The notes below the pieces were generated by a model. It was not told the origin of the DNA. It was given only the letters and a program-made list of their open reading frames with translations, and did no database searches. Made by a program: the position numbers and the translations under genes. A stretch of DNA of 64,000 bases, taken from Gemmatimonadota bacterium. GTDB lineage: Bacteria; Gemmatimonadota; Gemmatimonadetes; Longimicrobiales; Gaopeijiaceae. The stretch spans positions 1 to 64,000 of the forward strand of contig JAJDVT010000086.1 of assembly GCA_022826005.1 (NCBI GenBank), in the 5' to 3' direction. Below, in pieces: positions 1 through 64,000 of the stretch; the stretch's first letter is position 1, and every line of letters begins with the position of its first letter.

Positions 1-21
1 CACCTTGGTCTTGTTCTTCAT
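1..21 (-). CDS. 5' end of an unidentified protein (partial)
   Basis: Only the first seven codons are inside the window. On the minus strand an ATG at 21-19 reads M-K-N-K-T-K-V and then runs off the left edge. A good Shine-Dalgarno sequence (AGGAG) lies 9 bases upstream of this ATG, which is the only real support for the call. It would be the third gene in a minus-strand series after the DegT aminotransferase and the GroES-like protein. The product cannot be named. Confidence 0.35.
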
Positions 22-136
22 AGGGCCGGTCTCCTGTTCCGGTATTGCGACTCAACCGTCGCATGTGGCTCTGGCACCTCCGACCACCGGGGCGCTAACC
101 CACGGTAGCCGGCAGGGGCCGGCCCTTCCATATGTT

Positions 137-523
137 CTAGAAGAGCGGCTCCGCAGTCGGGTCGGTTTCCCGCACCAGGGTCAGGATCGCCGCTTGCGGG
201 ACCACGAGGTACTCCTTCCCCTCGAAGCTGATCTCCACCGCCGCCTTGCGGAAGAAGATCGCGAAGTCCGCGACTTCGGCCTGCACCGGCAGATAGCGCG
301 CCTCGCCGGATCCGATCTTCCAGGGCTCTTCGTTGAGCTCCGCAGGCGCCCCGATGGGCGTGCCGGGACCGGTGGCGAGCACCCGTCCCCCCTGGACGGA
401 CTGCTTGTCGACCGCCGTAGCGGGCAGGTACAGGCCGACCTTGCTTCGCCCCTCGCCCTCCTCGGGCTCGATGAGGACCCGGTCCCCGACGACGATCAGC
501 TGTTTGCGGCTCTTGTCTTCCAC
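137..523 (-). CDS. GroES-like co-chaperonin family protein (Cpn10 fold)
   Basis: The protein has 128 residues. Its first half matches the Cpn10/GroES pattern: GDRVLIEPEEGEGRSKVGLYLP near residues 13-34, followed by a V-x-A-T-GPG segment. A C-terminal GKEYLVV-type strand resembles the end of GroES (EYLIM-S). GroES is normally about 95-100 residues and forms a heptameric lid for GroEL. This protein is about 30 residues longer, with an extra stretch around residues 57-95. No groEL lies beside it in the visible sequence; the gene that follows starts MKNKTKV, which does not look like GroEL. It may be a diverged second GroES-type protein rather than the housekeeping groS. The fold call is fairly firm, the chaperonin role less so. 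Confidence 0.75.
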   Translation of the reverse strand: MEDKSRKQLIVVGDRVLIEPEEGEGRSKVGLYLPATAVDKQSVQGGRVLATGPGTPIGAPAELNEEPWKIGSGEARYLPVQAEVADFAIFFRKAAVEISFEGKEYLVVPQAAILTLVRETDPTAEPLF

Positions 524-638
524 GTTTGCTCCCTCGGTGCCGGTCGAGCGCCGATGCCCGCAGCGCGCCTGCGACCCGGGCGGGTCACGGGCGGTCCGCG
601 GTCCGAACCTGATGATCTGCGGGGTGCGGGCGGCGATG

Positions 639-1805
639 TCAACCCGGCAGGGATGCGGGGGTGGCGGCCGTGGCTGGCGGGCTGCCCGGGCCCACTCCGG
701 CGCTGATCGCCTGGGCGACGTACCGGATCTGCGCCTCGGTCAACTCCGGGAAGACCGGCAGAGCGAGGACGCGGCCGGTGGCACACTCGCTCACGGGAAG
801 GTCGCCCGGGCCGTAGCCGAGATCCGCGAAGCACTCCTGCAGGTGGAGCGGGATCGGGTAGTAGATCGCGGTGCCCACTCCCGCCGCATCCAGCTCCGAC
901 CGGACCCGGTCGCGGTCGGCGACGCGGATGACGTACTGGTTGAAGACGTGATGGCCGGTCACGACGCGGGGGAGCTGCAGGCGGTCGCCGCACCGGTCGG
1001 CGGCCGGACCGAGGAGGCGGGTGTAGAGCGCGGCGTTGGCGATGCGGGCGGCGGTCCAGCCGTCGAGATGGGGCAGCTTGGCGAGGAGCACGGCCGCCTG
1101 CAGCGCGTCGAGGCGGAAGTTGCCGCCGACGAGGCGGTGGTGGTACCGCGTGGCTTCGCCGTGCACGCGCAGGGCCCGGAGCCGCTCGGCGCGGCCGGCG
1201 TCGCTGGTGACGACGAGGCCGCCGTCGCCCCAGCCGCCCAGGTTCTTGGTGGGGAAGAAGGAGAAGCACCCGTAGTCGCCCACGGAGCCGGCGCGGCGGT
1301 CCTCGTGCCGGGCGCCGATCGCCTGGGCGGCGTCCTCGATGACCGTGATGCCGTGCTCCCGCGCGATCTCCATGATCGGGGCCACCTCGGCCATCTGGCC
1401 GAAGAGGTGGACGGGGATGATCGCGCGGGTGCGTTCGGTGATCCGCTCGGCCACCCGGGCCGGGTCGATGTTGAGGGTCACCGGGTCCACATCGGCAAAG
1501 ACGGGCGTGGCGCCCACCCGGGCGATGACGCCCGCGGTCGCGAAGAAGGAGAACGGCGTGGTGACGACTTCGTCGCCCGGCCCGATTCCCTCGGCCATCA
1601 GCGCGAGGAGGAGCGCGTCGGTCCCGGACGAGACGCCGATCCCGTGGCGGGCGCCGACGTACCGGGCGAAGGCTTCCTCGCAGGCTTCGACGACCGGGCC
1701 CAGGACGAAGCGCTGGGACCGCACGACCCGGGCCACCGCCTCGTCCAGCTCCTCCCGGATGGCGGCGTACTGTGCGGTAAGATCAAGCAGAGGTACCTTC
1801 ATCAT
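639..1805 (-). CDS. DegT/DnrJ/EryC1/StrS family PLP-dependent aminotransferase
   Basis: A 388-residue sugar-aminotransferase-type protein. The N-terminus (VPLLDL near residue 4) is typical of the family. GTDAL near residue 61 binds cofactor phosphate, the EDAAQ segment near 157-161 carries the Asp that contacts the PLP pyridine nitrogen, and SFFPTKNLG (about 182-190) places the PLP-binding lysine at K187. Enzymes of this family transaminate keto-sugars for surface polysaccharide or secondary-metabolite sugars. The sequence alone does not give the substrate, and there are no other sugar-nucleotide genes next to it. The start has two consecutive ATG codons. The gene lies 115 bases upstream of the GroES-like gene on the same strand. 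Family call strong, pathway unknown. Confidence 0.9.
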   Translation of the reverse strand: MMKVPLLDLTAQYAAIREELDEAVARVVRSQRFVLGPVVEACEEAFARYVGARHGIGVSSGTDALLLALMAEGIGPGDEVVTTPFSFFATAGVIARVGATPVFADVDPVTLNIDPARVAERITERTRAIIPVHLFGQMAEVAPIMEIAREHGITVIEDAAQAIGARHEDRRAGSVGDYGCFSFFPTKNLGGWGDGGLVVTSDAGRAERLRALRVHGEATRYHHRLVGGNFRLDALQAAVLLAKLPHLDGWTAARIANAALYTRLLGPAADRCGDRLQLPRVVTGHHVFNQYVIRVADRDRVRSELDAAGVGTAIYYPIPLHLQECFADLGYGPGDLPVSECATGRVLALPVFPELTEAQIRYVAQAISAGVGPGSPPATAATPASLPG

Positions 1806-1834
1806 GCCCCTAAGCTAATCCGACCGGAGCGTCC

Positions 1835-3754
1835 ATGGCATTGCAACGCATCGCGATCCTGAGCTGCGCCGCGCTTGTGGCCCTGATGCTCGCGGCGGTG
1901 CTGCTGCTCCGCGGCGGGGGCGGCGATGGTTCCTTCCACGTCATCGAGACCGCCGCCACGCCCACGGTGGAGGTGGCGGGGCTTCCCGCACCGCCCAGAC
2001 CGGCTGCGCGGGCGGAGCGAGCCGACCTCGGCCAGCTTGCGGTGACGACCCTGGTCCTGCTGTCGCTGGCAGCCTTGACCGCGCTGGTGACCCTGCTCGG
2101 CGTGATCGGCTCGGAGAACCTGGCGCGCAAGGGCCGCCGCGTGATCGAGGTCATGCTGGGGGCGCCGCCGCGCCGGCTGGTTGGGGCGGCTGCGGTTCTC
2201 TGGCGCCGCCGGCTCCTGGCCGCGGGGGCGATGGGTGGGGGGCTGTGCGCTGTCGGCGTCGTCTGGCTGGCGGGCACGGCGCCGCCGGGGACGAGCATGG
2301 CCGCGCCCGCTCTGTGGCCTGTTGCCGCGGCGCTGCTCCTCGTTGCCGGGCTGGTGTTCACGGCCGGGGTTGTGCCGGTCCGGCGGCTGTACTCGCGCGG
2401 GAGACCGCTCTCGGAGGAGGCCGGTAACAGGCAGTACACCGATCCGCGCCCGCAGCAGTTCGACCGGATGCTCCTCATCACCGCGCAACTCGCAATCGCG
2501 GTCGCGATCCTGGCGAGTTCGGGGCTGATGTTGCTTGCGAGTGCGGTCCGGCCGATTCTCCCGGAGGAGGGCAGGCCCGCGGCGCGGAGTGTGGGGCAGG
2601 CGGGGGCGACGACGGAGGGCGCGGGCGTTGACGGAGTGGAGGCTGCGGCCGGGCAGACCGTCGTAGGGAAGCTGGCGTCTCAGGCGGAGGGGGCTGCGGA
2701 TTCCGCGACTCGTGCCGCGATCTACGAATCGGCGCTTGTTGCTCTGCGCGGCGCCCCCGGCCTCGCCGCCGAGAGTCTCTCTACCCCCGGTGCCTGGTTG
2801 GGCCGCGGGCCGGAGGTGATAGCGGTGAACGAATGCGGCCCCTGCTGGGTCGGCCAGGCGCCCCACCCCATCCACCGCACCCGGGTGCAGGTGCATGCGG
2901 TGATGCCGGGGTTCTTCACCCAGCGCGGCATGCGGTTCATCGACGGCAACGGCTTTGAGGGGAACGCCGCGGAACTCGGCGCCGGGCAGCAGGCCGGTCC
3001 CGGCTCCGCTCCGCGGCTCGTGGTGATCAACAGGGCGTACGCGGACGCCCACTTCATCGGACCCGTCGGGAAGCGCCTCAATCTGGATACGGGATCCGAA
3101 GAAGTCTGGTACGAGGTGGTCGGCGTCGTCAGCGACGCGCCCCGGGGTGGCCTGGGAACCTCCGGCTCCGCGTACACGGTCTACTACTCCGCGCTGGAGC
3201 ACCCGCCGGCCGAGATCGAGCTCGTCGCGACCGTTGATGTGCCGCCAGAGGCGGGGCTGGACGATTCCCTGCGAGTCGTCCGCGCGGCTCTGGATTCCGC
3301 GCCCGCGGGTGATCTGGTCATTACCGACTTCAAACACGCCGGCGACGAGCTGGAAAGGGTGTACGGAACGGCCGGATGGCTGGGGGGCGGGACGCGCGCG
3401 GCGGGGGTGCTGGCGGCCATTGTGGCCCTGGTGGGGGTGACGGGGACCCTCCGGGCCCACATCCGGTCCCGCCTCCGGGAGATGGGGGTTCGTTCGGCGC
3501 TCGGCGCCCCCCCGCGGACGCTGCACCGAATGGTGGTCCGGGAATCCCTGCGGCTCGCCGCCGCGGGCACGGGACTCGGCCTGTGGATGGCGACATTCCT
3601 GGTCGCCTTCCTGAGCCCGAACTCCGTGGGAACCTTCAGCCTGCCCCTGTACGTGGGCGTGGCGGTGCTGTTCGTCGGCTCCGCCGCTCTGGTCGCGCTC
3701 CCGAGCGCGAGACTCGCGGCCTCGGCTGAGCCGCGGGAGGTGATGGAGGGGTAG
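1835..3754 (+). CDS. ABC transporter permease, MacB/FtsX (ADOP-like), no ATPase partner
   Basis: A 639-residue membrane protein. It has an N-terminal membrane segment (about 7-25), further helices near 67-91 and 120-165, and a large extracytoplasmic region resembling the MacB periplasmic core. The FtsX domain (about 515-630) carries the hallmark cytoplasmic loop RLREMGVRSALGAPPRTL and ends with PREVMEG. No ATPase gene is adjacent, which is the usual situation for ADOP permeases of Acidobacteria and Gemmatimonadota. The periplasmic region contains a C-G-P-C-W motif near residue 333, an unusual CxxC for this family. The start follows a GGAG sequence five bases upstream. Transport substrate unknown; family assignment is solid. 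Confidence 0.85.
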   Translation: MALQRIAILSCAALVALMLAAVLLLRGGGGDGSFHVIETAATPTVEVAGLPAPPRPAARAERADLGQLAVTTLVLLSLAALTALVTLLGVIGSENLARKGRRVIEVMLGAPPRRLVGAAAVLWRRRLLAAGAMGGGLCAVGVVWLAGTAPPGTSMAAPALWPVAAALLLVAGLVFTAGVVPVRRLYSRGRPLSEEAGNRQYTDPRPQQFDRMLLITAQLAIAVAILASSGLMLLASAVRPILPEEGRPAARSVGQAGATTEGAGVDGVEAAAGQTVVGKLASQAEGAADSATRAAIYESALVALRGAPGLAAESLSTPGAWLGRGPEVIAVNECGPCWVGQAPHPIHRTRVQVHAVMPGFFTQRGMRFIDGNGFEGNAAELGAGQQAGPGSAPRLVVINRAYADAHFIGPVGKRLNLDTGSEEVWYEVVGVVSDAPRGGLGTSGSAYTVYYSALEHPPAEIELVATVDVPPEAGLDDSLRVVRAALDSAPAGDLVITDFKHAGDELERVYGTAGWLGGGTRAAGVLAAIVALVGVTGTLRAHIRSRLREMGVRSALGAPPRTLHRMVVRESLRLAAAGTGLGLWMATFLVAFLSPNSVGTFSLPLYVGVAVLFVGSAALVALPSARLAASAEPREVMEG

Positions 3755-3760
3755 GGGGGC

Positions 3761-4102
3761 GTGGACGCAAGGCTTGCTCTCGGTGCCGCGGCCATGGTGT
3801 TGTCGAGCCTCGGGTGCGAGTCGATGTCTCCCGAGGAAGAGTCCACTGCGCTGGTGACGGACGGAACCGGCTTCCAGCTCGAAGAGGGGACTTGGCGCGA
3901 CCAGTTGGGTTCTGGACGCCGCGCGCACGCGGGACTGCCATTCTGGCAGGGTTGGTTGCCAATTCGGCGAGCTTTGGACGCCGCCTACACCGAGGGGTCT
4001 GCCATGCGGTCCGAAAACCAGGATTCGCCGCTTCGGAAGAGCTGCAGGGCCCCCGCCTCCAGATCGAGGAGGCGGCGCTTGCGGTCCAGGCCGCCGCTGT
4101 AG
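3761..4102 (+). pseudogene. possible remnant of a small lipoprotein gene
   Basis: From a GTG at 3761, seven bases after the permease stop, the translation begins like a lipoprotein signal: hydrophobic residues 5-17 and then L-G-C-E-S, followed by an acidic segment and VTDGTGFQLEEGTW. After about residue 50 the sequence turns into arginine-rich antisense of the ogt gene on the other strand. I therefore read it as the 5' part of a decayed or truncated lipoprotein gene, or possibly a chance reading frame. Only 3761-3900 looks protein-like. Low confidence. Confidence 0.25.
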
Positions 4103-4581
4103 CCGCCGAGATTTCCGTCGGTCCGGACGACCCGATGGCACGGCACGACAATGGCGATCCGGTTGTCGCCGTTGGCGCGTCCCACCGCGCGCACTCCAAG
4201 CTCGGAACCCGTGCGCCGTGCGAGTTCGGCGTAGCTGATCGTCGTTCCGTAGGGGATTCGAAGTAGCGCGCGCCAGACCCTCTCCTGAAAGGTTGTTCCA
4301 GCGAGCGTCACCGGCACGGAGAACTCCTTGCGCTCGCCAGCGAAATACTCGCCGAGTTCCTCCTCCAGGGCCTGCGTGTGCCGGTGCGGACGCGGCACCA
4401 ACGGCCCCGCCAGCTCCTCCAGCCGCGCGAGTTGCGCCGTCAGCCTCCTCCGCCCCGCAAACTCCAGGAGACACACACCCTCGTCCGTCGCCCCGGCCAC
4501 CATCTCGCCCAGCGGTGTCTGCAGGCCCGTGGTGAGGACCCGAGCGCGGCCACCCCCCACCCTACCCCTCCCGCGCCTCAT
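3985..4581 (-). CDS. ogt: methylated-DNA--protein-cysteine methyltransferase
   Basis: A suicide repair protein that transfers O6-alkyl groups from guanine (and O4 from thymine) to its own cysteine. The 198-residue product carries the invariant PCHRV motif at 147-151 with acceptor C148, preceded by the RAVGRANGDNRIAIVVPC helix-wing segment. YGTTISYAELA near 111-121 is the DNA-binding helix-turn-helix start, and SGG-x-x-RKR-x-LL follows the active site. A C-terminal tail of about 25 residues goes beyond the usual end. The N-terminal 15 residues are arginine/glycine-rich and probably untranslated; the true start may be a GTG or TTG near the conserved LTTGLQTPLG. The gene overlaps alkA upstream by 20 bases, so the two alkylation repair enzymes are translationally coupled. 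Confidence 0.93.
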   Translation of the reverse strand: MRRGRGRVGGGRARVLTTGLQTPLGEMVAGATDEGVCLLEFAGRRRLTAQLARLEELAGPLVPRPHRHTQALEEELGEYFAGERKEFSVPVTLAGTTFQERVWRALLRIPYGTTISYAELARRTGSELGVRAVGRANGDNRIAIVVPCHRVVRTDGNLGGYSGGLDRKRRLLDLEAGALQLFRSGESWFSDRMADPSV

Positions 4582-5206
4582 CGCACAGCCGGTACATCAC
4601 CCACGTCCCCACCGATCGCAACGGCCGCCACGGCTCGGCGCGCGCCAGCACCTCCCGGGGCGTGGGCCGCTCGGCCAGCCCGTCGAGCAGGCGCACGCCC
4701 TCCCGCACGCCCAGGTCCCCCGCCGGCATCACGTCGAGGCGGCCGAGCCGGAACATCAGGAACATCTGCGCAGTCCACTCCCCGATTCCCCACACTGCCG
4801 AGAGCATCTCCACCACTTCGGCGTCGCTCATGCGGGACACGGCGCGCAGTCGCACCGAACCATCGGCGCAGCGTCCGGCAAGGTCCCGGATCGCACGGGT
4901 CTTCGCGGCGGAGAGGCCCGCGCCGCGGTAGCCCTCGTCCGCAATCTCCAGGCACTCCTGTGCGGTGGGGAAGCCGGGCCCGGGGGTGAGCTCGCAGACC
5001 CGCCCGTAGATGGTCCGGGCGGCGGCCCCGGCCAGCTGCTGGAAGGTGATCGACCGCGCGATCGCCTGGAAGTGCGATCCCCGCGCCAGCGGGCCGGCAG
5101 GGAACCCCGGGTAGGGGGTCACACGGGCCATCGCCTCGCCGAGCACGGGGTCGCGGCGGGCGAGTTCGGCGAGCTGCGCGGCGGTCGGTTTCACGGCGCT
5201 CCCCAC
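4562..5206 (-). CDS. alkA: DNA-3-methyladenine glycosylase II (AlkA family)
   Basis: A HhH-GPD base-excision glycosylase removing alkylated purines. The helix-hairpin-helix is seen at about residues 137-147 (SAVWGIGEWTAQ) and is followed by a Gly-Pro-Asp-like loop with the catalytic aspartate in PAGDLGVREG (D164 counted from the GTG at 5206). The segment with FQAIARSITFQQLA near 46-59 is the usual substrate-pocket helix. Length (about 214 residues) fits short AlkA proteins lacking the E. coli N-terminal domain. I chose GTG 5206, just past the fabV stop, over an ATG at 5272 that would run 60 bases into fabV; GTG 5194 is also possible. It sits between fabV and ogt in a four-gene operon. Confidence 0.92.
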   Translation of the reverse strand: MGSAVKPTAAQLAELARRDPVLGEAMARVTPYPGFPAGPLARGSHFQAIARSITFQQLAGAAARTIYGRVCELTPGPGFPTAQECLEIADEGYRGAGLSAAKTRAIRDLAGRCADGSVRLRAVSRMSDAEVVEMLSAVWGIGEWTAQMFLMFRLGRLDVMPAGDLGVREGVRLLDGLAERPTPREVLARAEPWRPLRSVGTWVMYRLCDEAREG

Positions 5207-5210
5207 CGCC

Positions 5211-6407
5211 TCAGCCGCCCACCAGCGTGGGTATCTCCACCAACGGATCGACATCCGCGCCGTAGTCCACACCCTGCACCTCGAACCCGAACAGCCGGAG
5301 GAACTCCGCGCGGTACCCCTCGAAGTCGGTGTCGTCGCGCAGCGTCTCCGTCGACACCGACTTCCAGGCCCGCATCACCGCCGCCTGCGTCTCCGGCTTC
5401 ATCTCGAGGTCGTCCATGCGGATGAAGCCGTCGCCGTCGGCCACGATGCCCGCATCCCCGTACACCTTAGCCCCGTAAAGCCGCTGCGTCTGTTCCATCG
5501 GCCCCTCGTGGTCCCCCATCTCCTTCATGATCCGGAAGAGGATCGACATGTAGAGGGGGACGACGGGGATCGCCGCGCTGGCCTGCGTGACCACCGCCTT
5601 GAGGATGGCGATGTGCGCGCCGCCCCCGGACCGCGAGAGCCCGGCGTCGAGTTCGCGCGCGGTGCGGTGCAGGTCGGCCTTGGCCCGCCCGATGGCGCCG
5701 TTCCGGTAGATCGGCCAGGTCAGCTCCGGGCCGACGTAGCTGTACGCGAAGGTGCGGCAGCCCGGCGCCAGCACGCCTCCGCGCCGGAGCGCCTCCATCC
5801 ACAGTCGCCAGTCCTCGCCGCCCATGACCGCCACCGTGGCGTCGACCTCTGCCTGAGTGGCCGGCTCCAGTTCGATGTCGGTCACCTGGGCGCGGTCGGT
5901 GTTCAGCGTCTTCGAGCGGTACGGCGCGCCGATCGGTTTCAGGACGGAGGTGAAGGTCTCCCCGGTGTCGGGATGGGTACGGCGCGGGGCCGCAAGCGAG
6001 TTCACCACGCAGTCCACCGGCGGAAAGTCCCGCTTGAGCACCTCGACAACACGCTCCTTCGTCTCGTGGGAGAAGGCGTCGCCGTTGTAGCACGCGGACT
6101 GCAGGCCCGCCCCCGCCGCGGCGGCCTCGAAGGCGGCGGTGTTGTACCACCCTGCCGTCCCGGTCCGCTTACCCTTGGGAGGGCGGTCGAAAAAGACGCC
6201 GAAGGTGGCCGCTCGCCCTCCGAAGGCCAGCGCGATCCGCGATCCCAGCCCGTAGCTCGTCGACGAGCCGAGGACGAGGGCGCAGCGCGGCGGGTTGGCG
6301 AGCGGGCGGGCGGTGGCGCGGGCGATCTGGGCCTCTACGTTGCGGGCGCACCCGGTGGGATGGGTGGTGACGCAGACGAAGCCGCGGACTCTGGGTCGAA
6401 TGATCAT
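5211..6407 (-). CDS. fabV: trans-2-enoyl-ACP/CoA reductase FabV
   Basis: Catalyses the NADH-dependent final reduction in fatty-acid elongation. The product from ATG 6407 is 398 residues, the normal FabV length. Y-x8-K active site at Y234 and K243 (YRNGAIGRAK), nucleotide-binding GSSTSYGLGSR at about 47-57, and the FabV-typical VDCVVNSLAAPRRTHP segment near 131-146. The start MIIRPRVRGF matches the family; an upstream in-frame start would add 33 unrelated residues. The ATG overlaps the nhaC stop by four bases (ATGA), so translation is coupled. FabV is the triclosan-insensitive enoyl reductase type. There is no FabI in the window to compare. Confidence 0.95.
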   Translation of the reverse strand: MIIRPRVRGFVCVTTHPTGCARNVEAQIARATARPLANPPRCALVLGSSTSYGLGSRIALAFGGRAATFGVFFDRPPKGKRTGTAGWYNTAAFEAAAAGAGLQSACYNGDAFSHETKERVVEVLKRDFPPVDCVVNSLAAPRRTHPDTGETFTSVLKPIGAPYRSKTLNTDRAQVTDIELEPATQAEVDATVAVMGGEDWRLWMEALRRGGVLAPGCRTFAYSYVGPELTWPIYRNGAIGRAKADLHRTARELDAGLSRSGGGAHIAILKAVVTQASAAIPVVPLYMSILFRIMKEMGDHEGPMEQTQRLYGAKVYGDAGIVADGDGFIRMDDLEMKPETQAAVMRAWKSVSTETLRDDTDFEGYRAEFLRLFGFEVQGVDYGADVDPLVEIPTLVGG

Positions 6408-7876
6408 GGGTGGGGTTCTGATTCGGTCGGTTGCGGGTCCGGGACCGCCTCCGGCCGGCCCAGCCCGGTGAAGATTGCCAGGAGCATGACGCCGAGGAGC
6501 GCCCACGAATACGGATTCGCGAGCCCGGCCCCGAGCGCGGATACCCGTGGCACCCCGTAGGCTTCACCGGCGGCGGTCGCCGAAGACGCCAGAATGGTAG
6601 GGATGAAGAAGGGAAGCAGGAAGGGGTAGGTGCATACGGTCATGTCGAGGAGGTTGGCTCTGCGGAAGCGCCCGATGCGCGCGCGGCGGCCGGCCCGCCG
6701 CACCAGGTCCCCCACCGCCAGGATGGCCATTACGGAATGGGTGGTGACGATCACCGCCACGCTGGTGATCCCGAAGATCCCCAGTTCGGTGCCGCGCGGT
6801 CCTTCCGCGTCCGGACGCCATCCCCGCACGATGCGGTCCAGCATCCCGGCCTCCTGCACCGCCCCCACGATCCCCATCAGGAGGATGGTGAAGACCACGA
6901 TCCCCACCGCCCCCTCAATTCCATCGAGGATCAGGCCCTGGGCGCGGAAGGCCGCGGCGTTGATGTGGATCAGGTCACCTGGCGTCACCAGCCCGCATGC
7001 GAGCGCCACGGCGACCGCCGCCACTACCCCGGTGAAGAGGCTCTCCAACAGCCCCTTGCCCCGCCAGAGCACGACGAATGTGGCCAGCGGCGCGAGCAGC
7101 ATCGCGAAGGCGGCGGGGTTGGCCCCGGCGACGGGCAGGGAGCCGGCCTGGGCCAGCTCTCCTCCGACCCCGCCCCCCTCCGCACCCCCGAACAACAGCA
7201 GCACGAGCCCGGCCAACACCGCCGCCGGGATGGCGTAGCGCAGCCGCGACCGCACCACCCCGCCCATCGGCGCCCTCTGGGTGTTCGCCGACGCGATCGT
7301 CGTGTCCGAAACGGGCGAGACGTTGTCGCCGAAGGTGGCGCCTGCGAGGATGGCGCCGATCAGCGCGGCCGGCCTGGCGCCGAGCACCCCGGCGGCCGGG
7401 TAGAGCAGGGGCGCGCAGATCAGGATCGTGCCGAGGCTCGTCCCGGTCGCGGTCGAGAAGAGGACCGCGATGAGGAAGGCCAGCAGCACGAAGCCCCCGC
7501 CGCGCACACCCAGTTCGCCCCCGCCCCACACCAGCGCGTCCACGAGCCCCGACTCGCGCAGCAGGGCCGAGAAGATGCCGGCCAGCAGCCAGGCCATGAC
7601 CATGAGCATAACGATGGGGCGCGACATGCCGCGGATCGCTGCCGCGCTGTAGTCCGCCGCCCGCCGCGCGAGCAGCAGTCCCGTGCCAAGCGCCGCGATG
7701 AGAACGGGCCAGAGCCCGCGTTCGTCCGGCGCGCCCGAGAATCCGAGCCACGCCGCTCCCGCCGCGAAGACGAGCAGCGGAACCGCAGCGCCGGCGAGGC
7801 CGAACCGGAAGCGGAGGGGTGGGGCGGAAGCGCCTCCGGGGGGTTCGGGTGGTGGAGTGTGGGTTTCGCGTGACAA
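6404..7876 (-). CDS. nhaC: Na+/H+ antiporter NhaC family
   Basis: A 490-residue polytopic inner-membrane antiporter with about 11-12 hydrophobic segments. The family signature is clear: GTSLGTILICAPLLYPAAG, then AGATFGDNVSPVSDTTIASAN near residues 178-198, the ion-binding region of NhaC/IT-superfamily proteins. A second half-repeat contains VTTHSVMAILAVGD. The N-terminus (about 25 residues) is proline-rich and cytoplasmic. It is the first gene of the minus-strand operon with fabV, alkA and ogt, divergent from the TIGR04076 gene about 95 bases away. Substrate could be Na+, with or without another cation; transport function is by family. Confidence 0.92.
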   Translation of the reverse strand: MSRETHTPPPEPPGGASAPPLRFRFGLAGAAVPLLVFAAGAAWLGFSGAPDERGLWPVLIAALGTGLLLARRAADYSAAAIRGMSRPIVMLMVMAWLLAGIFSALLRESGLVDALVWGGGELGVRGGGFVLLAFLIAVLFSTATGTSLGTILICAPLLYPAAGVLGARPAALIGAILAGATFGDNVSPVSDTTIASANTQRAPMGGVVRSRLRYAIPAAVLAGLVLLLFGGAEGGGVGGELAQAGSLPVAGANPAAFAMLLAPLATFVVLWRGKGLLESLFTGVVAAVAVALACGLVTPGDLIHINAAAFRAQGLILDGIEGAVGIVVFTILLMGIVGAVQEAGMLDRIVRGWRPDAEGPRGTELGIFGITSVAVIVTTHSVMAILAVGDLVRRAGRRARIGRFRRANLLDMTVCTYPFLLPFFIPTILASSATAAGEAYGVPRVSALGAGLANPYSWALLGVMLLAIFTGLGRPEAVPDPQPTESEPHP

Positions 7877-7971
7877 GAGTCGGCAGAATGGTCGAAGGGT
7901 TGCGCGGTCGTCGGCGGGATCGTGTATGATCGGTGGTGGTGCCGCTCCGAATCAACCGCAGAGGAGATGAG

Positions 7972-8328
7972 ATGGACGATTCCGACGCCTTCGAGCTGTA
8001 CGACCTGCGCGTCGAGGTGGTGGCCGGCGAGAGGGAGATGGTGTGCAGCCACCGCGAGGGGGACTGCTTCGAGCTCCGCGGCGAGGAACTCACCTTGCCC
8101 GCAGGCCAGAGCTTCCCGATCTATCCGCTCGCCGCCCTGCTGCCGCTTCTCCCGGCCAAGCAGAGGAAGACCGATCCCGCCGACTGGATGACCAGCGACG
8201 CCGAGGTGGCGTGCCCGGACCCCAACTGCGGCGCCCGCTTTCGCATCGTTCGGACCGGCGTCACCACCTTCCGCCACGGCGACGTGACGCGGGTCCCGCT
8301 GGGTGGGTCGGCGAGCGGGCTCCCGTGA
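7972..8328 (+). CDS. TIGR04076 family protein
   Basis: A 118-residue protein of a family of small conserved proteins with no assigned function. Recognisable features are YDLRVEVVAGERE near the N-terminus, GDCFELRGEEL, then the family-typical YPLAALLPLLPAKQRK and a late C-P-D-P-N-C pair. Two cysteine pairs (C24/C32 and C78/C83 approximately) might bind metal. I chose ATG 7972 because GAGGAG lies just upstream; an upstream start would add 13 residues. Its stop overlaps the GTG start of the aldo/keto reductase (GTGA), indicating coupling. Function unknown. Confidence 0.8.
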   Translation: MDDSDAFELYDLRVEVVAGEREMVCSHREGDCFELRGEELTLPAGQSFPIYPLAALLPLLPAKQRKTDPADWMTSDAEVACPDPNCGARFRIVRTGVTTFRHGDVTRVPLGGSASGLP

Positions 8329-9446
8329 GCATCCGGCCCTCCGGTCGTTCCGATGACGGCCGGGTCCCCTGGCGCGCCCCCGCCTCCGGCGTGATCCGGG
8401 GATGCTGGCAGCTCTCCCGGGGGCATGGACCGGGCTGGAGCCGCGACCTCGCCTTCGAGGCGCTCGACGCCGCGGCAGCCGGACCCGGCCCGCTCCACCT
8501 GGACTGCGCCGACATCTACACCGGGGTGGAGGAGTTGCTGGGGGACTGGATGGCGAGCCGGAGGAAGGCCGCCGGCGAGGTGGTGGTGCACACCAAGTGC
8601 GTGCCGGATCTGGCGGAGCTGCCGCGCCTCGGCCGCGACCGTGTGCGCCGGATCGTAATGCGTTCGCGCGACCGGCTGCGCCGGGAGGTGATCGATCTCG
8701 TGCAGCTCCACTGGTGGGACCTGGGTGTGCCCGGGTGGGTGCGCGCCGCCGAGTGGCTCGCAGAACTCCGCGAGGACGGCGTCATCCGCCACATCGGGGT
8801 CACCAACTTCGGCGCGGACGCGCTCGGCACGCTTCTCGACGAGGGCATTCCCGTAGTCACCAACCAGGTGCAACTCTCGTTGCTGGATCGCCGTCCCCTC
8901 GGCGGCCTCACCGATCTCTGTGCCGAGCGCGGCGTGGCCTTGCTTTGCTACGGCACACTCGCTGGCGGCCTGCTGGCCGACGGATCGTTCGCCGTCGGCG
9001 CACTTGGCAGTCCGCCTTCCGGCGCCGCACCTGGCAGCACACCTTCCTGCACCGCGCCCATCGACGGTATGCCTGAGAGTACGGTGGGCGCCGACTCCCG
9101 CTCGCTCACCAAGTACCGCCTCGTCCTCGACGAGGTCGGCGGCCCTGGGCCTCTGCATCGCGCCCGCGCCGCCCTGGCCCGGATCGCGGACCGCGAAGGC
9201 GCCTCCATGGCCGATGCCGCCGCGGCCTACGCGCTCGCCCAGCCGTCGGTCGGAGCCGTGATCATCGGCCTCAGCCGCCGGCGCCTCGGGGCCGACCCCC
9301 GCACGGTGAGACTCGGTCCCGAAGATCTTGCCGCCCTTACGGCCGCCGTCCCCGCCACCGTCCCCGGCGCGGTCTACGAGGCCGAGCGGAACAGGACCGG
9401 GCCGCACGGCAGGATCATGCGGTACGACCTCAACCGGAACGGGTAG
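8325..9446 (+). CDS. aldo/keto reductase family oxidoreductase
   Basis: A 373-residue TIM-barrel NADPH-dependent carbonyl reductase. The catalytic tetrad can be read: D and Y in LDCADIYTGVEELLG, K in VVVHTKC and H in LVQLHWWD. The GVTNF segment and the late AVIIGLSR loop bind cofactor. GTG at 8325 overlaps the previous stop. Between about residues 218 and 258 there is a Gly/Ala/Pro/Ser/Thr-rich insertion, after GTLAGGLLADGSF, with imperfect DNA repeats (about 8995-9090); it interrupts a loop where most family members go directly to the next helix. Some relatives act on sugars, but the substrate cannot be told here. Confidence 0.88.
   Translation: MSIRPSGRSDDGRVPWRAPASGVIRGCWQLSRGHGPGWSRDLAFEALDAAAAGPGPLHLDCADIYTGVEELLGDWMASRRKAAGEVVVHTKCVPDLAELPRLGRDRVRRIVMRSRDRLRREVIDLVQLHWWDLGVPGWVRAAEWLAELREDGVIRHIGVTNFGADALGTLLDEGIPVVTNQVQLSLLDRRPLGGLTDLCAERGVALLCYGTLAGGLLADGSFAVGALGSPPSGAAPGSTPSCTAPIDGMPESTVGADSRSLTKYRLVLDEVGGPGPLHRARAALARIADREGASMADAAAAYALAQPSVGAVIIGLSRRRLGADPRTVRLGPEDLAALTAAVPATVPGAVYEAERNRTGPHGRIMRYDLNRNG
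8995..9060 (+). repeat. imperfect tandem repeat inside the aldo/keto reductase gene
   Basis: Two diverged units of about 24-27 bases, each reading GGCGC/GCCGCAC-TGGCAG-x-CCTTCC, lie in tandem and are followed by a further partial unit. They encode the Pro/Ser/Gly-rich loop of the reductase and keep the frame. Similar in-frame low-complexity insertions occur in the M20 peptidase and TorD-like genes of this window. Confidence 0.5.
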
Positions 9447-9454
9447 CCACTCCC

Positions 9455-10366
9455 ATGCCTGAACTCCCGGAAGTCGCCCTCTACCTCCACGCCCTGCGTG
9501 CGCGCATCCCGGGCGAGCGACTGGAAGCGGTGCGCATCCGCTCGCCCTCCCTCCTCAAGAGCTTCGATCCCCCCATCGCGCACGCTCACGGCAAGCGGGT
9601 CGGGTCCCTCTCCCGGCTCGGCAAGCGCGTCGTGATCGGGCTCGAGGACGACCTGTTTCTCGTCATCCACCTCATGATCGCCGGCCGGTTTCAGTGGCGG
9701 AAGCCCTCCGCACCGATCCCGCGCAAGCTCGGCCACGCGGCCTTCGACTTCGCCCGCGGCTCCCTAATCCTCACCGAGGCCGGCAGCCACAAGCGCGCGT
9801 CCCTGCACCTGGTGCGGGGCGCCCGCGCACTGCACGACCTCGACCCCGGGGGGATCGAGCCGCTCGCAGCGACCCGCCAGGAGTTCGCAGCCGCCATCCG
9901 CAGCGAGAACCGCACCCTGAAGCGCGCCCTCACCGATCCCCGCATCCTTTCCGGCATCGGCAACGCCCACTCCGACGAGATCCTGCTGCGGGCCCGGCTG
10001 TCGCCCGTGCAGCTCACCTCGCGCCTGACCGGCGAAGAGATCGACCGCCTCCGCGCCGCCACGCAGGCGTCCCTCCGGGAGTGGTCGGCGCGGCTCATCG
10101 AGGAGGCGGGCGACGACTTCCCCGCGAAGGTCACCGCCTTTCACCCGGCGATGAGCGCCCACGGCAGGTTCGGCGAACCCTGCAGCCAGTGCGGCACGGC
10201 CATCCAGCGCATCGTGTACGCGACCCGGGAGACCAACTATTGCCCGGAGTGCCAGACCGGCGGACGGCTGCTGGCCGACCGCGCGCTCTCAAGGCTGCTG
10301 CGCCGGGACTGGCCGCGGAAGCTGGAGGATCTGGAGTCGCTGAAGCGGAAGCGCCGAGAGGGCTAG
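9455..10366 (+). CDS. mutM: DNA-formamidopyrimidine glycosylase family protein (MutM/Nei type)
   Basis: A bifunctional glycosylase/AP lyase of base-excision repair. The mature N-terminus P-E-L-P-E-V is the family hallmark: the proline is the nucleophile and E3 the general acid. The helix-two-turn-helix region contains GIGNAHSDEIL (about 168-178), and the C-terminal zinc finger is CSQC-x16-CPEC (about 246-269). The 303-residue length is slightly above the usual 270, with a basic tail of about 25 residues. In Fpg the segment after the finger contains the DNA-binding R; here the pattern varies, so substrate range (8-oxoG against oxidised pyrimidines) is open. Starts 8 bases after the reductase stop. 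Confidence 0.9.
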   Translation: MPELPEVALYLHALRARIPGERLEAVRIRSPSLLKSFDPPIAHAHGKRVGSLSRLGKRVVIGLEDDLFLVIHLMIAGRFQWRKPSAPIPRKLGHAAFDFARGSLILTEAGSHKRASLHLVRGARALHDLDPGGIEPLAATRQEFAAAIRSENRTLKRALTDPRILSGIGNAHSDEILLRARLSPVQLTSRLTGEEIDRLRAATQASLREWSARLIEEAGDDFPAKVTAFHPAMSAHGRFGEPCSQCGTAIQRIVYATRETNYCPECQTGGRLLADRALSRLLRRDWPRKLEDLESLKRKRREG

Positions 10367-10375
10367 CGCCGAGGG

Positions 10376-11089
10376 CTAGCGGCGGGAGGGCTCGGTGGCG
10401 GCGCCTGCCTTGGCCGCCGGAATCGGGATGCACAGCTTGTCGCCGCCGAACCCGAAGGTCTTGCCCATCCGCCTCCACACGGTGCCCCAGATCGATCCCT
10501 TTTCCTCCTCCGCGTGATCGTGGCCCGCGTGCGGATCCACAACCACGGCCTCGATCGGCGCCTGCCCCTCCAGGGGACGCTGCGCGGCAAAGCGGGGCAG
10601 CGCGACCGCGGGGCGACTCCCGTCGGCGGATTCAAGGAGTTCGGCGAAGGTGAGGGCCGGGGCACTCTGCTCGGCGACCGCTGCCTCGCCGGGGGACTCG
10701 ACCGGCGCGCTGCCGGGAACGCCGGCCGATCCGTCGTCCGCGACCGCCACCTGCGACCCCGGCTCGGCGGTTTCGGCTGCGGATTCCGGGTGGCGCTCCG
10801 GCGCAGCGGCGGCGACAACGGGACGCTCCTCGGTGGGCAGAGGAATCGGCTCGACCTCTTCCCGCTCGGGGACCAGCTGAACCACTTCGATTGCGGAAAG
10901 CTCGTACTCCGACTGCATGGTTACGCGTTCCGGCACCCCGGCGGTGCGGGACAGGTCCGCGGGAGCAAAGGTCAAGCCCGCGAAGGCCCAGCCGTGCAGC
11001 CCAACGGAGATCACAAGGCAGGCAAGGAGTACCTTCCGATTCGCACGTACCCTTGCCTCCCTCGCGTGCTCGCCCCGTCTCGAACGCAT
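10376..11089 (-). CDS. TonB-like N-terminus, single-pass periplasmic protein without TonB C-terminal domain
   Basis: A 237-residue protein with a basic N-terminus (residues 1-18), one membrane helix at about 19-40 (LLACLVISVGLHGWAFAGL, typical of TonB-type anchors), and a long Pro/Glu/Ala-rich periplasmic region. The C-terminus ends WRRMGKTFGFGGDKLCIPIPA and does not resemble the TonB receptor-binding fold. A short His-rich stretch, DPHAGHDHAEEE near 188-199, could bind metal. The start has GGAGG five to six bases upstream. It may be a cell-envelope spacer protein or an unusual TonB relative; I cannot assign a function. Confidence 0.7.
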   Translation of the reverse strand: MRSRRGEHAREARVRANRKVLLACLVISVGLHGWAFAGLTFAPADLSRTAGVPERVTMQSEYELSAIEVVQLVPEREEVEPIPLPTEERPVVAAAAPERHPESAAETAEPGSQVAVADDGSAGVPGSAPVESPGEAAVAEQSAPALTFAELLESADGSRPAVALPRFAAQRPLEGQAPIEAVVVDPHAGHDHAEEEKGSIWGTVWRRMGKTFGFGGDKLCIPIPAAKAGAATEPSRR

Positions 11090-11129
11090 CGTGCCCTCCG
11101 GAATCTGCGGACTTCACCCACTACCGACT

Positions 11130-11157
11130 AATATTCATACCGTGGCGGCGCGCTGCA
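11130..11157 (-). promoter_or_regulatory. candidate promoter of the TonB-like gene
   Basis: Reading the minus strand, TTGCAG (-35-like, 11157-11152) is followed after 16 bases by AATATT (-10-like, 11135-11130), about 45 bases before the start codon. The short A/T-rich patch stands out in GC-rich surroundings. Motif match only; weak. Confidence 0.25.
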
Positions 11158-11238
11158 AGTTCCGCGGGCGCGGGGGCCAGGCCGCCCGGTGCGCAAAGTC
11201 GCGCCGCGCGCGAACCTCACGGGATCCCCGGAGCGGCC

Positions 11239-12012
11239 TCAGATCTCGAAGTCGGCCACCACCGGTGCGTGGTCGGACGGGATGTCCGTCTTCCGGCCCT
11301 TGCGCTGGTTGCGGTCCACCCAGGCACCCGCCGACGCCTCCGCCACGGGCGCCGTGGCGAAGATGTGGTCGATCCGCAGTCCGTCGTTCCGGGGGAAGGC
11401 CAGCCGCCGGTAGTCCCACCAGCTGTAGAGCCGGCCCTCCGGGTTGTGCTTGCGCACCACATCGACGAACCCCCAGCCGCGGATCCGCTCCAGCGCCTCG
11501 CGGACGGACAAGTGACAGAGGACGCTCGGCGCCCACCGTTCGGGATCCTCGGCATCGAGGTCGTCGGGCGCCACGTTGAAGTCGCCGGTCAGGACGACCG
11601 GGTCGGCGGGATCGTGCCGGGCATCCAGCAGCTCGAGGAGCCGGCCCATCCACGCGAGCTTGTAGTCGTACGCCTCCGACCCCACCGTCCGCCCGTTCGG
11701 GAAGTAGGCGGAATACACCGTGACCCCGCGCACCACGCCCCCGATCAGCCTGGCCTGCGGGTCGTCGTCCTCCAGTCCCCGGCGGACGTCGGCGATGGGG
11801 TGCGGGCTGAGGAGCGCGACTCCGTTGAAGGCGCGCTGGCCATGGACAGCGGACTCGTAACCCTCGGCGCGAACGGCTTCGGCGGGGTAGGCCTCGTCGG
11901 TCGTCTTCAACTCCTGGAGGCAGAGGACATCGGGGCGGTGCTCGCGCAGCCATCCGACGACGCGCGCCTCCCGTGCCTTGACGGAGTTGACGTTCCAGGT
12001 CGCGATTCGCAT
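11239..12012 (-). CDS. xthA: exodeoxyribonuclease III (AP endonuclease family)
   Basis: Class II AP endonuclease that cuts 5' to abasic sites and trims 3' ends. From ATG 12012 the 257-residue product begins MRIATWNVNSVKAR, the exact family start. CLQELKT near residues 31-37 gives the metal-binding Glu, TGDFNVAPDDLD near 142-153 the catalytic Asp/Asn pair, and the end SDHAPVVADFEI carries the catalytic Asp-His. An upstream in-frame ATG would add eight residues that do not fit. It is divergent from the amidohydrolase and lies close to ogt, alkA and mutM, giving four base-damage repair genes within 8 kb. Confidence 0.95.
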   Translation of the reverse strand: MRIATWNVNSVKAREARVVGWLREHRPDVLCLQELKTTDEAYPAEAVRAEGYESAVHGQRAFNGVALLSPHPIADVRRGLEDDDPQARLIGGVVRGVTVYSAYFPNGRTVGSEAYDYKLAWMGRLLELLDARHDPADPVVLTGDFNVAPDDLDAEDPERWAPSVLCHLSVREALERIRGWGFVDVVRKHNPEGRLYSWWDYRRLAFPRNDGLRIDHIFATAPVAEASAGAWVDRNQRKGRKTDIPSDHAPVVADFEI

Positions 12013-12081
12013 GGTGGGTAAGTTACAACGTTGCACAAACGCGGCGCCGCGGGCGTCAGAAAGTCATCCCGGCATTACATC

Positions 12082-13740
12082 ATGTCATGTAAACATTACT
12101 TTTCCGGTACGGGCGGCAACAAGGACCGGCTCCGTTGCGCGGCAGCGATGGTGGCGCTCACCGCGATTGCCTGCGCGGCGCCGGTCCTAGCCCCCGCTCC
12201 CCTCACCGCCCAGCGCTACGACATCCTCATCACCGGCGGCACGGTCGTCGACGGCACGGGCGCCGGGCGGTTCCGGGCGGATGTCGCGGTGGCGGACGGG
12301 CGCATTGCGCTGGTGTCGACCGAACCCGTCGACCCCTCCCTCGCGGCCACCGTGATCGACGCGCGCGGCCAGGTCGTCACTCCCGGCTTCATCGACAACC
12401 ACGCGCACGTCCAGCAGACGATCGCGGACTACCCGCTGGCGGAGAACTTCCTGCGGCAGGGCATCACCACCCTGATCGCGTCGCTGCACTCCGGCAACCA
12501 GCCCTGGCCGCTGGAGGAATTCGCGTCGGGGCTGGAGATGGCGCCCAACGTGGGCTTCTTCGCGGGCCACACGTGGACGCGCAAGCAGGTGCTGGGGATG
12601 GAGAACCGCGCCCCCACCGCCGCAGAGCTGGAGGAGATGAAGGCGCTTGTCGACCGGTCGATGCGCGAGGGGGCGCTGGGGCTCTCGACGGGGCTCCTGT
12701 ACGTGCCCGCCAACTTCGCCGAGACCGAGGAGGTCATCGAGCTGGCCAGGGTGGCGGCCGCGCACGGGGGGATCTACGTCAGCCATATGCGGAACGAAGC
12801 CAGCGGGCTGCTGGAGTCGGTTCGCGAGGTGATCCGCATCGCGGAAGAGGCGGACATCCCGGCGCAGATCAACCATCACAAGGCGGCCGGCGCGGCCCAG
12901 TGGGGATGGAGCGAGCACAGCCTTGCCCTGATCGACTCGGCCAACGCGGCGGGGCTGACCGTCACACACGACCTCTACCCCTACGCGGCATCGAGCACCG
13001 GCTCCTCCATCCTGTTTCCGCAGTGGGCGCTGGCGGGCGGCGCGGATGACTTCGCGGCGCGCGTCGCGGACCCCGGGACGCGGGCGCGGATGGAAGCCGA
13101 CATGCGGGTCATCTTCATGACCGACCGGGTGGGCGCCGACATCTCCCGCATCCAGTTCCGCGTGCTGGGGTCCGACGAGTCCTACAACGGGAAGACGCTT
13201 GCCGACTACGCTGCCGACCGGGGGCTGCCGAACGACCTCGAGACAGGCATCCGGCTAGCGATCGAGCTGCAGCTCCAGGGCGGGTTCAGCGCGATCTATC
13301 ATGCGATGGACGAGGGCGACGTGATCCGCATCATGCAGCACCCCCTGGCGATGATCGAGACGGACGGGGATGCGGTGGGCTACGGGGTGGGGTACCCGCA
13401 TCCGCGCAGCTACGGCGCTTTCCCCCGCGTGCTGGCGCGCTACGTGCGGGAGCTGGGCGTGATCACCCTGGAGGAGGCCGTGAACAAGATGACCTCGATG
13501 CCGGCGCGGTGGCTCGGCCGCGAGGACATGGGGGTGATCGCCGAGGGGATGCGCGCGGATATCGCGGTCTTCGACCCCGGCGTGATCGCGGACCGCGCGA
13601 CCTTCTCGGACCCGCACCAGTACAGCGTGGGGATCACCGACCTGCTGGTGAACGGGGTGCCTGTCATCCGCGACGGGGGCCTGACGGGCGAGAAGCCGGG
13701 GCGGTGGATCCGGGGGCCGGTGCGCAGGCCGGTGAGCTAG
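12082..13740 (+). CDS. secreted N-acyl-D-amino-acid deacylase (D-aminoacylase type amidohydrolase)
   Basis: A 552-residue exported amidohydrolase. An N-terminal signal runs from about residue 20 to an A-x-A site near LTAQ. The mature part begins YDILITGGTVVDGTGAGRFRADVAVADGRI, the beta-sandwich start of this superfamily. Metal-binding HxH is in FIDNHAHVQQ; later ligands are the His in YVSHMRNEA and QINHHKAAG, and the catalytic Asp in MIETDGDAVG. ITDLLVNGVPVIRDG is the typical C-terminus. N-acyl-D-aminoacylases remove acyl groups from D-amino acids, so a role in peptide or cell-wall recycling outside the cytoplasm is plausible. Start uncertain: ATG 12082 or ATG 12148 also fits the signal. Confidence 0.88.
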   Translation: MSCKHYFSGTGGNKDRLRCAAAMVALTAIACAAPVLAPAPLTAQRYDILITGGTVVDGTGAGRFRADVAVADGRIALVSTEPVDPSLAATVIDARGQVVTPGFIDNHAHVQQTIADYPLAENFLRQGITTLIASLHSGNQPWPLEEFASGLEMAPNVGFFAGHTWTRKQVLGMENRAPTAAELEEMKALVDRSMREGALGLSTGLLYVPANFAETEEVIELARVAAAHGGIYVSHMRNEASGLLESVREVIRIAEEADIPAQINHHKAAGAAQWGWSEHSLALIDSANAAGLTVTHDLYPYAASSTGSSILFPQWALAGGADDFAARVADPGTRARMEADMRVIFMTDRVGADISRIQFRVLGSDESYNGKTLADYAADRGLPNDLETGIRLAIELQLQGGFSAIYHAMDEGDVIRIMQHPLAMIETDGDAVGYGVGYPHPRSYGAFPRVLARYVRELGVITLEEAVNKMTSMPARWLGREDMGVIAEGMRADIAVFDPGVIADRATFSDPHQYSVGITDLLVNGVPVIRDGGLTGEKPGRWIRGPVRRPVS

Positions 13741-13747
13741 CGGGGGA

Positions 13748-14581
13748 ATGAACTCCGGCCTTCCGCGCCTCTCCGCCATCCGCCTGCGCATCCCGCCGGG
13801 CGGTGGGCGGGACGGTTTCCCCTTCGACATTCCGGCGCTCCAGGGCCTGGGCGAGATGGCGTTTCCGTCCCCGGTCACCTTCTTCGCGGGCGAGAACGGC
13901 TCCGGCAAGTCCACGCTCCTGGAGGCGCTCGCGATCGCGGCCGCGCTCCCCGCGGTGGGACGGGCCGACGCCTCGCGGGACGACTCGCTGGCTAGCCAGC
14001 GCAAGCTCGCCCGGGGGATGAAGACCGTCTGGAGCCGGCAGATGCACCGGGGCTTCTTCCTCCGCGCGGAGGACTTCTTCGGCTTCGTGCAGCGGCTGCA
14101 GAGGGAACGGGTGGAGCTGGAGGCCAGGATCGAGGAGGTGAAACGGGAATACGTGGGCCGGTCGGAGCTGGCAAGGCGGCTCGCGATGGGGCCGGCCGCC
14201 GCTTCGCTCGGCGCGATGGAAGCCAGCTACGGCAAGGATCTGGACGCGAACTCCCACGGCGAGAGCTTTCTCCGCCTCTTCCGGGCGCGCTTCGTGCCGA
14301 ACGGGCTCTACCTCCTGGACGAGCCGGAGGCGGCGCTTTCCCCGCAGAGCCAGCTTGGCTTCATCGCGATGATGAGCGAGATGGTGGGGCAGGGCGCCCA
14401 GTTCGTCGTCGCGACGCACTCGCCGCTGCTGATGGCGGTGCCGGGAGCGACGATCTACAGCTTCGACGACTCGCCGCTGCGCGAGGTGGCTTACGACGAA
14501 CTCGACGGGGTGGTGCTCTTCCGCGATGTGCTGACCGCGCCGGAGCGTTACATGCGGCGGATCTGGGAGGTGGGCGGCTAG
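13748..14581 (+). CDS. AAA family ATPase (SMC/ABC-like P-loop protein)
   Basis: A 277-residue soluble ATPase. Walker A is in FFAGENGSGKSTLLEAL (about residues 50-66), Walker B in YLLDEPEAALSPQSQ (about 196-210), and the switch histidine in FVVATHSPLLM. The segment between, about 100-150, is a helical region with Arg/Glu-rich heptads (RLQRERVELEARIEEVKREY). Such stand-alone ABC-like ATPases with THSP motifs are widespread and of mixed function; some take part in phage defence (OLD-like nucleases have a TOPRIM domain, absent here). It starts seven bases after the amidohydrolase stop, and its stop overlaps the convergent PadR gene by four bases. Confidence 0.85.
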   Translation: MNSGLPRLSAIRLRIPPGGGRDGFPFDIPALQGLGEMAFPSPVTFFAGENGSGKSTLLEALAIAAALPAVGRADASRDDSLASQRKLARGMKTVWSRQMHRGFFLRAEDFFGFVQRLQRERVELEARIEEVKREYVGRSELARRLAMGPAAASLGAMEASYGKDLDANSHGESFLRLFRARFVPNGLYLLDEPEAALSPQSQLGFIAMMSEMVGQGAQFVVATHSPLLMAVPGATIYSFDDSPLREVAYDELDGVVLFRDVLTAPERYMRRIWEVGG

Positions 14582-15222
14582 CCCGCGTCCTGCGTCTCTC
14601 CCTCCTCCGCCTCCTTCTCCCCCTCCTCGCGCGCCGCCTTCTTGGCCCGGCGGCGCTCCCGCGCGGCGTCCCACGCCGCCTCCATGTCCTTGACCGCCCG
14701 GTCGAGCACGCCCTTCATGTCGCTGAAGAGCTGTTCGTCCTCCACCCACCCGACGGCACCCTGGAAGGTGGCGCGGGTGAGGCGCGATATCCGCCGGGTC
14801 AGCGCCGACACGTCCCGCGTGAAGAAACGGTTGCTGAACTCCGAGACGCGCTCGAAGATGCTCCTGACCTTGTCCTTGTTGTCGTCGAGGTAGGCGCGGC
14901 CGGCGTCGGTGATCGAGTAGATCTTGCGCCCGTCGCGGGCGCGCGCATCGAGGTAGCCGAGGTCTTCAAGGAGCTGAAGGGTCGGGTAGATCGAGCCGGG
15001 GCTGGCCTTGTAGCTGCCCGCGGACTCCTCTTCGAGGACCTGCATGACTTCGTAGCCGTGCATGGGCCTGTCGCGGAGCAGGGCGAGGATCGCGAACTTG
15101 AGGTCGCCGCGCTCGAGCCAGCGCCAGCGCCTGCGCGGCCGCCGGTGACGGGGGCGCCCCTTGCCCGCAGGGTTGAAGGGCCAGGGGAGTGAGTCGAAGT
15201 CGAAGTAGTCGTCGAACCGCAT
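14578..15222 (-). CDS. PadR family transcriptional regulator
   Basis: A 214-residue winged-helix repressor. The PadR domain starts at about residue 38: LERGDLKFAILALLRDRPMHGYEVMQ, then SPGSIYPTLQLLEDLGYL and GRKIYSITDAGRAYL. An unusual N-terminal extension of 35 residues is rich in D/F and then R/P/G. The C-terminal dimerisation part ends in a Lys/Glu/Ala-rich tail (about 185-214). ATG 15222 is preceded by GGAGGACAGC, a clear ribosome site. It is divergent from the secreted LVIVD protein, and a perfect palindrome in the shared region (15312-15321) is a candidate operator. PadR proteins respond to phenolics or drugs, but the ligand is unknown here. Confidence 0.92.
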   Translation of the reverse strand: MRFDDYFDFDSLPWPFNPAGKGRPRHRRPRRRWRWLERGDLKFAILALLRDRPMHGYEVMQVLEEESAGSYKASPGSIYPTLQLLEDLGYLDARARDGRKIYSITDAGRAYLDDNKDKVRSIFERVSEFSNRFFTRDVSALTRRISRLTRATFQGAVGWVEDEQLFSDMKGVLDRAVKDMEAAWDAARERRRAKKAAREEGEKEAEEGETQDAG

Positions 15223-15311
15223 GGTTGCTGTCCTCCATTGTGTTTGTTGCGGCGGGGCCGGAGCCGACGGAGCATCGGATGTGCGGACTGCCGAGAGTTT
15301 CCGATGCACTA

Positions 15312-15321
15312 CGATATATCG
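15312..15321. promoter_or_regulatory. candidate PadR operator, palindrome CGATATATCG
   Basis: A perfect 10-base palindrome (CGATATATCG) inside an A/T-rich patch reading TACGATATATCGATACGT, between the divergent padR and LVIVD genes. On the minus strand TTGAAA (15337-15332) lies upstream and the palindrome overlaps the expected -10 position. Autorepression is the usual PadR mode, so this is a reasonable operator guess, without direct proof. Confidence 0.4.
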
Positions 15322-15457
15322 ATACGTCTTGTTTCAACCTGTCGCGCTACGCTGGCCCCCCTCGGCCCCGCCGCCCCATATTGCAACTGACGCACCCACG
15401 CATGTGATGCCGCTCGGGGCCGCCCCGTTCCGGCAAAGCCAGGAAGGATCCGTCGTC

Positions 15458-17629
15458 ATGCAAGTCAAGCCCGTTGTTCCGGCCGCCGCCCCCGCGAGCG
15501 GCGCCCGTACAGTCGCAGCCGCCCTCATCGCCGCGCTCGCGATCGCCGCGCTGCCCGCCCTGATCCCCGCCCCCCTCACCGCCCAGACCGCGGCGCGGCT
15601 CGAAGCCGATCCTCCCAGCCTGGTCCTCCAGCGCGGCGCGTCCGCCACCCTGGTCGTGCGGGTGCTCGACGGCGAGGGCCGTCTGGTCAACGAAGCGGTG
15701 CGGATCGTCGGCGCGCGCCGGGCTCTGTCGCTGGAGGGGGACGCGACGGGCCCGAGGTTGCTCGGCGGTGCGGGGGCAGCCGCCGCACAAGCCGCCCGTG
15801 GCGCCGCTGCCGCTGCCGAGCCGTCCGGCCGCACCGAAACCACCGTAACCGCGCTGGAAGTCGGCGAATGGCAGATCATGGTCACGACCGTGAGGCCTGG
15901 CCCCGGCGGCCGCCCCCTCCAGCTCACCGTGCCCGTGGTGGTCGAGTGGCCCCCGGTGGTGCGCATAGAGGTGGCCGCGGCCGCCCCCGTCTTCGAGGGC
16001 AGCACGGTGACCCACCGCGCGACCGCGCTGCACGCCGACGGCACGCACCGCCCGGACGCCGAGTTCATCTGGCGGACGAGCGACGGGGCGCGGGCCGAGG
16101 TGGACGAATTCGGGCACGTCACCGGGCGCGCGCCGGGCGCGGTCCGGGTCGAGGCCACCTTCGAAGGCGTGACCGGGGTGCTGGACGGCGCCGTGCGCGA
16201 GTTCACCGGCGCCTCGCTGGAGATCGTGGGCGGCGCGGATGGGGGTTCCGTGCGCACCGGCGACATGCAGACTTTCACCGCGGTCGTGCGGGACGCGAGC
16301 GGCGGGTTGATTGCGGACGCGCCGGTCGAGTGGAGCCATTCGTACGTGCCCGCGCCGGGCGTGATCGCACCGGCGGCCCCGGGCCAGATGGCGGCGGGCA
16401 AGATCGTGGCCGACGTGCCGGGCGAGTTCACGGTGGTGGCGCGGTCGGGCCATCTGCGTGCCACGCATGGCTTCGAAGCCGTGCCGAGGGAGGTCGTGCG
16501 TTCGGTCGAAATCATGGGGCGGGGCCATCTGCAGCGCGTCTACAGCACCGACTTCTGGGTCTTCGAGGGCGTCGACGGCCGCGACTACGCCCTGGTCGGC
16601 TCCAAGCAGTCCGACGGGCACGGCTTCGTCTTCGACGTCACCGACCCCGACAACGTCGTCAAGACCGATTCGGTCCAGGTCGACGCCCGCTCGGTCAACG
16701 ACATCAAGGTCTCGCCCGACGGCCGCTACGCCTCGCTCACCCGCGAGGGCGCGTCGAACCGCCGCAACGGCGTCGTGATCCTCGACCTCGCAGACCCCGC
16801 GCACCCCGTCATCGCCGCCGAGTACACGGAAGGGCTTACCGGGGGCGTCCACAATGCCTTCCCCACCAACGACCATCTCTTCGCGCTCGCCAACGGGGAC
16901 AAGTACGTGATCCTGGACGTGAGCGACATCTACAACCCGCAGTACGTCTCCGAGTACGACCACCCGGACAGCCGCGTCCACGACGTGTGGGTCCACGACG
17001 GGATCGCGTATTCGGCCGAGTGGGGCACGGGGCTGGTCGCCGTCGACGTGGGCAACGGCCGCTGGGGCGGCACGATCGAGAACCCGGTCTTCATCAGCAG
17101 CTACTCCGTGCCCACCGGGGCCACGCACGCCGCGTTCCCGTACTACTCGGAGTCGGCGGGCAAGTTCTACGTCTTCATCGGCGACGAGATCCTGACCCGG
17201 CGGGGGATGGCGTGGGAGGGAATCGGCCCCGACTACCGCCAGAAGTACGACCCCGAGACCGGGCGGGGCGGCTACCCGCGCGCCAGCTGGGGCTACATCC
17301 AGGTAATCGACTTCGACGACCCCGCGAACCCGCGGATGGTCGCGCGCTACGAGGTCTCCGAGTTCGGGACGCACAACATCTGGGTGGAGGACGACATCCT
17401 CTTCCAGGCCTACTACGAGGGCGGTATGCGGCTGGTGGACGTGTCGGGCGAGCTGATGGGCAACCTCTACACCCAGGGCCGCGAGATCTCGGTGTACAAG
17501 GCATTCGACCCGGTGGGCTTCGTTCCGAATTCGCCGGGCGCGTGGAGCGTGATGCCGCACAAGGGGCTGGTCTGGTTCGCCGACATCAACTCGGGGCTCT
17601 GGGCGATGAGGTTTGCGGGAGAGTCGTGA
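15458..17629 (+). CDS. secreted Ig-like/LVIVD-repeat protein
   Basis: A 723-residue exported protein. The signal peptide spans about residues 18-45 and ends in PLTAQ. Residues 48-340 contain bacterial Ig-like (BIG2-type) beta domains, with wording such as PPSLVLQRGASATLVVRV, DAEFIWRTSDGARAEVDEFGHVTGRAPG and DMQTFTAVVRDASGG. From about 345 to the end lie LVIVD-like beta-propeller repeats, seen as VVILDLADPAHPVIAAEY, YVILDVSDIYNPQYVSEY and IQVIDFDDPANPRMVARY. Such proteins are extracellular binding or scaffold proteins. I chose ATG 15458 because AGGAAGGA lies upstream and the signal starts soon after; two longer starts are possible. It is divergent from padR and might be its target. Confidence 0.85.
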   Translation: MQVKPVVPAAAPASGARTVAAALIAALAIAALPALIPAPLTAQTAARLEADPPSLVLQRGASATLVVRVLDGEGRLVNEAVRIVGARRALSLEGDATGPRLLGGAGAAAAQAARGAAAAAEPSGRTETTVTALEVGEWQIMVTTVRPGPGGRPLQLTVPVVVEWPPVVRIEVAAAAPVFEGSTVTHRATALHADGTHRPDAEFIWRTSDGARAEVDEFGHVTGRAPGAVRVEATFEGVTGVLDGAVREFTGASLEIVGGADGGSVRTGDMQTFTAVVRDASGGLIADAPVEWSHSYVPAPGVIAPAAPGQMAAGKIVADVPGEFTVVARSGHLRATHGFEAVPREVVRSVEIMGRGHLQRVYSTDFWVFEGVDGRDYALVGSKQSDGHGFVFDVTDPDNVVKTDSVQVDARSVNDIKVSPDGRYASLTREGASNRRNGVVILDLADPAHPVIAAEYTEGLTGGVHNAFPTNDHLFALANGDKYVILDVSDIYNPQYVSEYDHPDSRVHDVWVHDGIAYSAEWGTGLVAVDVGNGRWGGTIENPVFISSYSVPTGATHAAFPYYSESAGKFYVFIGDEILTRRGMAWEGIGPDYRQKYDPETGRGGYPRASWGYIQVIDFDDPANPRMVARYEVSEFGTHNIWVEDDILFQAYYEGGMRLVDVSGELMGNLYTQGREISVYKAFDPVGFVPNSPGAWSVMPHKGLVWFADINSGLWAMRFAGES

Positions 17630-17644
17630 CGCCACATCCCGGGG

Positions 17645-17692
17645 GTCCGTGGATCATCACCGCGTAGGACCGGGGCGGCGAGGCGGTTACGC
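17645..17692 (+). mobile_element. left-end remnant of the TIR element
   Basis: GTCCGTGGAT at 17646-17655 and GGCGGCGAGGCGG about 30 bases later are spaced almost as in the left end of the element at 41183-41435 (GTCCGTGGATAA ... GCGGCGAGGCG). The intervening bases also agree at many places. The rest of the element is not recognisable here. Similarity judged by eye only. Confidence 0.4.
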
Positions 17693-17695
17693 TCT

Positions 17696-17711
17696 TGAGT
17701 AAAATTACTCA
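17696..17711. promoter_or_regulatory. inverted repeat TGAGTAA-AA-TTACTCA before the M20 gene
   Basis: Perfect 7-base arms separated by two bases, in an A/T-rich island otherwise rare in this DNA, ending 46 bases before the chosen M20 peptidase start. The symmetry and position suggest an operator for a dimeric regulator. It follows directly after the element remnant, so it may instead be a relic of that element. Confidence 0.4.
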
Positions 17712-17757
17712 GGACCGTAATCAGGAGCCTCCGAACGGGGCGTGCCGGGAAGGGAGC

Positions 17758-19176
17758 TTGAGCCGGGACGAGGCCGCCGTGGTGGCCGCAGTCGACGAGT
17801 CCTGGCTGCTTGAGACGCTGGCCGGCCTGGTCGCGATCCCCAGCTGGCAGGGAAGGGAGCGCCCCGCCCAGGAGTACATGGCCGCGGTGATGGCCGGGCT
17901 GGGCATGGACCTCGATGTCTGGGAGATCGACGAGGCCGAACTGAGGCGCCACCCGGACTACGCCACCGAGATCGAGCGCGAGGATCCGCTCGGGGTGGTG
18001 GGCAGGGTGGGGTGGGGGACGGGGGGTCGGGATGGTGAGCCGGACGGTGGCGGCGACGGCCGCGAGCCGCGCACGCTCGTCCTCAACGGTCACGTGGACG
18101 TGGTGCCGCCGGGGGACCCGGGACGGTGGGAGACGCCGCCGTTCGAGTTGGTGGTGAAGGATGGACGGGTGTACGGTCGTGGCGTGCTGGACATGAAGGG
18201 GCCGCTGGTGGCGGGGCTGGCGGGGGTGAAGGCGGTGCTGGATGGGTTGGGGCGGGCAGGCGCCAAGCGTGTTCGGCGCGGTGCTCCCGTTGGCGAATGG
18301 CCGGTGTCCGATGGGTCGGCTTATGGCGAATGGCCGGTGTCCGATGCGCCGCTTCCTTGCGGATCGGTCCTCGTGCATTCCGTCATCGGAGAGGAGGACG
18401 GGGGACTGGGCACGCTGGCGTCGGTGCTGCGAGGTCACGTGGGCGACGGGGCCGTGGTGCTGGAGCCGACCCGCCTGGCGGTGGCGACGGCGCAGGCGGG
18501 CGCGCTCAACTTCCGGCTCACCGTGCCGGGGCGGGCAGCACACGGGGCGCTGCGCCACGAGGGCGTGAGCGCGCTGGAGAACTTCATGCGCGTCTACGAG
18601 GACCTGATGGACTTCGAGCGGGAGCGGAACGCGGCGGTGGACGAGCCGCGCCTCGCGGCCTTCGCGGTGCCATACCCGATCTGCGTGGGGACGGTGCATG
18701 GTGGGGAGTGGGCGTCGTCCGTGCCGGAGACGGTCCGCGCGGAGGGGCGGTTCGGGGTGGGGGTGCGCGAGGAGGTGGCGGCCGCGCGGGAGGCGCTGGA
18801 GGCGCGGGTGGCGTCGTTCTGTGCGCGGGACCCGTTCCTGCGCGACCATGCGGCGCGGGTGGAGTGGTGGGGGGGCCAGTTCGCCCCCTGCGAGACCCCG
18901 GAAGATGCATCCATCGTGCGGGCAGTGCGGAGCGCGGCCCACGGCCTCGGCCTGGGCGGCGGAGACGTCGTCGGCGTGCCCTATGGCTCCGACCTGCGCC
19001 ACCTCGTCAACGCGGGCTCGACCCCGGGCGTCCTTTTCGGCCCGGGAAACGTCTCCGGCGCCCATCGGCCGAACGAGTCGATTGCGGTGAGCGAGCTGTT
19101 GGACGCGGCGCGCGCGGTCGCCCTCACCGTCCAGCGCTTCCTGTCACCGGTGGAGGACGGCGCCCTCCGGGGCTGA
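17758..19176 (+). CDS. M20 family metallopeptidase (ArgE/DapE type deacylase)
   Basis: A cytoplasmic di-zinc hydrolase of about 472 residues. Metal-binding motifs are LNGHVDVVPPGD (His, Asp) and YGRGVLDMKGPLVAGL (bridging Asp); the general base is the first Glu in VIGEEDGGLGTL. VVLEPT and the late VPYGSDLRHL and GPGNVSGAHRPNESI complete the active site. A stretch of about 33 residues between DMKGPLVAGLAGVKAVLDGLGRAG and the SVLVHSVIGEED strand is extra and contains the repeated peptide GEWPVSD, encoded by a DNA direct repeat. The start is unclear: TTG 17758 or GTG 17779 fit; TTG 17695 lies inside a palindrome. Substrate could be an acetylated amino acid or a peptide. Confidence 0.88.
   Translation: MSRDEAAVVAAVDESWLLETLAGLVAIPSWQGRERPAQEYMAAVMAGLGMDLDVWEIDEAELRRHPDYATEIEREDPLGVVGRVGWGTGGRDGEPDGGGDGREPRTLVLNGHVDVVPPGDPGRWETPPFELVVKDGRVYGRGVLDMKGPLVAGLAGVKAVLDGLGRAGAKRVRRGAPVGEWPVSDGSAYGEWPVSDAPLPCGSVLVHSVIGEEDGGLGTLASVLRGHVGDGAVVLEPTRLAVATAQAGALNFRLTVPGRAAHGALRHEGVSALENFMRVYEDLMDFERERNAAVDEPRLAAFAVPYPICVGTVHGGEWASSVPETVRAEGRFGVGVREEVAAAREALEARVASFCARDPFLRDHAARVEWWGGQFAPCETPEDASIVRAVRSAAHGLGLGGGDVVGVPYGSDLRHLVNAGSTPGVLFGPGNVSGAHRPNESIAVSELLDAARAVALTVQRFLSPVEDGALRG
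18291..18346 (+). repeat. two 23-base direct repeats within the M20 peptidase gene
   Basis: Two identical 23-base copies (18291-18313 and 18324-18346), each containing GGCGAATGGCCGGTGTCCG, lie 33 bases apart. The period is 11 codons, so the frame is preserved, giving GEWPVSD twice. The core GGCGAATGGCCGGT is also present, in inverse orientation, in the intergenic DNA at 53066-53079. This looks like insertion of a small dispersed repeat into a coding gene. Confidence 0.7.
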
Positions 19177-19190
19177 CGCCGCCCTGGTGC

Positions 19191-19562
19191 TCAGCCCGAC
19201 TTCGTCGCGGTGAAGGTGCCGGTTCCTTCGCCCATCGCCCAGGTGCCCTCGATCGTAGCGCCGGAGACCGTGCCCGCGATCGTCAGCGGACCCTCCGGTC
19301 CGGCCACCTGGATCGTGACGACCTGGTCCTCAACCTCCACCGACAGGACGTTGAGGGGCGGGAACGCGTCGCTCATGATCGACCCGGTGTAGCCGTCGTC
19401 CCCGCGCTCGATGGTCATCGTCCCGGGGAGGATCTGGCCGTTCACGTCGGCCGCGTAGGTGTAGCTGCCCACCGGGTCGAAGGGGGGTGGTCCGGGCGGA
19501 GCGGTGGCGCAGGCCGACAGTGCGGCAGCCGCGAGGAGTCCGGTCAGAAGTCGTCTGCTCAT
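19191..19562 (-). CDS. small lipoprotein of unknown function
   Basis: A 123-residue predicted lipoprotein. Signal residues 1-18 end in the lipobox LSAC (C18), followed by the Pro-rich linker ATAPPGPPPFDP. The mature part, GSYTYAADVNGQILPGTMTIERGDDGYTGSI and later IEGTWAMGEGTGTFTATKSG, is a beta-strand-rich repeat of G-x-(Y/W)-x-hydrophobic strands resembling a small lipocalin-like barrel. GGAGAACTC precedes the ATG. It is 14 bases from the convergent M20 gene end. Similar short G-x-W lipoproteins often occur in Gemmatimonadota; no function is known. Confidence 0.8.
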   Translation of the reverse strand: MSRRLLTGLLAAAALSACATAPPGPPPFDPVGSYTYAADVNGQILPGTMTIERGDDGYTGSIMSDAFPPLNVLSVEVEDQVVTIQVAGPEGPLTIAGTVSGATIEGTWAMGEGTGTFTATKSG

Positions 19563-19774
19563 GAGTTCTCCAACTGGGGTGATGGTGATGGATCGGGCAT
19601 GCAACAAGGTATGATGCGCGGGGCTGAGCCGCGCCCGGCGACCGGGGGCAGCGCCCGCGAGCGGCCTCCCACGGGAGGTCCAATACTTGATGGCCGGTGC
19701 AGCGGTTCCACGCCCCCGCGCGGAAACGGAGCGGAGGGAGAGAGGAGGCGGGGACGGGAAGTACCCACTGTCCT

Positions 19775-20689
19775 TCACCGCCGCTTCCACGTCGGTATCC
19801 GCGCCGGATCCACGCCGTTGCGCCGCGCAAAATCATCGATGAGCGCCCGCGCGATGCTGTAGGGGGGCGGCACGGGGGGCAGCGCGTCCGCGGCAAACCA
19901 TCCGACGTCCTCCAGCTCGTCGTCACGGCTGACGACGGTGCCGCTCCCGTACACGGCGGTGAAGCCGACCATCAGGGAGTCGGGGAACGGCCACGGCTGG
20001 CTGCCGAAGTAGCGGATCCGGCGGACCCGGATGCCGGACTCCTCCTCGACCTCGCGCCGCACGGTTCCCTCCAGGCTCTCGCCCGGATCCACGAACCCCG
20101 CCAACACGGAGTACGCACCGTGGGGATGACGCCGCGAGCGCCCAAGCAGAATCCTCGAGCCCCGGGTCACCTGGACGATCACCGCCGGAGAGACCTTCGG
20201 GAAGGAGAGATGGTCGCACGCCGGGCATGCCATTGCCTGGTGGCGGGGAGACGGCTCCGTCACGGCCCCGCACACGCCGCAGAAGCGGGAAGTGCGCCGC
20301 CAGCGAGCCAGGTGCGCCGCGGTGAGGGCGATCGTCAGGTCGGGTTCCCGGAGAAGGACGAGGGCTCGGCGCAGCCCGATGGCCGCAACACCCTCGGGAG
20401 GCGTCCAGCCGGGTGCGGCCTGGGCCGCCAGGGCTGAGACATCGGGCGTCGTCGGGGTTGGCGCAGGAATGGCGAACGCGGTCCCGGCGCGGGAACAGGG
20501 AGTCTTGACGGCGTGGGCGTCGCGTCCCGCGGCAGTGGGAGCGACATCCGTTGCCGCGGGCCGGGATGCGGTGGCCGGAAACCACTCGGCTTCCCCTGCA
20601 TTCCATCCCCGGGCCTCGGCGAGGTCCGGGAGCGCACAGGCGCCGTCGGCAAGCACGAGCCGATCGCCGGCGAAGAGGCAGGCTTTCAT
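19775..20689 (-). CDS. nudC: NAD+ diphosphatase (Nudix, NudC)
   Basis: Hydrolyses NAD(H) to NMN(H) and AMP, and in some bacteria removes NAD caps from RNA. The 304-residue product has the zinc ribbon FCGVCG...CPACD (about 138-160), the Nudix box GFVDPGESLEGTVRREVEEESGI (about 195-217), and SQPWPFPDSLM directly after it, which is diagnostic of NudC. The N-terminal 100 residues are diverged and contain a low-complexity A/T/P-rich insertion near 40-85. The ATG directly abuts the end of a TIR-element relative (20690-20836), which would therefore supply its promoter and 5' leader. Confidence 0.93.
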   Translation of the reverse strand: MKACLFAGDRLVLADGACALPDLAEARGWNAGEAEWFPATASRPAATDVAPTAAGRDAHAVKTPCSRAGTAFAIPAPTPTTPDVSALAAQAAPGWTPPEGVAAIGLRRALVLLREPDLTIALTAAHLARWRRTSRFCGVCGAVTEPSPRHQAMACPACDHLSFPKVSPAVIVQVTRGSRILLGRSRRHPHGAYSVLAGFVDPGESLEGTVRREVEEESGIRVRRIRYFGSQPWPFPDSLMVGFTAVYGSGTVVSRDDELEDVGWFAADALPPVPPPYSIARALIDDFARRNGVDPARIPTWKRR

Positions 20690-20836
20690 TGGCAGGTCGT
20701 GGGCAGTACCCCCACGGTATTCGAGGGGCGGTGCATTCGCGTTGGACCGCTTCGCCCGCTCGGCCGCACTGTAGCGTCTTCTTTACAAAATGTCATGTTC
20801 TCTTGACATTTCACGTCCTCATGGCACCGCTGTCTG
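20690..20836 (-). mobile_element. diverged right half of the TIR element, upstream of nudC
   Basis: Read on the minus strand, this 147-base stretch lines up end to end with 41289-41435: shared blocks are CAGCGGTGC, AAGAGAACATGAC, ACAGTGCG, CTCGAAT-CCG-GGGGGT and CCACG--CTGC. The translated minus frame shares E-N-M-T-x-C...T-V-R...S-N-x-x-G-V-L with the 41 kb copy. Its end coincides with the base just before the nudC ATG. Within it ATGACA (-35-like) and TACAGT (-10-like) at 17-base spacing could drive nudC. Confidence 0.55.
20788..20811. promoter_or_regulatory. perfect inverted repeat AAATGTCA-N8-TGACATTT
   Basis: Two 8-base arms, exact complements, flank an 8-base spacer between the divergent nudC and respiratory operon. 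Each arm holds a -35-like TTGACA/TGTCAT. It lies inside the element relative but the second arm is not present in the 41 kb copy, so this symmetry is specific to this site. Operator or bidirectional promoter are both possible. Confidence 0.45.
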
Positions 20837-20973
20837 GCCACGGACCGGGCGCGGACCATTCGTCTCCTGGGCATCTCCCGGGCGGACACCTGTTCACAGC
20901 CTGCGGCTCCACCTATTGTGAAGAGTAGCCCGTCCGCTTTCTACCGACCAACCGAGCCGCGACCTGCCCCCAC

Positions 20974-22623
20974 GTGTCCGTCGAATCCGACCCGGTCCCA
21001 AGCCCTGCCCGGCCCTCCTGGGCCAAGGTGGTCGATCAGACCCGCTGCATCGGCTGCCACGCCTGCACCACCGCCTGCAAGTCCGAGAATGAAGTCCCGC
21101 TGTCCGTCACGCGGACTTATGTAAAGTACGTCGATACCGGCGCCTTTCCGCAGGCGCGCCGCTCCTTCCAGGTCACGCGCTGCAACCAGTGCGAGTCGCC
21201 GCCGTGCGTGGCCGCCTGCCCCACCGCGGCGATGTTCAAGCGCCCCGACGGGATCGTGGACTTCGACAAGAGCGTCTGCATCGGCTGCAAGGCGTGCATC
21301 GCGGCCTGTCCGTACGACGCGATCTTCATCAACCCGGACGACCACTCGGCCGAGAAGTGCAACTTCTGCGCTCACCGGCTCGACATCGGACTGGAGCCGG
21401 CATGCGTGGTGGTCTGCCCGACCGAGGCGCTGCTGGTGGGCGACATGAACGACCCGTCGTCGGAGGTGGCGCGGATCATCAACCGTGACCCGGTGTCGGT
21501 ACGGCGGCCGGAGAAGGAGACGAAGCCGAAGCTGTACTACAAGGGCGCCGACCAGGTGACGCTCGACCCGCTGGCCGCACAGCGTCCGGACGGGGGCCTC
21601 TTCATGTGGAGTGAGCAGGGTGAGGTGGACCACGGGGTGCCGTCGGGGCATCCGGGGCCGTGGAACTCGTCGGCGGCGGCGGTGCTCAGCTACGACATCC
21701 CCCACCGCGCCCCCTGGGACTTCCGCGTCTCGCTCTACACCTGGACCAAGTCGATCGCGGCGGGGGCGTACCTGGCGCCGCTGCTGCTTCTGGCGGCGGG
21801 TGCGATCGGGCCATCGAGTCCGCTCTGGACGTGGGCCGCGCCGATCGTGGCCGGTGTCTTTCTGGCGCTGACAGGCGTGATCCTCATCTGGGACCTGGAA
21901 CACCCCGCGCGCTTCCACCTCATCTTCCGGCGCCCCCAGTGGCGGAGCTGGCTGGTGCGGGGAGGCTTCATCATCGGCGGCTACTCGGCGGCGCTGGCGG
22001 CGCACTTCGCGGTTGCGCTGACCGGCGCGTCGCCACCGCTATGGCTCGGCTGGATCGGCGGCGGCCTCGCGGTCCTCACGGCCATCTACACCGCGTTCCT
22101 CTTCGGCCAGGCGAAGGCGCGCGACATGTGGCAGAACCCGCTGTTGCCGGTGCACTTCCTGGTGCAGGCCGTGCTTGCGGGCGCGGGGGCTGTGGTGGTC
22201 GCGGTGGTGGCGATGGATGGGTCGATGCAGGCGCTGTCCGGGGCCGCCAGTGGGGCCGCCGGGGCGGCCGCGGGCTCCTCCGGGTCGGCCGGGGACTCCG
22301 CCGCGTCCGCCGGGTTGGCCACAGCCGGCGCGCTGCAGCTATTTGCGGTAGCCAGCGCCGCCCACCTGCTGATGATCGCCGGCGAGGTCTTCATGCCTCC
22401 GCCCACCGCCCACGCCCGCCTCGCCGAACGCGAGATGACCCACGGACGCTTACGCGGCTGGTTCCGGCTGGGGGTGCTCGGGGCGCTGGCAGGCGCGGCG
22501 GCTCCGTGGCTGGCCGGAGCTGCCCCGTGGATCGGTCTGGCCGCGGTCGCGCTCGGCCTCATCGCCCTGCTCGCCTACGAGCACGCCTACGTGCAGGCGG
22601 GCCAGTCGGTGCCGATCGCATGA
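20974..22623 (+). CDS. fused 4Fe-4S electron-transfer and NrfD-like membrane subunit of a Mo-oxidoreductase
   Basis: A 549-residue fusion of two subunits that are usually separate. Residues 17-185 are a PsrB/DmsB-type ferredoxin with four cysteine groups: CIGCHACTTAC, CNQCESPPC-x3-C, CIGCKACIAAC and CNFC...C-x3-C, each for one [4Fe-4S] cluster. Residues 250-545 form eight or so membrane helices of the NrfD/PsrC type, quinone-linked, with a Gly/Ala/Ser-rich linker near 425-450. GTG at 20974 is the start; no good ribosome site is visible. Its TGA overlaps the ATG of the catalytic subunit. Together they form a membrane-bound respiratory complex; direction of electron flow unknown. Confidence 0.9.
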   Translation: MSVESDPVPSPARPSWAKVVDQTRCIGCHACTTACKSENEVPLSVTRTYVKYVDTGAFPQARRSFQVTRCNQCESPPCVAACPTAAMFKRPDGIVDFDKSVCIGCKACIAACPYDAIFINPDDHSAEKCNFCAHRLDIGLEPACVVVCPTEALLVGDMNDPSSEVARIINRDPVSVRRPEKETKPKLYYKGADQVTLDPLAAQRPDGGLFMWSEQGEVDHGVPSGHPGPWNSSAAAVLSYDIPHRAPWDFRVSLYTWTKSIAAGAYLAPLLLLAAGAIGPSSPLWTWAAPIVAGVFLALTGVILIWDLEHPARFHLIFRRPQWRSWLVRGGFIIGGYSAALAAHFAVALTGASPPLWLGWIGGGLAVLTAIYTAFLFGQAKARDMWQNPLLPVHFLVQAVLAGAGAVVVAVVAMDGSMQALSGAASGAAGAAAGSSGSAGDSAASAGLATAGALQLFAVASAAHLLMIAGEVFMPPPTAHARLAEREMTHGRLRGWFRLGVLGALAGAAAPWLAGAAPWIGLAAVALGLIALLAYEHAYVQAGQSVPIA

Positions 22624-25565
22624 GCGCGCGCCCCTCCATCGACGAGCTCAACGATCGCGTCTCCGCTGCCCGCGCCGAGGTGGAGGCCCGCGGCGAGACC
22701 TTCTACCCCGGCGCGAGCCGCGTCCACCTCGCCGCCTTCCCCCCGAAGGAGCGCTGGAGCGACTGGGTCGAGCTGGATTCACGCGCGTGGCCGGAGCGCG
22801 TCGAACGCCGCTACATGCTGGTCCCCACGACCTGCTTCAACTGCGAGTCGGCGTGCGGGCTGCTCGCGTATGTGGACCGCGAGACGCTGGAGGTGCGCAA
22901 GTTCGAGGGCAACCCGGAGCATCCCGGTTCGCGGGGACGCAACTGCGCGAAGGGGCCCGCCACCGTCACCCAGCTCACCGACCCGGACCGGATCCTCACG
23001 CCGCTGAAGCGGGCCGGGGAGCGGGGGGAAGGGAAGTGGGAGCCGGTGGAGTGGGACGAGGCGCTGGACGACATCGCGGGGCGGATCCGCGCCGCCATCG
23101 ACGAGGACCGGCACCGCGAGATCATGTACCACGTCGGCCGTCCCGGCGAGGACGGCTTCACCGAGCGGACGCTGGCAGCCTGGGGCGTGGACGGCCACAA
23201 CTCGCACACGAACATCTGTTCATCGGGCGCGCGCGCCGGCTACCACCTCTGGATGGGGATGGACCGCCCCAGCCCCGACCACGAGAACGCGCAGGTGATC
23301 CTTCTGGTGAGCAGCCACCTCGAAGCCGGCCACTACTTCAACCCCCATGCGCAGCGGGTAATGGAGGGCAAGAAGCGGGGCGCGAAGCTCATCGTCTTCG
23401 ACACGCGGCTGTCCAACACGGCCACGCACGCGGATCACTGGCTGTCCACCTACCCGGGCTCCGAGGCCGCAGTGCTGCTGTCGATCGCGAACCACCTGAT
23501 CCGCACCGGCCGCTACAACGCCGCCTTCGTGGAGCGGTGGTGGAACTGGCAAGAGTACCTGGAGGAGAACCACCCCGACGAGGCCGTCACCTTCGAGGCG
23601 TTCCAGCAGGTGCTCGGCGAGTTGTACGCCAAGTTCACCTTCGAGTTCGCGGCGGCGGAGAGTGGCGTTTCAGCTGAAACGCTCGCGGAGGTGGCGGAGG
23701 TGGTGGCGGGGGCCGGCACGCAGCTGTCCACCCACAACTGGCGGAGCGCGGCCGCCGGCAACCTGGGAGGATGGCAGGTCGCGCGCGCGCTCTTCCTGCT
23801 CAATGCGCTCCTCGGGGCGATCGCGGTGCCCGGCGGGACCTATCCCAACGCGTGGAACAAATTTGTTCCACGGCCCATCCGCATGCCTCCGAGGCATCCG
23901 AAGCACTGGAACGAACTGACCTGGCCGGCCGAATACCCGTTGAGCTTGATGGAAATGTCGTTTCTCCTTCCGCATTTGACGCGACAACGGAAAACGCACC
24001 TCGCCGTCTACTTCACGCGGGTTTACAACCCCGTCTGGACCAACCCCGACGGCTTCTCCTGGATCGAGATGCTGACGGACCCGGAGCGGATCGGGCTGCA
24101 CGTCGCGCTCACCCCCACCTGGAACGAGACCGCCTTCTTCGCGGACTACGTGCTGCCGATGGGCCACTCCTCGGAGCGCCACGACCTGACCAGCTACGAG
24201 CAGTACGACGGACTGTGGATCGGGTTCCGGCAGCCGGTGCTGCGCGCGGCGCGCGAGCGGTTGGGCGAGACCGTGGAGAGCACCCGCGACGTGACTCCGG
24301 GCGAGGTGTGGGAGGAGAACGAGTTCTGGATCGAGCTGACCTGGCGGATCGACCCGGACGGGAGCCGCGGGATCCGGCAGTTCTTCGAGTCGCGGGAGCG
24401 GCCGGGCGAGAAGATGACCGTGGACGAGTACTACGGGTGGATCTTCGCTAACTCGGTGCCGGGTCTGCCGGAGAAGGCCGCGGGCGAGGGACGCTCGCCG
24501 CTCGAGTACATGCGACGCTACGGGGCCTACGAGATCGGGCGGACGGTGGGGCCGCTCTACGAGGAGCGGGTGCCGGAGGGGGAGATGGCAGATGTGAGCA
24601 TCGACGGGGCCGGGCGGGCGTATGCGCGGACGGGACCGCCGCCGTCGCCGAATGTGGTGCCGATGCCGCCGCTCGAGGGGGACGGGGAGGGGCGGCGGCG
24701 GGTGGGGGTGGAGGTGGGGGGGGTTGTGCGGCGGGGTTTCCCGACGCCGTCGGGGCGGCTCGAATTCTGGTCGGGGACGCTGGCCGCGTGGGGATGGCCG
24801 GAGCTGGCCGTGCCGGGCTACGTGCGGAGCCATGTGCACCGATCGAAGCTGGGTGAGGAGGGGATGTGCCTGATCTCGACCTTCCGGCTGCCGGTGCAGA
24901 TCCACACCAGGAGCGCGAATGCGAAGTGGCTGAACGAGATCGCGCACACAAACCCGCTTTGGGTGCACCCTAAGGACGCCGTGCGGATCGGGGTGGGGAC
25001 GGGGGACCTGGTCAGGGTGGAGACCCGGATCGGACACTTCGTGGTGAAGGCGTGGGTGACGGAGGGGATCCATCCCGGGGTGGTGGCCTGCTCGCACCAC
25101 ATGGGGCGGTGGAAGACGGGGGATGGGCCCCGCCAGAACATGGCGACGGTCGCGCTGCATCAAGAAGGAAGCGGGTGGGGGATGAGGCAGAAGCGCGGCA
25201 CCGGACCCTTCCGTTCGGACGATCCCGACACCGCCCGAATCTGGTGGACGGACGTCGGCGTGCACCAGAACATGACCTTCCCCGTACAGCCCGACCCCAT
25301 CTCGGGCGCGCACTGCTGGCACCAGGCCGTGCGGGTGAGGAAGGCCGGTGCCGGCGACCGCTACGGGGACATCTCGGTCGACACGGCCAAGTCCCGCGAG
25401 GCATTCCGGCAGTGGCTGGAACTCACCAGGTCCGCCGCCGAGCACTCCCCAGACGGGACCCGGCGGCCCTGGTGGCTGCTGCGGCCGGTGCGCCCCGAGC
25501 GGGCCGCATACGATCTGCCGCGCCCGGCGGGCAATGGGGACCCGAACAGGAATGGGCCCCCGTGA
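22620..25565 (+). CDS. molybdopterin-dependent oxidoreductase, catalytic subunit (CISM family)
   Basis: A 981-residue Mo-bis-MGD enzyme. The N-terminal [4Fe-4S] site is CFNCESAC with the fourth Cys in GRNCAKGP (about residues 71-107). HTNICSSGARAGY (about 198-210) holds the likely Mo ligand, a Cys in the place used by NapA/Fdh types. The molydopterin dinucleotide-binding C-terminal domain begins about residue 740 (MCLISTFRLPVQIHTRSAN). No Tat signal is visible at the start MSARPSIDEL, so location (cytoplasmic or via partner) is open. The substrate cannot be told: sulfite, polysulfide or thiosulfate-type enzymes are the closest in layout. A low-complexity stretch near 685-720 is odd. Confidence 0.9.
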   Translation: MSARPSIDELNDRVSAARAEVEARGETFYPGASRVHLAAFPPKERWSDWVELDSRAWPERVERRYMLVPTTCFNCESACGLLAYVDRETLEVRKFEGNPEHPGSRGRNCAKGPATVTQLTDPDRILTPLKRAGERGEGKWEPVEWDEALDDIAGRIRAAIDEDRHREIMYHVGRPGEDGFTERTLAAWGVDGHNSHTNICSSGARAGYHLWMGMDRPSPDHENAQVILLVSSHLEAGHYFNPHAQRVMEGKKRGAKLIVFDTRLSNTATHADHWLSTYPGSEAAVLLSIANHLIRTGRYNAAFVERWWNWQEYLEENHPDEAVTFEAFQQVLGELYAKFTFEFAAAESGVSAETLAEVAEVVAGAGTQLSTHNWRSAAAGNLGGWQVARALFLLNALLGAIAVPGGTYPNAWNKFVPRPIRMPPRHPKHWNELTWPAEYPLSLMEMSFLLPHLTRQRKTHLAVYFTRVYNPVWTNPDGFSWIEMLTDPERIGLHVALTPTWNETAFFADYVLPMGHSSERHDLTSYEQYDGLWIGFRQPVLRAARERLGETVESTRDVTPGEVWEENEFWIELTWRIDPDGSRGIRQFFESRERPGEKMTVDEYYGWIFANSVPGLPEKAAGEGRSPLEYMRRYGAYEIGRTVGPLYEERVPEGEMADVSIDGAGRAYARTGPPPSPNVVPMPPLEGDGEGRRRVGVEVGGVVRRGFPTPSGRLEFWSGTLAAWGWPELAVPGYVRSHVHRSKLGEEGMCLISTFRLPVQIHTRSANAKWLNEIAHTNPLWVHPKDAVRIGVGTGDLVRVETRIGHFVVKAWVTEGIHPGVVACSHHMGRWKTGDGPRQNMATVALHQEGSGWGMRQKRGTGPFRSDDPDTARIWWTDVGVHQNMTFPVQPDPISGAHCWHQAVRVRKAGAGDRYGDISVDTAKSREAFRQWLELTRSAAEHSPDGTRRPWWLLRPVRPERAAYDLPRPAGNGDPNRNGPP

Positions 25566-25645
25566 GCCGGCGTGCGGCGGAACCCGTGGCCAGCCTCCAA
25601 ACCGGCGGCGCAGCCGAAGGGGGCACCCCACCGGGCGGTCGCTGA

Positions 25646-26674
25646 ATGGAGCTTTTTCGCGCACTCGGATCGCTGATCGAAGTTCCGGCGGCGGAGCATG
25701 CGCGCGTCGCGGCGGCGCTCGGCCTGCCGGCGGTGCCGACTGCGGCGGAACATGCCGGGGTGGTGGCGCAGCAGCGGTACCCCTACGCATCCGTGTACCT
25801 CGGGGTTGAGGGGATGATGGGAGGCGAGGCGCGGGACCGCATCGAAGGATTCCGGCGGGCGCTGGGGCTGGGCCGGGAGGGCGGGCCACGCCGCGGTGTG
25901 GAGACCTCAGCCGACCACCTCGCGTCCCTGCTGGGACTGCTCGCCTCGGTGGACGAGTGGCGGCGGGAGGAGTCCGACAGCGCCCGCAAGGCCCTTCTCA
26001 CCCAGGCTCGGGTCACGCTGGTGTGGGAGCACCTGGCGTCGTGGACCGGGCCCTACCTTGCCAGCTTCGAGGGATGCGGCGTGCCTTTTTACCAGGCCTG
26101 GGCGTCGCTGCTTGGCGACTCCATGGCCCGGCTGGACCGCGAGATGGCGTTCCCCGACTACCTGCCCGCCCCGCTGCGCGGCGCCCCGGACCCGGCGGAC
26201 CCGCGCCGCGAAGGAGGTCCCGCCTTCATGGGCGCGCTGTTCGCCCCGGCGCGCACCGGGGTGATCCTGCTGCGCGACGACCTTCTGCGCCTCGCGGATG
26301 AGACCGGGCTGGTCTGCCGCGCCGGAGAGCGCCGGTACGTCCTGAACTCCTTCCTCGCGCAGGATCCCGGCGCGGCGCTCGAATGGCTGGCCGCCCACGC
26401 CGAGGATTGGAGTGGGAGGGTGGCCGCGACGAGCCCCGCGCCGGTGGCGAGGTGGTGGTCGGACCGCGCCACCGCTACCGCCCGGCTGCTCCGCGAACTG
26501 GCGGCCGATGTGGAGACTGCGCCCTTCGAAGCGCAGTGCGCAGCATCGGGCGTGCAGAATGCGTCATCAGGGGTGCAGAATACATCATCAAAGTCGCATG
26601 ATGCGACATCTGATGTGCGAAGTGCAGCACCGAAGGCATCGACCTCGGTGTCCGCCGCCGCCGACGTTCGGTGA
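25646..26674 (+). CDS. TorD/DmsD-like chaperone for the Mo-enzyme
   Basis: A 342-residue predominantly helical cytoplasmic protein. Typical TorD-family features are the region YPYASVYLG, HLASLLGLLASVDEW (about 92-106), and LVWEHLASWTGPYLASFEG (about 128-146), a compact version of the E-x-x-R-x-Y pattern seen in the family. Such chaperones bind the Mo-enzyme before cofactor insertion. It begins 80 bases after the catalytic subunit and overlaps the SulP start by four bases. The last 45 residues are Ser/Ala/Asn-rich and come from a tandem 21-base DNA repeat (26551-26640), clearly an appended tail. Family call moderate, context makes it convincing. Confidence 0.78.
   Translation: MELFRALGSLIEVPAAEHARVAAALGLPAVPTAAEHAGVVAQQRYPYASVYLGVEGMMGGEARDRIEGFRRALGLGREGGPRRGVETSADHLASLLGLLASVDEWRREESDSARKALLTQARVTLVWEHLASWTGPYLASFEGCGVPFYQAWASLLGDSMARLDREMAFPDYLPAPLRGAPDPADPRREGGPAFMGALFAPARTGVILLRDDLLRLADETGLVCRAGERRYVLNSFLAQDPGAALEWLAAHAEDWSGRVAATSPAPVARWWSDRATATARLLRELAADVETAPFEAQCAASGVQNASSGVQNTSSKSHDATSDVRSAAPKASTSVSAAADVR
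26551..26640 (+). repeat. degenerate 21-base tandem repeat in the 3' end of the TorD-like gene
   Basis: Four units of 21 bases: the first two are near identical (GTGCAGAAT-x-C-x-TCATCA), the next two diverged. They encode heptapeptides GVQNASS, GVQNTSS, KSHDATS, DVRSAAP. Within it, GTCGCAT-G-ATGCGAC (26593-26607) is a perfect inverted repeat with 7-base arms. Base composition is less GC-rich than the neighbourhood, suggesting recent acquisition. Confidence 0.6.
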
Positions 26675-28245
26675 GCGCCCCCGCCCGCAGCCACGCACGG
26701 GGCGCGGCCCCCGTCGTCGGAGCCAAGGCCTGGGCCGTGCACCGTGTCACCAGGCGTGACGCGGTCGCCGGCCTGAGCGTCGCCCTTCTCATCATCCCCC
26801 AGAGCATGGCCTACGCCGAGCTGGCGGGCCTCCCGTCCGTGCACGGTCTCTACGCCTCGGCGCTGCCACTGCTGGCGGCTGGCTTCTTCGCCTCGTGCCC
26901 CTACCTGCAGACGGGCCCGGTGGCCCTCACCGCGCTGCTGACCCACGGCGCCCTCGTGACCATTGCCACGCCCGGGAGTCCCCAGTATACGAGTGCGGCG
27001 GCGCTCCTCGCGCTCATCGTGGGCCTGGCCCGGCTGGCCATCGCCGCGTTGCGTGCCGGGAAGGTCACCTACCTGATGTCGCAGCCCGTGGTACGAGGAT
27101 TCACCTCCGGCGCGGCCATCCTCATCCTCCTCTCGCAGTTCCCCTCCACACTGGGAATGGCCGCCGTGGGCGAGAGCGGGCTGGTCGGCAACACCCTTCA
27201 CGTTCTCGGCACACCGGCGTCATGGAACCTCGCCGCCCTCGCGCTCACCGTCCTTACCGTCACGATCACGCTCTTCGCCCGCCGCATCCACCCCCTCTTT
27301 CCCGGCGCGCTGGTCGCCGTGCTCGGCGGAGTGCTCTTCTCGGTTCTGGCCGGATACCGCGGGCCGATCGTCGGCGACATCCCGGGATCGCTGCCACCCG
27401 TCACCTTCGCCCTGCCCTGGGGGCTGCTGCCCGTCCTCTTCCTTCCCGGCGTGGTCATCGCGCTGGTGGGCTTTGCCGAAACGACCGCCATCGCCCGCTC
27501 CTTCGCGACCGTCGACCGCGCCCGCTGGAGCCCGGACCGGGAGTTCCTGGCCCAGGGGGCTGCCAACGTGATGTCCGGCGTCTGCGGGGGAATGCCGGTC
27601 GACGGATCCCTGTCGCGGAGCAGCCTGAACCACCTTTCGGGCGCGGGCACCCGCTGGTCCGGAGCGATCACCGGCATCGCAGTGCTGATCTTTCTGCCCT
27701 TCGCGGGGGTGCTCACGTCGCTCCCGAAGGCGGTGCTGGCCGGCATCGTGATCGCCGCGGTGGGCGGACTGGTGAAGCCCCGCATGCTGGTGAACGTGTG
27801 GACGCTGTCGCGGATCCAGGCGCTGGTCGTCTGGCTCACCCTCGCGCTGTGCCTGCTGCTGGCCCCGCGGATCGAACAGGCCCTGCTGGTCGGCATCCTC
27901 GTCTCGCTTGCCATCCACGTGTGGCAGGAGCGGCGAGCCGGATTCGACAGCTGGATGGAGGGCGACGTGCTGCACCTGGAGGTGATGGGGATCCTCTGGT
28001 TCGCATCGGCGCCGCGTCTGGAGGAGGCGCTGATGAGCCGCCTCACGGACACGGAGAGCGTCTCCGAGATCATCATTCACCTGGAAGGACTGGGCCGGAT
28101 CGATCTGACCGGGGCGCTCGTCCTCAAGCGGGTGGTCGAAGAGACGAACGCGCTGGGAATCCCGGCGTCGCTGAAGGGCGTACCGCCTCAGGCGCGCGAG
28201 CTCATCGACAACATCTTCGGGCTGCCCCCGGCGACGTATCTATAG
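26671..28245 (+). CDS. SulP family inorganic anion transporter with STAS domain
   Basis: A 524-residue membrane transporter. The SulP signature is present: AGLSVALLIIPQSMAYAELAGLPSVHGLYAS (about 30-60), then 10-12 helices and PVDGSLSRSSLNHLSGA near 310, typical of the substrate-binding half. The STAS domain is the C-terminal 100 residues (VLHLEVMGILWFASAPRLEE...LEGLGRIDLTGALVLKR). The start GTG overlaps the TorD-like stop, putting it in the Mo-enzyme operon. In that context, an anion such as sulfate is a plausible product or substrate of the enzyme. The stop codon shares the hexamer CTATAG with the convergent thioredoxin gene. Confidence 0.92.
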   Translation: MSAPARSHARGAAPVVGAKAWAVHRVTRRDAVAGLSVALLIIPQSMAYAELAGLPSVHGLYASALPLLAAGFFASCPYLQTGPVALTALLTHGALVTIATPGSPQYTSAAALLALIVGLARLAIAALRAGKVTYLMSQPVVRGFTSGAAILILLSQFPSTLGMAAVGESGLVGNTLHVLGTPASWNLAALALTVLTVTITLFARRIHPLFPGALVAVLGGVLFSVLAGYRGPIVGDIPGSLPPVTFALPWGLLPVLFLPGVVIALVGFAETTAIARSFATVDRARWSPDREFLAQGAANVMSGVCGGMPVDGSLSRSSLNHLSGAGTRWSGAITGIAVLIFLPFAGVLTSLPKAVLAGIVIAAVGGLVKPRMLVNVWTLSRIQALVVWLTLALCLLLAPRIEQALLVGILVSLAIHVWQERRAGFDSWMEGDVLHLEVMGILWFASAPRLEEALMSRLTDTESVSEIIIHLEGLGRIDLTGALVLKRVVEETNALGIPASLKGVPPQARELIDNIFGLPPATYL

Positions 28246-29595
28246 CGGGCCGGCACCCTCGCCGGTTCCCGGGGTGGCCTCGCCGGTCCCAGGGGCAGCC
28301 TCGCAGGCTCCCGTGTCAGGCTCGTCCGCCTCCGCCCCCGCTTCCGCTTCCGCCTCCGCCGCCTCAAGCTGCTCGCGCCACGTCTTGTCCTTGAGCAGCC
28401 GGTCCAGCGCTGCAAAGAGTGAGCCCCCGCGCCTGTCGATATGCCGGATCACGCCCTCCTCGTCGAGGACGTAGGTCGTGGGCCACCCGTCCACTCTCCA
28501 GTGCGTCGCGATCGGCCCGTCCGTTGCGACCAGCCCGGCATCCGGCTGGCTGTGGCCGTCCCACCAGGTGCGGTAGTCGAGGCGCTCCCGCTCCTTCGCC
28601 TGCACGATCGTGTCCAGCACGGCATCGCTGTTCACGCCCAGCAACGCGACATCCCGGTCCCTGAACGCCTCCAGCATCGCGCGCTGGTACGGATACTCCG
28701 CCCGGCAGGGACCGCACCACTGCCCGGAGAAGAGCAGGGCCACGACCTTGCCTCTGTAGTCCTCCAGCGCGAACTCGATCCCCTCGGTGTCCTTGCCGAC
28801 GATGTTGGGGGCGACGCGCCCCGGCGTCAGGTTCTCGACCACGAACCGATGCTCGCCGAGCGTCTCCACGTTGTCGGGGTATCTTTCGCCGAGTTCGTCC
28901 AGGTACGCAACGATGCGCGCGGTCTGATCGTCGCTGACGATGCCCCGCCGAAGGCGGAAGACCATGTTCCGCAACGGAAGCCGGGCATGGTCCTCGAAAC
29001 CGCCGGTGGACTCGGGAAGATTCAGTATGATGTCGAGTTCCGCCAGCATTCGGTTCACCTGCGCGTCCTCGAAGGGCTCGCCCGGGTCCGGGTAGCGTCT
29101 TCCGTCGGAGCGAAACAGGAGGACGAAGTTGGCGAAATCGGGAATCTCCGGCGAGTGTCCGGCGTAGCTGTCGACGAGCCGCTTTCGGTGTTCGATTGTC
29201 GAGCGGCTTTCCGGGTGTTCCTTGGCCGGGGCGTCCAGGTAGGCCCTGATCCGCTCCTGCTGCTCTTCGCTGACCACGGGCACCGCCAGCCGGCGCATGA
29301 AGTTCCACAGATGAACGTCCGCCTCGCGTTCGAAGTCCGCGAGGGTTTCCTCCGCCGTCATGGCAACTTCCAGGGCCGCCATCAACTCGTCGAGGCTCTT
29401 GTCGGAGAGGGGGGCGCCTCCGTTGTCGAACTGCTCGGCCGGCGGGAACCACATCCGCGCCGCCGCGACCGGGATTTCAAGCGCGGGGTCCCCGGCGCCG
29501 TCCTCGACCGAGGGGACTCCCGTGCGTCCGGGAAGCAGCACTCCCAGGCCGAATCCAACAATCAAGGCGCAAACTGCTGCAACGGGCTTTCGCAT
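28240..29595 (-). CDS. TlpA-like thioredoxin A, membrane-anchored, two helical modules
   Basis: 451 residues from ATG 29595. Residues 6-25 are the membrane anchor; most of the protein is extracytoplasmic. Two related helical modules lie at about 55-140 (FEREADVHLWNFMRRL...EQQERIRAYLD) and 168-252. The thioredoxin domain spans about 257-410 with active site WCGPC at 293-297, the conserved LDYRTWWDGHSQPDA and a cis-Pro in GWPTTYVLD. The last 40 residues form an acidic, Gly/Glu/Ala/Thr-rich tail. It is the last gene of the array in transcription order. The redox role (thiol reductase/TlpA-type) follows from the fold; the module function is unknown. Confidence 0.9.
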   Translation of the reverse strand: MRKPVAAVCALIVGFGLGVLLPGRTGVPSVEDGAGDPALEIPVAAARMWFPPAEQFDNGGAPLSDKSLDELMAALEVAMTAEETLADFEREADVHLWNFMRRLAVPVVSEEQQERIRAYLDAPAKEHPESRSTIEHRKRLVDSYAGHSPEIPDFANFVLLFRSDGRRYPDPGEPFEDAQVNRMLAELDIILNLPESTGGFEDHARLPLRNMVFRLRRGIVSDDQTARIVAYLDELGERYPDNVETLGEHRFVVENLTPGRVAPNIVGKDTEGIEFALEDYRGKVVALLFSGQWCGPCRAEYPYQRAMLEAFRDRDVALLGVNSDAVLDTIVQAKERERLDYRTWWDGHSQPDAGLVATDGPIATHWRVDGWPTTYVLDEEGVIRHIDRRGGSLFAALDRLLKDKTWREQLEAAEAEAEAGAEADEPDTGACEAAPGTGEATPGTGEGAGPL

Positions 29596-29803
29596 GGCGG
29601 ACCTCACTTCGGCTGCGGATGACAGGTGCGGCTGCGGTGCCCCGGTTGGCGCCGGCCCCCGCAGCCCACGGATCTTTCCCGGTTTAGGCGTTTTGCGCGG
29701 CGGGAAGCGTTGCCCCGGCGGTCGCCTCCACAGCTGGGCTAGCTCCGGCCGGTTCCTCCGGTATTCGCTGCGGCGGCGTTTCCGGCGCCGGTCCGCGAAT
29801 CCG

Positions 29804-31126
29804 TCACTTCCGGTTGCCTTCTTCGGACACCGGCTGGGCGGGTTGGGCCGGAACGATCAGCGCCCGCACTGGGCGGTTCGGGGAAACCGTCGTTCCGGTC
29901 CGCTCCTGGTACTCGCGCATCCGCTGGTCCCTCAGCAACTGGTCGACAGCGTCGATCAATGCACCGCCGCGCTTGTTGACGAAGCGGATCACGCCCTGAT
30001 CGTCGATCACATAGATCGTGGGCCATCCGCGCACGCCCCACTGGGTCGCGATCGGCCCGTCGGCGGCCACGGCCTCGGCGTCCGGCTGACTGTGGCCGTC
30101 CCACCAGGTCCGGTAGTCGAGGCCCTCGTCCTCCTTGGCGCGCTGAATCGTCTCCAGCCTGGCGTCGCTGTTGACGCCCAGCAGCGCGACCTCCTCTTCG
30201 TCGAAGATGTCCAGCATGGCGCGTTGATACGGGTACTCCCCGCGGCAGGGGCCGCACCACTGCCCGGAGAAGATCAGGGCGACGACCTTGCCGCGGTAGT
30301 CCTCCAGCGCGAACTCGGCGCCCTCGGTGTCGGTGCCCACGATGTTGGGCGCGACCCTGCCCGGCGTCAGGTTCTCGACCAGGAAGCGCTGCCGGCCCAG
30401 GAACTCGGCAGCATCCGGGTGCGCCTCCATGAGATTGTCGAAGTACGTGCCGATGCGTGCGGCCTGTTCCTCGTCGACCTGCCCCCGCTGCAGGCGGCCG
30501 CCGAAGCGCCAGAAGGGGGTTCCGGCCTCTCGCTCCAGGTGAGGCGCCACCTCGGGAAGGTTGACGATGGCGTCGAGGGTGCCGAGCAGTTCTTCCACCT
30601 GGGCGTCCGTGAAGGGCTCGCCGTTGTTGGGATAGCGGTCGCCGTCGCCGAACAGCTGCAGGTCGAAGGTCAACGGCGGGGCTTCGGGCCTGGACGTGGC
30701 GTAGGACGGGAGGAAGGTTCGCCTGTACTCGATCACCTCGCGATGGTCGGGATGCGCTTCGGCCAGCTCGTCCAGGTACGTCCGGATTTGTTCCATCTGC
30801 GCGTCGGTGACTGAGGGAACGGCCAGCCGGCGGGTCAGGCTCCAGAGGTGGATGTCCGCCTCCCGCTCGAAGTCGGCGAGCGTCGCCTGCGCGGTGAGCG
30901 CCCCGTCGAGCGCCGACATGAGGGCGTCGAAGCGCTCGTCGTCGAGGGGCTCGCCGCCGGTGTCGTAGTCGCTGACCGGCGGGAACCAGGCCTGCTGAAT
31001 CGCCATCGGGAAATCGGCGCCCGGCGCCTCTCCTCCCGCGCCGGCTCCTCGGATGCCGCCGGACAGGACGAACCCGATTCCGATTCCGACTACAGCCGCG
31101 CCTCCCAGGGCCAATGGCTGCCGCAT
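29804..31126 (-). CDS. TlpA-like thioredoxin B, membrane-anchored, two helical modules
   Basis: 440 residues. ATG 31126 has AAGGAG seven bases upstream. Anchor at about 7-25, modules at about 52-137 and 165-248 (ATLADFEREADIHLWSLTRRL and HLEREAGTPFWRFGGRLQRG are the matching cores), thioredoxin domain 254-405, WCGPC at 290-294. The surrounding words NIVGTDTEGAEFALEDYRG and YRTWWDGHSQPDA are almost the same as in paralogues A and C, pointing to recent duplication. A 208-base gap separates it from A, with no clear promoter. The C-terminal extension is short and basic, unlike A and C. Confidence 0.9.
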   Translation of the reverse strand: MRQPLALGGAAVVGIGIGFVLSGGIRGAGAGGEAPGADFPMAIQQAWFPPVSDYDTGGEPLDDERFDALMSALDGALTAQATLADFEREADIHLWSLTRRLAVPSVTDAQMEQIRTYLDELAEAHPDHREVIEYRRTFLPSYATSRPEAPPLTFDLQLFGDGDRYPNNGEPFTDAQVEELLGTLDAIVNLPEVAPHLEREAGTPFWRFGGRLQRGQVDEEQAARIGTYFDNLMEAHPDAAEFLGRQRFLVENLTPGRVAPNIVGTDTEGAEFALEDYRGKVVALIFSGQWCGPCRGEYPYQRAMLDIFDEEEVALLGVNSDARLETIQRAKEDEGLDYRTWWDGHSQPDAEAVAADGPIATQWGVRGWPTIYVIDDQGVIRFVNKRGGALIDAVDQLLRDQRMREYQERTGTTVSPNRPVRALIVPAQPAQPVSEEGNRK

Positions 31127-31190
31127 GGTAAAGCTCCTTGTCTGTGTGGGGGTCAACCCCCGGTTTCGGACCGTCCCGCCGCGCGGAGAA

Positions 31191-32552
31191 TCAGCCCGAT
31201 TGGTTTCCGTCGTTGCCCTTCCCGGTGACTTTCGACTTCGCCCCGGCGTCTTCGCCCTCCTTTTCGCTGCTTACCTCCGCCTCCGCCTCCCCAGGCTCTT
31301 CCGCCTTGGCCTCTGCGGCCTCCCTCTGCGCTTCGAAATCCCGCATCGTCTTGTCCACGAGCAGCTTGTCTACGGCGGCGACGAGTGCTCCCCCCCGCTT
31401 GTCGGCGTGCCGGATCACGCCGTCCTCGTCGATCACGTAGATCGTGGGCCAGCCCACCACGTTCCACTGCTTCGCGATCGGCCCTTCCGCTGCGACCAGA
31501 TCCGCGTCGGGCTGGCTGTGTCCGTCCCACCAGGTGCGGTAGTCGAGTCGCTCCCGCTCCTTCGCCTGCACGATCGTGTCCAGCACGGCGTCGCTGTTCA
31601 CGCCCAGCAGCACGACGTCCCTGTCCTTGAACGCCTCCAGCATGCCGCGCTGGTACGGATACTCCCCGCGGCACGGCCCGCACCACTGCCCGGAGAAGAT
31701 CAGCGCGACGATGTTGCCCCGGTAGTCCTCGAGCGTGAACTCGACGCCCTCGGTGTCCTTGCCCACGATGTTGGGCGCCACCTTGCCGGGCATGAGGTTC
31801 TCGATCACGAAGCGCTGCTGCTCGATCGCCTCGGCGCCCTCGGGGTACTTCTCCTCGAGTTCGTCCAGGAAGGCCACGACGCGGTCGGTCTGGTCGTCGC
31901 TCAAGACGCTCCTTTGCAGGCGGTTGCCCATCTGCCACAGGGGAATCCGCAGCTCCGTCTCGAAATCGCCGGTGGATTCGGGGAGATTGGCGGTCACCTC
32001 GAGCTCCGCCAGCATTCGATCCACCTGCCAGTCCTCGAAAGGTTCGCCCTCCTCCGGATAGCTCCCCTCCGCCGCCTCGAACAGCGTGACGAAGCCGGCG
32101 AATCCCGGCATCGACGGCATGTGCGACGCGTAGCTGTCGACCAGCACCTTGCGCCGTCCGATCACTTCGCTGTCCGGGTGCTCTTCGGCCAGGGCGTCCA
32201 GGTACGCGTGGATCCGCTCCTTCTGCTCGTCGCCGATCTCGGGGACCGAGAGGCGGCGCATGAAGTTCCACAGGTGCAGGTCCGCCTCGCGTTCGAAGTC
32301 GGCGAGGGTCTCCTCCGCCGTCATGGCCACTTCCAGCGCGGCCATCAGCTCCTCGAAGCTCTCGTCCGAGAGCGGGTCGCCTTCGTTGTCGAACTGGTCG
32401 GCCGGCGGGAACCACAGCTTGGCCGCGGCGGCGGGAACGTCCAGCTCCCAATCGCCGCCCTCGGAGCCGAGGGCCCCGCTGCTGCCGGCCACGAGCACGC
32501 CCAGGCCGAAGGAAACGACGATGGCGCAGGTGATTGCCAGGGGTTTACGCAT
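31191..32552 (-). CDS. TlpA-like thioredoxin C, membrane-anchored, two helical modules
   Basis: 453 residues: anchor 6-24, module 1 about 52-137, module 2 about 163-248, thioredoxin domain about 253-405 with WCGPC at 290-294, then a Glu/Ala/Lys-rich tail from about 408. Both modules share the pattern (D/E)-x2-P-L/F-x-D...LADFE/GDFE-x-E...LW-x2-x3-RL-x4-(L/I)-x-(D/E)-(D/E)-Q-x2-R(I/V)-x-A-(Y/F)-LD-x-L-x-E-x-(Y/H)-P. The gene is very like A along the whole length. It follows thioredoxin D after 91 bases; that gap carries GTCATGTTCT, a 10-base sequence shared with the TIR elements. Confidence 0.9.
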   Translation of the reverse strand: MRKPLAITCAIVVSFGLGVLVAGSSGALGSEGGDWELDVPAAAAKLWFPPADQFDNEGDPLSDESFEELMAALEVAMTAEETLADFEREADLHLWNFMRRLSVPEIGDEQKERIHAYLDALAEEHPDSEVIGRRKVLVDSYASHMPSMPGFAGFVTLFEAAEGSYPEEGEPFEDWQVDRMLAELEVTANLPESTGDFETELRIPLWQMGNRLQRSVLSDDQTDRVVAFLDELEEKYPEGAEAIEQQRFVIENLMPGKVAPNIVGKDTEGVEFTLEDYRGNIVALIFSGQWCGPCRGEYPYQRGMLEAFKDRDVVLLGVNSDAVLDTIVQAKERERLDYRTWWDGHSQPDADLVAAEGPIAKQWNVVGWPTIYVIDEDGVIRHADKRGGALVAAVDKLLVDKTMRDFEAQREAAEAKAEEPGEAEAEVSSEKEGEDAGAKSKVTGKGNDGNQSG

Positions 32553-32643
32553 GTCGGGCCTCTTTCTCCGGATGGCAGGATGTCATGTTCTATTGCGTTC
32601 CTGTCGCCGGGACGCCGGCCTCGGCACGCCCGGCACGGTGCGT

Positions 32644-33942
32644 TCAGTTCGCCTTCTTCGCGGGTTGGGGCCGGCTGGCCGGTATGACCATTCCCGAGGG
32701 TGCGCTGATCACGCTCCGCATGCGCATCTCGGTGTAGAGCTCGTCCAGAGCGGCGATGAAATCGCCCCCGCGCTTGCCGACGAACCGGATGACGCCTTCG
32801 TCGTCGAGGATATAGATGCTGGGCCACCCGCTCACGTTCCAGGCGGTCGCGATCGGCCCTTCGGTGGCTGCCGCCTCCGCGTCCGGCTGGCCGTGGCCGT
32901 CCCACCAGGTGCGGTAGGGCAGATTCTCGTCGATCTTGGCCTGGCGGGCGGTTTCCAGCTCCGCGTCGCTGTTGACTCCGAGGAGGACGATCGGCCGGTC
33001 GCCGTAGTTCTCGAGCACGAACCGGTGGTACGGATACTCGCCCCGGCAGGGACCGCACCACTGCCCGGTGAAGATCACCGCCACGATGTTGCCGCGGTAC
33101 TCCTCCAACGAGAACTCGACGCCCTCGGTGTCCTTGCCGACGATGTTGGGCGCGACGTTGCCGGGGATCAGGTTCCTGACCATGAAGGTCTCATGGGCGA
33201 GCATCTCGGCGGCGTCGGGGTGCTCGGCCTTGAGCTCTTCGTAGTAGGCGGCGACCCGCTCGACCTGCTCCGGTGTCAAGCGCCCGCGCTGCAGCCGGCC
33301 GCTGAAGCGCCACAGGTGCGTCCCGGCCTCCCTTTCGAAGTCGGCCAGCGTCTCGGGGATGTTGAGCCCGGCGTCGAGCCGCGCGATCAGTTCGTCCACC
33401 TGCGCGTCCTCGAAGAACTCTCCGCCCGTGTCGTATTCGTCGACATCGCCGAAGATCATCAGGGAACCGGACAGGGACGGGAGACCGCCCCCCGGCCACG
33501 GCCGCGAGTAGCTGTCGACCAGCCCGGCCCGCCGGCTGATCATGCCTCCGTGCTCGGGATGCTCCTCGGCCAGCGCCGCGAGACGGGCCGTGATCCGGTC
33601 CTTCTGCTGCTCGCTGATTTCGGCCGGCCCCAGGCGGCGAATGAAGTTCATGAGGTGGACTTCCGCCTCCCGCTCGAAGTCGGCCAGCGTCTCGTCGGCG
33701 GTCATCGCTTCGCCGAATGCGGTCATGAGCGCCTCGAACTTCTCGTCGTCGAGGGGCTCGCCGTCGGTCTTGTAGTCGCCTACGGGCGGGAACCATGCCT
33801 TCGTGGCCGCGGCGGGCAGCGTCCACCGGGAATCTTCCGTGTCCGCGGTGTCCGGTCCCGACCCTCCGAAGACGCCGGGGGCCACGAGCCCGCCTACGAA
33901 CGCGACGACGATTGCGCCGGTCACTGCCGCTGACTTCTGCAT
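32644..33942 (-). CDS. TlpA-like thioredoxin D, membrane-anchored, two helical modules
   Basis: 432 residues, anchor at about 6-26. This member shows the duplication best: TADETLADFEREAEVHLMNF near residue 81 and NIPETLADFEREAGTHLWRF near 193 are nearly the same sequence. WCGPC is at 295-299, followed by YRTWWDGHGQPDA and GWPSIYILDDEGVIRFVGKRGG. It lies 95 bases downstream of the dsbD beta/gamma gene on the same strand and may share its transcript. No acidic tail is present; the protein ends with a Pro/Lys-rich segment. Likely a periplasmic thiol-disulfide oxidoreductase. Confidence 0.9.
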   Translation of the reverse strand: MQKSAAVTGAIVVAFVGGLVAPGVFGGSGPDTADTEDSRWTLPAAATKAWFPPVGDYKTDGEPLDDEKFEALMTAFGEAMTADETLADFEREAEVHLMNFIRRLGPAEISEQQKDRITARLAALAEEHPEHGGMISRRAGLVDSYSRPWPGGGLPSLSGSLMIFGDVDEYDTGGEFFEDAQVDELIARLDAGLNIPETLADFEREAGTHLWRFSGRLQRGRLTPEQVERVAAYYEELKAEHPDAAEMLAHETFMVRNLIPGNVAPNIVGKDTEGVEFSLEEYRGNIVAVIFTGQWCGPCRGEYPYHRFVLENYGDRPIVLLGVNSDAELETARQAKIDENLPYRTWWDGHGQPDAEAAATEGPIATAWNVSGWPSIYILDDEGVIRFVGKRGGDFIAALDELYTEMRMRSVISAPSGMVIPASRPQPAKKAN

Positions 33943-34037
33943 TTGGAATCTCTTTCTTGCCGGGGATGGCCTGGGTTGGGGATGGCCTTTCCGGGGACGG
34001 CCTCAGGTGGGCCTGCTGCCATGCGCGCCGGCCCCGG

Positions 34038-35429
34038 CTACAGCGCCCCCTTCAGGAACTCCAGGAACTCCTCGCGGTCGCGCGTGAGTCCCAGGAAGGT
34101 CGATATCGTGTTGCCGTCACCGTCCAGGACGGCGTAAAGGGGAAGCGCGATGGTCCCGAACGTCTCCCGCTGGTAGTCCATCTGGTCTTCGTAGACCTCG
34201 CCGTCGCCGTCGGTGAAGAGGCGGGCCAGGACGAAGCGCTCCAGTTGCTCGGCCACCTCGGGGATGGTGAACATGTTCGACTCCATCCAGCGGCAGTTGG
34301 TGCAGGTGTAGCCGGTGAAGTCGATGAAGACGCGGTTGCCGCCCTCGCGCGCTGCAGCCAGCGCCCCGTCGAGATCGTTCTGGTACCAGCGGAGTCCGTC
34401 GTGCTCCTCTCCGCGCTGGGCCATGGCCAGGGCGCCCGCCGGGGTGTCCTCGAAGCGGGGCGGCAGGAAGGGTTCGACTTCGCCCAGCGGCCGGCCGTCG
34501 AGCCCGAGGCCGAGCCAGGTCCCGAAGACGGTGAAGCCGGCGGCCAGGGAGGCTGCGACGGGGTGGGGGAGCCACGCGAGGACCGACGCGCGGGCGGGAG
34601 TCGCTCCCGAGGGCGCGGCGGTGCTACCGGCGGACGCGCTAGCCCGCGCGGACCCGAGGGGCAGGTGTCTGCCGAGGAGGTAGAGCGCGATCACCCCGCA
34701 GATGATCGCCCAGGAGGCGAGGACCACCTGCCGCGAGAAGATGCCCCAGCCCATCACCAGGTCCGCGTTCGAGACGAACTTCAGCGCCGCGCCGAGTTCG
34801 ATCAGGCCGATGACGATCTTCACGGACTTCAGCCAGCCGCCGGAGCGCGGCAGCTTCGCCAGCACGGTCGGCGCCAGGGCCAGGAAGAAGAACGGCACGG
34901 CGAAGGTGGTCGAGAAGAGCAGGAGGCCCACGACGGGCTGCTGCCACTGTCCCTGGGAAGCGAGGACCAGGAGCGTGCCGACGAAGGGGGCCGTGCAGGT
35001 GAAGGTGGTGACCGCGAAGGTGGCGCCCATGAGCACCGACCCCACCGCGCCGGTCGAAGCGCGTTCACGGGTGGCGCCGTCCAGGCGCGTGAGGACCCCC
35101 GACGGGATCCGGATCTCGTAGAGGCCGAAGAAGTTCAGTGCGAAGGCGACGAACATCGCCGCGATCGCGAGGTTCACCCAGGGACTGGCCGCGAAGCGGC
35201 TCATCCCGGCGGCGCCGACGAGCACCGAGGTGGCGAGCCCCACCAGCGTGAAGGTGCCGATGATTCCGCCGCCGAAGAGCAGCGCGTTCTTGAGCGCGGC
35301 CCTGCGGCCTCCTCCCCCGTGCTTCGCGAAATACGAAGCCGTGATGGGGATCATCGGGAAGACGCACGGTGTGATGAGGGCGAATGCCCCGGCGGAGATG
35401 GCGAGCCAGAAGAAGGCGCCGTCGATCAT
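34038..35429 (-). CDS. dsbD: DsbD beta-gamma: CcdA-like electron transporter with C-terminal thioredoxin domain
   Basis: Moves electrons from cytoplasmic thioredoxin across the inner membrane. The 463-residue protein has eight or so helices: ITPCVFPMIPIT carries redox C22 and TTFTCTAPFVGTLL carries C145, the pair that spans the membrane in CcdA/DsbD. A C-terminal periplasmic thioredoxin-like domain (about 345-463) has the active site CTNC at 376-379 in DFTGYTCTNCRWME. It lacks the N-terminal alpha domain, which is encoded by the next gene upstream, four bases away. Position in the middle of the TlpA-like array suggests it keeps those thioredoxins reduced. Confidence 0.93.
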   Translation of the reverse strand: MIDGAFFWLAISAGAFALITPCVFPMIPITASYFAKHGGGGRRAALKNALLFGGGIIGTFTLVGLATSVLVGAAGMSRFAASPWVNLAIAAMFVAFALNFFGLYEIRIPSGVLTRLDGATRERASTGAVGSVLMGATFAVTTFTCTAPFVGTLLVLASQGQWQQPVVGLLLFSTTFAVPFFFLALAPTVLAKLPRSGGWLKSVKIVIGLIELGAALKFVSNADLVMGWGIFSRQVVLASWAIICGVIALYLLGRHLPLGSARASASAGSTAAPSGATPARASVLAWLPHPVAASLAAGFTVFGTWLGLGLDGRPLGEVEPFLPPRFEDTPAGALAMAQRGEEHDGLRWYQNDLDGALAAAREGGNRVFIDFTGYTCTNCRWMESNMFTIPEVAEQLERFVLARLFTDGDGEVYEDQMDYQRETFGTIALPLYAVLDGDGNTISTFLGLTRDREEFLEFLKGAL

Positions 35430-35433
35430 GCGT

Positions 35434-36066
35434 TCAGCCTTCCGTCGAGGGCGTGATCGTCACGGGAACCGAAAGCTTTTCGGTCTGCGCCGGCAGGCAG
35501 ACGCGGTTCGTGCATGCCTGGTAGCGGGCCCTGACCTGGATCTCCTTGACGTCGGGGCCGGCGTCGACAGCCACTTGCACCGGGAGTTCGTAGGCGACGC
35601 TCCCCTCGTGCATCTCGACCTCCATCGAGAAGTTCTGGTCGAACTTGACCGTGGGCTTCGTGCCCTTGACGTCGCCGGCCTGCGTGAACGGCTGCTCGGC
35701 CGCCAGCGAGATCCTGCTCGGCACGGGGCCACCCTCGCCCTGCGTGATCGAGTAGATGTACCACCCGGGATCGATGGTCGCCCTCACGTCCACCGTGACC
35801 TTCCCTCCCGCCACGAGGCTCTCCTCGTCGATCTCCGCCGTCCAGTGGACCGGATCCTGGGACATGGCGCCGCCGGGGCCGGGTGCGGCGCGGCTTGCCG
35901 AGGCGGGCGCTCCCGAGGCGGACGACTCGGACGCGGACCCGGACGCGAGCGAACCCGCGGCAGACGCATCCGTGTCCGCCGAGCCGCAGGCGGACGTTCC
36001 CGCGAGCAGCGCCGCAGACCCCGCGAGCACCAAGGAGAGCATCATCATTGATATTCTTTTAGACAT
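35434..36066 (-). CDS. DsbD alpha domain as a separate lipoprotein-like protein
   Basis: About 210 residues. A hydrophobic signal (8-25) ends near GTSAC, a likely lipobox with C29 (counted from ATG 36072). A Ser/Ala/Gly-rich linker runs to about 70. The rest is the immunoglobulin-like DsbD alpha domain: VHWTAEIDEES near 76, DPGWYIYSI at 101-109, and RARYQACTNRVCLPAQTEKL with redox C187 and C192. In E. coli this domain is fused to DsbD; here it is split. The start is ATG 36066 by ribosome-site spacing (GGGAG six bases before); ATG 36072 directly follows the GGGAG and is less likely. Confidence 0.9.
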   Translation of the reverse strand: MSKRISMMMLSLVLAGSAALLAGTSACGSADTDASAAGSLASGSASESSASGAPASASRAAPGPGGAMSQDPVHWTAEIDEESLVAGGKVTVDVRATIDPGWYIYSITQGEGGPVPSRISLAAEQPFTQAGDVKGTKPTVKFDQNFSMEVEMHEGSVAYELPVQVAVDAGPDVKEIQVRARYQACTNRVCLPAQTEKLSVPVTITPSTEG

Positions 36067-36075
36067 ATTCATCTC

Positions 36076-36130
36076 CCGTTTATGCAGTATCGTATATTTT
36101 TGGATTGCGAAAATACATTATTGTATATGA
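36076..36130 (-). promoter_or_regulatory. A/T-rich promoter/operator region upstream of the dsbD genes
   Basis: A markedly A/T-rich patch in GC-rich DNA directly upstream of the DsbD alpha gene. It holds the perfect inverted repeat ATACA-TTAT-TGTAT (36113-36126) and, on the minus strand, TATACGAT as a -10-like hexamer about 30 bases before the start codon. TACA/TGTA half sites are used by BlaI/MecI-type repressors, but no such gene is in the window, so the regulator is unknown. Confidence 0.45.
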
Positions 36131-36142
36131 CTGACGGCGGCA

Positions 36143-37543
36143 TTACTCGATCCCGAACTTCTTCAACTCCTCCCGGATCATCGGGATGGAGATGCCGTAC
36201 TTGGAGATCGCCCCGGCGATCCTGCCCTCCGGGTCGATGATGTAGTGCTTGCCGTCGTAGGCGTTGTAGTCCTGGTACACCTGCGGCATGGAGACGTAAC
36301 CGAAGCCGCTTTCGTCGAGCACGCCGCTGGGATCGGACAGGATCGGGTGCGTGACCCCGTTGTATTCGACCAGGCGCCGGACGCTCTCCATGTCGTCGAA
36401 GGTCACGGTGATGAGCGCGAGTCCCTGGTCCCTGAGCTCGCGGTAGAGCTTTTCGGCGTGGGGCATCTCCACCCGGCACCCCGCGCAGGAATACGACCAG
36501 AAGATCATCAGCACCGCCTTGCTCTCGGCGGCCAGTTCGGAGAGCGTGACCGTGCCGCCGAGCGAGGACTCCAGGGTGAAGTCCGGCGCCTGCGTTCCGA
36601 TGGGCAGGTCGGCGTACGGACCGCTGGAGAGCCCGTGGTCGGCGTCGATGGCCTGGCAGTCGATGTCGTCGGCCAGAGTGAAGACGAAATCGGCCGGGTC
36701 CAGCTCGCCGCCCTCGCGGATCTCGGTGATGAGGTGTTCGGTGGCGCCGGTGTCCCAGACGCTTCCCCCCTCTCCCTCGGTGGTGGTCACGACCTTGCGC
36801 GTGAACCCGTCCTCACCGATGTAGAGCCGGCTCTTGTAGAGAGGATCGTCGTCGGGGTAGTTGTAGGCGATCTTGTAGGTCCAATCGATCACGTTCACGG
36901 GAACGCCGTCCACCTCGTCCTTGCCCGCGTACTCGACCGAGCGGAGTCCGGGGTCGTCCAGGCGCCACCGGGTGGACCACAGTCCGGGCACGGCGGAGCG
37001 GATCAGCCACTGGCCGAAGTCGAAGAAGCTCCAGTGAACCAGGTTGAAGCTGTCGACCTCGCGCATCCGGCTCGGCGGCCCCATCCGGGCGGCGGTGCAG
37101 TAGCCGGGCGAGTCCTCGTTTCCTGCCCTGACGCTCCATTTCGTCTCGCCGTCCGACGCGATGACCTGCTTGCTGCGGGAGTGCCTGCGCACGGGCGTGG
37201 GGTCGTCCTGGCTGGTCGGCCCCTCGTAGGAGAAGGTGCTGCGCGTGGTGATCCGGAAGAGGTTGGGGCGGGCGAGCCGCAACTCGCTGAGCTCCGTCCG
37301 GTCGACACGGTCCGACGACGACTTCATCTCGGAAATGGCGTAGAGCGACCGGCTCTTCGCGAAGGTTGCATCGCTGGCTTCGAGAAAGGCAACCGCACGT
37401 GGGTCGATCCGTGGATCGCCAGGTTCGCCGGTGCCGGTGACGGCTTCCCCGCCGCCGTACCCCGTCCCCAGGGCGACTGCGATGGCGGCCACCGCCAGGA
37501 CGAGGATCACACCCCGGGTTGCTCTGCGGGCGGATTCGGACAT
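36143..37543 (-). CDS. exported redoxin: LolA-like domain plus AhpC/TlpA thioredoxin domain (J)
   Basis: 466 residues from ATG 37543. An N-terminal membrane anchor or signal lies at about 11-27. Residues 45-300 resemble a LolA/outer-membrane-lipoprotein-sorting (DUF2092-like) half-barrel, seen as SRSLYAISEMKSSS, RPNLFRITTRSTF, SDGETKWSV and KSRLYIGEDGFTRKVV. The thioredoxin domain (about 310-466) has PIGTQAPDFTLESSLGGTVTLSEL and the active site SCAGC at 352-356, so the two cysteines are C353 and C356. It is not closely related to paralogues A-I. It lies just upstream of the DsbD alpha gene on the same strand. Role: probably peroxide- or thiol-linked reductase in the envelope. Confidence 0.85.
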   Translation of the reverse strand: MSESARRATRGVILVLAVAAIAVALGTGYGGGEAVTGTGEPGDPRIDPRAVAFLEASDATFAKSRSLYAISEMKSSSDRVDRTELSELRLARPNLFRITTRSTFSYEGPTSQDDPTPVRRHSRSKQVIASDGETKWSVRAGNEDSPGYCTAARMGPPSRMREVDSFNLVHWSFFDFGQWLIRSAVPGLWSTRWRLDDPGLRSVEYAGKDEVDGVPVNVIDWTYKIAYNYPDDDPLYKSRLYIGEDGFTRKVVTTTEGEGGSVWDTGATEHLITEIREGGELDPADFVFTLADDIDCQAIDADHGLSSGPYADLPIGTQAPDFTLESSLGGTVTLSELAAESKAVLMIFWSYSCAGCRVEMPHAEKLYRELRDQGLALITVTFDDMESVRRLVEYNGVTHPILSDPSGVLDESGFGYVSMPQVYQDYNAYDGKHYIIDPEGRIAGAISKYGISIPMIREELKKFGIE

Positions 37544-37660
37544 GTCAGCTACTCCATCCTGCGGGTCGCGCGGGTTCGCTCTCTGCGCCGGTGCGGGCAC
37601 CCTGTGGTCGGCCGGCACATGCCCAGCGGACACGCGCCGATGCGACGCATTTTGCCAACA

Positions 37661-37690
37661 CAATAGCGCGTTTTCATGCAGCTAGGCAAG
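37661..37690 (-). promoter_or_regulatory. candidate promoter of the redoxin J gene
   Basis: On the minus strand TTGCCT (37690-37685) is followed, 18 bases on, by TATTGT (37666-37661), in a small A/T-rich patch about 118 bases before the J start codon. Two moderate hexamers at acceptable spacing. Weak evidence. Confidence 0.3.
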
Positions 37691-37820
37691 CGCGAGCATG
37701 GTCCAGTTGCGCGAACGCCCGCACCCCGAGCGCCCGCGCCCCGGTGGCCGCTCCGGCCCGGCTGCATCGCTGTCCGGATTCAGCGGGGACTTATTCCGCG
37801 GGCTTGCAGTCCTCGGGCTT

Positions 37821-37836
37821 GCGGCCCACGGGCCGC
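37821..37836 (-). terminator. GC hairpin directly after the metalloprotease gene
   Basis: GCGGCCC-AC-GGGCCGC gives a perfect 7-base stem with a 2-base loop, three bases after the metalloprotease stop. No T-run follows on the minus strand, so it is not a classical intrinsic terminator; it may be an mRNA 3'-end stabiliser. Confidence 0.4.
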
Positions 37837-37838
37837 CC

Positions 37839-40373
37839 CTATCCCGGACCCGGCTCCAATATCGCGTCGATGCGCACCCGCACGTCCATCAGGTGCGCCT
37901 GGCTCACCCGGTGGGCCATCCCGCGGTTCAGCCGCTGCAGGATGTCGTCCCGCAGCGTGCGCAGCTGTTCCCGCACCAGCGGGCGGATGTCTGACGTACC
38001 GATGCTGGGGCCGGTGACAAAGAAGGGCGTGGGAGCCGCGGGAGCGTCCGTCATCAGGGCCTCCATGCGCTCCAGATAGGCCCGCTGGAGGGCGCGCCGG
38101 TAGGGGCCCACCTCGTTGACGCGCGCAAGGTCCTCCCAAACCGCCGCGCGCACATCGTCCAGGAACTCGGCCAGGGGGTAGGCGTCCTCGGGCTCGGTCA
38201 CCTCCAGCTCGGCCAGCGACGACATGCGGGTGGTCGAAAGCAGCTGGTTCAGCACGGACCGCTGCAGGTTCGATATGTTCGCCACGCTGGCGCCGGTCGG
38301 ACCGATGCGCTTCAGGATCTCGGGGTCGTTCAGCCAGGTGGGCGCCGTGAACGCCTCCCGCGCGAGCCACGCCATCGCCCGTTTCTGCTCGGCGCGCGGT
38401 AGCCCATCGAAGACGGCCCCGTCCTGGTCGGCGGTCTTGAGGTCGACGTGCACGCCCCCGACGATCGTCACCACGTGCCGCACGTAGCGCGACCACTGGC
38501 TCACCGCCTCCCCGTAGATCTCGGCCAGGTCCGTGTAGTCCTCGCCGGGCCGGGTCGTCCACTCCACCAGGTTGGGCACGATGCGGCGCAGGTTCGCCAT
38601 CCCGTACTGGTTGGCGCGCACCATGTCGTCGCCCATGTCCTCGGTCTGCGCGCGCGGGTCGCTCACGCCGAGTCCGCCTTGCGGCAGGTACTTGTACATG
38701 CGGTCGTGGGCCTTCTCCACGATCCAGCGGTTGAGGGTGGGGATCTCGTCTTCGGGGGTTTCGGCGTTCGGCAGCACCCGGTACCCCCAGTTCACCGAGT
38801 AGTGGTCGTAGACGCCGATCCGCCGCAGGAAGTCCTTCGGATCGAGCCCGTCCTCGGGCTGTGCGATATAGTTCTGGCGCGCGTAGTCCATGATCGTCGG
38901 CGCGACCCCCATCCTGCTGGCGAAGGTCTGGGAGCGCAGCGAGTCCACCGGGTACGACGAACTCGCGACCATGTTGTGCGGCAGCCCGATCGCGTGACCG
39001 ATCTCGTGGGTGATGACCTGTTCCATCGCCTCCTCCATCAGCTCGTCGGTGAGCGGCAGCTGGCGGGCGTCGGGGTTGGCGGCGCCGGTCTGCACCATCA
39101 TCCAGTTCCGGTACGACCGCATGTGGTTGTGATACCAGACGATGTCCGACTCGATGATCTCGCCGGTGCGCGGGTCCGAGGTGCTCGGGCCCACCGCGTT
39201 GCGCGTTTCGCTCGCCGACCAGCGGGCCACCGAATAGCGCACGTCCTCGGGGTCCCAATCGGGGTCCTCCTCCTTCGACGGGGCCTCCAGCGCGACGATC
39301 GCGTTGCTGAATCCCGCCGTCTCGAAGGCGGGCTGCCAGTTCTCGATCCCGCGCTTGACGGCGTCCACGTAGCGTTCAGGCGTCGCCGGGTCGACGTAGT
39401 AGGTGATCGGTTTGACCGGGTCGACCACCTCGCCGCGGGCGTACGCCTCCGGATCGGAGGGTTCCAGGCGCCAGCGGCGGATGAAGGTCTCGGTTGCGGC
39501 CTTCTGTTCATTCAGGCCGTAGTTGATGCGTTCGACCGTGAAGTAGCCGACGCGCGGGTCGGCGTGGCGGGGACGCATCGGTTCGGCGGGCAGGAGGACC
39601 AGCGACTGGTTCATCTGCATCGTGACGGTGTTGGCTTGCGGGTCCGAGGGGGGCGCACCGGCGTCGTAGGTCAGGGTGTGGCGCACGTTCACGTTGAGCG
39701 GGTAGCTGCGCATGCGGCTGATGAAGCTGCGATCCGGGTCGAGGCGGCGGACCTGGTAGGAGCTGCGCTGCGCGGAACTGAGGCCCGACAGGTGCCGCGT
39801 GTCGCCCGCGAAGAAGTCGGTGATGTCGATCACCGAGCTGGCCGAGTCGGCGCCGCGCGCCTCGATCTCCCAGGACGCGAGGATCGGCGGGAAGTAGTTC
39901 GCCTGAACCGACGCCGCGATCGCCAGGGTGTCGTCCGCGACGGCCACGGCGGAGTACTTCCTCAGCATTATCCGGTCGCCGCGCCGCTCGAACCGCACCA
40001 TCTGGCGATTGGTGGCCGCCCCGGCCGACTGGAATCCGCCCATCCCGTCCATCTTCCCGGCGATGCGGCTGATCAGGAGCATGTCGCGGCCCAGGAGGGA
40101 GTCCGGGATCTCGAAGAGATAGTCCTCGTCCCTGCTGTGAACGGTGAAGAGGCCGTCGTCGGACTCGGCGTCCTCTATGACCTCTTCGTAGGTCGGAGGC
40201 TCGTCGCTGTTTCCGCCGCCCGAACCTCCGCCTGGACGGGCTGCGCCGCCGCCGGGACCTGGGGCAGCCGGCGCGGCGTTGGAGCCCCCGCCGCCGAAGC
40301 AGGCGGTGCCGGCGGTGGTGGCGATGAGAAGCAGGATGGACAATCTGGAGGAGTCGTGCGCTGCCGAATTCAT
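37839..40373 (-). CDS. secreted zinc-dependent metalloprotease (DUF5117/DUF4953-like)
   Basis: An 844-residue protein. The signal ends in a lipobox-like TAGTAC (C25), followed by a Gly/Pro-rich linker. The first half (about 55-320) corresponds to the DUF5118/5117 part: DEDYLFEIPDSLLGRDMLLISRIAG and ...DITDFFAGDTRHL. The catalytic domain has HEIGHAIGLPHN at 456-467 (zinc ligands H456 and H460, catalytic E457, third ligand H466), as in metzincins. It has no propeptide cysteine switch that I can see. It sits upstream of redoxin J in the array region and may process or degrade envelope proteins. Members of this family are common in Bacteroidota and Gemmatimonadota. Confidence 0.88.
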   Translation of the reverse strand: MNSAAHDSSRLSILLLIATTAGTACFGGGGSNAAPAAPGPGGGAARPGGGSGGGNSDEPPTYEEVIEDAESDDGLFTVHSRDEDYLFEIPDSLLGRDMLLISRIAGKMDGMGGFQSAGAATNRQMVRFERRGDRIMLRKYSAVAVADDTLAIAASVQANYFPPILASWEIEARGADSASSVIDITDFFAGDTRHLSGLSSAQRSSYQVRRLDPDRSFISRMRSYPLNVNVRHTLTYDAGAPPSDPQANTVTMQMNQSLVLLPAEPMRPRHADPRVGYFTVERINYGLNEQKAATETFIRRWRLEPSDPEAYARGEVVDPVKPITYYVDPATPERYVDAVKRGIENWQPAFETAGFSNAIVALEAPSKEEDPDWDPEDVRYSVARWSASETRNAVGPSTSDPRTGEIIESDIVWYHNHMRSYRNWMMVQTGAANPDARQLPLTDELMEEAMEQVITHEIGHAIGLPHNMVASSSYPVDSLRSQTFASRMGVAPTIMDYARQNYIAQPEDGLDPKDFLRRIGVYDHYSVNWGYRVLPNAETPEDEIPTLNRWIVEKAHDRMYKYLPQGGLGVSDPRAQTEDMGDDMVRANQYGMANLRRIVPNLVEWTTRPGEDYTDLAEIYGEAVSQWSRYVRHVVTIVGGVHVDLKTADQDGAVFDGLPRAEQKRAMAWLAREAFTAPTWLNDPEILKRIGPTGASVANISNLQRSVLNQLLSTTRMSSLAELEVTEPEDAYPLAEFLDDVRAAVWEDLARVNEVGPYRRALQRAYLERMEALMTDAPAAPTPFFVTGPSIGTSDIRPLVREQLRTLRDDILQRLNRGMAHRVSQAHLMDVRVRIDAILEPGPG

Positions 40374-40591
40374 GGTTTCTCCCGGTTGCGGCCGCGGCCT
40401 CGGCGGCGGCTTCGTTGGACTGCCGGTTCAACATGCGACCGGCGGGCCCGGCGTGAAAGCCCGCTCCTTTCCCCGCGGGCCCTGGCGGCACTACGTTGCG
40501 CGCCTGGCGGTGGCGGGTGAGCAGGCCTCGGTCGACACCCGCCCCGGCACAACCCGGTACACCAGTCGTCAGCGACCAAGGAGCCCCGAAC

Positions 40592-41161
40592 ATGCGCACG
40601 CTGTCCACACTCGGCCTCGCCGCCGCCCTGATCACGATCGGCTGGGTGGCGGGCCCACCCACTTCTCCCGGCCCCGGGGCGCCCCGGGACTCCGAGGCTC
40701 CCGACAACCCGCCCGCCACCTACATCTCCGCCGCCGACATCCTGGCCACGATCGGGAACGCCCCCGCCGGGCGGGTCAGCGACCAGCAGATCCGGCACAT
40801 CGACGCGGGCGGGCACAACGTGGGCGTGGGCGTGGTGCAGCGGCCGCCCAGCACGACGCTCGGCGCGATCCAGCACCACAACCAGACCGAGGTGTACTAC
40901 GTGGTCTCGGGGCGGGGGACGCTGGTGACGGGCGGCGAACTCACGAATGCCCGGGCGCTCCCCGCAGAGGGCGCGACGGTGCGCACCCTCACCGGGCCGA
41001 GTTCGGTGGGCGGCATCGACGGCGGCGAGAGCCGCGAGATCGGCCCGGGCGACATGCTGATCATCCCGGCGGGGTCGCCGCACGGGTTCAGCGAGGTCAC
41101 CGAGACGATCACCTACATCGTGGTGCGGGTGGATCCGGAGCAGCTGGTGGAGCTGAAGTAG
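40592..41161 (+). CDS. exported cupin-domain protein
   Basis: A 189-residue single-domain cupin with an N-terminal signal (about 4-20). Cupin motif 1, HHNQTEVYYVVSGRG (about 90-104), gives two His and a Glu metal ligands; motif 2, PGDMLIIPAGSPHGF (about 154-168), gives the third His. ATG 40592 has AAGGAG eight bases before it. It is the only plus-strand gene inside the thioredoxin array and is divergent from the metalloprotease. The enzymatic role is unknown; cupins range from isomerases to dioxygenases. The TIR element starts 21 bases after its stop. Confidence 0.85.
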   Translation: MRTLSTLGLAAALITIGWVAGPPTSPGPGAPRDSEAPDNPPATYISAADILATIGNAPAGRVSDQQIRHIDAGGHNVGVGVVQRPPSTTLGAIQHHNQTEVYYVVSGRGTLVTGGELTNARALPAEGATVRTLTGPSSVGGIDGGESREIGPGDMLIIPAGSPHGFSEVTETITYIVVRVDPEQLVELK

Positions 41162-41182
41162 GGCCGCCGGGGCCGCCCGCTG

Positions 41183-41435
41183 CTAGCAGTCCGTGGATAA
41201 GCCCGCGCGAGCACCGAGAGCGGCGAGGCGCCGGGCTGGCAAGGCGCGACGAAGGGCGAATAGCGGAGCTATTTGCCCGAGGAGCAACGCAGAGCGGTGC
41301 TTCGGAGGCTCGAAGAGTAAAGAGAACATGACGTTGTGCAATGTTTTCTTGACAGTGCGAATACGTGAGCACCGTGGCCAGCCTGGATGCATTCGCCGCT
41401 CGAATGCCGCGGGGGTTTTATCCACGGGCTGCTAG
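41183..41435. mobile_element. 253-bp element with 18-base terminal inverted repeats (MITE-like)
   Basis: Left end CTAGCAGTCCGTGGATAA (41183-41200) and right end, the inverse complement CTAGCAGCCCGTGGATAA (41418-41435), match at 17 of 18 bases. Inside, GGGCGAATAGC-GGA-GCTATTTGCCC (41255-41279) forms an 11-base stem with one G-T pair, enclosed by a second pairing, AGCACCG (41210-41216) with CGGTGCT (41295-41301). No transposase is encoded; short open frames on both strands begin M-D-K because of the TIR. The right end supplies the stop codon of thioredoxin E. Relatives occur at 20690-20836 and 17645-17692. Confidence 0.7.
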
Positions 41436-42712
41436 TTGGCGCCCTCGTCCTCTCCGGTTTCGGCGTCCGTCGTGGCGACCGGCGCCGCCGCTTGCGCCTC
41501 GTACTCGCGCATCCGCAGCTCGCTGAGCATCCTGCCCACCGTCGCGATGAGGCTGCCGCCGCGCGTGCTCCTGACGTGGCGAATCACGCCCTCTTCGTCG
41601 AGGACGTAGATTGCCGGCCAGCCGGTCACGCCCCAGGCGGTGGCGATCGGCCCGCTGGTCGACACCTCGGCGTGGCCGTCCCACCAGGTGCGGTACGACG
41701 GCGCCTTCCCGCTGGCCTTCGCTGCGCGGATCGTCTCCACGTCGCCGTCGCTGTTGACCCCCAGCAGCACGAGCGGGTCGTCCTTGTGCTGCTCCAGGAT
41801 GAAGTGGTGGTACGGATACTCGCCGATGCAGGGCCCGCACCATTCCCCGGAGAAGATCAGGACGACGATGTTGCCCCGGTAGTCCTCCAATGCGAACTCG
41901 ACGCCCTCGGTGTCCTTCCCGACGATGTTCGGGGCCATCCGCCCGGGGGTGAAGCTCTCGACCCGCAGCAGGGCCTTGTCGATCGCCTCGGCGGCTTCGG
42001 GGTGGCGGGCCTTCAGTCCGTCGAAGAACTCCACGATGCGCGCGTGCTGCCCGTCGCTCACGAACCCGTTCTGGAGCCGGTTGGCGAAGAGCGAGAAATG
42101 GGTGGCCGACTCCCTCGCGAAGTCGTCCGCCGCATCCGGTATTCCGACCGCCGCGTCGAGGGCGCCGATCAGTCCATCGATCTGGGCATCGGAAAACGGC
42201 TTGTCGCCGGGGTTGAACCAGTCCTGGTAGGTGTGGTTCACGATCACCGACGACATTGTGGGCGGATCCGTGGACGGCACCGCATACCTGTCGATGTGTG
42301 TCGTCGCGTTGCCCGTGATCGCTTCGGCGTGGTCCGGGTGGCGCTCCCCGAGTTCCATCAGGTAGGCGTAGACCCGGGCCGTCTGTTCTTCGGTGGCCGC
42401 AGGGACCGCGAGCCGGCGGAAGAAGTTCCACAGGTGGACGTTGGCTTCGAGCTCGATGTCGGCGAGGGTCTCGTCGGCGGTCATCGCCTCGTCGAGCGCG
42501 GCCAACAGCGCGTCGAAGCGCTCGTCGTCCAGGGGCTCGCCACCGGTGTCGTAGTCGCTCAGCGGCGGGAACCAGACCTGGGTCGCGGCGGCGGGGAGAT
42601 CGATCGGCGGGTGGGCGCTGTCGCTGCCCGCGCCCGATCCGCTCAGCGAGATGACCAGCCCCAACGCGAAGGAAACGATGATTGCGCCGGCAATCGGCAG
42701 TGGTTTGCGCAT
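41432..42712 (-). CDS. TlpA-like thioredoxin E, membrane-anchored, two helical modules
   Basis: 426 residues: anchor 6-24, module 1 about 52-135 (ETLADIELEANVHLWNFFRRL), module 2 about 170-248 (DFARESATHFSLFANRLQNG), thioredoxin domain 253-410, WCGPC at 291-295 with an unusual I after the motif (WCGPCIGEYPYHH). In the conserved WWDG region the QPDA motif is replaced by HAEVST. The stop codon TAG lies at 41434-41432, within the right end of the TIR element, so the insertion may have changed the native C-terminus. It is 9 bases after the stop of F in transcription order. Confidence 0.9.
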   Translation of the reverse strand: MRKPLPIAGAIIVSFALGLVISLSGSGAGSDSAHPPIDLPAAATQVWFPPLSDYDTGGEPLDDERFDALLAALDEAMTADETLADIELEANVHLWNFFRRLAVPAATEEQTARVYAYLMELGERHPDHAEAITGNATTHIDRYAVPSTDPPTMSSVIVNHTYQDWFNPGDKPFSDAQIDGLIGALDAAVGIPDAADDFARESATHFSLFANRLQNGFVSDGQHARIVEFFDGLKARHPEAAEAIDKALLRVESFTPGRMAPNIVGKDTEGVEFALEDYRGNIVVLIFSGEWCGPCIGEYPYHHFILEQHKDDPLVLLGVNSDGDVETIRAAKASGKAPSYRTWWDGHAEVSTSGPIATAWGVTGWPAIYVLDEEGVIRHVRSTRGGSLIATVGRMLSELRMREYEAQAAAPVATTDAETGEDEGAN

Positions 42713-42721
42713 GATTGAATC

Positions 42722-44005
42722 CTAGTCGTTCGTGTCGCTTTCCGCGTCAGTGTCCGTCGCGACCGCCGCAGCCTGCTCCGCCTCGAACCTGGCGCGGCGT
42801 ATGTCGATCACCATGTCGTCGAGCGTGGCGAGCAGGTCACCGCCCCGCTTGTTGATGTGGAGGATCGCGCCGTCCTGATCGATCACGTAGATCGTGGGCC
42901 AGCCGAACACCTCCCAGGCGGTGGCGATCGGCCCTTCCGTCGCGGTGATCTCGGCGTCCGGCTGGCTGTGGCCGTCCCACCAGGTGCGGTAATCCGGCGC
43001 TTCGCCCCGGGCCTTCGACGCCAGGATCACCTCGGGGTCGGCGTCGCTGTTGACGCCGAGGAAGACAACCGGGTCGTCCTTGTACTGCTCCATGGCGAAG
43101 CGGTGGTAGGGGTATTCGCCGCGGCAGGGCCCGCACCATTCGCCCGAGAAGACGAGCACCACAATCTTGCCGCGGTACTCCTCCAGCGAGAACTCGGCAC
43201 CGTCCAGATCCTTGCCGACGGTGCGCTGGGCCACGCGGCCCGGGAGCAGGTATTCGATGTAGTGGCGCCGCTCGTCGACCACGTCCGCCAGTTCGGGGTG
43301 CTTCTCGGCGAATGCGTCGAAGTGGGCCAGCACGCGCTCGGTCTGTTCGTCGCTGATCCGTCCAGATTGCAGGCGCTGGGTGAAGCCCCGGAGCACGACT
43401 CCCGCCTCCCTCTCGAAGTCGTTGACCGTCTCCGGAAGCTCCAGCATGGCGTCGAACCCGGCCAGCATTCGATCGATCCACGCGTCTTCAAAGACCCCTT
43501 CCGGGGGATACGGGCCGTCGGGGTAGACGTGCGACCGCACGGACGCAGTGAAGGAAGGCACGACGGGATAGGCCCGGCCGTAAACGCCGAGCATCGAGAC
43601 CTGCCGGTTGATCAGGCGCTCGTGCTCCGGATACTGCTCGACCAGACCGGTAAGGTAGGCGGAGGCCCTTTCGGTCTGTTCCGCCGACAACTCGGGGATC
43701 GCGATGCGCCGGAAGAAGCCCTGCACGTTGGGCTCGATGCTGCGTTCGATGTCGGCGAGCGTCTCCTCGGCGTTCATCGCCTCGTCGAGCGTCGCCATGA
43801 GCGCGTCGAAGCGTTCGTCGTCCAGCGGCTCCCCTTCGTTCTCGAATTCCTGTACGGGAGGGTACCACATCTTCCACGCCGTCGCGGGGACGTCGATCGA
43901 CGGGGCCGCGCCTTCCGTTGCGGAGCCGTCCACGTTTCGGGACACAAGGAACCCGATGCCGACACCGACGACGAGTGCCGCGGCCGCGGCCATGGGCTTC
44001 TGCAT
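42722..44005 (-). CDS. TlpA-like thioredoxin F, membrane-anchored, two helical modules
   Basis: 427 residues from ATG 44005, with GGAGG eight bases before it. Anchor 5-22; module 1 (about 52-137) is more diverged than in the others (ADIERSIEPNVQGFFRRIAIP), module 2 about 170-250 (DFEREAGVVLRGFTQRLQSGRISDEQTERV). Thioredoxin domain with WCGPC at 290-294, YRTWWDGHSQPDAE and GWPTIYVIDQDGAILHINKRGG. The usual APNIVGKDTEG before the domain is here AQRTVGKDLDG. It precedes E, 9 bases apart, so the two are surely cotranscribed. Confidence 0.9.
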   Translation of the reverse strand: MQKPMAAAAALVVGVGIGFLVSRNVDGSATEGAAPSIDVPATAWKMWYPPVQEFENEGEPLDDERFDALMATLDEAMNAEETLADIERSIEPNVQGFFRRIAIPELSAEQTERASAYLTGLVEQYPEHERLINRQVSMLGVYGRAYPVVPSFTASVRSHVYPDGPYPPEGVFEDAWIDRMLAGFDAMLELPETVNDFEREAGVVLRGFTQRLQSGRISDEQTERVLAHFDAFAEKHPELADVVDERRHYIEYLLPGRVAQRTVGKDLDGAEFSLEEYRGKIVVLVFSGEWCGPCRGEYPYHRFAMEQYKDDPVVFLGVNSDADPEVILASKARGEAPDYRTWWDGHSQPDAEITATEGPIATAWEVFGWPTIYVIDQDGAILHINKRGGDLLATLDDMVIDIRRARFEAEQAAAVATDTDAESDTND

Positions 44006-44153
44006 TTGCTGCGCCTCCCGGACAAGGCCGGCGGTCCGCCGCGCCCGCTTTGGGCGCCGGGTGTTCCGTTCTCGCTGCGCCGCCGGTCGATTCAACATGC
44101 TCCGGCGGCGGGGGATTCGCCAGTGGCAGCGGTGCGTTCCCCGGGCCTGTCCT

Positions 44154-45119
44154 TCAGCGCCCCCCGATGAGGCGGGTTCCCTCCGCGAGCAATTCGTCGA
44201 CCGCTTTCATAATGGCGTCCCCCCGCAGATCGACGTACCGGATGACGCCATTTGCGTCCAGGATGTAGGTCGTCGGCCACGACCAGACGATCCAGGACTG
44301 GGCGATCGGGCCCCGGGTCGCCTCGTCCCACCAGGTGCGGTAGTGGAGTCCTTCGCGCTCCTTGGCTTCGAGCACCCGTTCGAGTTCGTCGTCGCTGTTG
44401 ACGCCCAGAAGCACCACGTTCCTGCCCTCGTAAAGCTCCAGCATCTTGCGCTGGTGGGGGTATTCCGCGTGGCAGGGGGCGCACCACTCGCCCGTGAAGA
44501 AGAGCACCACGATGTTGCCGCGGTACTCCGCGAGGTCGAATTCGACCCCGTCGAGGTCCTTGCCGACGATCTCCGGCGCGGCCTTTCCGGGCGTCAGGTT
44601 CTCCACCAGGAACCGTTGCCGGGTGATCATTCTCGTGGCCTCGGGGTGCCGCTCGAGAAGGTTGTCCATGTAGCCGGCGACGCGGTCGGTCTGCCCGGGG
44701 GTGAGGAGCGTCTTCTGGAGCGCGCGGGTGAAGGTCCGAATGTGGTTGCGCCCCTTGTCGTGGATATCGTAGGCGTTCATGGGGATGAGCAGCAGGGAGT
44801 CGAGCCGGGAGATCCGCCGGTCGACCTCGTCGTCCGGCAGTTCGGCCGGGGGGACGAAGAGATCAGCCGGATCGGCGGCAGGAACGGGCTGGCCGGTGGG
44901 AAGTGGGTCGGAAGCGGCCGGGTCGGCGGCGGTCTGGTCCGCGGCAGTCAGGCTCGCGGCAGTCGTATCTTCGGGGGCCGGATCCTCGGCGGCCCGGCCG
45001 GCGTCCGGCGGGTCAGCGGGTCGCGGTGCGCTGTCGATCCGGTGGCTGGAGCAGGCTCCCGACAGCCCGGCCAGGAGGAAGCAGAGCCACGCCGTCGTGG
45101 TGTTCGTTTTGCGCAGCAT
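44154..45119 (-). CDS. TlpA-like thioredoxin G, lipoprotein with one helical module
   Basis: 321 residues from ATG 45119. Signal residues 9-22 end in the lipobox LSGAC (C23). A long Asp/Ala/Pro-rich linker follows (25-95), then a single helical module (about 97-172: DEVDRRISRLDSLLLIP...PGQTDRVAGYMDNLLERHPEAT), and the thioredoxin domain with active site WCAPC at 212-216 instead of WCGPC. The WWDG motif is WWDEATRG. The start overlaps the 3' end of thioredoxin H by 107 bases. Lipidation would place it on the outer leaf of the inner membrane or the inner leaf of the outer membrane. Confidence 0.88.
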   Translation of the reverse strand: MLRKTNTTTAWLCFLLAGLSGACSSHRIDSAPRPADPPDAGRAAEDPAPEDTTAASLTAADQTAADPAASDPLPTGQPVPAADPADLFVPPAELPDDEVDRRISRLDSLLLIPMNAYDIHDKGRNHIRTFTRALQKTLLTPGQTDRVAGYMDNLLERHPEATRMITRQRFLVENLTPGKAAPEIVGKDLDGVEFDLAEYRGNIVVLFFTGEWCAPCHAEYPHQRKMLELYEGRNVVLLGVNSDDELERVLEAKEREGLHYRTWWDEATRGPIAQSWIVWSWPTTYILDANGVIRYVDLRGDAIMKAVDELLAEGTRLIGGR

Positions 45120-45777
45120 GGGCAAGTCGTCTTGTCCGTTCGTCAAGGAGCCCGTCCACCGCCTCGATGATCTCTTCCTTGTGCTTGTCAACGTGGCGAA
45201 TGACGCCGTTCTCGTCCAGGATGAACACCGTCGGCCACGACCGGACCCACGCCCGGTTGATGGGGCCAAAGGGCGATTCGTCCCACCAGGTCCGGTAGTG
45301 CAGCCCTTCGCGCTCCTTGGCCTTCAGAACCGTTTCGAGCTCCATGTCGCTGTTCACTCCGAGCAGGACGACATTCCGGTCCCTGTAGCGCTCGAGCATC
45401 TGGCGCTGGTAGGGGTATTCCTCGCGGCAGGGCCCGCACCACTCGCCCGAGAAGATCAGGACGACAATGTTGCCGCGATAGTCCTCCAATTCGAACTCGA
45501 TCCCCTCGGTGTCCTTGCCCACGATGTTCGGCGCGACCTTGCCCGGCTGCAGACTCTCCGGCGGGTGCCTCGGCACATCCGGGTCATTGTTGAAGCGCCA
45601 GGTCAGGGGCGCGCCGGGCCGGGTGCGCGCCTCGCCCGGCTGGGCAGCGGAATCCCGAACCGCTGCAAGGGGTTCATCGACCCGAAGACCCTGGGCGCCA
45701 TTCCCTGTGGAGCACGCGGCCGCCAGCGGGATCAGCATGCAGTACCACGGTGTCCGTATCCGCAAGTGTTTCGTCAT
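45013..45777 (-). CDS. TlpA-like thioredoxin H, lipoprotein without helical module
   Basis: 254 residues. The signal ends in LAAAC (C22). Only about 55 linker residues separate it from the thioredoxin domain, which starts at SLQPGKVAPNIVGKDTEG (about 75); WCGPC is at 113-117 and WWDESPFG takes the place of WWDGHSQ. The start ATG overlaps the stop of I (ATGA). The last 40 residues (from about RRLAHAAQ) are not conserved in the paralogues and overlap the 5' end of G by 107 bases, so the original stop was probably lost and the frame extended into the next gene. Confidence 0.88.
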   Translation of the reverse strand: MTKHLRIRTPWYCMLIPLAAACSTGNGAQGLRVDEPLAAVRDSAAQPGEARTRPGAPLTWRFNNDPDVPRHPPESLQPGKVAPNIVGKDTEGIEFELEDYRGNIVVLIFSGEWCGPCREEYPYQRQMLERYRDRNVVLLGVNSDMELETVLKAKEREGLHYRTWWDESPFGPINRAWVRSWPTVFILDENGVIRHVDKHKEEIIEAVDGLLDERTRRLAHAAQNEHHDGVALLPPGRAVGSLLQPPDRQRTATR

Positions 45778-46616
45778 GTCTGGTCCCTCGCGCGCTGTTC
45801 TTCCAGCAGTTCGGCCACCGCCTCGATCATCCCGTCCTTTCGCTTGCCCACGAAGCGGACGACGCCATCGGCGTCCAGGATGAAGGTGCTCGGCCACGCC
45901 CACACGTCCCAGGCCCGCGAGATGGGGCCGGAGGGCGAACCGTCCCACCAGGCTCGGTACGGTGGCGCTTCCCCCGAGGCTTTCGCCTCCCGTATCGTCT
46001 CCAGCTTCGAGTCGCTGTTGACCCCGAGCAGGACGACGTTCTCGTCCTTGTAGGTCTCCATCAGCTTGTTCTGGTAGGGATACTCGGCGCGGCAGGGCCC
46101 GCACCACTCGCCGGAGAAGACCAGCACGACAATGTTGCCCCGGTAGTCCGTGAGCTCGAACTCGACGCCTTCCGTGTCGGTGCCGGCGATGTTCTGCGCG
46201 ACTGCGCCCGGCGTGAGCGTCAACAGGCGCCGCTGCTTGTCGATCATCTCGGCGGACCGGGGATGTTCCTCCTTCACTTCATCCAGGTAGGCGCTGACGG
46301 TCGCAACCTGTTCCGGGGTCACCTGTCCCCGCCGGAGTGCCCAGCGCAGGCCCCCGATGTAGCGGGTCGCTTCGGTCCTGGTGAGCTGGTCGGGCTCGGG
46401 GGGATTCAGCAGCGAGTCCAGCCGCGCGATCAACTGGTCCACCTGGGCGTCCTCCAGCGGGGCGCCGGTGGGGTGATCCGAGACGATGTCGCGAAACTCG
46501 TCGCGCGCAGGGCTGGAGGCCATTCCATCGAGCAGATAGGCTACGTCGAAGCCGCAAGCAGCCACGGCGCAGATGGAGAGGAGGGAAAACCACTTCGCGA
46601 GCGTTCTCTTGTTCAT
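45774..46616 (-). CDS. TlpA-like thioredoxin I, lipoprotein with one helical module
   Basis: 280 residues from ATG 46616. The signal ends AVAAC (C21). One module lies at about 53-130 (APLEDAQVDQLIARLDSLLN...LRWALRRGQVTPEQVATVSAYLDEVKEEHP), then the thioredoxin domain from about 133 with WCGPC at 171-175; the motif before it is AQNIAGTDTEG rather than APNIVGKDTEG. WWDGSPSG follows. This is the first gene of the array in transcription order, coupled to H by an ATGA overlap. It is separated from the gamma-glutamyltransferase by 166 bases that carry a GC hairpin. Confidence 0.9.
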   Translation of the reverse strand: MNKRTLAKWFSLLSICAVAACGFDVAYLLDGMASSPARDEFRDIVSDHPTGAPLEDAQVDQLIARLDSLLNPPEPDQLTRTEATRYIGGLRWALRRGQVTPEQVATVSAYLDEVKEEHPRSAEMIDKQRRLLTLTPGAVAQNIAGTDTEGVEFELTDYRGNIVVLVFSGEWCGPCRAEYPYQNKLMETYKDENVVLLGVNSDSKLETIREAKASGEAPPYRAWWDGSPSGPISRAWDVWAWPSTFILDADGVVRFVGKRKDGMIEAVAELLEEQRARDQT

Positions 46617-46678
46617 GGGGACCGGCCTTCCATCACCTGGAGGTTCTGCGCATCTGTCCAACAAATCTGACGAGAATC

Positions 46679-46701
46679 GGGCCCGGAAGGTTTTCCGGCC
46701 C
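46679..46701 (-). terminator. GC-rich hairpin between ggt and the thioredoxin array
   Basis: GGGCC-C-GGAA and TTCCGGCCC pair as a 9-base stem with one bulged base and a 4-base loop, 82 bases after the gamma-glutamyltransferase stop. No T-run follows, so termination is only a guess; it does separate two transcription units. Confidence 0.35.
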
Positions 46702-46782
46702 GGGTACGTCTCGGTGCCGGGCGGCATCCGCGCCGTGTCGGCATCGCCCGTATCGCGGCCCTCGGCGTCCAGCCGCCTCGCC

Positions 46783-48627
46783 TCACCAGGCGATCGCGTA
46801 GGCCTCGCGCCGCGGATCCGAAGCGGCAGTGAGCGTGCCGTCCCGGTCGCGAAGGATCATCTGCGCGCCGCCGAAGGTTGCCGTCCATCCGTGTACTACG
46901 TCCACGTCGTGGCCAAGCTGCACGAGTTCGTCGAGGACGGCGGCCGGAAAGCGGTCCTCGAAGGCGACCCGCAGTCCGTTGTAGCTGCGGAAACGGGGCG
47001 CTTCGATGGCGGCCTGGGGCGTCATGCCGAAGTGCACCAGGTTGTTCACGATCTGGAGCAGGCTCTGCGGCTGGCTGTCGCCGCCGGGCGTGCCCAGGGT
47101 GAAGGCGAAGGTGCCGTCGGTATGGAGTGCCATCATGGGGGTCAGCGTGTGATAGGGGCGCTTGCCGGGCGCGATGATGTTCGGATGTCCCGGTTCCAGG
47201 TTGAAGAGGGCGCCGCGGTTGTGGAGCACGACGCCGGTTTCGGGCTCGAGCAGGCCGGAGCCGAAGCCGGCGAAGAGGCTCTGAATCCAGCTGACGGCGT
47301 TTCCCCACCGGTCGACGGCCGTCAGGTAGACGGTGTCGCCGGAGTCGTCGCGGGGTTCGTTGGCGGTGGCGTCGGCCAGGAGTGCCGGAGCCCATGTCGT
47401 CCCTGGACTGGCGGCCATGCGCGTCGGGGCCGCGGATGTGCGTAAACCGGCGGTCATCTGAGCCCGCACCCCCGGTTCGCGTGCTTCGGCGGCGGCGCTC
47501 GGGTCGACCATGGCAGCCCGGCGGGCGAGATAGGCCGGGTCCAGCAGGTTGCCGATGGGGATGTCCGTGAACTCGGGGTCGGCCGCCCACTGGTCGCGGT
47601 CCGCAAAGGCGAGCTTCTTCATCTCGATGAGCGTGTGCAGGTAGGCTGCGCTGCCCGGCCCCATCGCCTTCAGGTCGAAGGCCCTGGCCATCTCGAAGAG
47701 CTGCAGCTGCGCGACCCCCTGGGTGTTGGGCGGGAGGACGAGCATGGTGTAGTCCGCGTAGCTGCTGCGCAGGGGCTCCACCCAGGTGGTGGTGTGCGCG
47801 GCCAGGTCGGGGGCGCGCAGGTAGCCGCCCTCCGCCTCGACGAAGGCGGCGAGCCGGTCGGCGACGGCACCTTCGTAGAAGCCCGTCTTGCCGTCCCGTG
47901 CGATACGCTCGAGGGTGGCCGCGAGCGCCGGGTTGCGGAGGAGGCTGCCGGTGGGGGGTGGCTCGCCGCCGGGCAGATAGAGCGCCCGGGCGTGGTCGTT
48001 CAGCCCACCGGAGGAGGACTCGATGTCGCTGGCCAGCCGGGTGGAGACCGGGAAGCCGTCCCGCGCGTAGCCGATGGCCGGTTTGAGAATCTCTTCGCGG
48101 GACATGGTGCCGAAGCGGTCGAGGGCGTCCACCCAGGCAGCGACGGCCCCGGGCACCGAGACCGAGAGCGGACCGTTGCCGGGCATGCGTTCGATGCCGC
48201 GTTCCGCGAACAGCTCCTGTGTCGCCAGTGCGCCCGCCCTGCCGCTGCCGTTCAACGCGTAGACATTGCCCGTGGCGGCCTCGTAGTAGAGGGCGAAGGC
48301 GTCGCCTCCCACGCCGTTCATGTGCGGGCGCACGACGGCCAGGACCCCGGCCATGGCGATGGCTGCGTCCACGGCGTTGCCCCCCCGGCGCAGCACCTCG
48401 TGGCCTGCGGCGGCTGCGAGCGGGTGCCCCGCGGAGACCGCGCCGGCGACCCCTCGCACGTCTGGACGGTTGGTCGGCGGGAAGACGGTGGCCGTTGAAC
48501 CGGTGACTTCCGCGGCGGAGCGGGCCGAGTCGGGGGACGCCGCGCAGGCGGCGGACAGGAGGAGGAAGGCGGACAGCAGGACAGCGGGAGCGGACGAGGG
48601 ACTGAGCAGCCCAGGAGAGAGGTCCAT
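46783..48627 (-). CDS. ggt: gamma-glutamyltransferase
   Basis: A 614-residue exported Ntn-hydrolase that transfers or hydrolyses gamma-glutamyl groups, for example of glutathione. The signal (about 8-30) ends near SAAC, possibly a lipobox. The large subunit begins GVAGAVSAGHPLAAAAGHEVLRRGGNAVDAAIA, the classic GGT start. The autocatalytic cleavage site is the Thr in DSGDTVYLTAVDRWGNAVS (about 439-457), and the small subunit carries GSGLLEPETGVVLHNRG and TLTPMMALHTDGTFAFTLGTPGGDSQPQ. Next to the thioredoxin array, an extracytoplasmic thiol-metabolism link is tempting, but that is inference. Confidence 0.93.
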   Translation of the reverse strand: MDLSPGLLSPSSAPAVLLSAFLLLSAACAASPDSARSAAEVTGSTATVFPPTNRPDVRGVAGAVSAGHPLAAAAGHEVLRRGGNAVDAAIAMAGVLAVVRPHMNGVGGDAFALYYEAATGNVYALNGSGRAGALATQELFAERGIERMPGNGPLSVSVPGAVAAWVDALDRFGTMSREEILKPAIGYARDGFPVSTRLASDIESSSGGLNDHARALYLPGGEPPPTGSLLRNPALAATLERIARDGKTGFYEGAVADRLAAFVEAEGGYLRAPDLAAHTTTWVEPLRSSYADYTMLVLPPNTQGVAQLQLFEMARAFDLKAMGPGSAAYLHTLIEMKKLAFADRDQWAADPEFTDIPIGNLLDPAYLARRAAMVDPSAAAEAREPGVRAQMTAGLRTSAAPTRMAASPGTTWAPALLADATANEPRDDSGDTVYLTAVDRWGNAVSWIQSLFAGFGSGLLEPETGVVLHNRGALFNLEPGHPNIIAPGKRPYHTLTPMMALHTDGTFAFTLGTPGGDSQPQSLLQIVNNLVHFGMTPQAAIEAPRFRSYNGLRVAFEDRFPAAVLDELVQLGHDVDVVHGWTATFGGAQMILRDRDGTLTAASDPRREAYAIAW

Positions 48628-48835
48628 TGTCGTGTTCCAGTTGCGGTTGGGGGTGGGGACCGGTGTCGGGACGACATGAGGATGGTTCGGTGGGGTGAAT
48701 CGCGCCAGTGGGGTGAAACCGGCTGGAACACCAGGCCTGTGCCGGGTTATCAGCCATGCAGCAGGAGGGACGCACCGGCAAACGAGGGACGTCCTCGGGG
48801 GAGTAGATCAAGATGAATCAGGACGAGAGAAGGGA

Positions 48836-49357
48836 ATGCTCGGCAACGCAAGTGAGCCCACGATGCTGATCGCATTTGGCACAAGCATGATGGGAAGTAC
48901 CGAACACGTGCGCACCCTGGCGCGGCTCATCGGCCCCGAGGCGGGTTCGCTCGAGGAATATGTGCCCGCGCCCCGCGATCCCACCCGGCTGACCATGGAC
49001 GTGATCACGGGTGAGACACCGGACCACGAGGAGATCGTCGTCTACCGGTACAGCATGCCGCTCTCGCGGCTGGCCTTCTACGACGGACCCGTGACCTTCC
49101 GCAGGTTCCGCGTGGCGGCGGGCGGTGCGCGGCTGGTGTCCGAGGAGGAACGCTCGCGCGACGAAATCGCACGGCTGCGGTTCGCGGGGCGCGAGCACGC
49201 CCGGGCCCGTATCGCCAGGGAGTACGGCGACGACTGGGAGAGGCAGATTACCCGGATCGTGGAGGCCGAGGACGAGGGCGCGTGTCCGCGGTGCCAGGAG
49301 GGTGGCGCCGAGCCAGAGTCCACCGTCTCGCCGAGGTCAGAGCCGCGGAAGCGGTAA
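48836..49357 (+). CDS. uncharacterised protein
   Basis: A 173-residue soluble protein that I do not recognise. The core reads MLIAFGTSMMGSTEHVRTLARLIGPEAGSLEEYVP, then ITGETPDHEEIVVYRYSMPLSRLAFYDGPVTFRRFRVAAGGARLVSEEERSR-like charged helices, ending in a C-P-R-C pair near residue 155. Codon use is as in the neighbours. Starts at 48836 or 48863 are both possible; the latter begins MLIAFG. The 3' end overlaps the convergent VanZ-like gene by 110 bases, so one of the two ends may be misread. No function can be given. Confidence 0.6.
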   Translation: MLGNASEPTMLIAFGTSMMGSTEHVRTLARLIGPEAGSLEEYVPAPRDPTRLTMDVITGETPDHEEIVVYRYSMPLSRLAFYDGPVTFRRFRVAAGGARLVSEEERSRDEIARLRFAGREHARARIAREYGDDWERQITRIVEAEDEGACPRCQEGGAEPESTVSPRSEPRKR

Positions 49358-49883
49358 CCGCCATTACACCGGCCAGCACATTGAACAGCATGTCGACCGG
49401 GTCGAACGTCCGGCTCGGCACCAGGAGCTGGAGACCCTCGTCGAACACGCCCAGGAGGCCGGTCAGCAGCACGGTGAGCAGAGCGGGGACGGGCACCCGG
49501 CGCCCCTGGCCGGCGCGCTCCCGGAGGGCCTCGTAGATACAGACCGCCACCACGCCGTACTCGATCAGGTGCGAGCGCTCGGTAGGAATCGACATCCTGA
49601 CGAACACCAGCAGGTAGGCTGCGACGATCCCCACCGCTACCCCCCACTCGGCCACGCTGGGCCGCGCGGCCAGTCCCTGGGTCACGACGGTGATCAGGAC
49701 CATGAAGCAGCAGGCGAGGAAGAGCCAGACCCCCAGGCCGGCGTCCCCCAGCTGCTCCGCCAGGGTCCGTGCGAGCCCCATGGTCGAGTAGATTGCGACG
49801 ACCACGGCCAGCACGCACAGCCAGAGGCGGCGTTCGCGGGCGGAGGAGAAGAGGGGGGACGAAAAAGGGGGCATGCGGAACAA
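49248..49883 (-). CDS. VanZ-like family membrane protein
   Basis: A 211-residue protein with five hydrophobic segments (about 20-40, 47-70, 80-97, 135-150 and 158-180). The VanZ pattern is best seen at the end: DEGLQLLVPSRTFDPVDMLFNVLAG, where E/Q...R-x-x-D-x-x-D-x-x-x-N are the family-conserved residues, preceded by RSHLIEYGVVAV. VanZ-like proteins are membrane proteins of unclear biochemistry, first noted with teicoplanin resistance; no resistance genes accompany it here. The C-terminal 30 residues are Arg/Pro-rich and overlap the convergent gene. Confidence 0.8.
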   Translation of the reverse strand: MFRMPPFSSPLFSSARERRLWLCVLAVVVAIYSTMGLARTLAEQLGDAGLGVWLFLACCFMVLITVVTQGLAARPSVAEWGVAVGIVAAYLLVFVRMSIPTERSHLIEYGVVAVCIYEALRERAGQGRRVPVPALLTVLLTGLLGVFDEGLQLLVPSRTFDPVDMLFNVLAGVMAVTASAALTSARRWTLARRHPPGTADTRPRPRPPRSG

Positions 49884-50064
49884 GGTGGCGAAGGGGCGGC
49901 CTGCGGGACAGCCCGACCGCAGGGGCCGTCAGGTGTGAGCAGATTGCCGTGACACGGTCACCGGATTTCGGCGCCGGTGCCGCGTTGCGCGGGAGATTCA
50001 CCCCGCACTATCGTATCAGTGCAGGCCGAAGACCGGTTTTCTCGGCCCCCGAAGGAGGATCTCG

Positions 50065-50733
50065 ATGCCGATATTCGCAGCCGCACTGCTTATCGTCTCC
50101 CTTGGTGTTCTCCCCGCCGGCGTTGTCGAGCCTTCGCCCGCGGAGTTGAAATGCCCATCGAGAGGGGGACCCCCGGAGATGCCGGTATCGGTCATCCTGC
50201 TTGACAATGAAGTGTTCGATGGCAATCCCGAGGAACTGGCGTGGGGTCCGGGCGGAACGAGAGTGAAAGTGAACAACCCGGTCGCGGTTCATTCGCTGGT
50301 GGTCGTTTGCTGGCGCTGGGTCGAGGCCAACTATGGAGTCCGGGTCCGTTCGGGGGCCAGCTACATGCTGACCAAGGACTGGGTCGAACGAACACGGCAC
50401 GAGCGGATCGCGGTGCTGGAGACTGTGGCCGCTGCCCAGGACCGGTATCGGGACCTTACCGGAGAGTATGCCGCCAGCGTCGCCGACCTGCCGGGTTTCG
50501 GTGCATTCTCCGACTACGGCCTCCCGGCCCACCTGCAACTCGACCTGACCCGCACCGAGGACGGTTGGGCGGCCAGGCTGGTCGCGAAGAAGAGCTGGAC
50601 ATCCGGTCCCTACACCCGGATGTCGCCGGTTTACGATTGCATGGCCTACGCGGGGACGGTGCCTGCCGGGTGGGAGGCGATCTGGGCGGATGAGGAGGTG
50701 ACTCCGGTTGACGGGACGCCTTTCTGCGTATAG
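50065..50733 (+). CDS. exported pilin-like globular protein (paralogue 1)
   Basis: A 222-residue protein with a signal peptide at about 1-19 and GGAGG before the ATG. From about 80, VVVCWRWVEANYGV, then RIAVLETVAAAQDRYRDLTGEYAASVADLPGF (about 118-149) and GLPAHLQLDLTRTEDGWAARLVAK. The helix AAQDRYRDLTGEY followed by a loop and strands is like the globular part of type IV pilins and pseudopilins, but there is no prepilin cleavage site or N-terminal pilin helix. A paralogue lies at 52602-53060. The middle VILLDNEVFDGNPEEL is also echoed there. Role unknown. Confidence 0.7.
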   Translation: MPIFAAALLIVSLGVLPAGVVEPSPAELKCPSRGGPPEMPVSVILLDNEVFDGNPEELAWGPGGTRVKVNNPVAVHSLVVVCWRWVEANYGVRVRSGASYMLTKDWVERTRHERIAVLETVAAAQDRYRDLTGEYAASVADLPGFGAFSDYGLPAHLQLDLTRTEDGWAARLVAKKSWTSGPYTRMSPVYDCMAYAGTVPAGWEAIWADEEVTPVDGTPFCV

Positions 50734-50812
50734 CGTCCGCGGAATAGGTCCCTTCTTGGCCATCGGTTTACGCGAATTGGCCGAGGCCGGTGCCGGATTC
50801 GGCGTCGCCAAC

Positions 50813-51661
50813 ATGGTGGCGCCCCTGCGGCGGGTCGCGATGCGGCGCCCCGGGCGGGCGACATGCGATGCCGATCCGGCGATCTGGCACTACGCGGGAC
50901 CGCTGGACGCCCGGCGGCTGAAGCGCCAGTACGACCGGTTTGCCGAATGCGTAGCCGAATCCGGTGCCCGGCTGGAGTGGATCCCCGAGCGGGACGATGG
51001 CCTCGCCGATTCGATCTTCGTATTCGATCCCTCCTTCATGACGCCGCGCGGCGCGATCCTGCTCCGCCCGGGCAAGGTCCTGCGCCGCCCGGAGGTCGCG
51101 CTGCACGAGGAGCTCTACCTGCGGTTGGGCGTGCCGGTGCTGGGCGCCGTCGAGCCACCCGGCGTCGCAGAGGGCGGGGACCTGCTCTGGCTGGACGAGG
51201 GCACGCTGGCGGCGGGCCGGACCTTCCGCACCAACCAGGCGGGGATCGACCAGATCGGCCGACTGCTGTCCCCCCTGGGCGTCCGGGTGCATGCGTTCGA
51301 CCTGCCCGTGTGGAAGGGGAGCGCCGCCTGCCTGCACCTGTTGTCGGTCGTCAGTCCGCTGGACCGCGATCTGGCGCTGGTCTATCCGCGACTGCTCCCG
51401 GTCGCCCTGCTGAGCCTGATGCAGGAGATGGGGATCCGGTGCCTGGAAGCGGGCGACGACGAGTTCGCGACCTCGGGCGGGATGAATCTGAACGTGCTCG
51501 CTACCGCACCCCGCCGGTGCATCGCGGTGGGCGGATTCCCGAAGACGCTGCGGCTCATGCGGGACGCCGGCTGCGAAGTCACCTGCTTCGACGCGGATGC
51601 GCTCTGCATCCCCTGTGAGGGTGGGCCGACCTGCATGACGCTGCCGATCCGGCGGGGGTAG
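50813..51661 (+). CDS. dimethylarginine dimethylaminohydrolase / amidinotransferase family protein
   Basis: A 282-residue pentein-fold hydrolase. Key elements: RRVAMRRPG at the start, ADSIFVFDPSFM (substrate Asp region), GGDLLWLDEGTLAAG, the catalytic His in AACLHLLSVVSPLD and the catalytic Cys in CEGGPTCMTLPIRR near the C-terminus. These enzymes hydrolyse methylated arginine to citrulline, or related guanidines. Start choice: ATG 50813 gives the standard N-terminus; a TTG at 50708 with a strong GAGGAGGT upstream would add 35 residues and overlap the preceding gene. It lies between the first pilin-like gene and the convergent small membrane protein. Confidence 0.85.
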   Translation: MVAPLRRVAMRRPGRATCDADPAIWHYAGPLDARRLKRQYDRFAECVAESGARLEWIPERDDGLADSIFVFDPSFMTPRGAILLRPGKVLRRPEVALHEELYLRLGVPVLGAVEPPGVAEGGDLLWLDEGTLAAGRTFRTNQAGIDQIGRLLSPLGVRVHAFDLPVWKGSAACLHLLSVVSPLDRDLALVYPRLLPVALLSLMQEMGIRCLEAGDDEFATSGGMNLNVLATAPRRCIAVGGFPKTLRLMRDAGCEVTCFDADALCIPCEGGPTCMTLPIRRG

Positions 51662-51680
51662 CAGGGATCGTCTCCCCGAT

Positions 51681-52325
51681 TTACGGTTCGCTCTCCTTGT
51701 GGCGTGGTGCGAATCGCACGAGTAGCCCGCCGACCACCGAGGTCACGAACCAGATGGCGGAGATCACCCCGATCAAATCGTCAGCGAAAACGTACAGGTC
51801 GGTGGCCACGGCTCCAACCGCGGTTCCGAGCCAAAGCGTGAAGTTCTGAAGCTGGAAGTCGAGCTGGGCTCCCCGCTTTATGCAATCGACGGTGCGCACG
51901 ATGAGGTAGACCGCGGTCCCGACGAGGCCCAACCCGGCCAGGATCGCCAAGGCCCCCGGGTCTCCCGGATAAGCGCCCGGAAACACACCCGGGATCATGC
52001 CGCCCGCGAACCCGGCGAAAGCGCCGATGAAGCCCAGCGCGAACCCGATCGAGCCGCCTGTCCCTATTCGCCAGGGCGAGAGGGAAGGTGCCTTCCTGGC
52101 CGGGGCTCCGGGTGACGCTGCCGGCGCGGGTTTCGGGTCGGGATCCTCGTCCGCCAGGACCAGGCGCAGCGCCTTTTCGGTGGCGTCGGGGTCGATGCCC
52201 GCCTCGTCGGCTATGTGGCGCAGCTCATCCACGGTCAGAGAGTCACCCTTGGCATCGATCTCCGCCGCCCGCTGCAAGACGAGCGAGACCTGCGAAGCGG
52301 AAAGTCTCGTCGGAAGGTCGGTCAT
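51681..52325 (-). CDS. small membrane protein with N-terminal helical motif (paralogue 1)
   Basis: 214 residues from ATG 52325, preceded by GGAGGTTCC. Residues 9-55 form a helical motif (SQVSLVLQRAAEIDAKGDSL near 11-30, then DELRHIADEAGIDPDATEKALR) found at the N-terminus of many Gemmatimonadota membrane proteins. A Pro/Ala linker follows, then two pairs of membrane helices (about 88-112, 120-140, 155-175, 185-205). A paralogue lies at 53464-54063. The function is unknown; the N-terminal part may regulate or oligomerise. It faces the second pilin-like gene divergently. Confidence 0.75.
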   Translation of the reverse strand: MTDLPTRLSASQVSLVLQRAAEIDAKGDSLTVDELRHIADEAGIDPDATEKALRLVLADEDPDPKPAPAASPGAPARKAPSLSPWRIGTGGSIGFALGFIGAFAGFAGGMIPGVFPGAYPGDPGALAILAGLGLVGTAVYLIVRTVDCIKRGAQLDFQLQNFTLWLGTAVGAVATDLYVFADDLIGVISAIWFVTSVVGGLLVRFAPRHKESEP

Positions 52326-52462
52326 GGAACCTCCAGATCCCGGGTGACTTCGGCATGGCCGGTGCGCCCCGCGGAGGACGGCGGGGAGCCAATCGTAGCG
52401 GAAGTTCAGGTGCGGTGCCATTCGGACACCCCGGCCGCCAGCCCGCGCGTGTACTTGCGCTC

Positions 52463-52472
52463 GTGTGCACAC
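52463..52472. promoter_or_regulatory. palindrome GTGTGCACAC
   Basis: A perfect 10-base palindrome in the 276-base region between the divergent small membrane protein (starting at 52325) and the second pilin-like gene (starting at 52602). Position and symmetry allow an operator; it could also be chance. Confidence 0.3.
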
Positions 52473-52601
52473 ACCTGTTCCAGTCCGGCAGTCTCCGGCC
52501 CGACGGACGACGCTCTCGTTGCGCCTTTGGAGTCCGCCGATTCCCGCGATTCCGGCCAGTGCGGGCGCCCCTCGACCCATCCTGCTCCGGAGGACGACAA
52601 G

Positions 52602-53060
52602 GTGATCGAGGTTGACCCGGAGGAGCTGGATCTCGACGACTACGGCAAGGAAAGCCCCTTGCAGTTCTTTGATTTCGTGTGCTGGCGATGGCTGGAAGAG
52701 CACTTTGACTACCGGGCGAGCCATGGCGCCGTCTACGTCCTTACCGAGGTGGGCGGCGCGAGTCATGAGGCAGGCCGGATCGCGGTGCTCGAGGCGGTTG
52801 TCGCCGCGCAGGACCGATATCGGAAACAACACGGGGAGTATGCGTCCGTGGCCGAGGATCTGGCGGGAATGGAGAGCCTCGGCGAATACGGTCTGCCCTC
52901 GTACCTTGAGCTCGCACTCACCGTGACCGGGGACGGCTGGGCGGCTCTGGTGGGCAACAGAGGTGTAGGGCGACAGTATGGGAAACGCCCGTTGAAGCTT
53001 ACCGACTCCGGGTGCCGGGCGTTCGTGGGGAATCCACGTTTCCGCTCCGCCGATCTGTAA
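52602..53060 (+). CDS. pilin-like globular protein (paralogue 2)
   Basis: About 152 residues. FVCWRWLEEHFDYRASHGAVYVLT, RIAVLEAVVAAQDRYRKQHGEYASVAEDLAGM and YGLPSYLELALTVTGDGWAALV match paralogue 1 (50065-50733) over its whole second half. GTG 52602 has GGAGG eight bases before it, which decides the start; the frame is open for another 129 codons upstream, but that part is on the antisense of the membrane protein gene. From GTG 52602 there is no signal peptide, unlike paralogue 1. So either it is cytoplasmic, or translation starts further upstream, for example at GTG 52449. Function unknown. Confidence 0.65.
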   Translation: MIEVDPEELDLDDYGKESPLQFFDFVCWRWLEEHFDYRASHGAVYVLTEVGGASHEAGRIAVLEAVVAAQDRYRKQHGEYASVAEDLAGMESLGEYGLPSYLELALTVTGDGWAALVGNRGVGRQYGKRPLKLTDSGCRAFVGNPRFRSADL

Positions 53061-53121
53061 CCCCTACCGGCCATTCGCCGTATGGACCAGTCGCGGCCAC
53101 ACACCACCCAGGAGAAGCGGA

Positions 53122-53400
53122 ATGGATCTGAATGCACTCGCAGGTCTGCTGATCCCGATCACCATTGTCCTCACGACCGGTGGCGTACTGGTGCTGCGCC
53201 CCATCGCCAAGCGCCTCGGGGTGCTTCTGGAGGTGATGGCCAAGGAGAAAACGCAGCCGCCCCCCGAAGACCTGCGCCGCCTTCACCAGGCGATCGACAC
53301 GATGAACGAGCGGCTGACACTCATCGAGGAGAGGCAGGACTTCACCGAGCGGCTGATCGGCCGGGGAGGTTCCGGGAGCACCGGGGAAACGAACGAGTAG
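53122..53400 (+). CDS. small single-pass membrane protein with coiled coil
   Basis: 92 residues. A membrane helix at about 7-27 (AGLLIPITIVLTTGGVLVL) is followed by a basic stretch and a helical region with LEVMAKEK and DTMNERLTLIEERQDFTERLI, which looks like a short coiled coil. AGGAG precedes the ATG. Similar small proteins with an ERxDFTERLL ending are frequent in Gemmatimonadota and related phyla and are uncharacterised. It lies between the second pilin-like protein and the second membrane paralogue. Confidence 0.75.
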   Translation: MDLNALAGLLIPITIVLTTGGVLVLRPIAKRLGVLLEVMAKEKTQPPPEDLRRLHQAIDTMNERLTLIEERQDFTERLIGRGGSGSTGETNE

Positions 53401-53463
53401 CGGCGGCACGGGACTGTCCGCCCAATCCGGGGGGAAGTGAAGCCGGGCTTCCTTCCGGCCTCC

Positions 53464-54063
53464 CTATTTTTCTTCCAGCTGCTCGTCTTGTGGCCCGAAC
53501 TTGATGATCATTCCGCCGACGACTGCGGCAACCAGCCAAATGAGCACCGCCATGCCGATGGCGTCGTCGCCCAGAATCGGGAAAGTGCCGGAGAGGCCCA
53601 CCGCCATTCCGAACCAAAGTGCGAGATTCTGCACCTGGAAATCGAGTTGGGCGTTCCGCTTCATGCTCTGGATGGCGCGCCACATGAGGTAGCCGATGGT
53701 TCCGGAGAGAGCGGCCAGACCCAACAGGTTTGGCGACGTTAGCGGTGTCAGTATGTTGCCCAGGCCGATCAGAAACCCCGTGGCCAATCCTACCGCACCG
53801 CCTGCCATGATACGTCGGGGAGATGGGGGAGCGGCGGCGGCCGCGATCTCCGGAGTGCACGCCATGGCCGGCTGGAGGCCGGAACCCTGTTCAAAGAGTT
53901 CCCGGAGCGCATAATCGGTCGCCTCCTCGCCGATACCCGCCTCGACCGCGATGAGGCGCAGCTCCTCGATGCTCAGCGAGCCCCCCGCGGCGTCGATTTC
54001 CGCCGCTCGCTGCAGGACCAGGGAAACCTGGGATTCGGGAATCTTCGCGGGCACGTCGGTCAT
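53464..54063 (-). CDS. small membrane protein with N-terminal helical motif (paralogue 2)
   Basis: 199 residues from ATG 54063, with GGGAGGT eight bases before it. The N-terminus (SQVSLVLQRAAEIDAAGGSL, then EELRLIAVEAGIGEEATDYALREL) is nearly identical to that of 51681-52325, and the membrane part shares IKRGAQLDFQLQNFTLWLG against MKRNAQLDFQVQNLALWFG. Four membrane segments are visible between about 85 and 190. The strong conservation in the connecting loop (QLDFQ-QN-LW) suggests a functional site there. Unknown function. Confidence 0.75.
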   Translation of the reverse strand: MTDVPAKIPESQVSLVLQRAAEIDAAGGSLSIEELRLIAVEAGIGEEATDYALRELFEQGSGLQPAMACTPEIAAAAAPPSPRRIMAGGAVGLATGFLIGLGNILTPLTSPNLLGLAALSGTIGYLMWRAIQSMKRNAQLDFQVQNLALWFGMAVGLSGTFPILGDDAIGMAVLIWLVAAVVGGMIIKFGPQDEQLEEK

Positions 54064-54173
54064 GCGTTGCACCTCCCGGAAAACTATCGTGACCCTCGCG
54101 GGAACTTAACACGGACCTCTCCATCGACCAATAGTGTTTCGACGGGGTCGGGAGCCCGCGGCGTGGTTAGCCG

Positions 54174-55568
54174 CTACCCGGCCCCCCGCAGCCTTCTCGA
54201 CATCCACCCCAGGAAGAGCAGGCCCACCGCGGCGCCGAACAGGAGCGGCAATAGTCGCGGATCGTCCAGGATGCTCGCGAGTTCGAGTTCGGCGGGAGCG
54301 GGCGTTCCGATCGTCTCGATCAGTGTGGCCCGCGGGGTCGGCTCCACCTCTGCGGTTGTCGGTTGATCGAACCGGGGTGCGTATGCCACGCCGCTGGCCA
54401 GAGCGGCCCACCACAGCCGGTGATCTTCCACGGCGTCCTCGTCCAGGCCGGCCATTCGCCAGCGCCAGGTGTCGAGGTAGCCGACCTGGATGACGCGGCC
54501 GTCCCCGACGCGCCAGCCGGCGACGGCCACATCGTCGTCGCGCATTTCCAGCGCGATGGCGCCGCGCTTGAGGTTGTAGAGGTCGCCGAGGGCGAAGGAC
54601 CGGCGGGGATCGTCGGCGGTCTCGGGACGGAAGTCGACCGGGCGGGTGGGGATTCCCCAGCGCGCGGGCAGGAGCGATTCCAGTCCGGGAACAGAGGACG
54701 CCTCGCCCAGGACGATGAGCCCGCCACCCTGCCTCACGTAGCGCGGCACCCGGTCGGCGTACCGCCGGATCACCGAGTCCATTGCCACAACGAAAGAATA
54801 CCGGGCCGTGTCGAGCCGGATCTGTCCGGGGCCCTGTTCCACATCCCCGCTGGGAGCCACGGCGAAGCGCGCGTCTACCTCCCAGCCGTGCTCCTCGAGC
54901 GCCGCGGCGATGAATTTCCCTTCCCATCCAGCCATTCCGACGACCAGTGCCGACTTGATGGAGACGGAGTCGCGAAGCGCGTTCGTCGCCAGTCCCTGTC
55001 CGTCGAGCGTCGCCCGGATGCGGCCCTCCAGGCGCGGCAGGACGAAGACCGCGCCGTGGCCATCCACGGAGGCGCTGTCCACGGCGCCGAGTTCGTCGCT
55101 CAGCTGCACGCGTGCTCCGGGAGATGTCGCCACCCAGACCCGGGACGGCCTCTGCGGATCCGCGACCGGCTCGACGCTGACCGCGCTGGGCGCCGGCGTC
55201 TCGCCGTCCCAGCCCGCCTCCGTGCCCGCCCCGGGGAGCGCCGCGAGCCAGTCGCGCACGCCCGGCGCCGGAACCGAGTCGATTGCGGTGTGGATCCGCC
55301 GCGGGTTCACACTGGTGCTCCACCGCGCGAGCGCTTCCCCGACTTCGAGACCCTCGGCACGCAGGGACGGGCGGGCGCGCTGGGCGTACAGGGCGTGCCC
55401 GATGAGGAGCGCGATCACGACCAGCGCGGCCAGGTGGGCGGCGCGTTCCAGCCCGATGCGCAGCCGGTGCCGCCGCCGAATGGAGGCTGCGGCTGCGCGC
55501 GCGCGATCCGTGCCGGGCCGCGCCGGGGCGCCGGGACCGCCGCCCGGGGGGTCAGCTGGTGAGCGCAT
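54174..55568 (-). CDS. membrane-anchored protein at the end of the MoxR/Bat-type operon
   Basis: 464 residues. One helix at about 43-62 and another at about 437-455 anchor a large soluble region. Within it, SALVVGMAGWEGKFIAAALEEHGWEVDARF and VVAMDSVIRRYADRVPRYVRQGGGLIVLGEASSVPGLESLL resemble the glutamine-amidotransferase-like fold found in membrane proteins of Bat operons; VAGWRVGDGRVIQVGYLDTWRWRM is typical of those proteins near their end. No catalytic Cys is evident. It overlaps the DUF4159 gene stop by 17 bases, so it is the last gene of the operon. No specific function can be given. Confidence 0.75.
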   Translation of the reverse strand: MRSPADPPGGGPGAPARPGTDRARAAAASIRRRHRLRIGLERAAHLAALVVIALLIGHALYAQRARPSLRAEGLEVGEALARWSTSVNPRRIHTAIDSVPAPGVRDWLAALPGAGTEAGWDGETPAPSAVSVEPVADPQRPSRVWVATSPGARVQLSDELGAVDSASVDGHGAVFVLPRLEGRIRATLDGQGLATNALRDSVSIKSALVVGMAGWEGKFIAAALEEHGWEVDARFAVAPSGDVEQGPGQIRLDTARYSFVVAMDSVIRRYADRVPRYVRQGGGLIVLGEASSVPGLESLLPARWGIPTRPVDFRPETADDPRRSFALGDLYNLKRGAIALEMRDDDVAVAGWRVGDGRVIQVGYLDTWRWRMAGLDEDAVEDHRLWWAALASGVAYAPRFDQPTTAEVEPTPRATLIETIGTPAPAELELASILDDPRLLPLLFGAAVGLLFLGWMSRRLRGAG

Positions 55569-56346
55569 AGACGACCAGGTTCACCCCGAAGCGCGTCGGG
55601 TCCACCGCGATGAACCGCTTGGTGTCGGGGCCGAAGGACCACTCCGAGGTGTAGTCCTTGCTGCTGTAGAGGAGTCCGATGCGGTCGTCCCGGAAGACGC
55701 CGTAGAGGTGGCGGTGGAGGAGGTTGTCGCCCCAGCCGTTCAGTTCGTGCGAGGTGGCGGGCGGGCCGCGGTCGAATTCGAAGAACTTGGTGTAGAGCGG
55801 GTGATCGTTGGGGATCTCTTCGAGCGCGTCCGGGCCGAAGACCGCGGCGATCTCCTCGTGGGCGGTCTTGTGGAACTCCCCGTCGATGTCGTGGTTGTGG
55901 TCGTCCATGACGATGAATCCGCCCCGGTCCACGTAGTCGCGGAGGTTCGTGCGCTCCTGCTCGGTGAAGGCGAGCGGGAAGTGGCCGGTGAACCACACGA
56001 AGGGGTGCTCGAAGATCCGCCGGCTGCCGAGCGGGACGATACTCCCGCGCGGGGCCACGGGCAGGATGGTATAGCGGGCGACGGTGTCGATCAGGTTGGC
56101 CACCATGCCCAGGCCGCTTTCCCAGTCGCCCACCTCGTACTGCACCGATGTCCACCGGAACTCCTGAGCGGGAAGCGGTGGGCCGAGGGGACGGGCGATG
56201 TGTCCCTTGCGGGCCCAGGGGTGCGTGACGCTGGCCAGTGCTCGCGCTGGCGAGGGGTCGGCCACGGGGCCGGCACCGGGCACGGCGGGCGCGTGGACTG
56301 CGGCACCGTCGCCGGAGATGGCCGCCGGACGGCCCCGGGTGTTCAT
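55552..56346 (-). CDS. DUF4159 domain-containing protein
   Basis: 264 residues. The DUF4159 domain runs from about 65 to the end: FRWTSVQYEVGDWESGLGMVANLIDTVARYT, RIFEHPFVWFTGHFPLAFTEQERTNLRDYVDRGGFIVMDDHNHD, and GIGLLYSSKDYTSEWSF-type text with GVNLVVYAL at the end. In this family the domain has a Rossmann-like fold and is found together with MoxR and DUF58 genes. The N-terminus is Ala/Pro-rich. The ATG overlaps the previous gene's stop (ATGA). Biochemical function unknown. Confidence 0.85.
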   Translation of the reverse strand: MNTRGRPAAISGDGAAVHAPAVPGAGPVADPSPARALASVTHPWARKGHIARPLGPPLPAQEFRWTSVQYEVGDWESGLGMVANLIDTVARYTILPVAPRGSIVPLGSRRIFEHPFVWFTGHFPLAFTEQERTNLRDYVDRGGFIVMDDHNHDIDGEFHKTAHEEIAAVFGPDALEEIPNDHPLYTKFFEFDRGPPATSHELNGWGDNLLHRHLYGVFRDDRIGLLYSSKDYTSEWSFGPDTKRFIAVDPTRFGVNLVVYALTS

Positions 56347-58277
56347 CGTTTCAGCCACATCGCGCTCCAGGATGTCAGGGTGCGTCGGACGATCGTCTCT
56401 CCCTCGAGGTATCGCCGCACGTCCGCGAGCGGAGCGGACGGGTCTTCGTCGTCCCGGATGGCGTCGATCGCCTCGCCGAGGAGCGATGCGAGGTCGGGGT
56501 ACTCGCGCAACGCGTCGACCTGCATGAGCATGAGCGTGTTGAGGGCGCTGTCCGGAGCGGTTTCCAGGAAATGCACGGACCGCGTGTAGTGCTCCAGCAT
56601 TTCCTGGCGCAACTCGCCGGACACCGGTCTTCGGACCCGGGGTTCGGCGTACCCCGTGTCGGTGCCCTGCAGGCGCACGCGTCCCAGGTTGACGAGCAGC
56701 TCCGGCGGCTGGCCCCGGAAGTAGTACCGTTCCGCCAGTGCGAACTCCTCGAGCAGGGCAAGGGCCGCCCAGAGCGGCGGCAGCGCCTCTCCGGTCTCCG
56801 CGATGTAGAGTGCCCGCGCTCCCTCCCACAGCGCCTCGTGCGCCTCGGCCAGGAGGGGATTGGGGTCGAACACGCCCTCCATCGTCCACTCCACCTGCAT
56901 CTGTTCGACCGTGCGGATCACGCGGCGCAGCTGCAGCCCGATGGTCTGCGCCGAGTCCACGAAGAGGTCGCGGTCGATCCGGTCCCTGTCGGCGTGGATC
57001 TCCTCGGTGAGCTGGATGATGTACCGCAGGGTGAGGAACAGGGTGTCGTTCGGCGGCGGCGCCCCCTCGATGGCGAGCGAGTCGTACTCCGACGAGGTCG
57101 CGACGCGCAGCACCCGTGTCTCCGAGGTGGTGTAGCTGGGACCCGACAGCGTGTTGTTGTCGAAGGTGACGGCGCGCAGCGAGAGCATGTCGCCCTCTCC
57201 GAGGCGGAAGTCGGCGAGCGGGATCGTCATCGCGAACTCGCCGTTCCTGGCGCCTGAGAAGCTGCGCCGTTCGAGAGTGTCGCGGCGGAAGGTGATGTGT
57301 CCCTCGTCCTGTCCCATGGTGACGATCGACTCGAAGAAGGCCCCGCCGAGTCCGATGTCGTCGCTCATCCGCGCCTGGAGGGCGATGTCGCCGCGGATAA
57401 CCCGCACGGTGGTGTCCCTCATCGGCAGCAGAAGTTCCACGGACGGCGCAGCGTCCGTCCGCGGGGCGATCACCACCAGGCGCCGGTACTCGCGGTCACG
57501 GAGTTCCAGCGCGACGGCGGAGTCGGGCATGGTGAACTCCGACGTCCAGCCATCGCTGCCGTCCGAAGCTGCCGCGAGGGGCGTCTCGCCGAGCACGATC
57601 TCGATCCCGTCGGGGACACCCAGGCCGTGAAGATCGACCTGGCTTCCGACGAGACCCGCTATCGACGCAGGATCTTCGAACTCCAGGATCTCGTGCCCGC
57701 TCCTCATCGCGTAGGCCGGCGGCGTGACGGACCCGCGCAGGTCTTCCAAGCGGTTGGGCATTTCCTCTTCGGCCGGCGCGGCACCTTCGCCCACCCCGAC
57801 CGCGGCCTCGCGCCAGGTGGCGGGCATGACCGCGAAGATGCCGCCCGTGAGCAGGAGAGCGACGCCTGCCGGGAGGAGCGATCTCCATGCCGCGCGTCTC
57901 ACGAACTCGCCCGGGTTCGCCTTTGCGACGATCGGGGCCAGGCGCTCGCCCAACTGCTCGGCGTAGCGGGCGTCGATCGCGGTCATCAGGGCGTAGCGCA
58001 GCTCGGGGGCACGCTCCTCAACCCACAGGGCCACCCTGCGGACCGACCACACGAAGCGGCGGCGCCACAGGACGAAGAACAGGGTCGCCGCCCCCGCGAG
58101 AAGGGCCGCAGGCAAGACCGCCGCCCGGAATCCGGGCGAGAAAGGGACGAGGAGCGAGAGCAGCATCGCTTCTACGAGGACGGCGAAGGTCACGCCTGCG
58201 CCCCACAGGGCGGCCGTGACCCCGGCAACGAGCCCGAGGCCCCGTTTCGTCCGCCTCACCTGTTCGAACGCCGTCAT
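56343..58277 (-). CDS. DUF4175-like membrane protein
   Basis: 644 residues from ATG 58277. Three N-terminal membrane segments (about 16-38, 46-66, 130-150), then an Ig-like extracytoplasmic region and a long helical C-terminal part (about 410-640), rich in Glu, Leu and Arg. GSVTPPAYAMRSG and RGDIALQARMSDDIGLGGAFFE correspond to phrases typical of DUF4175 proteins. In alphaproteobacterial relatives these proteins occur with DUF58/MoxR genes. It is coupled to the BatA-like gene upstream (four-base overlap) and DUF4159 downstream. Confidence 0.75.
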   Translation of the reverse strand: MTAFEQVRRTKRGLGLVAGVTAALWGAGVTFAVLVEAMLLSLLVPFSPGFRAAVLPAALLAGAATLFFVLWRRRFVWSVRRVALWVEERAPELRYALMTAIDARYAEQLGERLAPIVAKANPGEFVRRAAWRSLLPAGVALLLTGGIFAVMPATWREAAVGVGEGAAPAEEEMPNRLEDLRGSVTPPAYAMRSGHEILEFEDPASIAGLVGSQVDLHGLGVPDGIEIVLGETPLAAASDGSDGWTSEFTMPDSAVALELRDREYRRLVVIAPRTDAAPSVELLLPMRDTTVRVIRGDIALQARMSDDIGLGGAFFESIVTMGQDEGHITFRRDTLERRSFSGARNGEFAMTIPLADFRLGEGDMLSLRAVTFDNNTLSGPSYTTSETRVLRVATSSEYDSLAIEGAPPPNDTLFLTLRYIIQLTEEIHADRDRIDRDLFVDSAQTIGLQLRRVIRTVEQMQVEWTMEGVFDPNPLLAEAHEALWEGARALYIAETGEALPPLWAALALLEEFALAERYYFRGQPPELLVNLGRVRLQGTDTGYAEPRVRRPVSGELRQEMLEHYTRSVHFLETAPDSALNTLMLMQVDALREYPDLASLLGEAIDAIRDDEDPSAPLADVRRYLEGETIVRRTLTSWSAMWLKR

Positions 58278-59542
58278 GCCGCCCTGCTCCTGCGAATGCC
58301 TTCGTCCGCCCGTTTCGCGCGCGCTCCCGTCGCCAGCCGCCTCCTGAACCAAAGTTCCGCCAGGGCCACTACCAGGGCAAATCCCAGGAGCCAGGGCACG
58401 GCAGGCGTGGTTCGCATGACCCGGCGGGGCACCTCGGAGGCGGGGGCGAGCGGTTCGTCACCGACGAACGCGGCCATGAAGCCGTCCGAGAGCGGCGTCA
58501 TGTCGCGCGGCTCCCCGCAGGGACCCTCCAGCTCGGCCAGAAAGCGCTGGAAGTCGGGGCGCAGGATGGCGTCCCCTTCGGTGGGCAGGGGGATCGCGAC
58601 GGATCGCATGCACCCGTCGGCAGTCGCGCGCTCGAAGGCAGCCGGCTCGCCGTCCATCCAGCGGGCGTACACCCTCGTTTCCCCGGCGTCCGCCGATTCC
58701 GTGCCGCCGGCCGTCTCCGTACCGGCGTTGGACTCGAGGGCGTCGGGCGCGGGTTGCCAGCGGCGGACGAAGGGATAGACCATCACCGCGTCGTCGGCGC
58801 GGACTCCGCCGATCGTGTCGGGGGTCTCCCGTTGGGTCCACAACCCGGTCGCGCCGGAGTCGGCCCACTCGACACGCTCGGCAGTACGCGCCTCGTCGGG
58901 CTGCTGTTGCGCCCCCGCAACACGTACCGCGTCGATCCGGCCGGGCCACAGCGCGCGGATCTCGGCGGTTGCCGCGTCCCGCTCCTCCAGCGCAAACGGG
59001 GAGACCACGACCAGTTGCAGCGAATCGGCGCCGTCGCGGAGCCGCGAGGCGATCCTCAACGCGGCGATCAGGGCGGTGGAGAGCGACCCCCGGGAGGCCC
59101 GGTCCCACTGCGCCTCGTCGCGCAGGCCCTCCAGCGCATCGGACGCCCCGTCCTCGATCTCACGCGCCCCGGCGTCGAAGAAGACGACCGCTGCGGCACC
59201 GTCCACGTAGCTGCCGGCGCTGTCAGCCAGCTCCCCGGGGCTCCCGACAGCCCGCGACACGTCCACCAGCGCGATTCGGGACACCGGCTGCACGAACGGG
59301 TGGATCAGGGGCCGGGCGAGCGCGGTCCCGAGCAGGAGGATCAGGAGGACGCGCAACACGAGCAGCCAGGGGTCGGTGAAGCGCGCCGTGATGGTGGTGG
59401 CCTGAACGGGCACTCTGGGGACGAAGCGCACGGTGGGAAGCAGGTCGGTGTCGGGCTCGCGGGTGGAAAGGAAGTGAAGCGCGACGACTCCGGCCGCGAC
59501 GATCCCGGCGGCGACGAGAAACGCGGGAGCGAGGAAGATCAA
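58274..59542 (-). CDS. BatA-like protein (N-terminal aerotolerance domain)
   Basis: 422 residues. MIFLAPAFLVAAGIVAAGVVALHFLS at the start is the BatA N-terminal helix domain, followed by a second helix (about 64-80) and a von Willebrand A-like part beginning RIALVDVSRAVGS. The MIDAS signature, normally D-x-S-x-S, is D-V-S-R-A here, so metal binding is probably lost. A last helix lies at about 383-400. It overlaps both neighbours by four bases. BatA-type proteins are thought to act with MoxR ATPases in the envelope; the degenerate MIDAS suggests a structural role. Confidence 0.82.
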   Translation of the reverse strand: MIFLAPAFLVAAGIVAAGVVALHFLSTREPDTDLLPTVRFVPRVPVQATTITARFTDPWLLVLRVLLILLLGTALARPLIHPFVQPVSRIALVDVSRAVGSPGELADSAGSYVDGAAAVVFFDAGAREIEDGASDALEGLRDEAQWDRASRGSLSTALIAALRIASRLRDGADSLQLVVVSPFALEERDAATAEIRALWPGRIDAVRVAGAQQQPDEARTAERVEWADSGATGLWTQRETPDTIGGVRADDAVMVYPFVRRWQPAPDALESNAGTETAGGTESADAGETRVYARWMDGEPAAFERATADGCMRSVAIPLPTEGDAILRPDFQRFLAELEGPCGEPRDMTPLSDGFMAAFVGDEPLAPASEVPRRVMRTTPAVPWLLGFALVVALAELWFRRRLATGARAKRADEGIRRSRAA

Positions 59543-60423
59543 GCGCGGCTCCCGGTCTCGGGTGGAACCACGACCCTGCGGACCGCCTGGGCCGCGCCCG
59601 CATCGGTGACGACCTCCGTATAGGAGGCGCCCGCCATGCGCCAGTCCCTGGCGAGCCGTTCACGCCAGTCCCCGAAGTTCTCGATGTAGCCGAGTCGCGA
59701 ATACTCGGTCAGCGGCCGTTTCAGCTGCGCCTCTTCCGGATCGACGACCAGAGAGGGGCGTTCGGAGGGAGACATCTCGGTGGTGTGGATGACGTGGACG
59801 GCGTGCACCTCGCGTCCCGCCGCGGACCGCTCCGTGGCCTGCTTGAGGATCTCCTCGGCGTCGCCCAGGAAGTCGCTCACCACCGCGATGCGCGCGCGCG
59901 GATGCCGGCGGGCCACCGTGTCGAGGACCGGAGCGAGCCGCGGACTCCCTCCGGGCGCGACGCCCGCCAGCAGGGCGAGGATCTGGTGCACGATGCCGCG
60001 CCGGTTCCGCGCCGGAAGGTAGTGTCCGTCCCCGTTCGCGGAGGCGACCGCGACCCCGACCGGGTCGCGCCCGTTATGGGCCGCCGAGGCGAGTCCGATC
60101 GCGATGTGGCGCGCGAAGTGCCACTTCTCCAGCGTCGCGGAGGGGTACGCCATGGAAGCGGACGCGTCCACGACGACCATGGTGGGCAGGACCGTCTGCT
60201 CGGTGGACAGGCGGATGTAGGCGCGGTCCCTGCGGGCGAGGAGCTTCCAGTCGATCTTGCCGATGTCGTCGCCCTGCCGGTAGGCGCGGTAGTCCTCGAA
60301 CTCCGCGGAGATACCCCGCATCCACGACCGGTGGTCCCCGGCCAGCCCCGCCGGTGCCTTCCGGCGGGCGGGCCAGCGCAGCGACCGCACCGCGTCTAGG
60401 AGCGCTCCGTCGGCGGCGTTCAT
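59539..60423 (-). CDS. DUF58 domain-containing protein
   Basis: 294 residues, a vWA-related protein. The DUF58 core is in FEDYRAYRQGDDIGKIDWKLLARRDRAYIR (about 42-71), followed by an intact MIDAS motif D-A-S-A-S in TMVVVDASASMAYPS (about 82-96), and ARIAVVSDFLGD as the second metal loop. No membrane segment is present. DUF58 proteins are partners of MoxR ATPases. It lies 16 bases after the MoxR stop and overlaps the BatA-like gene by four bases. Confidence 0.9.
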   Translation of the reverse strand: MNAADGALLDAVRSLRWPARRKAPAGLAGDHRSWMRGISAEFEDYRAYRQGDDIGKIDWKLLARRDRAYIRLSTEQTVLPTMVVVDASASMAYPSATLEKWHFARHIAIGLASAAHNGRDPVGVAVASANGDGHYLPARNRRGIVHQILALLAGVAPGGSPRLAPVLDTVARRHPRARIAVVSDFLGDAEEILKQATERSAAGREVHAVHVIHTTEMSPSERPSLVVDPEEAQLKRPLTEYSRLGYIENFGDWRERLARDWRMAGASYTEVVTDAGAAQAVRRVVVPPETGSRA

Positions 60424-60439
60424 CGGGAACCGCCCCGCC

Positions 60440-61516
60440 CTACAGCGGAATGTCGCTCTTCGGCGGAGGCACCGTCTCGAGGAGGTGCTCGATGATCCCC
60501 TCGATCGTGATTCCCTCGGCTTCGGCCGCGAAGTTGGGGAGCACCCGGTGGCGCATCGCGGGATGGATCACGCGCTGGATGTCCCCGGGGGAGACGTTGA
60601 GCCGGCCGTGCAGGAGCGCATGTGCCTTCGCCCCCAGGATCAGCGCCTGGCCGGCGCGCGGCCCGGCACCCCAGCGCACGTACTGCTTCACCATCTCCGA
60701 GACGCCCGGCTCGGCGGGACGCGTGGCGCGGGCCAGCGCGGCGGCGTATTCGAGCGCGGGTTCCGGGGCGGCGATCTCGCGCATCAGGGTGTTGAGGGCG
60801 AGGAGGCCGGGACCGTCGAGAACGGGCCGGATCTCCACATCGCTCACCGCGGTCGTCGTTCGCAGGATGCCGACCTCTTCCGGCCCGGAGGGATACCCCA
60901 CCCGGATGTCGAAGAGGAAGCGGTCGAGCTGCGCTTCCGGGAGCGGGTAGGTCCCCTCCTGTTCGATCGGGTTCTGCGTCGCGAGCACGAAGAAGGGGCG
61001 GGGCAGGGGCATGGTCTCGCCCCCGGCCGAGACGTGCCGCTCCTGCATGGCCTCGAGCATCGCGGCCTGCGTACGGGGGGGCGCGCGGTTGATCTCGTCG
61101 GCGAGGATGATGTTGGCGAAGATCGGCCCGGGCACGAAGCGGAAGGCGCGCTGCCCGGTGGCGCTGTCCTCCTCCATCACCTCGGTTCCGGTGATGTCGC
61201 TCGGGACCAGGTCGGGTGTGAACTGAATCCGCCGGAATTCCAGAGACATCGCTTGTGCGACGGTCTGGATGAGGAGGGTCTTGGCGAGACCCGGAACGCC
61301 GACGAGGAGCGCGTGACCCCCCGAGAGGATCGCCAGCAGCACCTCCTCTATCACCTGCTCCTGGCCGATGATGACCTTGGCGACCTCTCCCTTGAGCCGC
61401 GTGACGCCGGTGAGGAGTTCGTCTCGGGTCACGGTGGAGGCGACGGCTGGCGCGCCGTCGCCCAGCGCGTCCACCGGCGCGCCGGGTCCTGTGATTGTCG
61501 CTGCCTCAGACTGCAT
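60440..61516 (-). CDS. MoxR family AAA+ ATPase
   Basis: 358 residues. The MoxR-type Walker A is GVPGLAKT (about 79-86), Walker B ILADEIN (about 137-143), with sensor 1 in FFVLATQNPIEQEGTYPLPEAQLDRF and the arginine-finger helix IPL-type ending. MoxR ATPases act as chaperones that insert metal cofactors or assemble vWA-containing complexes. The downstream genes DUF58, BatA-like, DUF4175-like, DUF4159 and the final membrane protein form its usual client operon. The start overlaps the TldE-like stop by 11 bases, joining it to the peptidase pair. Confidence 0.93.
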   Translation of the reverse strand: MQSEAATITGPGAPVDALGDGAPAVASTVTRDELLTGVTRLKGEVAKVIIGQEQVIEEVLLAILSGGHALLVGVPGLAKTLLIQTVAQAMSLEFRRIQFTPDLVPSDITGTEVMEEDSATGQRAFRFVPGPIFANIILADEINRAPPRTQAAMLEAMQERHVSAGGETMPLPRPFFVLATQNPIEQEGTYPLPEAQLDRFLFDIRVGYPSGPEEVGILRTTTAVSDVEIRPVLDGPGLLALNTLMREIAAPEPALEYAAALARATRPAEPGVSEMVKQYVRWGAGPRAGQALILGAKAHALLHGRLNVSPGDIQRVIHPAMRHRVLPNFAAEAEGITIEGIIEHLLETVPPPKSDIPL

Positions 61517-62864
61517 CTGCGATCGCCGTGAAGTTGAAGTCGCGCGACCGGACCGGCGGGAGTACGAAACTGCCGCCGGCAGTCAGAATGGGTTCGCCGA
61601 TCGCTTCGAGGTTGTTCAGGAAGTACATGTGGGAGTCCACGTAGCGCATGTTCGCGATCGGACGGGTGATCCTCCCGCGCTCGACCAGCCAGGTTCCGTC
61701 ACGGGTCACGCCGGTGAACACGAGCCGCCGGAAGTCCGCGAAGAGCGTGGTCAGCCGGGTCACGTAGATTCCGCGGTCGCAGGTCTCGATCATCTCGTCG
61801 AGCGTCATGAGCGGCGTGCCCTCCTTCGGCTGGAGTCGGACCGAGACGGGATTCGCCAGCGGATAGTCCCGGCCGCGCTCCTGGGCGGTGTCGTCCCCGT
61901 AACTCAGGTTCCTGAGGATGCCGTCCTGGACCCAGTAGGTGCGGTCGAAGGGGACGCCCACCCCGTTGAAGGGGCAGAAGGGCCCGTCCGGGTCCATCGG
62001 GTCGGAGACGAACGAAAGCCGGTCGTCAAAGACCTGCTGGCCGATCTTGGTGCCGCCCCCGGGGGCCGCCCAGACGTTGAATCCCGACTCTGCGGACTCG
62101 AGATCCATGTGGTACTGCATCATGAAGAAGATCATCTGCGCGTAGGCGTCCGGCTCCAGGATGACGGTGTAGCGCGCGGGTTCGATGGCTTGCGGTTCGC
62201 GGGAGCGTTCCGCCTTGTCGGTCGCCCGGCCCGCCACGGCGGCGCCGTCCATGTCGTCGAAGTCGTAGACGTACTTGCCGGCCCAACCCGATCCGGTGTT
62301 GTCGTTCGTCCGGGCCGAGAGCGACAGAGAGCCGTTCGTGCTGCGGCAGTACCCCACCAGGCCGGCCGAGTTGGCCACCAGCATCGAGGCCACGCTCAGG
62401 TCGACGGTTCCCGCGGAGACGAATCCGTCGGTCCGCTCGATGGCACTGACCGCGCGCTCGATCCGGTCCTCGATGTCCACCGCCCGGGTCGCCTCGGACC
62501 AGAGGCCGGGCGGCGTCGGATAGTCCCGCGGCTGGATGAGACGGCTCGTCCCGTGCTCGCCGGGACCGTCGCCCGTGGCATCCTCCGCCCAGCGCACGGC
62601 TTCCATGAGCCCTTCGTCGTCGAAGCGCTGCGTGACTCCGGCCGCCGTCTTGCCGTTCATCATCGACGTGACCGTCACCTGACCCAGCGAGGCGTCGAGT
62701 TGCGTCGTGATCTCGTTTCGCGAAAACCGGCTGTTCTGCGCGTTGCTGAGCTGCACGTTGACGATCGTGTCCGCGCTGGGATCGGCGAAGGAGAGGACCT
62801 TCTGCGCGATCGCCTCGGCCTCCTCCTTCGTGAGGATCCGGCCGGTGGTATTCCGCTTGCTCAT
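61506..62864 (-). CDS. TldE/PmbA-like protein of the TldD/TldE family
   Basis: 452 residues. The family pattern is visible: an N-terminal domain with NAQNSRFSRNEITTQLDASLG and the C-terminal modulator fold with RYTVILEPDAYAQMIFFM, DDRLSFVSDPMDPDG, GVPFDRTYWVQDGIL and TRDGTWLVERGRITRPIANMRY. As in TldE of E. coli there is no HExxxH zinc motif, consistent with the non-catalytic partner. TldD/TldE form a heterodimeric peptidase that trims unfolded peptides or RiPP precursors. It follows the TldD-like gene with no gap (62864/62865) and overlaps moxR by 11 bases. Confidence 0.87.
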   Translation of the reverse strand: MSKRNTTGRILTKEEAEAIAQKVLSFADPSADTIVNVQLSNAQNSRFSRNEITTQLDASLGQVTVTSMMNGKTAAGVTQRFDDEGLMEAVRWAEDATGDGPGEHGTSRLIQPRDYPTPPGLWSEATRAVDIEDRIERAVSAIERTDGFVSAGTVDLSVASMLVANSAGLVGYCRSTNGSLSLSARTNDNTGSGWAGKYVYDFDDMDGAAVAGRATDKAERSREPQAIEPARYTVILEPDAYAQMIFFMMQYHMDLESAESGFNVWAAPGGGTKIGQQVFDDRLSFVSDPMDPDGPFCPFNGVGVPFDRTYWVQDGILRNLSYGDDTAQERGRDYPLANPVSVRLQPKEGTPLMTLDEMIETCDRGIYVTRLTTLFADFRRLVFTGVTRDGTWLVERGRITRPIANMRYVDSHMYFLNNLEAIGEPILTAGGSFVLPPVRSRDFNFTAIADAV

Positions 62865-64000
62865 TTAGCGCCTCCCGTAGGTGAATACGTTGACCTGTCT
62901 GAACCGGGCGGCCGGCGCGCCCACCGTGCGTCCGATCTGCTGGAAGGGATCGCCCTTGCCGGTCCCGCCGCCGTGATAGCCGAAGGTGCCGGCGCCCCCG
63001 ATCATGTCCATGGAGCGCCAGAAGTCGGGGGTGCGGGCCAGGAAGTTGGGCTGGCTGATCGGATCGCCGAGCTTGCCGTCCCGGATTTCGTGGGCCATCC
63101 CGGATGCCGAGAACTGCAGGTTCAGCATCGGCGGATCGACGTAGCCGAAGCCGCCGCGGTGGATATAGATGCCGTCCTCCGTCTCGGCGATCATCTCGTC
63201 GATGGAGACGTCTTCCTCGCCGGGGTCCATGATCGCGATGCTCGGCGCCACGACCTGGACCAGCACCGATCCCTGCGAACCCGCCGCGCCGCGCGAGCCC
63301 AGGGGCATGTCGTTGCGCCGGTACCACCAATCGAGCTGCGGCGCGAACTCGCGGGTGGTGAAGTAGTCGACCACGACCCCCTCGCGGATGAGCGGGTAGT
63401 CCGCGGGAGCGACGCCCTCCACGTCCCATCTGTACATGCCGCCGGCGCGGGGTGCCGACCCGGTCGCACGTACATTGAGCTTCGGGTTGTTGAAGGAGAA
63501 CTGTCCCAGGACCTCCTCGGGCGGGCTGAGGTAGCTCGTGCCGCCGGCGTGCATCTCGTAGCCGAGGACCCGGTCGAACTCCAGCGCCCGCACGATCGAG
63601 GCGTTGAAGGCCGACGACACCGCGGACGAATCGAGAACCACATCGTAGCGCCCCACGTCGGGCTCCCTCGCGTTCATCATCATGACGGCGTCCTCGACCG
63701 CCTGTTCCGCGTCCGCCGCGAAGGGGATCCCGTCGATCGCCTCCCACCCGTAGCCGCCCGTCCTGAACGATTCCGGGCTGCTGGAGCCGAAATTCATGCG
63801 GTCTTCCGAGATCACCTGGGCGCCGTACTGGTTCCCGAAGCCATGGAAGCGCTGGGCGATGTAGGATCCCTCGGTCGACGCGAAGACGACATCGGTCTTG
63901 CCGAACAGGAAGTCGGAGAAACCGGTGACTCCGGGGACACCCATCGCCTCGCCGGCGTTCATGACCGCTTCGTTCGCCGCGATCTGAAGTTCGAGCTGGT
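62865..64000 (-). CDS. TldD-like protein with degenerate active site (5' end outside the window)
   Basis: At least 378 residues; the reading frame is open to the right edge, with QLELQIAANEAV before the first ATG (63962), so the N-terminus is missing. The C-terminal part has RYDVVLDSSAVSS, FDRVLGYEMHAGGTSYLSPPEEVLGQ and the family end GAPAARFRQVNVFTYG. In active TldD the zinc motif is HExxxH-x4-D/E; here the aligned residues are N-A-S-I-V-R, and the later C-GKGQP, which gives a Cys ligand, reads G-T-GKGDP. So the metal site seems lost. It may be a pseudo-enzyme partner, or the catalytic residues may lie elsewhere. Confidence 0.82.
   Translation of the reverse strand, partial: QLELQIAANEAVMNAGEAMGVPGVTGFSDFLFGKTDVVFASTEGSYIAQRFHGFGNQYGAQVISEDRMNFGSSSPESFRTGGYGWEAIDGIPFAADAEQAVEDAVMMMNAREPDVGRYDVVLDSSAVSSAFNASIVRALEFDRVLGYEMHAGGTSYLSPPEEVLGQFSFNNPKLNVRATGSAPRAGGMYRWDVEGVAPADYPLIREGVVVDYFTTREFAPQLDWWYRRNDMPLGSRGAAGSQGSVLVQVVAPSIAIMDPGEEDVSIDEMIAETEDGIYIHRGGFGYVDPPMLNLQFSASGMAHEIRDGKLGDPISQPNFLARTPDFWRSMDMIGGAGTFGYHGGGTGKGDPFQQIGRTVGAPAARFRQVNVFTYGRR

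Follow-up and report, generated by a model that had tools for sequence, protein, structure and literature searches.

An inverted-repeat element beside a thioredoxin-like gene

The 3′ end of gene E, a member of a thioredoxin-like array in a 64,000-nucleotide stretch of Gemmatimonadota DNA (the window), runs into a short sequence with inverted ends, which raises the question of what this sequence is, what brought it there and whether it altered the gene. It lies between gene E and a convergent gene whose cupin-like name we take from reading the sequence. A sequence-only reading had treated it as a MITE or a mobile REP-like repeat which may have given gene E a new stop codon. From the comparisons described below, it is probably a 247-bp MITE moved in trans by a DUF772 IS transposase, for which the nearest named family is IS1182. 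The features are listed here, and the element strand (+) is the one with the best score for the conserved fold.

41186-41432, + strand: MITE proper, 247 bp, 250-bp class, GCAG...CTGC (covariance model match 41184-41434, E 4e-20)
41184-41185, no strand: left copy of the TA target duplication, within CTAG 41183-41186 (from the sequence and from the L016/L162 empty-site comparison of a sister copy)
41433-41434, no strand: right copy of the TA target duplication, within CTAG 41432-41435 (from the sequence and the L016/L162 comparison)
41186-41205, + strand: left terminal inverted repeat, common to the probable IS partner
41413-41432, - strand: right terminal inverted repeat
41207-41292, + strand: inner core, conserved across families of the phylum independently of the termini
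41254-41278, + strand: apical hairpin of the core, GGGCGAATAGC/GCTATTTGCCC (helix 8)
41297-41377, + strand: A/T-richer insert of approximately 75-81 nt, which marks the 250-bp as against the 177-bp class
40517-41161, + strand: convergent neighbour gene, cupin-like
41432-42712, - strand: gene E, AhpC/TSA-thioredoxin-like protein (TAG stop at 41434-41432)

The inverted ends (41183-41200 and 41418-41435) match at 17 of 18 positions, as had been read previously, and the natural edges of the element are GCAGTCCGTGGATAA...TTATCCACGGGCTGC at 41186-41432. The element proper is set at these edges because each terminal CTAG is made up of the TA duplication, one flanking base outside it and the element's own terminal base inside it. 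The internal hairpin is real, although it lies one base away from where it had first been placed (41254-41264 with 41268-41278, 10 of 11 positions paired). An outer pairing of 41210-41216 with 41295-41301 had also been proposed; the two segments are indeed complementary, but the minimum-energy fold pairs these bases otherwise. The element was confirmed to contain no transposase, and 80-aa open reading frames on both of its strands were regarded as spurious.

Dispersed copies and empty sites

A mobile element should have further copies in its host, and approximately 40 full or near-full copies were found in the 4.85-Mb host genome, diverged (74-92% identity) and set in unlike flanks. The exact ends were enriched in this genome, with 57 matches to GCAGYCCGTGGAYRR and none to the reversed pattern. 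The element is present in all 22 of the same-genus genomes searched and is patchy beyond the genus, and two small genomes, G011 and G014 (2.8 and 3.3 Mb), carry more than 220 exact ends each, at several times the density of the others. Neither the element nor its core motif was found in the plasmid collection and viral contigs searched.

The copies fall into two size classes, one of approximately 177 bp (left 114 and right 57) and one of approximately 250 bp with the A/T-richer insert of around 75 nt, and shorter derivatives occur down to approximately 55 bp. The insert of the 250-bp copies, including that in the window (41320-41362), carries conserved A/T-rich dyads, GTAAAG-N5-ATGACA ... GTAAAG-N5-TTGACA, which have a period of approximately 21 bp and look like a tandem operator or promoter. 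Two other arrangements were observed. An IS630-type element with TGTCCC ends (L115 783-2084, G011:C13) is immediately bordered by a right end of the MITE family on one side and by a left end on the other. Head-to-tail arrays of near-identical copies are present at L161 1500-2250 (G021:C1:207146-207893), L224 7524-7866 and L226 7652-7993; in these arrays, those of G021 among them, the ends are separated by CC or by no spacer and TA is found at the outer borders only, so the junctions resemble abutted ends rather than repeated TA insertion. The G021 arrays are unexplained by simple TA insertion and count against the explanation preferred here.

The joined flanks of 13 host copies were searched in three close relatives, and many of the matches ran straight through the junction, marking empty sites with flank identities of 91-94%. 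The cleanest of these is L016 versus L162 (flank identity 94%), where GACGAG-TA-element-TA-GCCC is set against GACGAGTAGCCC. Both of the marks of transposition to which the earlier reading had looked, empty sites and a target-site duplication, are thus present, the cleanest duplication being 2 bp, TA; the empty-site pairs L025/L177 and L004/L168 fit a duplication of CA. In a permutation of the aligned MITE copies, 19 of 58 flanking pairs matched where 16.1 were expected (P 0.19), a comparison in which duplication is inseparable from target preference owing to the age of the copies and the predominance of TA. The evidence for duplication is therefore that of the empty sites and of the IS copies described below.

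These sites also bear on the second half of the original proposal, the mobile REP-like repeat. As a REP or BIME-type element it would be mobilised in single-stranded form by a Y1 (RAYT) transposase. Such an origin would suit the folding of the whole element as an imperfect hairpin, but Y1 single-strand transposition is not known to leave a target duplication. Here a clean empty site reveals a duplication of 2 bp, and the outermost bases are genuine terminal inverted repeats in common with a DDE element. A REP-like origin is therefore hardly credible. The element is instead short, with terminal inverted repeats and no transposase gene, and has dispersed copies genome-wide, a duplication, empty sites and ends in common with an IS, all of which support the MITE reading.

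An insertion sequence with the same ends

If the element is a MITE, an IS with the same terminal repeats might be expected, and a search by transposase family gave two loci, L201 and L197, where a transposase is bounded by MITE-type ends. Both are frameshifted, and in each the right end together with the TAG that follows has the same sequence as window positions 41417-41435. By protein search, copies whose frames are still open (458-486 aa) were recovered from G001, G005 and G015; those found elsewhere are degenerate. Altogether there are 12 bounded IS copies of 0.9-1.53 kb; TA is found on both sides and CTA on the left in all of them, and TAG on the right in 11. At full size the IS is approximately 1.5 kb, with the same ends as the MITE in the right orientation. 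The transposase matches PF05598, PF01609 and PF13751 (DUF772 and DDE), all over cut-off, and its best match is NF033551 (IS1182, NCBIfam equivalog) at 192.5 bits; since this is below the 270-bit cut-off, the IS is termed nearest to IS1182 and not a member. A distant relative on plasmid pLB1 has 48% identity and similar ends, but its own internal stop.

On these sequence comparisons the DUF772 IS is the probable autonomous partner of the MITE. Similarity between the two is limited to the outer 20 bp or so, which leaves some room for movement of the MITE by another transposase, such as one of the IS630/Tc1 type, the likeness of the ends to the DUF772 IS being convergent or secondary. The target of IS630 is also the TA in CTAG, and genes of this type occur in the genus. 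However, MITE ends bound no IS630-type locus among the 20 examined in the host and its relatives, whereas the DUF772 IS has both ends in the right orientation in 12 copies, and in a chimaera (L269 330-1740, G018:C72) a left end of the MITE (92% over 91 nt) is followed by part of the interior of the DUF772 IS and by its right end. A different transposase is accordingly an unlikely source of the copies, and we infer that it is the DUF772 IS that moves the 247-bp MITE. Within the host genome only a 45-aa relic of a DUF772 transposase was found; a search of that genome with PF13751 gave no match and no long-range pairs of ends hinting at an IS were seen in it. As no intact partner was found there, the host copies are presumably now immobile.

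Insertion into stop codons

Under the preferred explanation, the DUF772 transposase would recognise GCAGYCCGTGGATAA ends and move the MITE in trans into the TA of CTAG-like sites, with the TA being duplicated. Insertion into a TAG stop is silent, as TA and the terminal G re-make TAG, and this is what happened at gene E. The full-size IS follows the same rule, its transposase frame being open to the last base and taking its TAG from the target. In 9 of the 12 IS copies the transposase frame, which has no internal stop, does end exactly at the IS edge, with TAG given by the target.

In the TAG of gene E (41434-41432), the first two bases come from the TA duplication and the third is the terminal base of the element. 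Relatives of this gene were found in Gemmatimonadetes MAGs, and in three orthologues (L031, L032 and L034) the covariance model detected no element at the gene-E site. In these element-free orthologues a TAG already closes the gene at the corresponding position, which refutes the suggestion that the element gave gene E a new stop. Because TA and the terminal G rebuild TAG, the gene E protein was unchanged by the insertion.

Insertions often lie in or beside stop codons: of 43 copies placed between genes by a simple GC3 rule for gene calling, 13 occupy a stop codon as the copy at gene E does. This frequency could be read in another way, namely that the element is a domesticated structured RNA or transcription terminator which was dispersed long ago and is kept by the host at gene 3′ ends. 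The excess is however slight when set against the non-coding CTAG sites, 24 of 130 of which are stops (P ~0.04), and there is no orientation bias relative to co-directional neighbours (11 with, 18 against, P 0.26). Further evidence on this reading comes from the fold of the element.

A covarying core carried by different termini

As a single strand the window element folds at -77.1 kcal/mol, compared with -47.2 +/- 3.6 for shuffled sequences (z -8.4). Over its full length the element folds into a single long hairpin, whose internal loops are conserved and rich in purines (CACCGAG, GGCAAGGCGCGACGA, GAGGAGCAACG, GGATGCA and CGAATG). When the phylum was searched with the left 111 bases, matches in other families were limited to positions 22-107 or so. 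The elements of these other families are mostly 153-186 bp with termini that are quite unlike, although they are still commonly flanked by CTAG, and among 38 of them the mean pairwise identity is 0.76 for the core (approximately 90 nt) but 0.56-0.57 for the terminal repeats. The unlike repeats carried around the core include GCAGYCCGTGG..., GTGTCCTGTCCCAGAAG..., GTGTGGTGTCGCAG... and GTACTTGGTTGGGG.... A partner IS for the GTGT-type ends was not found in the stretches fetched from G035, G042 and G185; that such ends are presumably an IS630 product is a guess only and is not claimed here.

Of 54 pairs in the consensus fold, 43 have changed on both sides, and 94.6% of cells pair compared with 77.5% in shuffles; sliding the partner by 1-3 columns reduced pairing to 32-41%. 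The consensus fold scored -81.9 on the window + strand and -39.1 on the other strand. At pairs predicted on both strands G-U (51) outnumbers A-C (26), a difference which is suggestive only, as the sequences are related. A covariance model built from the other-family elements, with the window copy left out of the build, recovered the window copy at E 4e-20 and no other match in the window. No Rfam family matches at threshold; Cupriavidus-1 RNA gave a weak full-length match at window 41204-41278 (17.3 bits against a threshold of 45.5, E 2.9), which is probably due to chance.

The covariation, together with a conserved core set against variable ends, suggests a structured core under selection that has been fitted with different termini. 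A merely decayed IS would not show such a pattern. Very strong covariation and conserved unpaired blocks would also suit the domesticated RNA introduced above, but relatives whose flanks are 91-94% identical lack the element at these sites, and the lack of orientation bias, the slight stop-codon excess and the absence of a Rfam family at threshold argue in the same direction, making this reading very improbable. The first reading had considered that a sequence conserved at the same position in distant species would point to a fixed RNA; the position is not conserved, whereas the core is conserved across families at other positions. Host selection at fixed sites is unlikely, given the empty sites and the lack of orientation bias. 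A better guess is selection within the element's own replication, via a single-stranded DNA or RNA form, and the covarying core would then be kept because its fold in single-stranded form is important for propagation of the element itself. It is possible, and we suggest it tentatively, that the MITE is a modular mobile element in which the hairpin core of approximately 90 nt is the conserved unit and the ends are exchangeable, presumably with transposase switching, while folding on one strand is kept by selection.

Comparison with known elements

ERIC and Correia-type repeats are imperfect palindromes of 100-250 bp with TA-type targets and an optional insert that gives two size classes. The present MITE resembles them in its palindrome, target and size classes, but differs in sequence and host and in that a probable autonomous partner has been identified. 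IS870 belongs to the IS5/IS427 group, whereas the present transposase scores best as IS1182. By the title of its original report, IS870 needs CTAG, which gives the stop of its large ORF (Fournier, Paulus and Otten 1993, J Bacteriol 175:3151; title cited in PMC6471742), and to that extent the present partner is alike, its transposase stop also being supplied by a CTAG target.

MITEPsy1 of Pseudomonas syringae is 100 bp, inserts after CTAG or YTAA and has been shown to transpose; it differs from the present MITE in its 4-bp duplication and ISPsy2-related ends, and no conserved core with exchangeable ends is described in the passages of that report consulted (PMC3189936). The MITEs paired with ISMac2 in Methanosarcina acetivorans (160-169 bp; PMC3852290) are, like the present one, short, numerous and bounded by the terminal repeats of an IS1182 relative, but their direct repeats are of 4 or 0 bp, whereas here there is TA and a core that covaries across families with different termini. 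IS1272 of the IS1182 family has terminal repeats that can form a stem-loop, as can the present element, and on insertion it takes the place of a stem-loop in the target, without any duplication (PMC5678879). In contrast, the present insertion is simple and TA is duplicated.

Implications for MITEs and their partners

The partner IS is newly found here, and looks like a further case of a stop supplied by the target, in a transposase group other than that of IS870. Taking the stop from the target links the choice of target to the function of the gene, and the rule of TA plus G explains why insertions can occupy stop codons at no cost. MITEs are usually seen as decayed ISs with constrained ends and a drifting middle. 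The present family shows the reverse, a conserved middle with variable ends, and its covariation points to selection on the fold. If the modular reading is true, the core would contribute to propagation in its own right, perhaps as an RNA, or perhaps as a DNA hairpin that a protein recognises on the lagging strand, and with such a role the amplification of prokaryotic MITEs and their choice of transposase would become testable.
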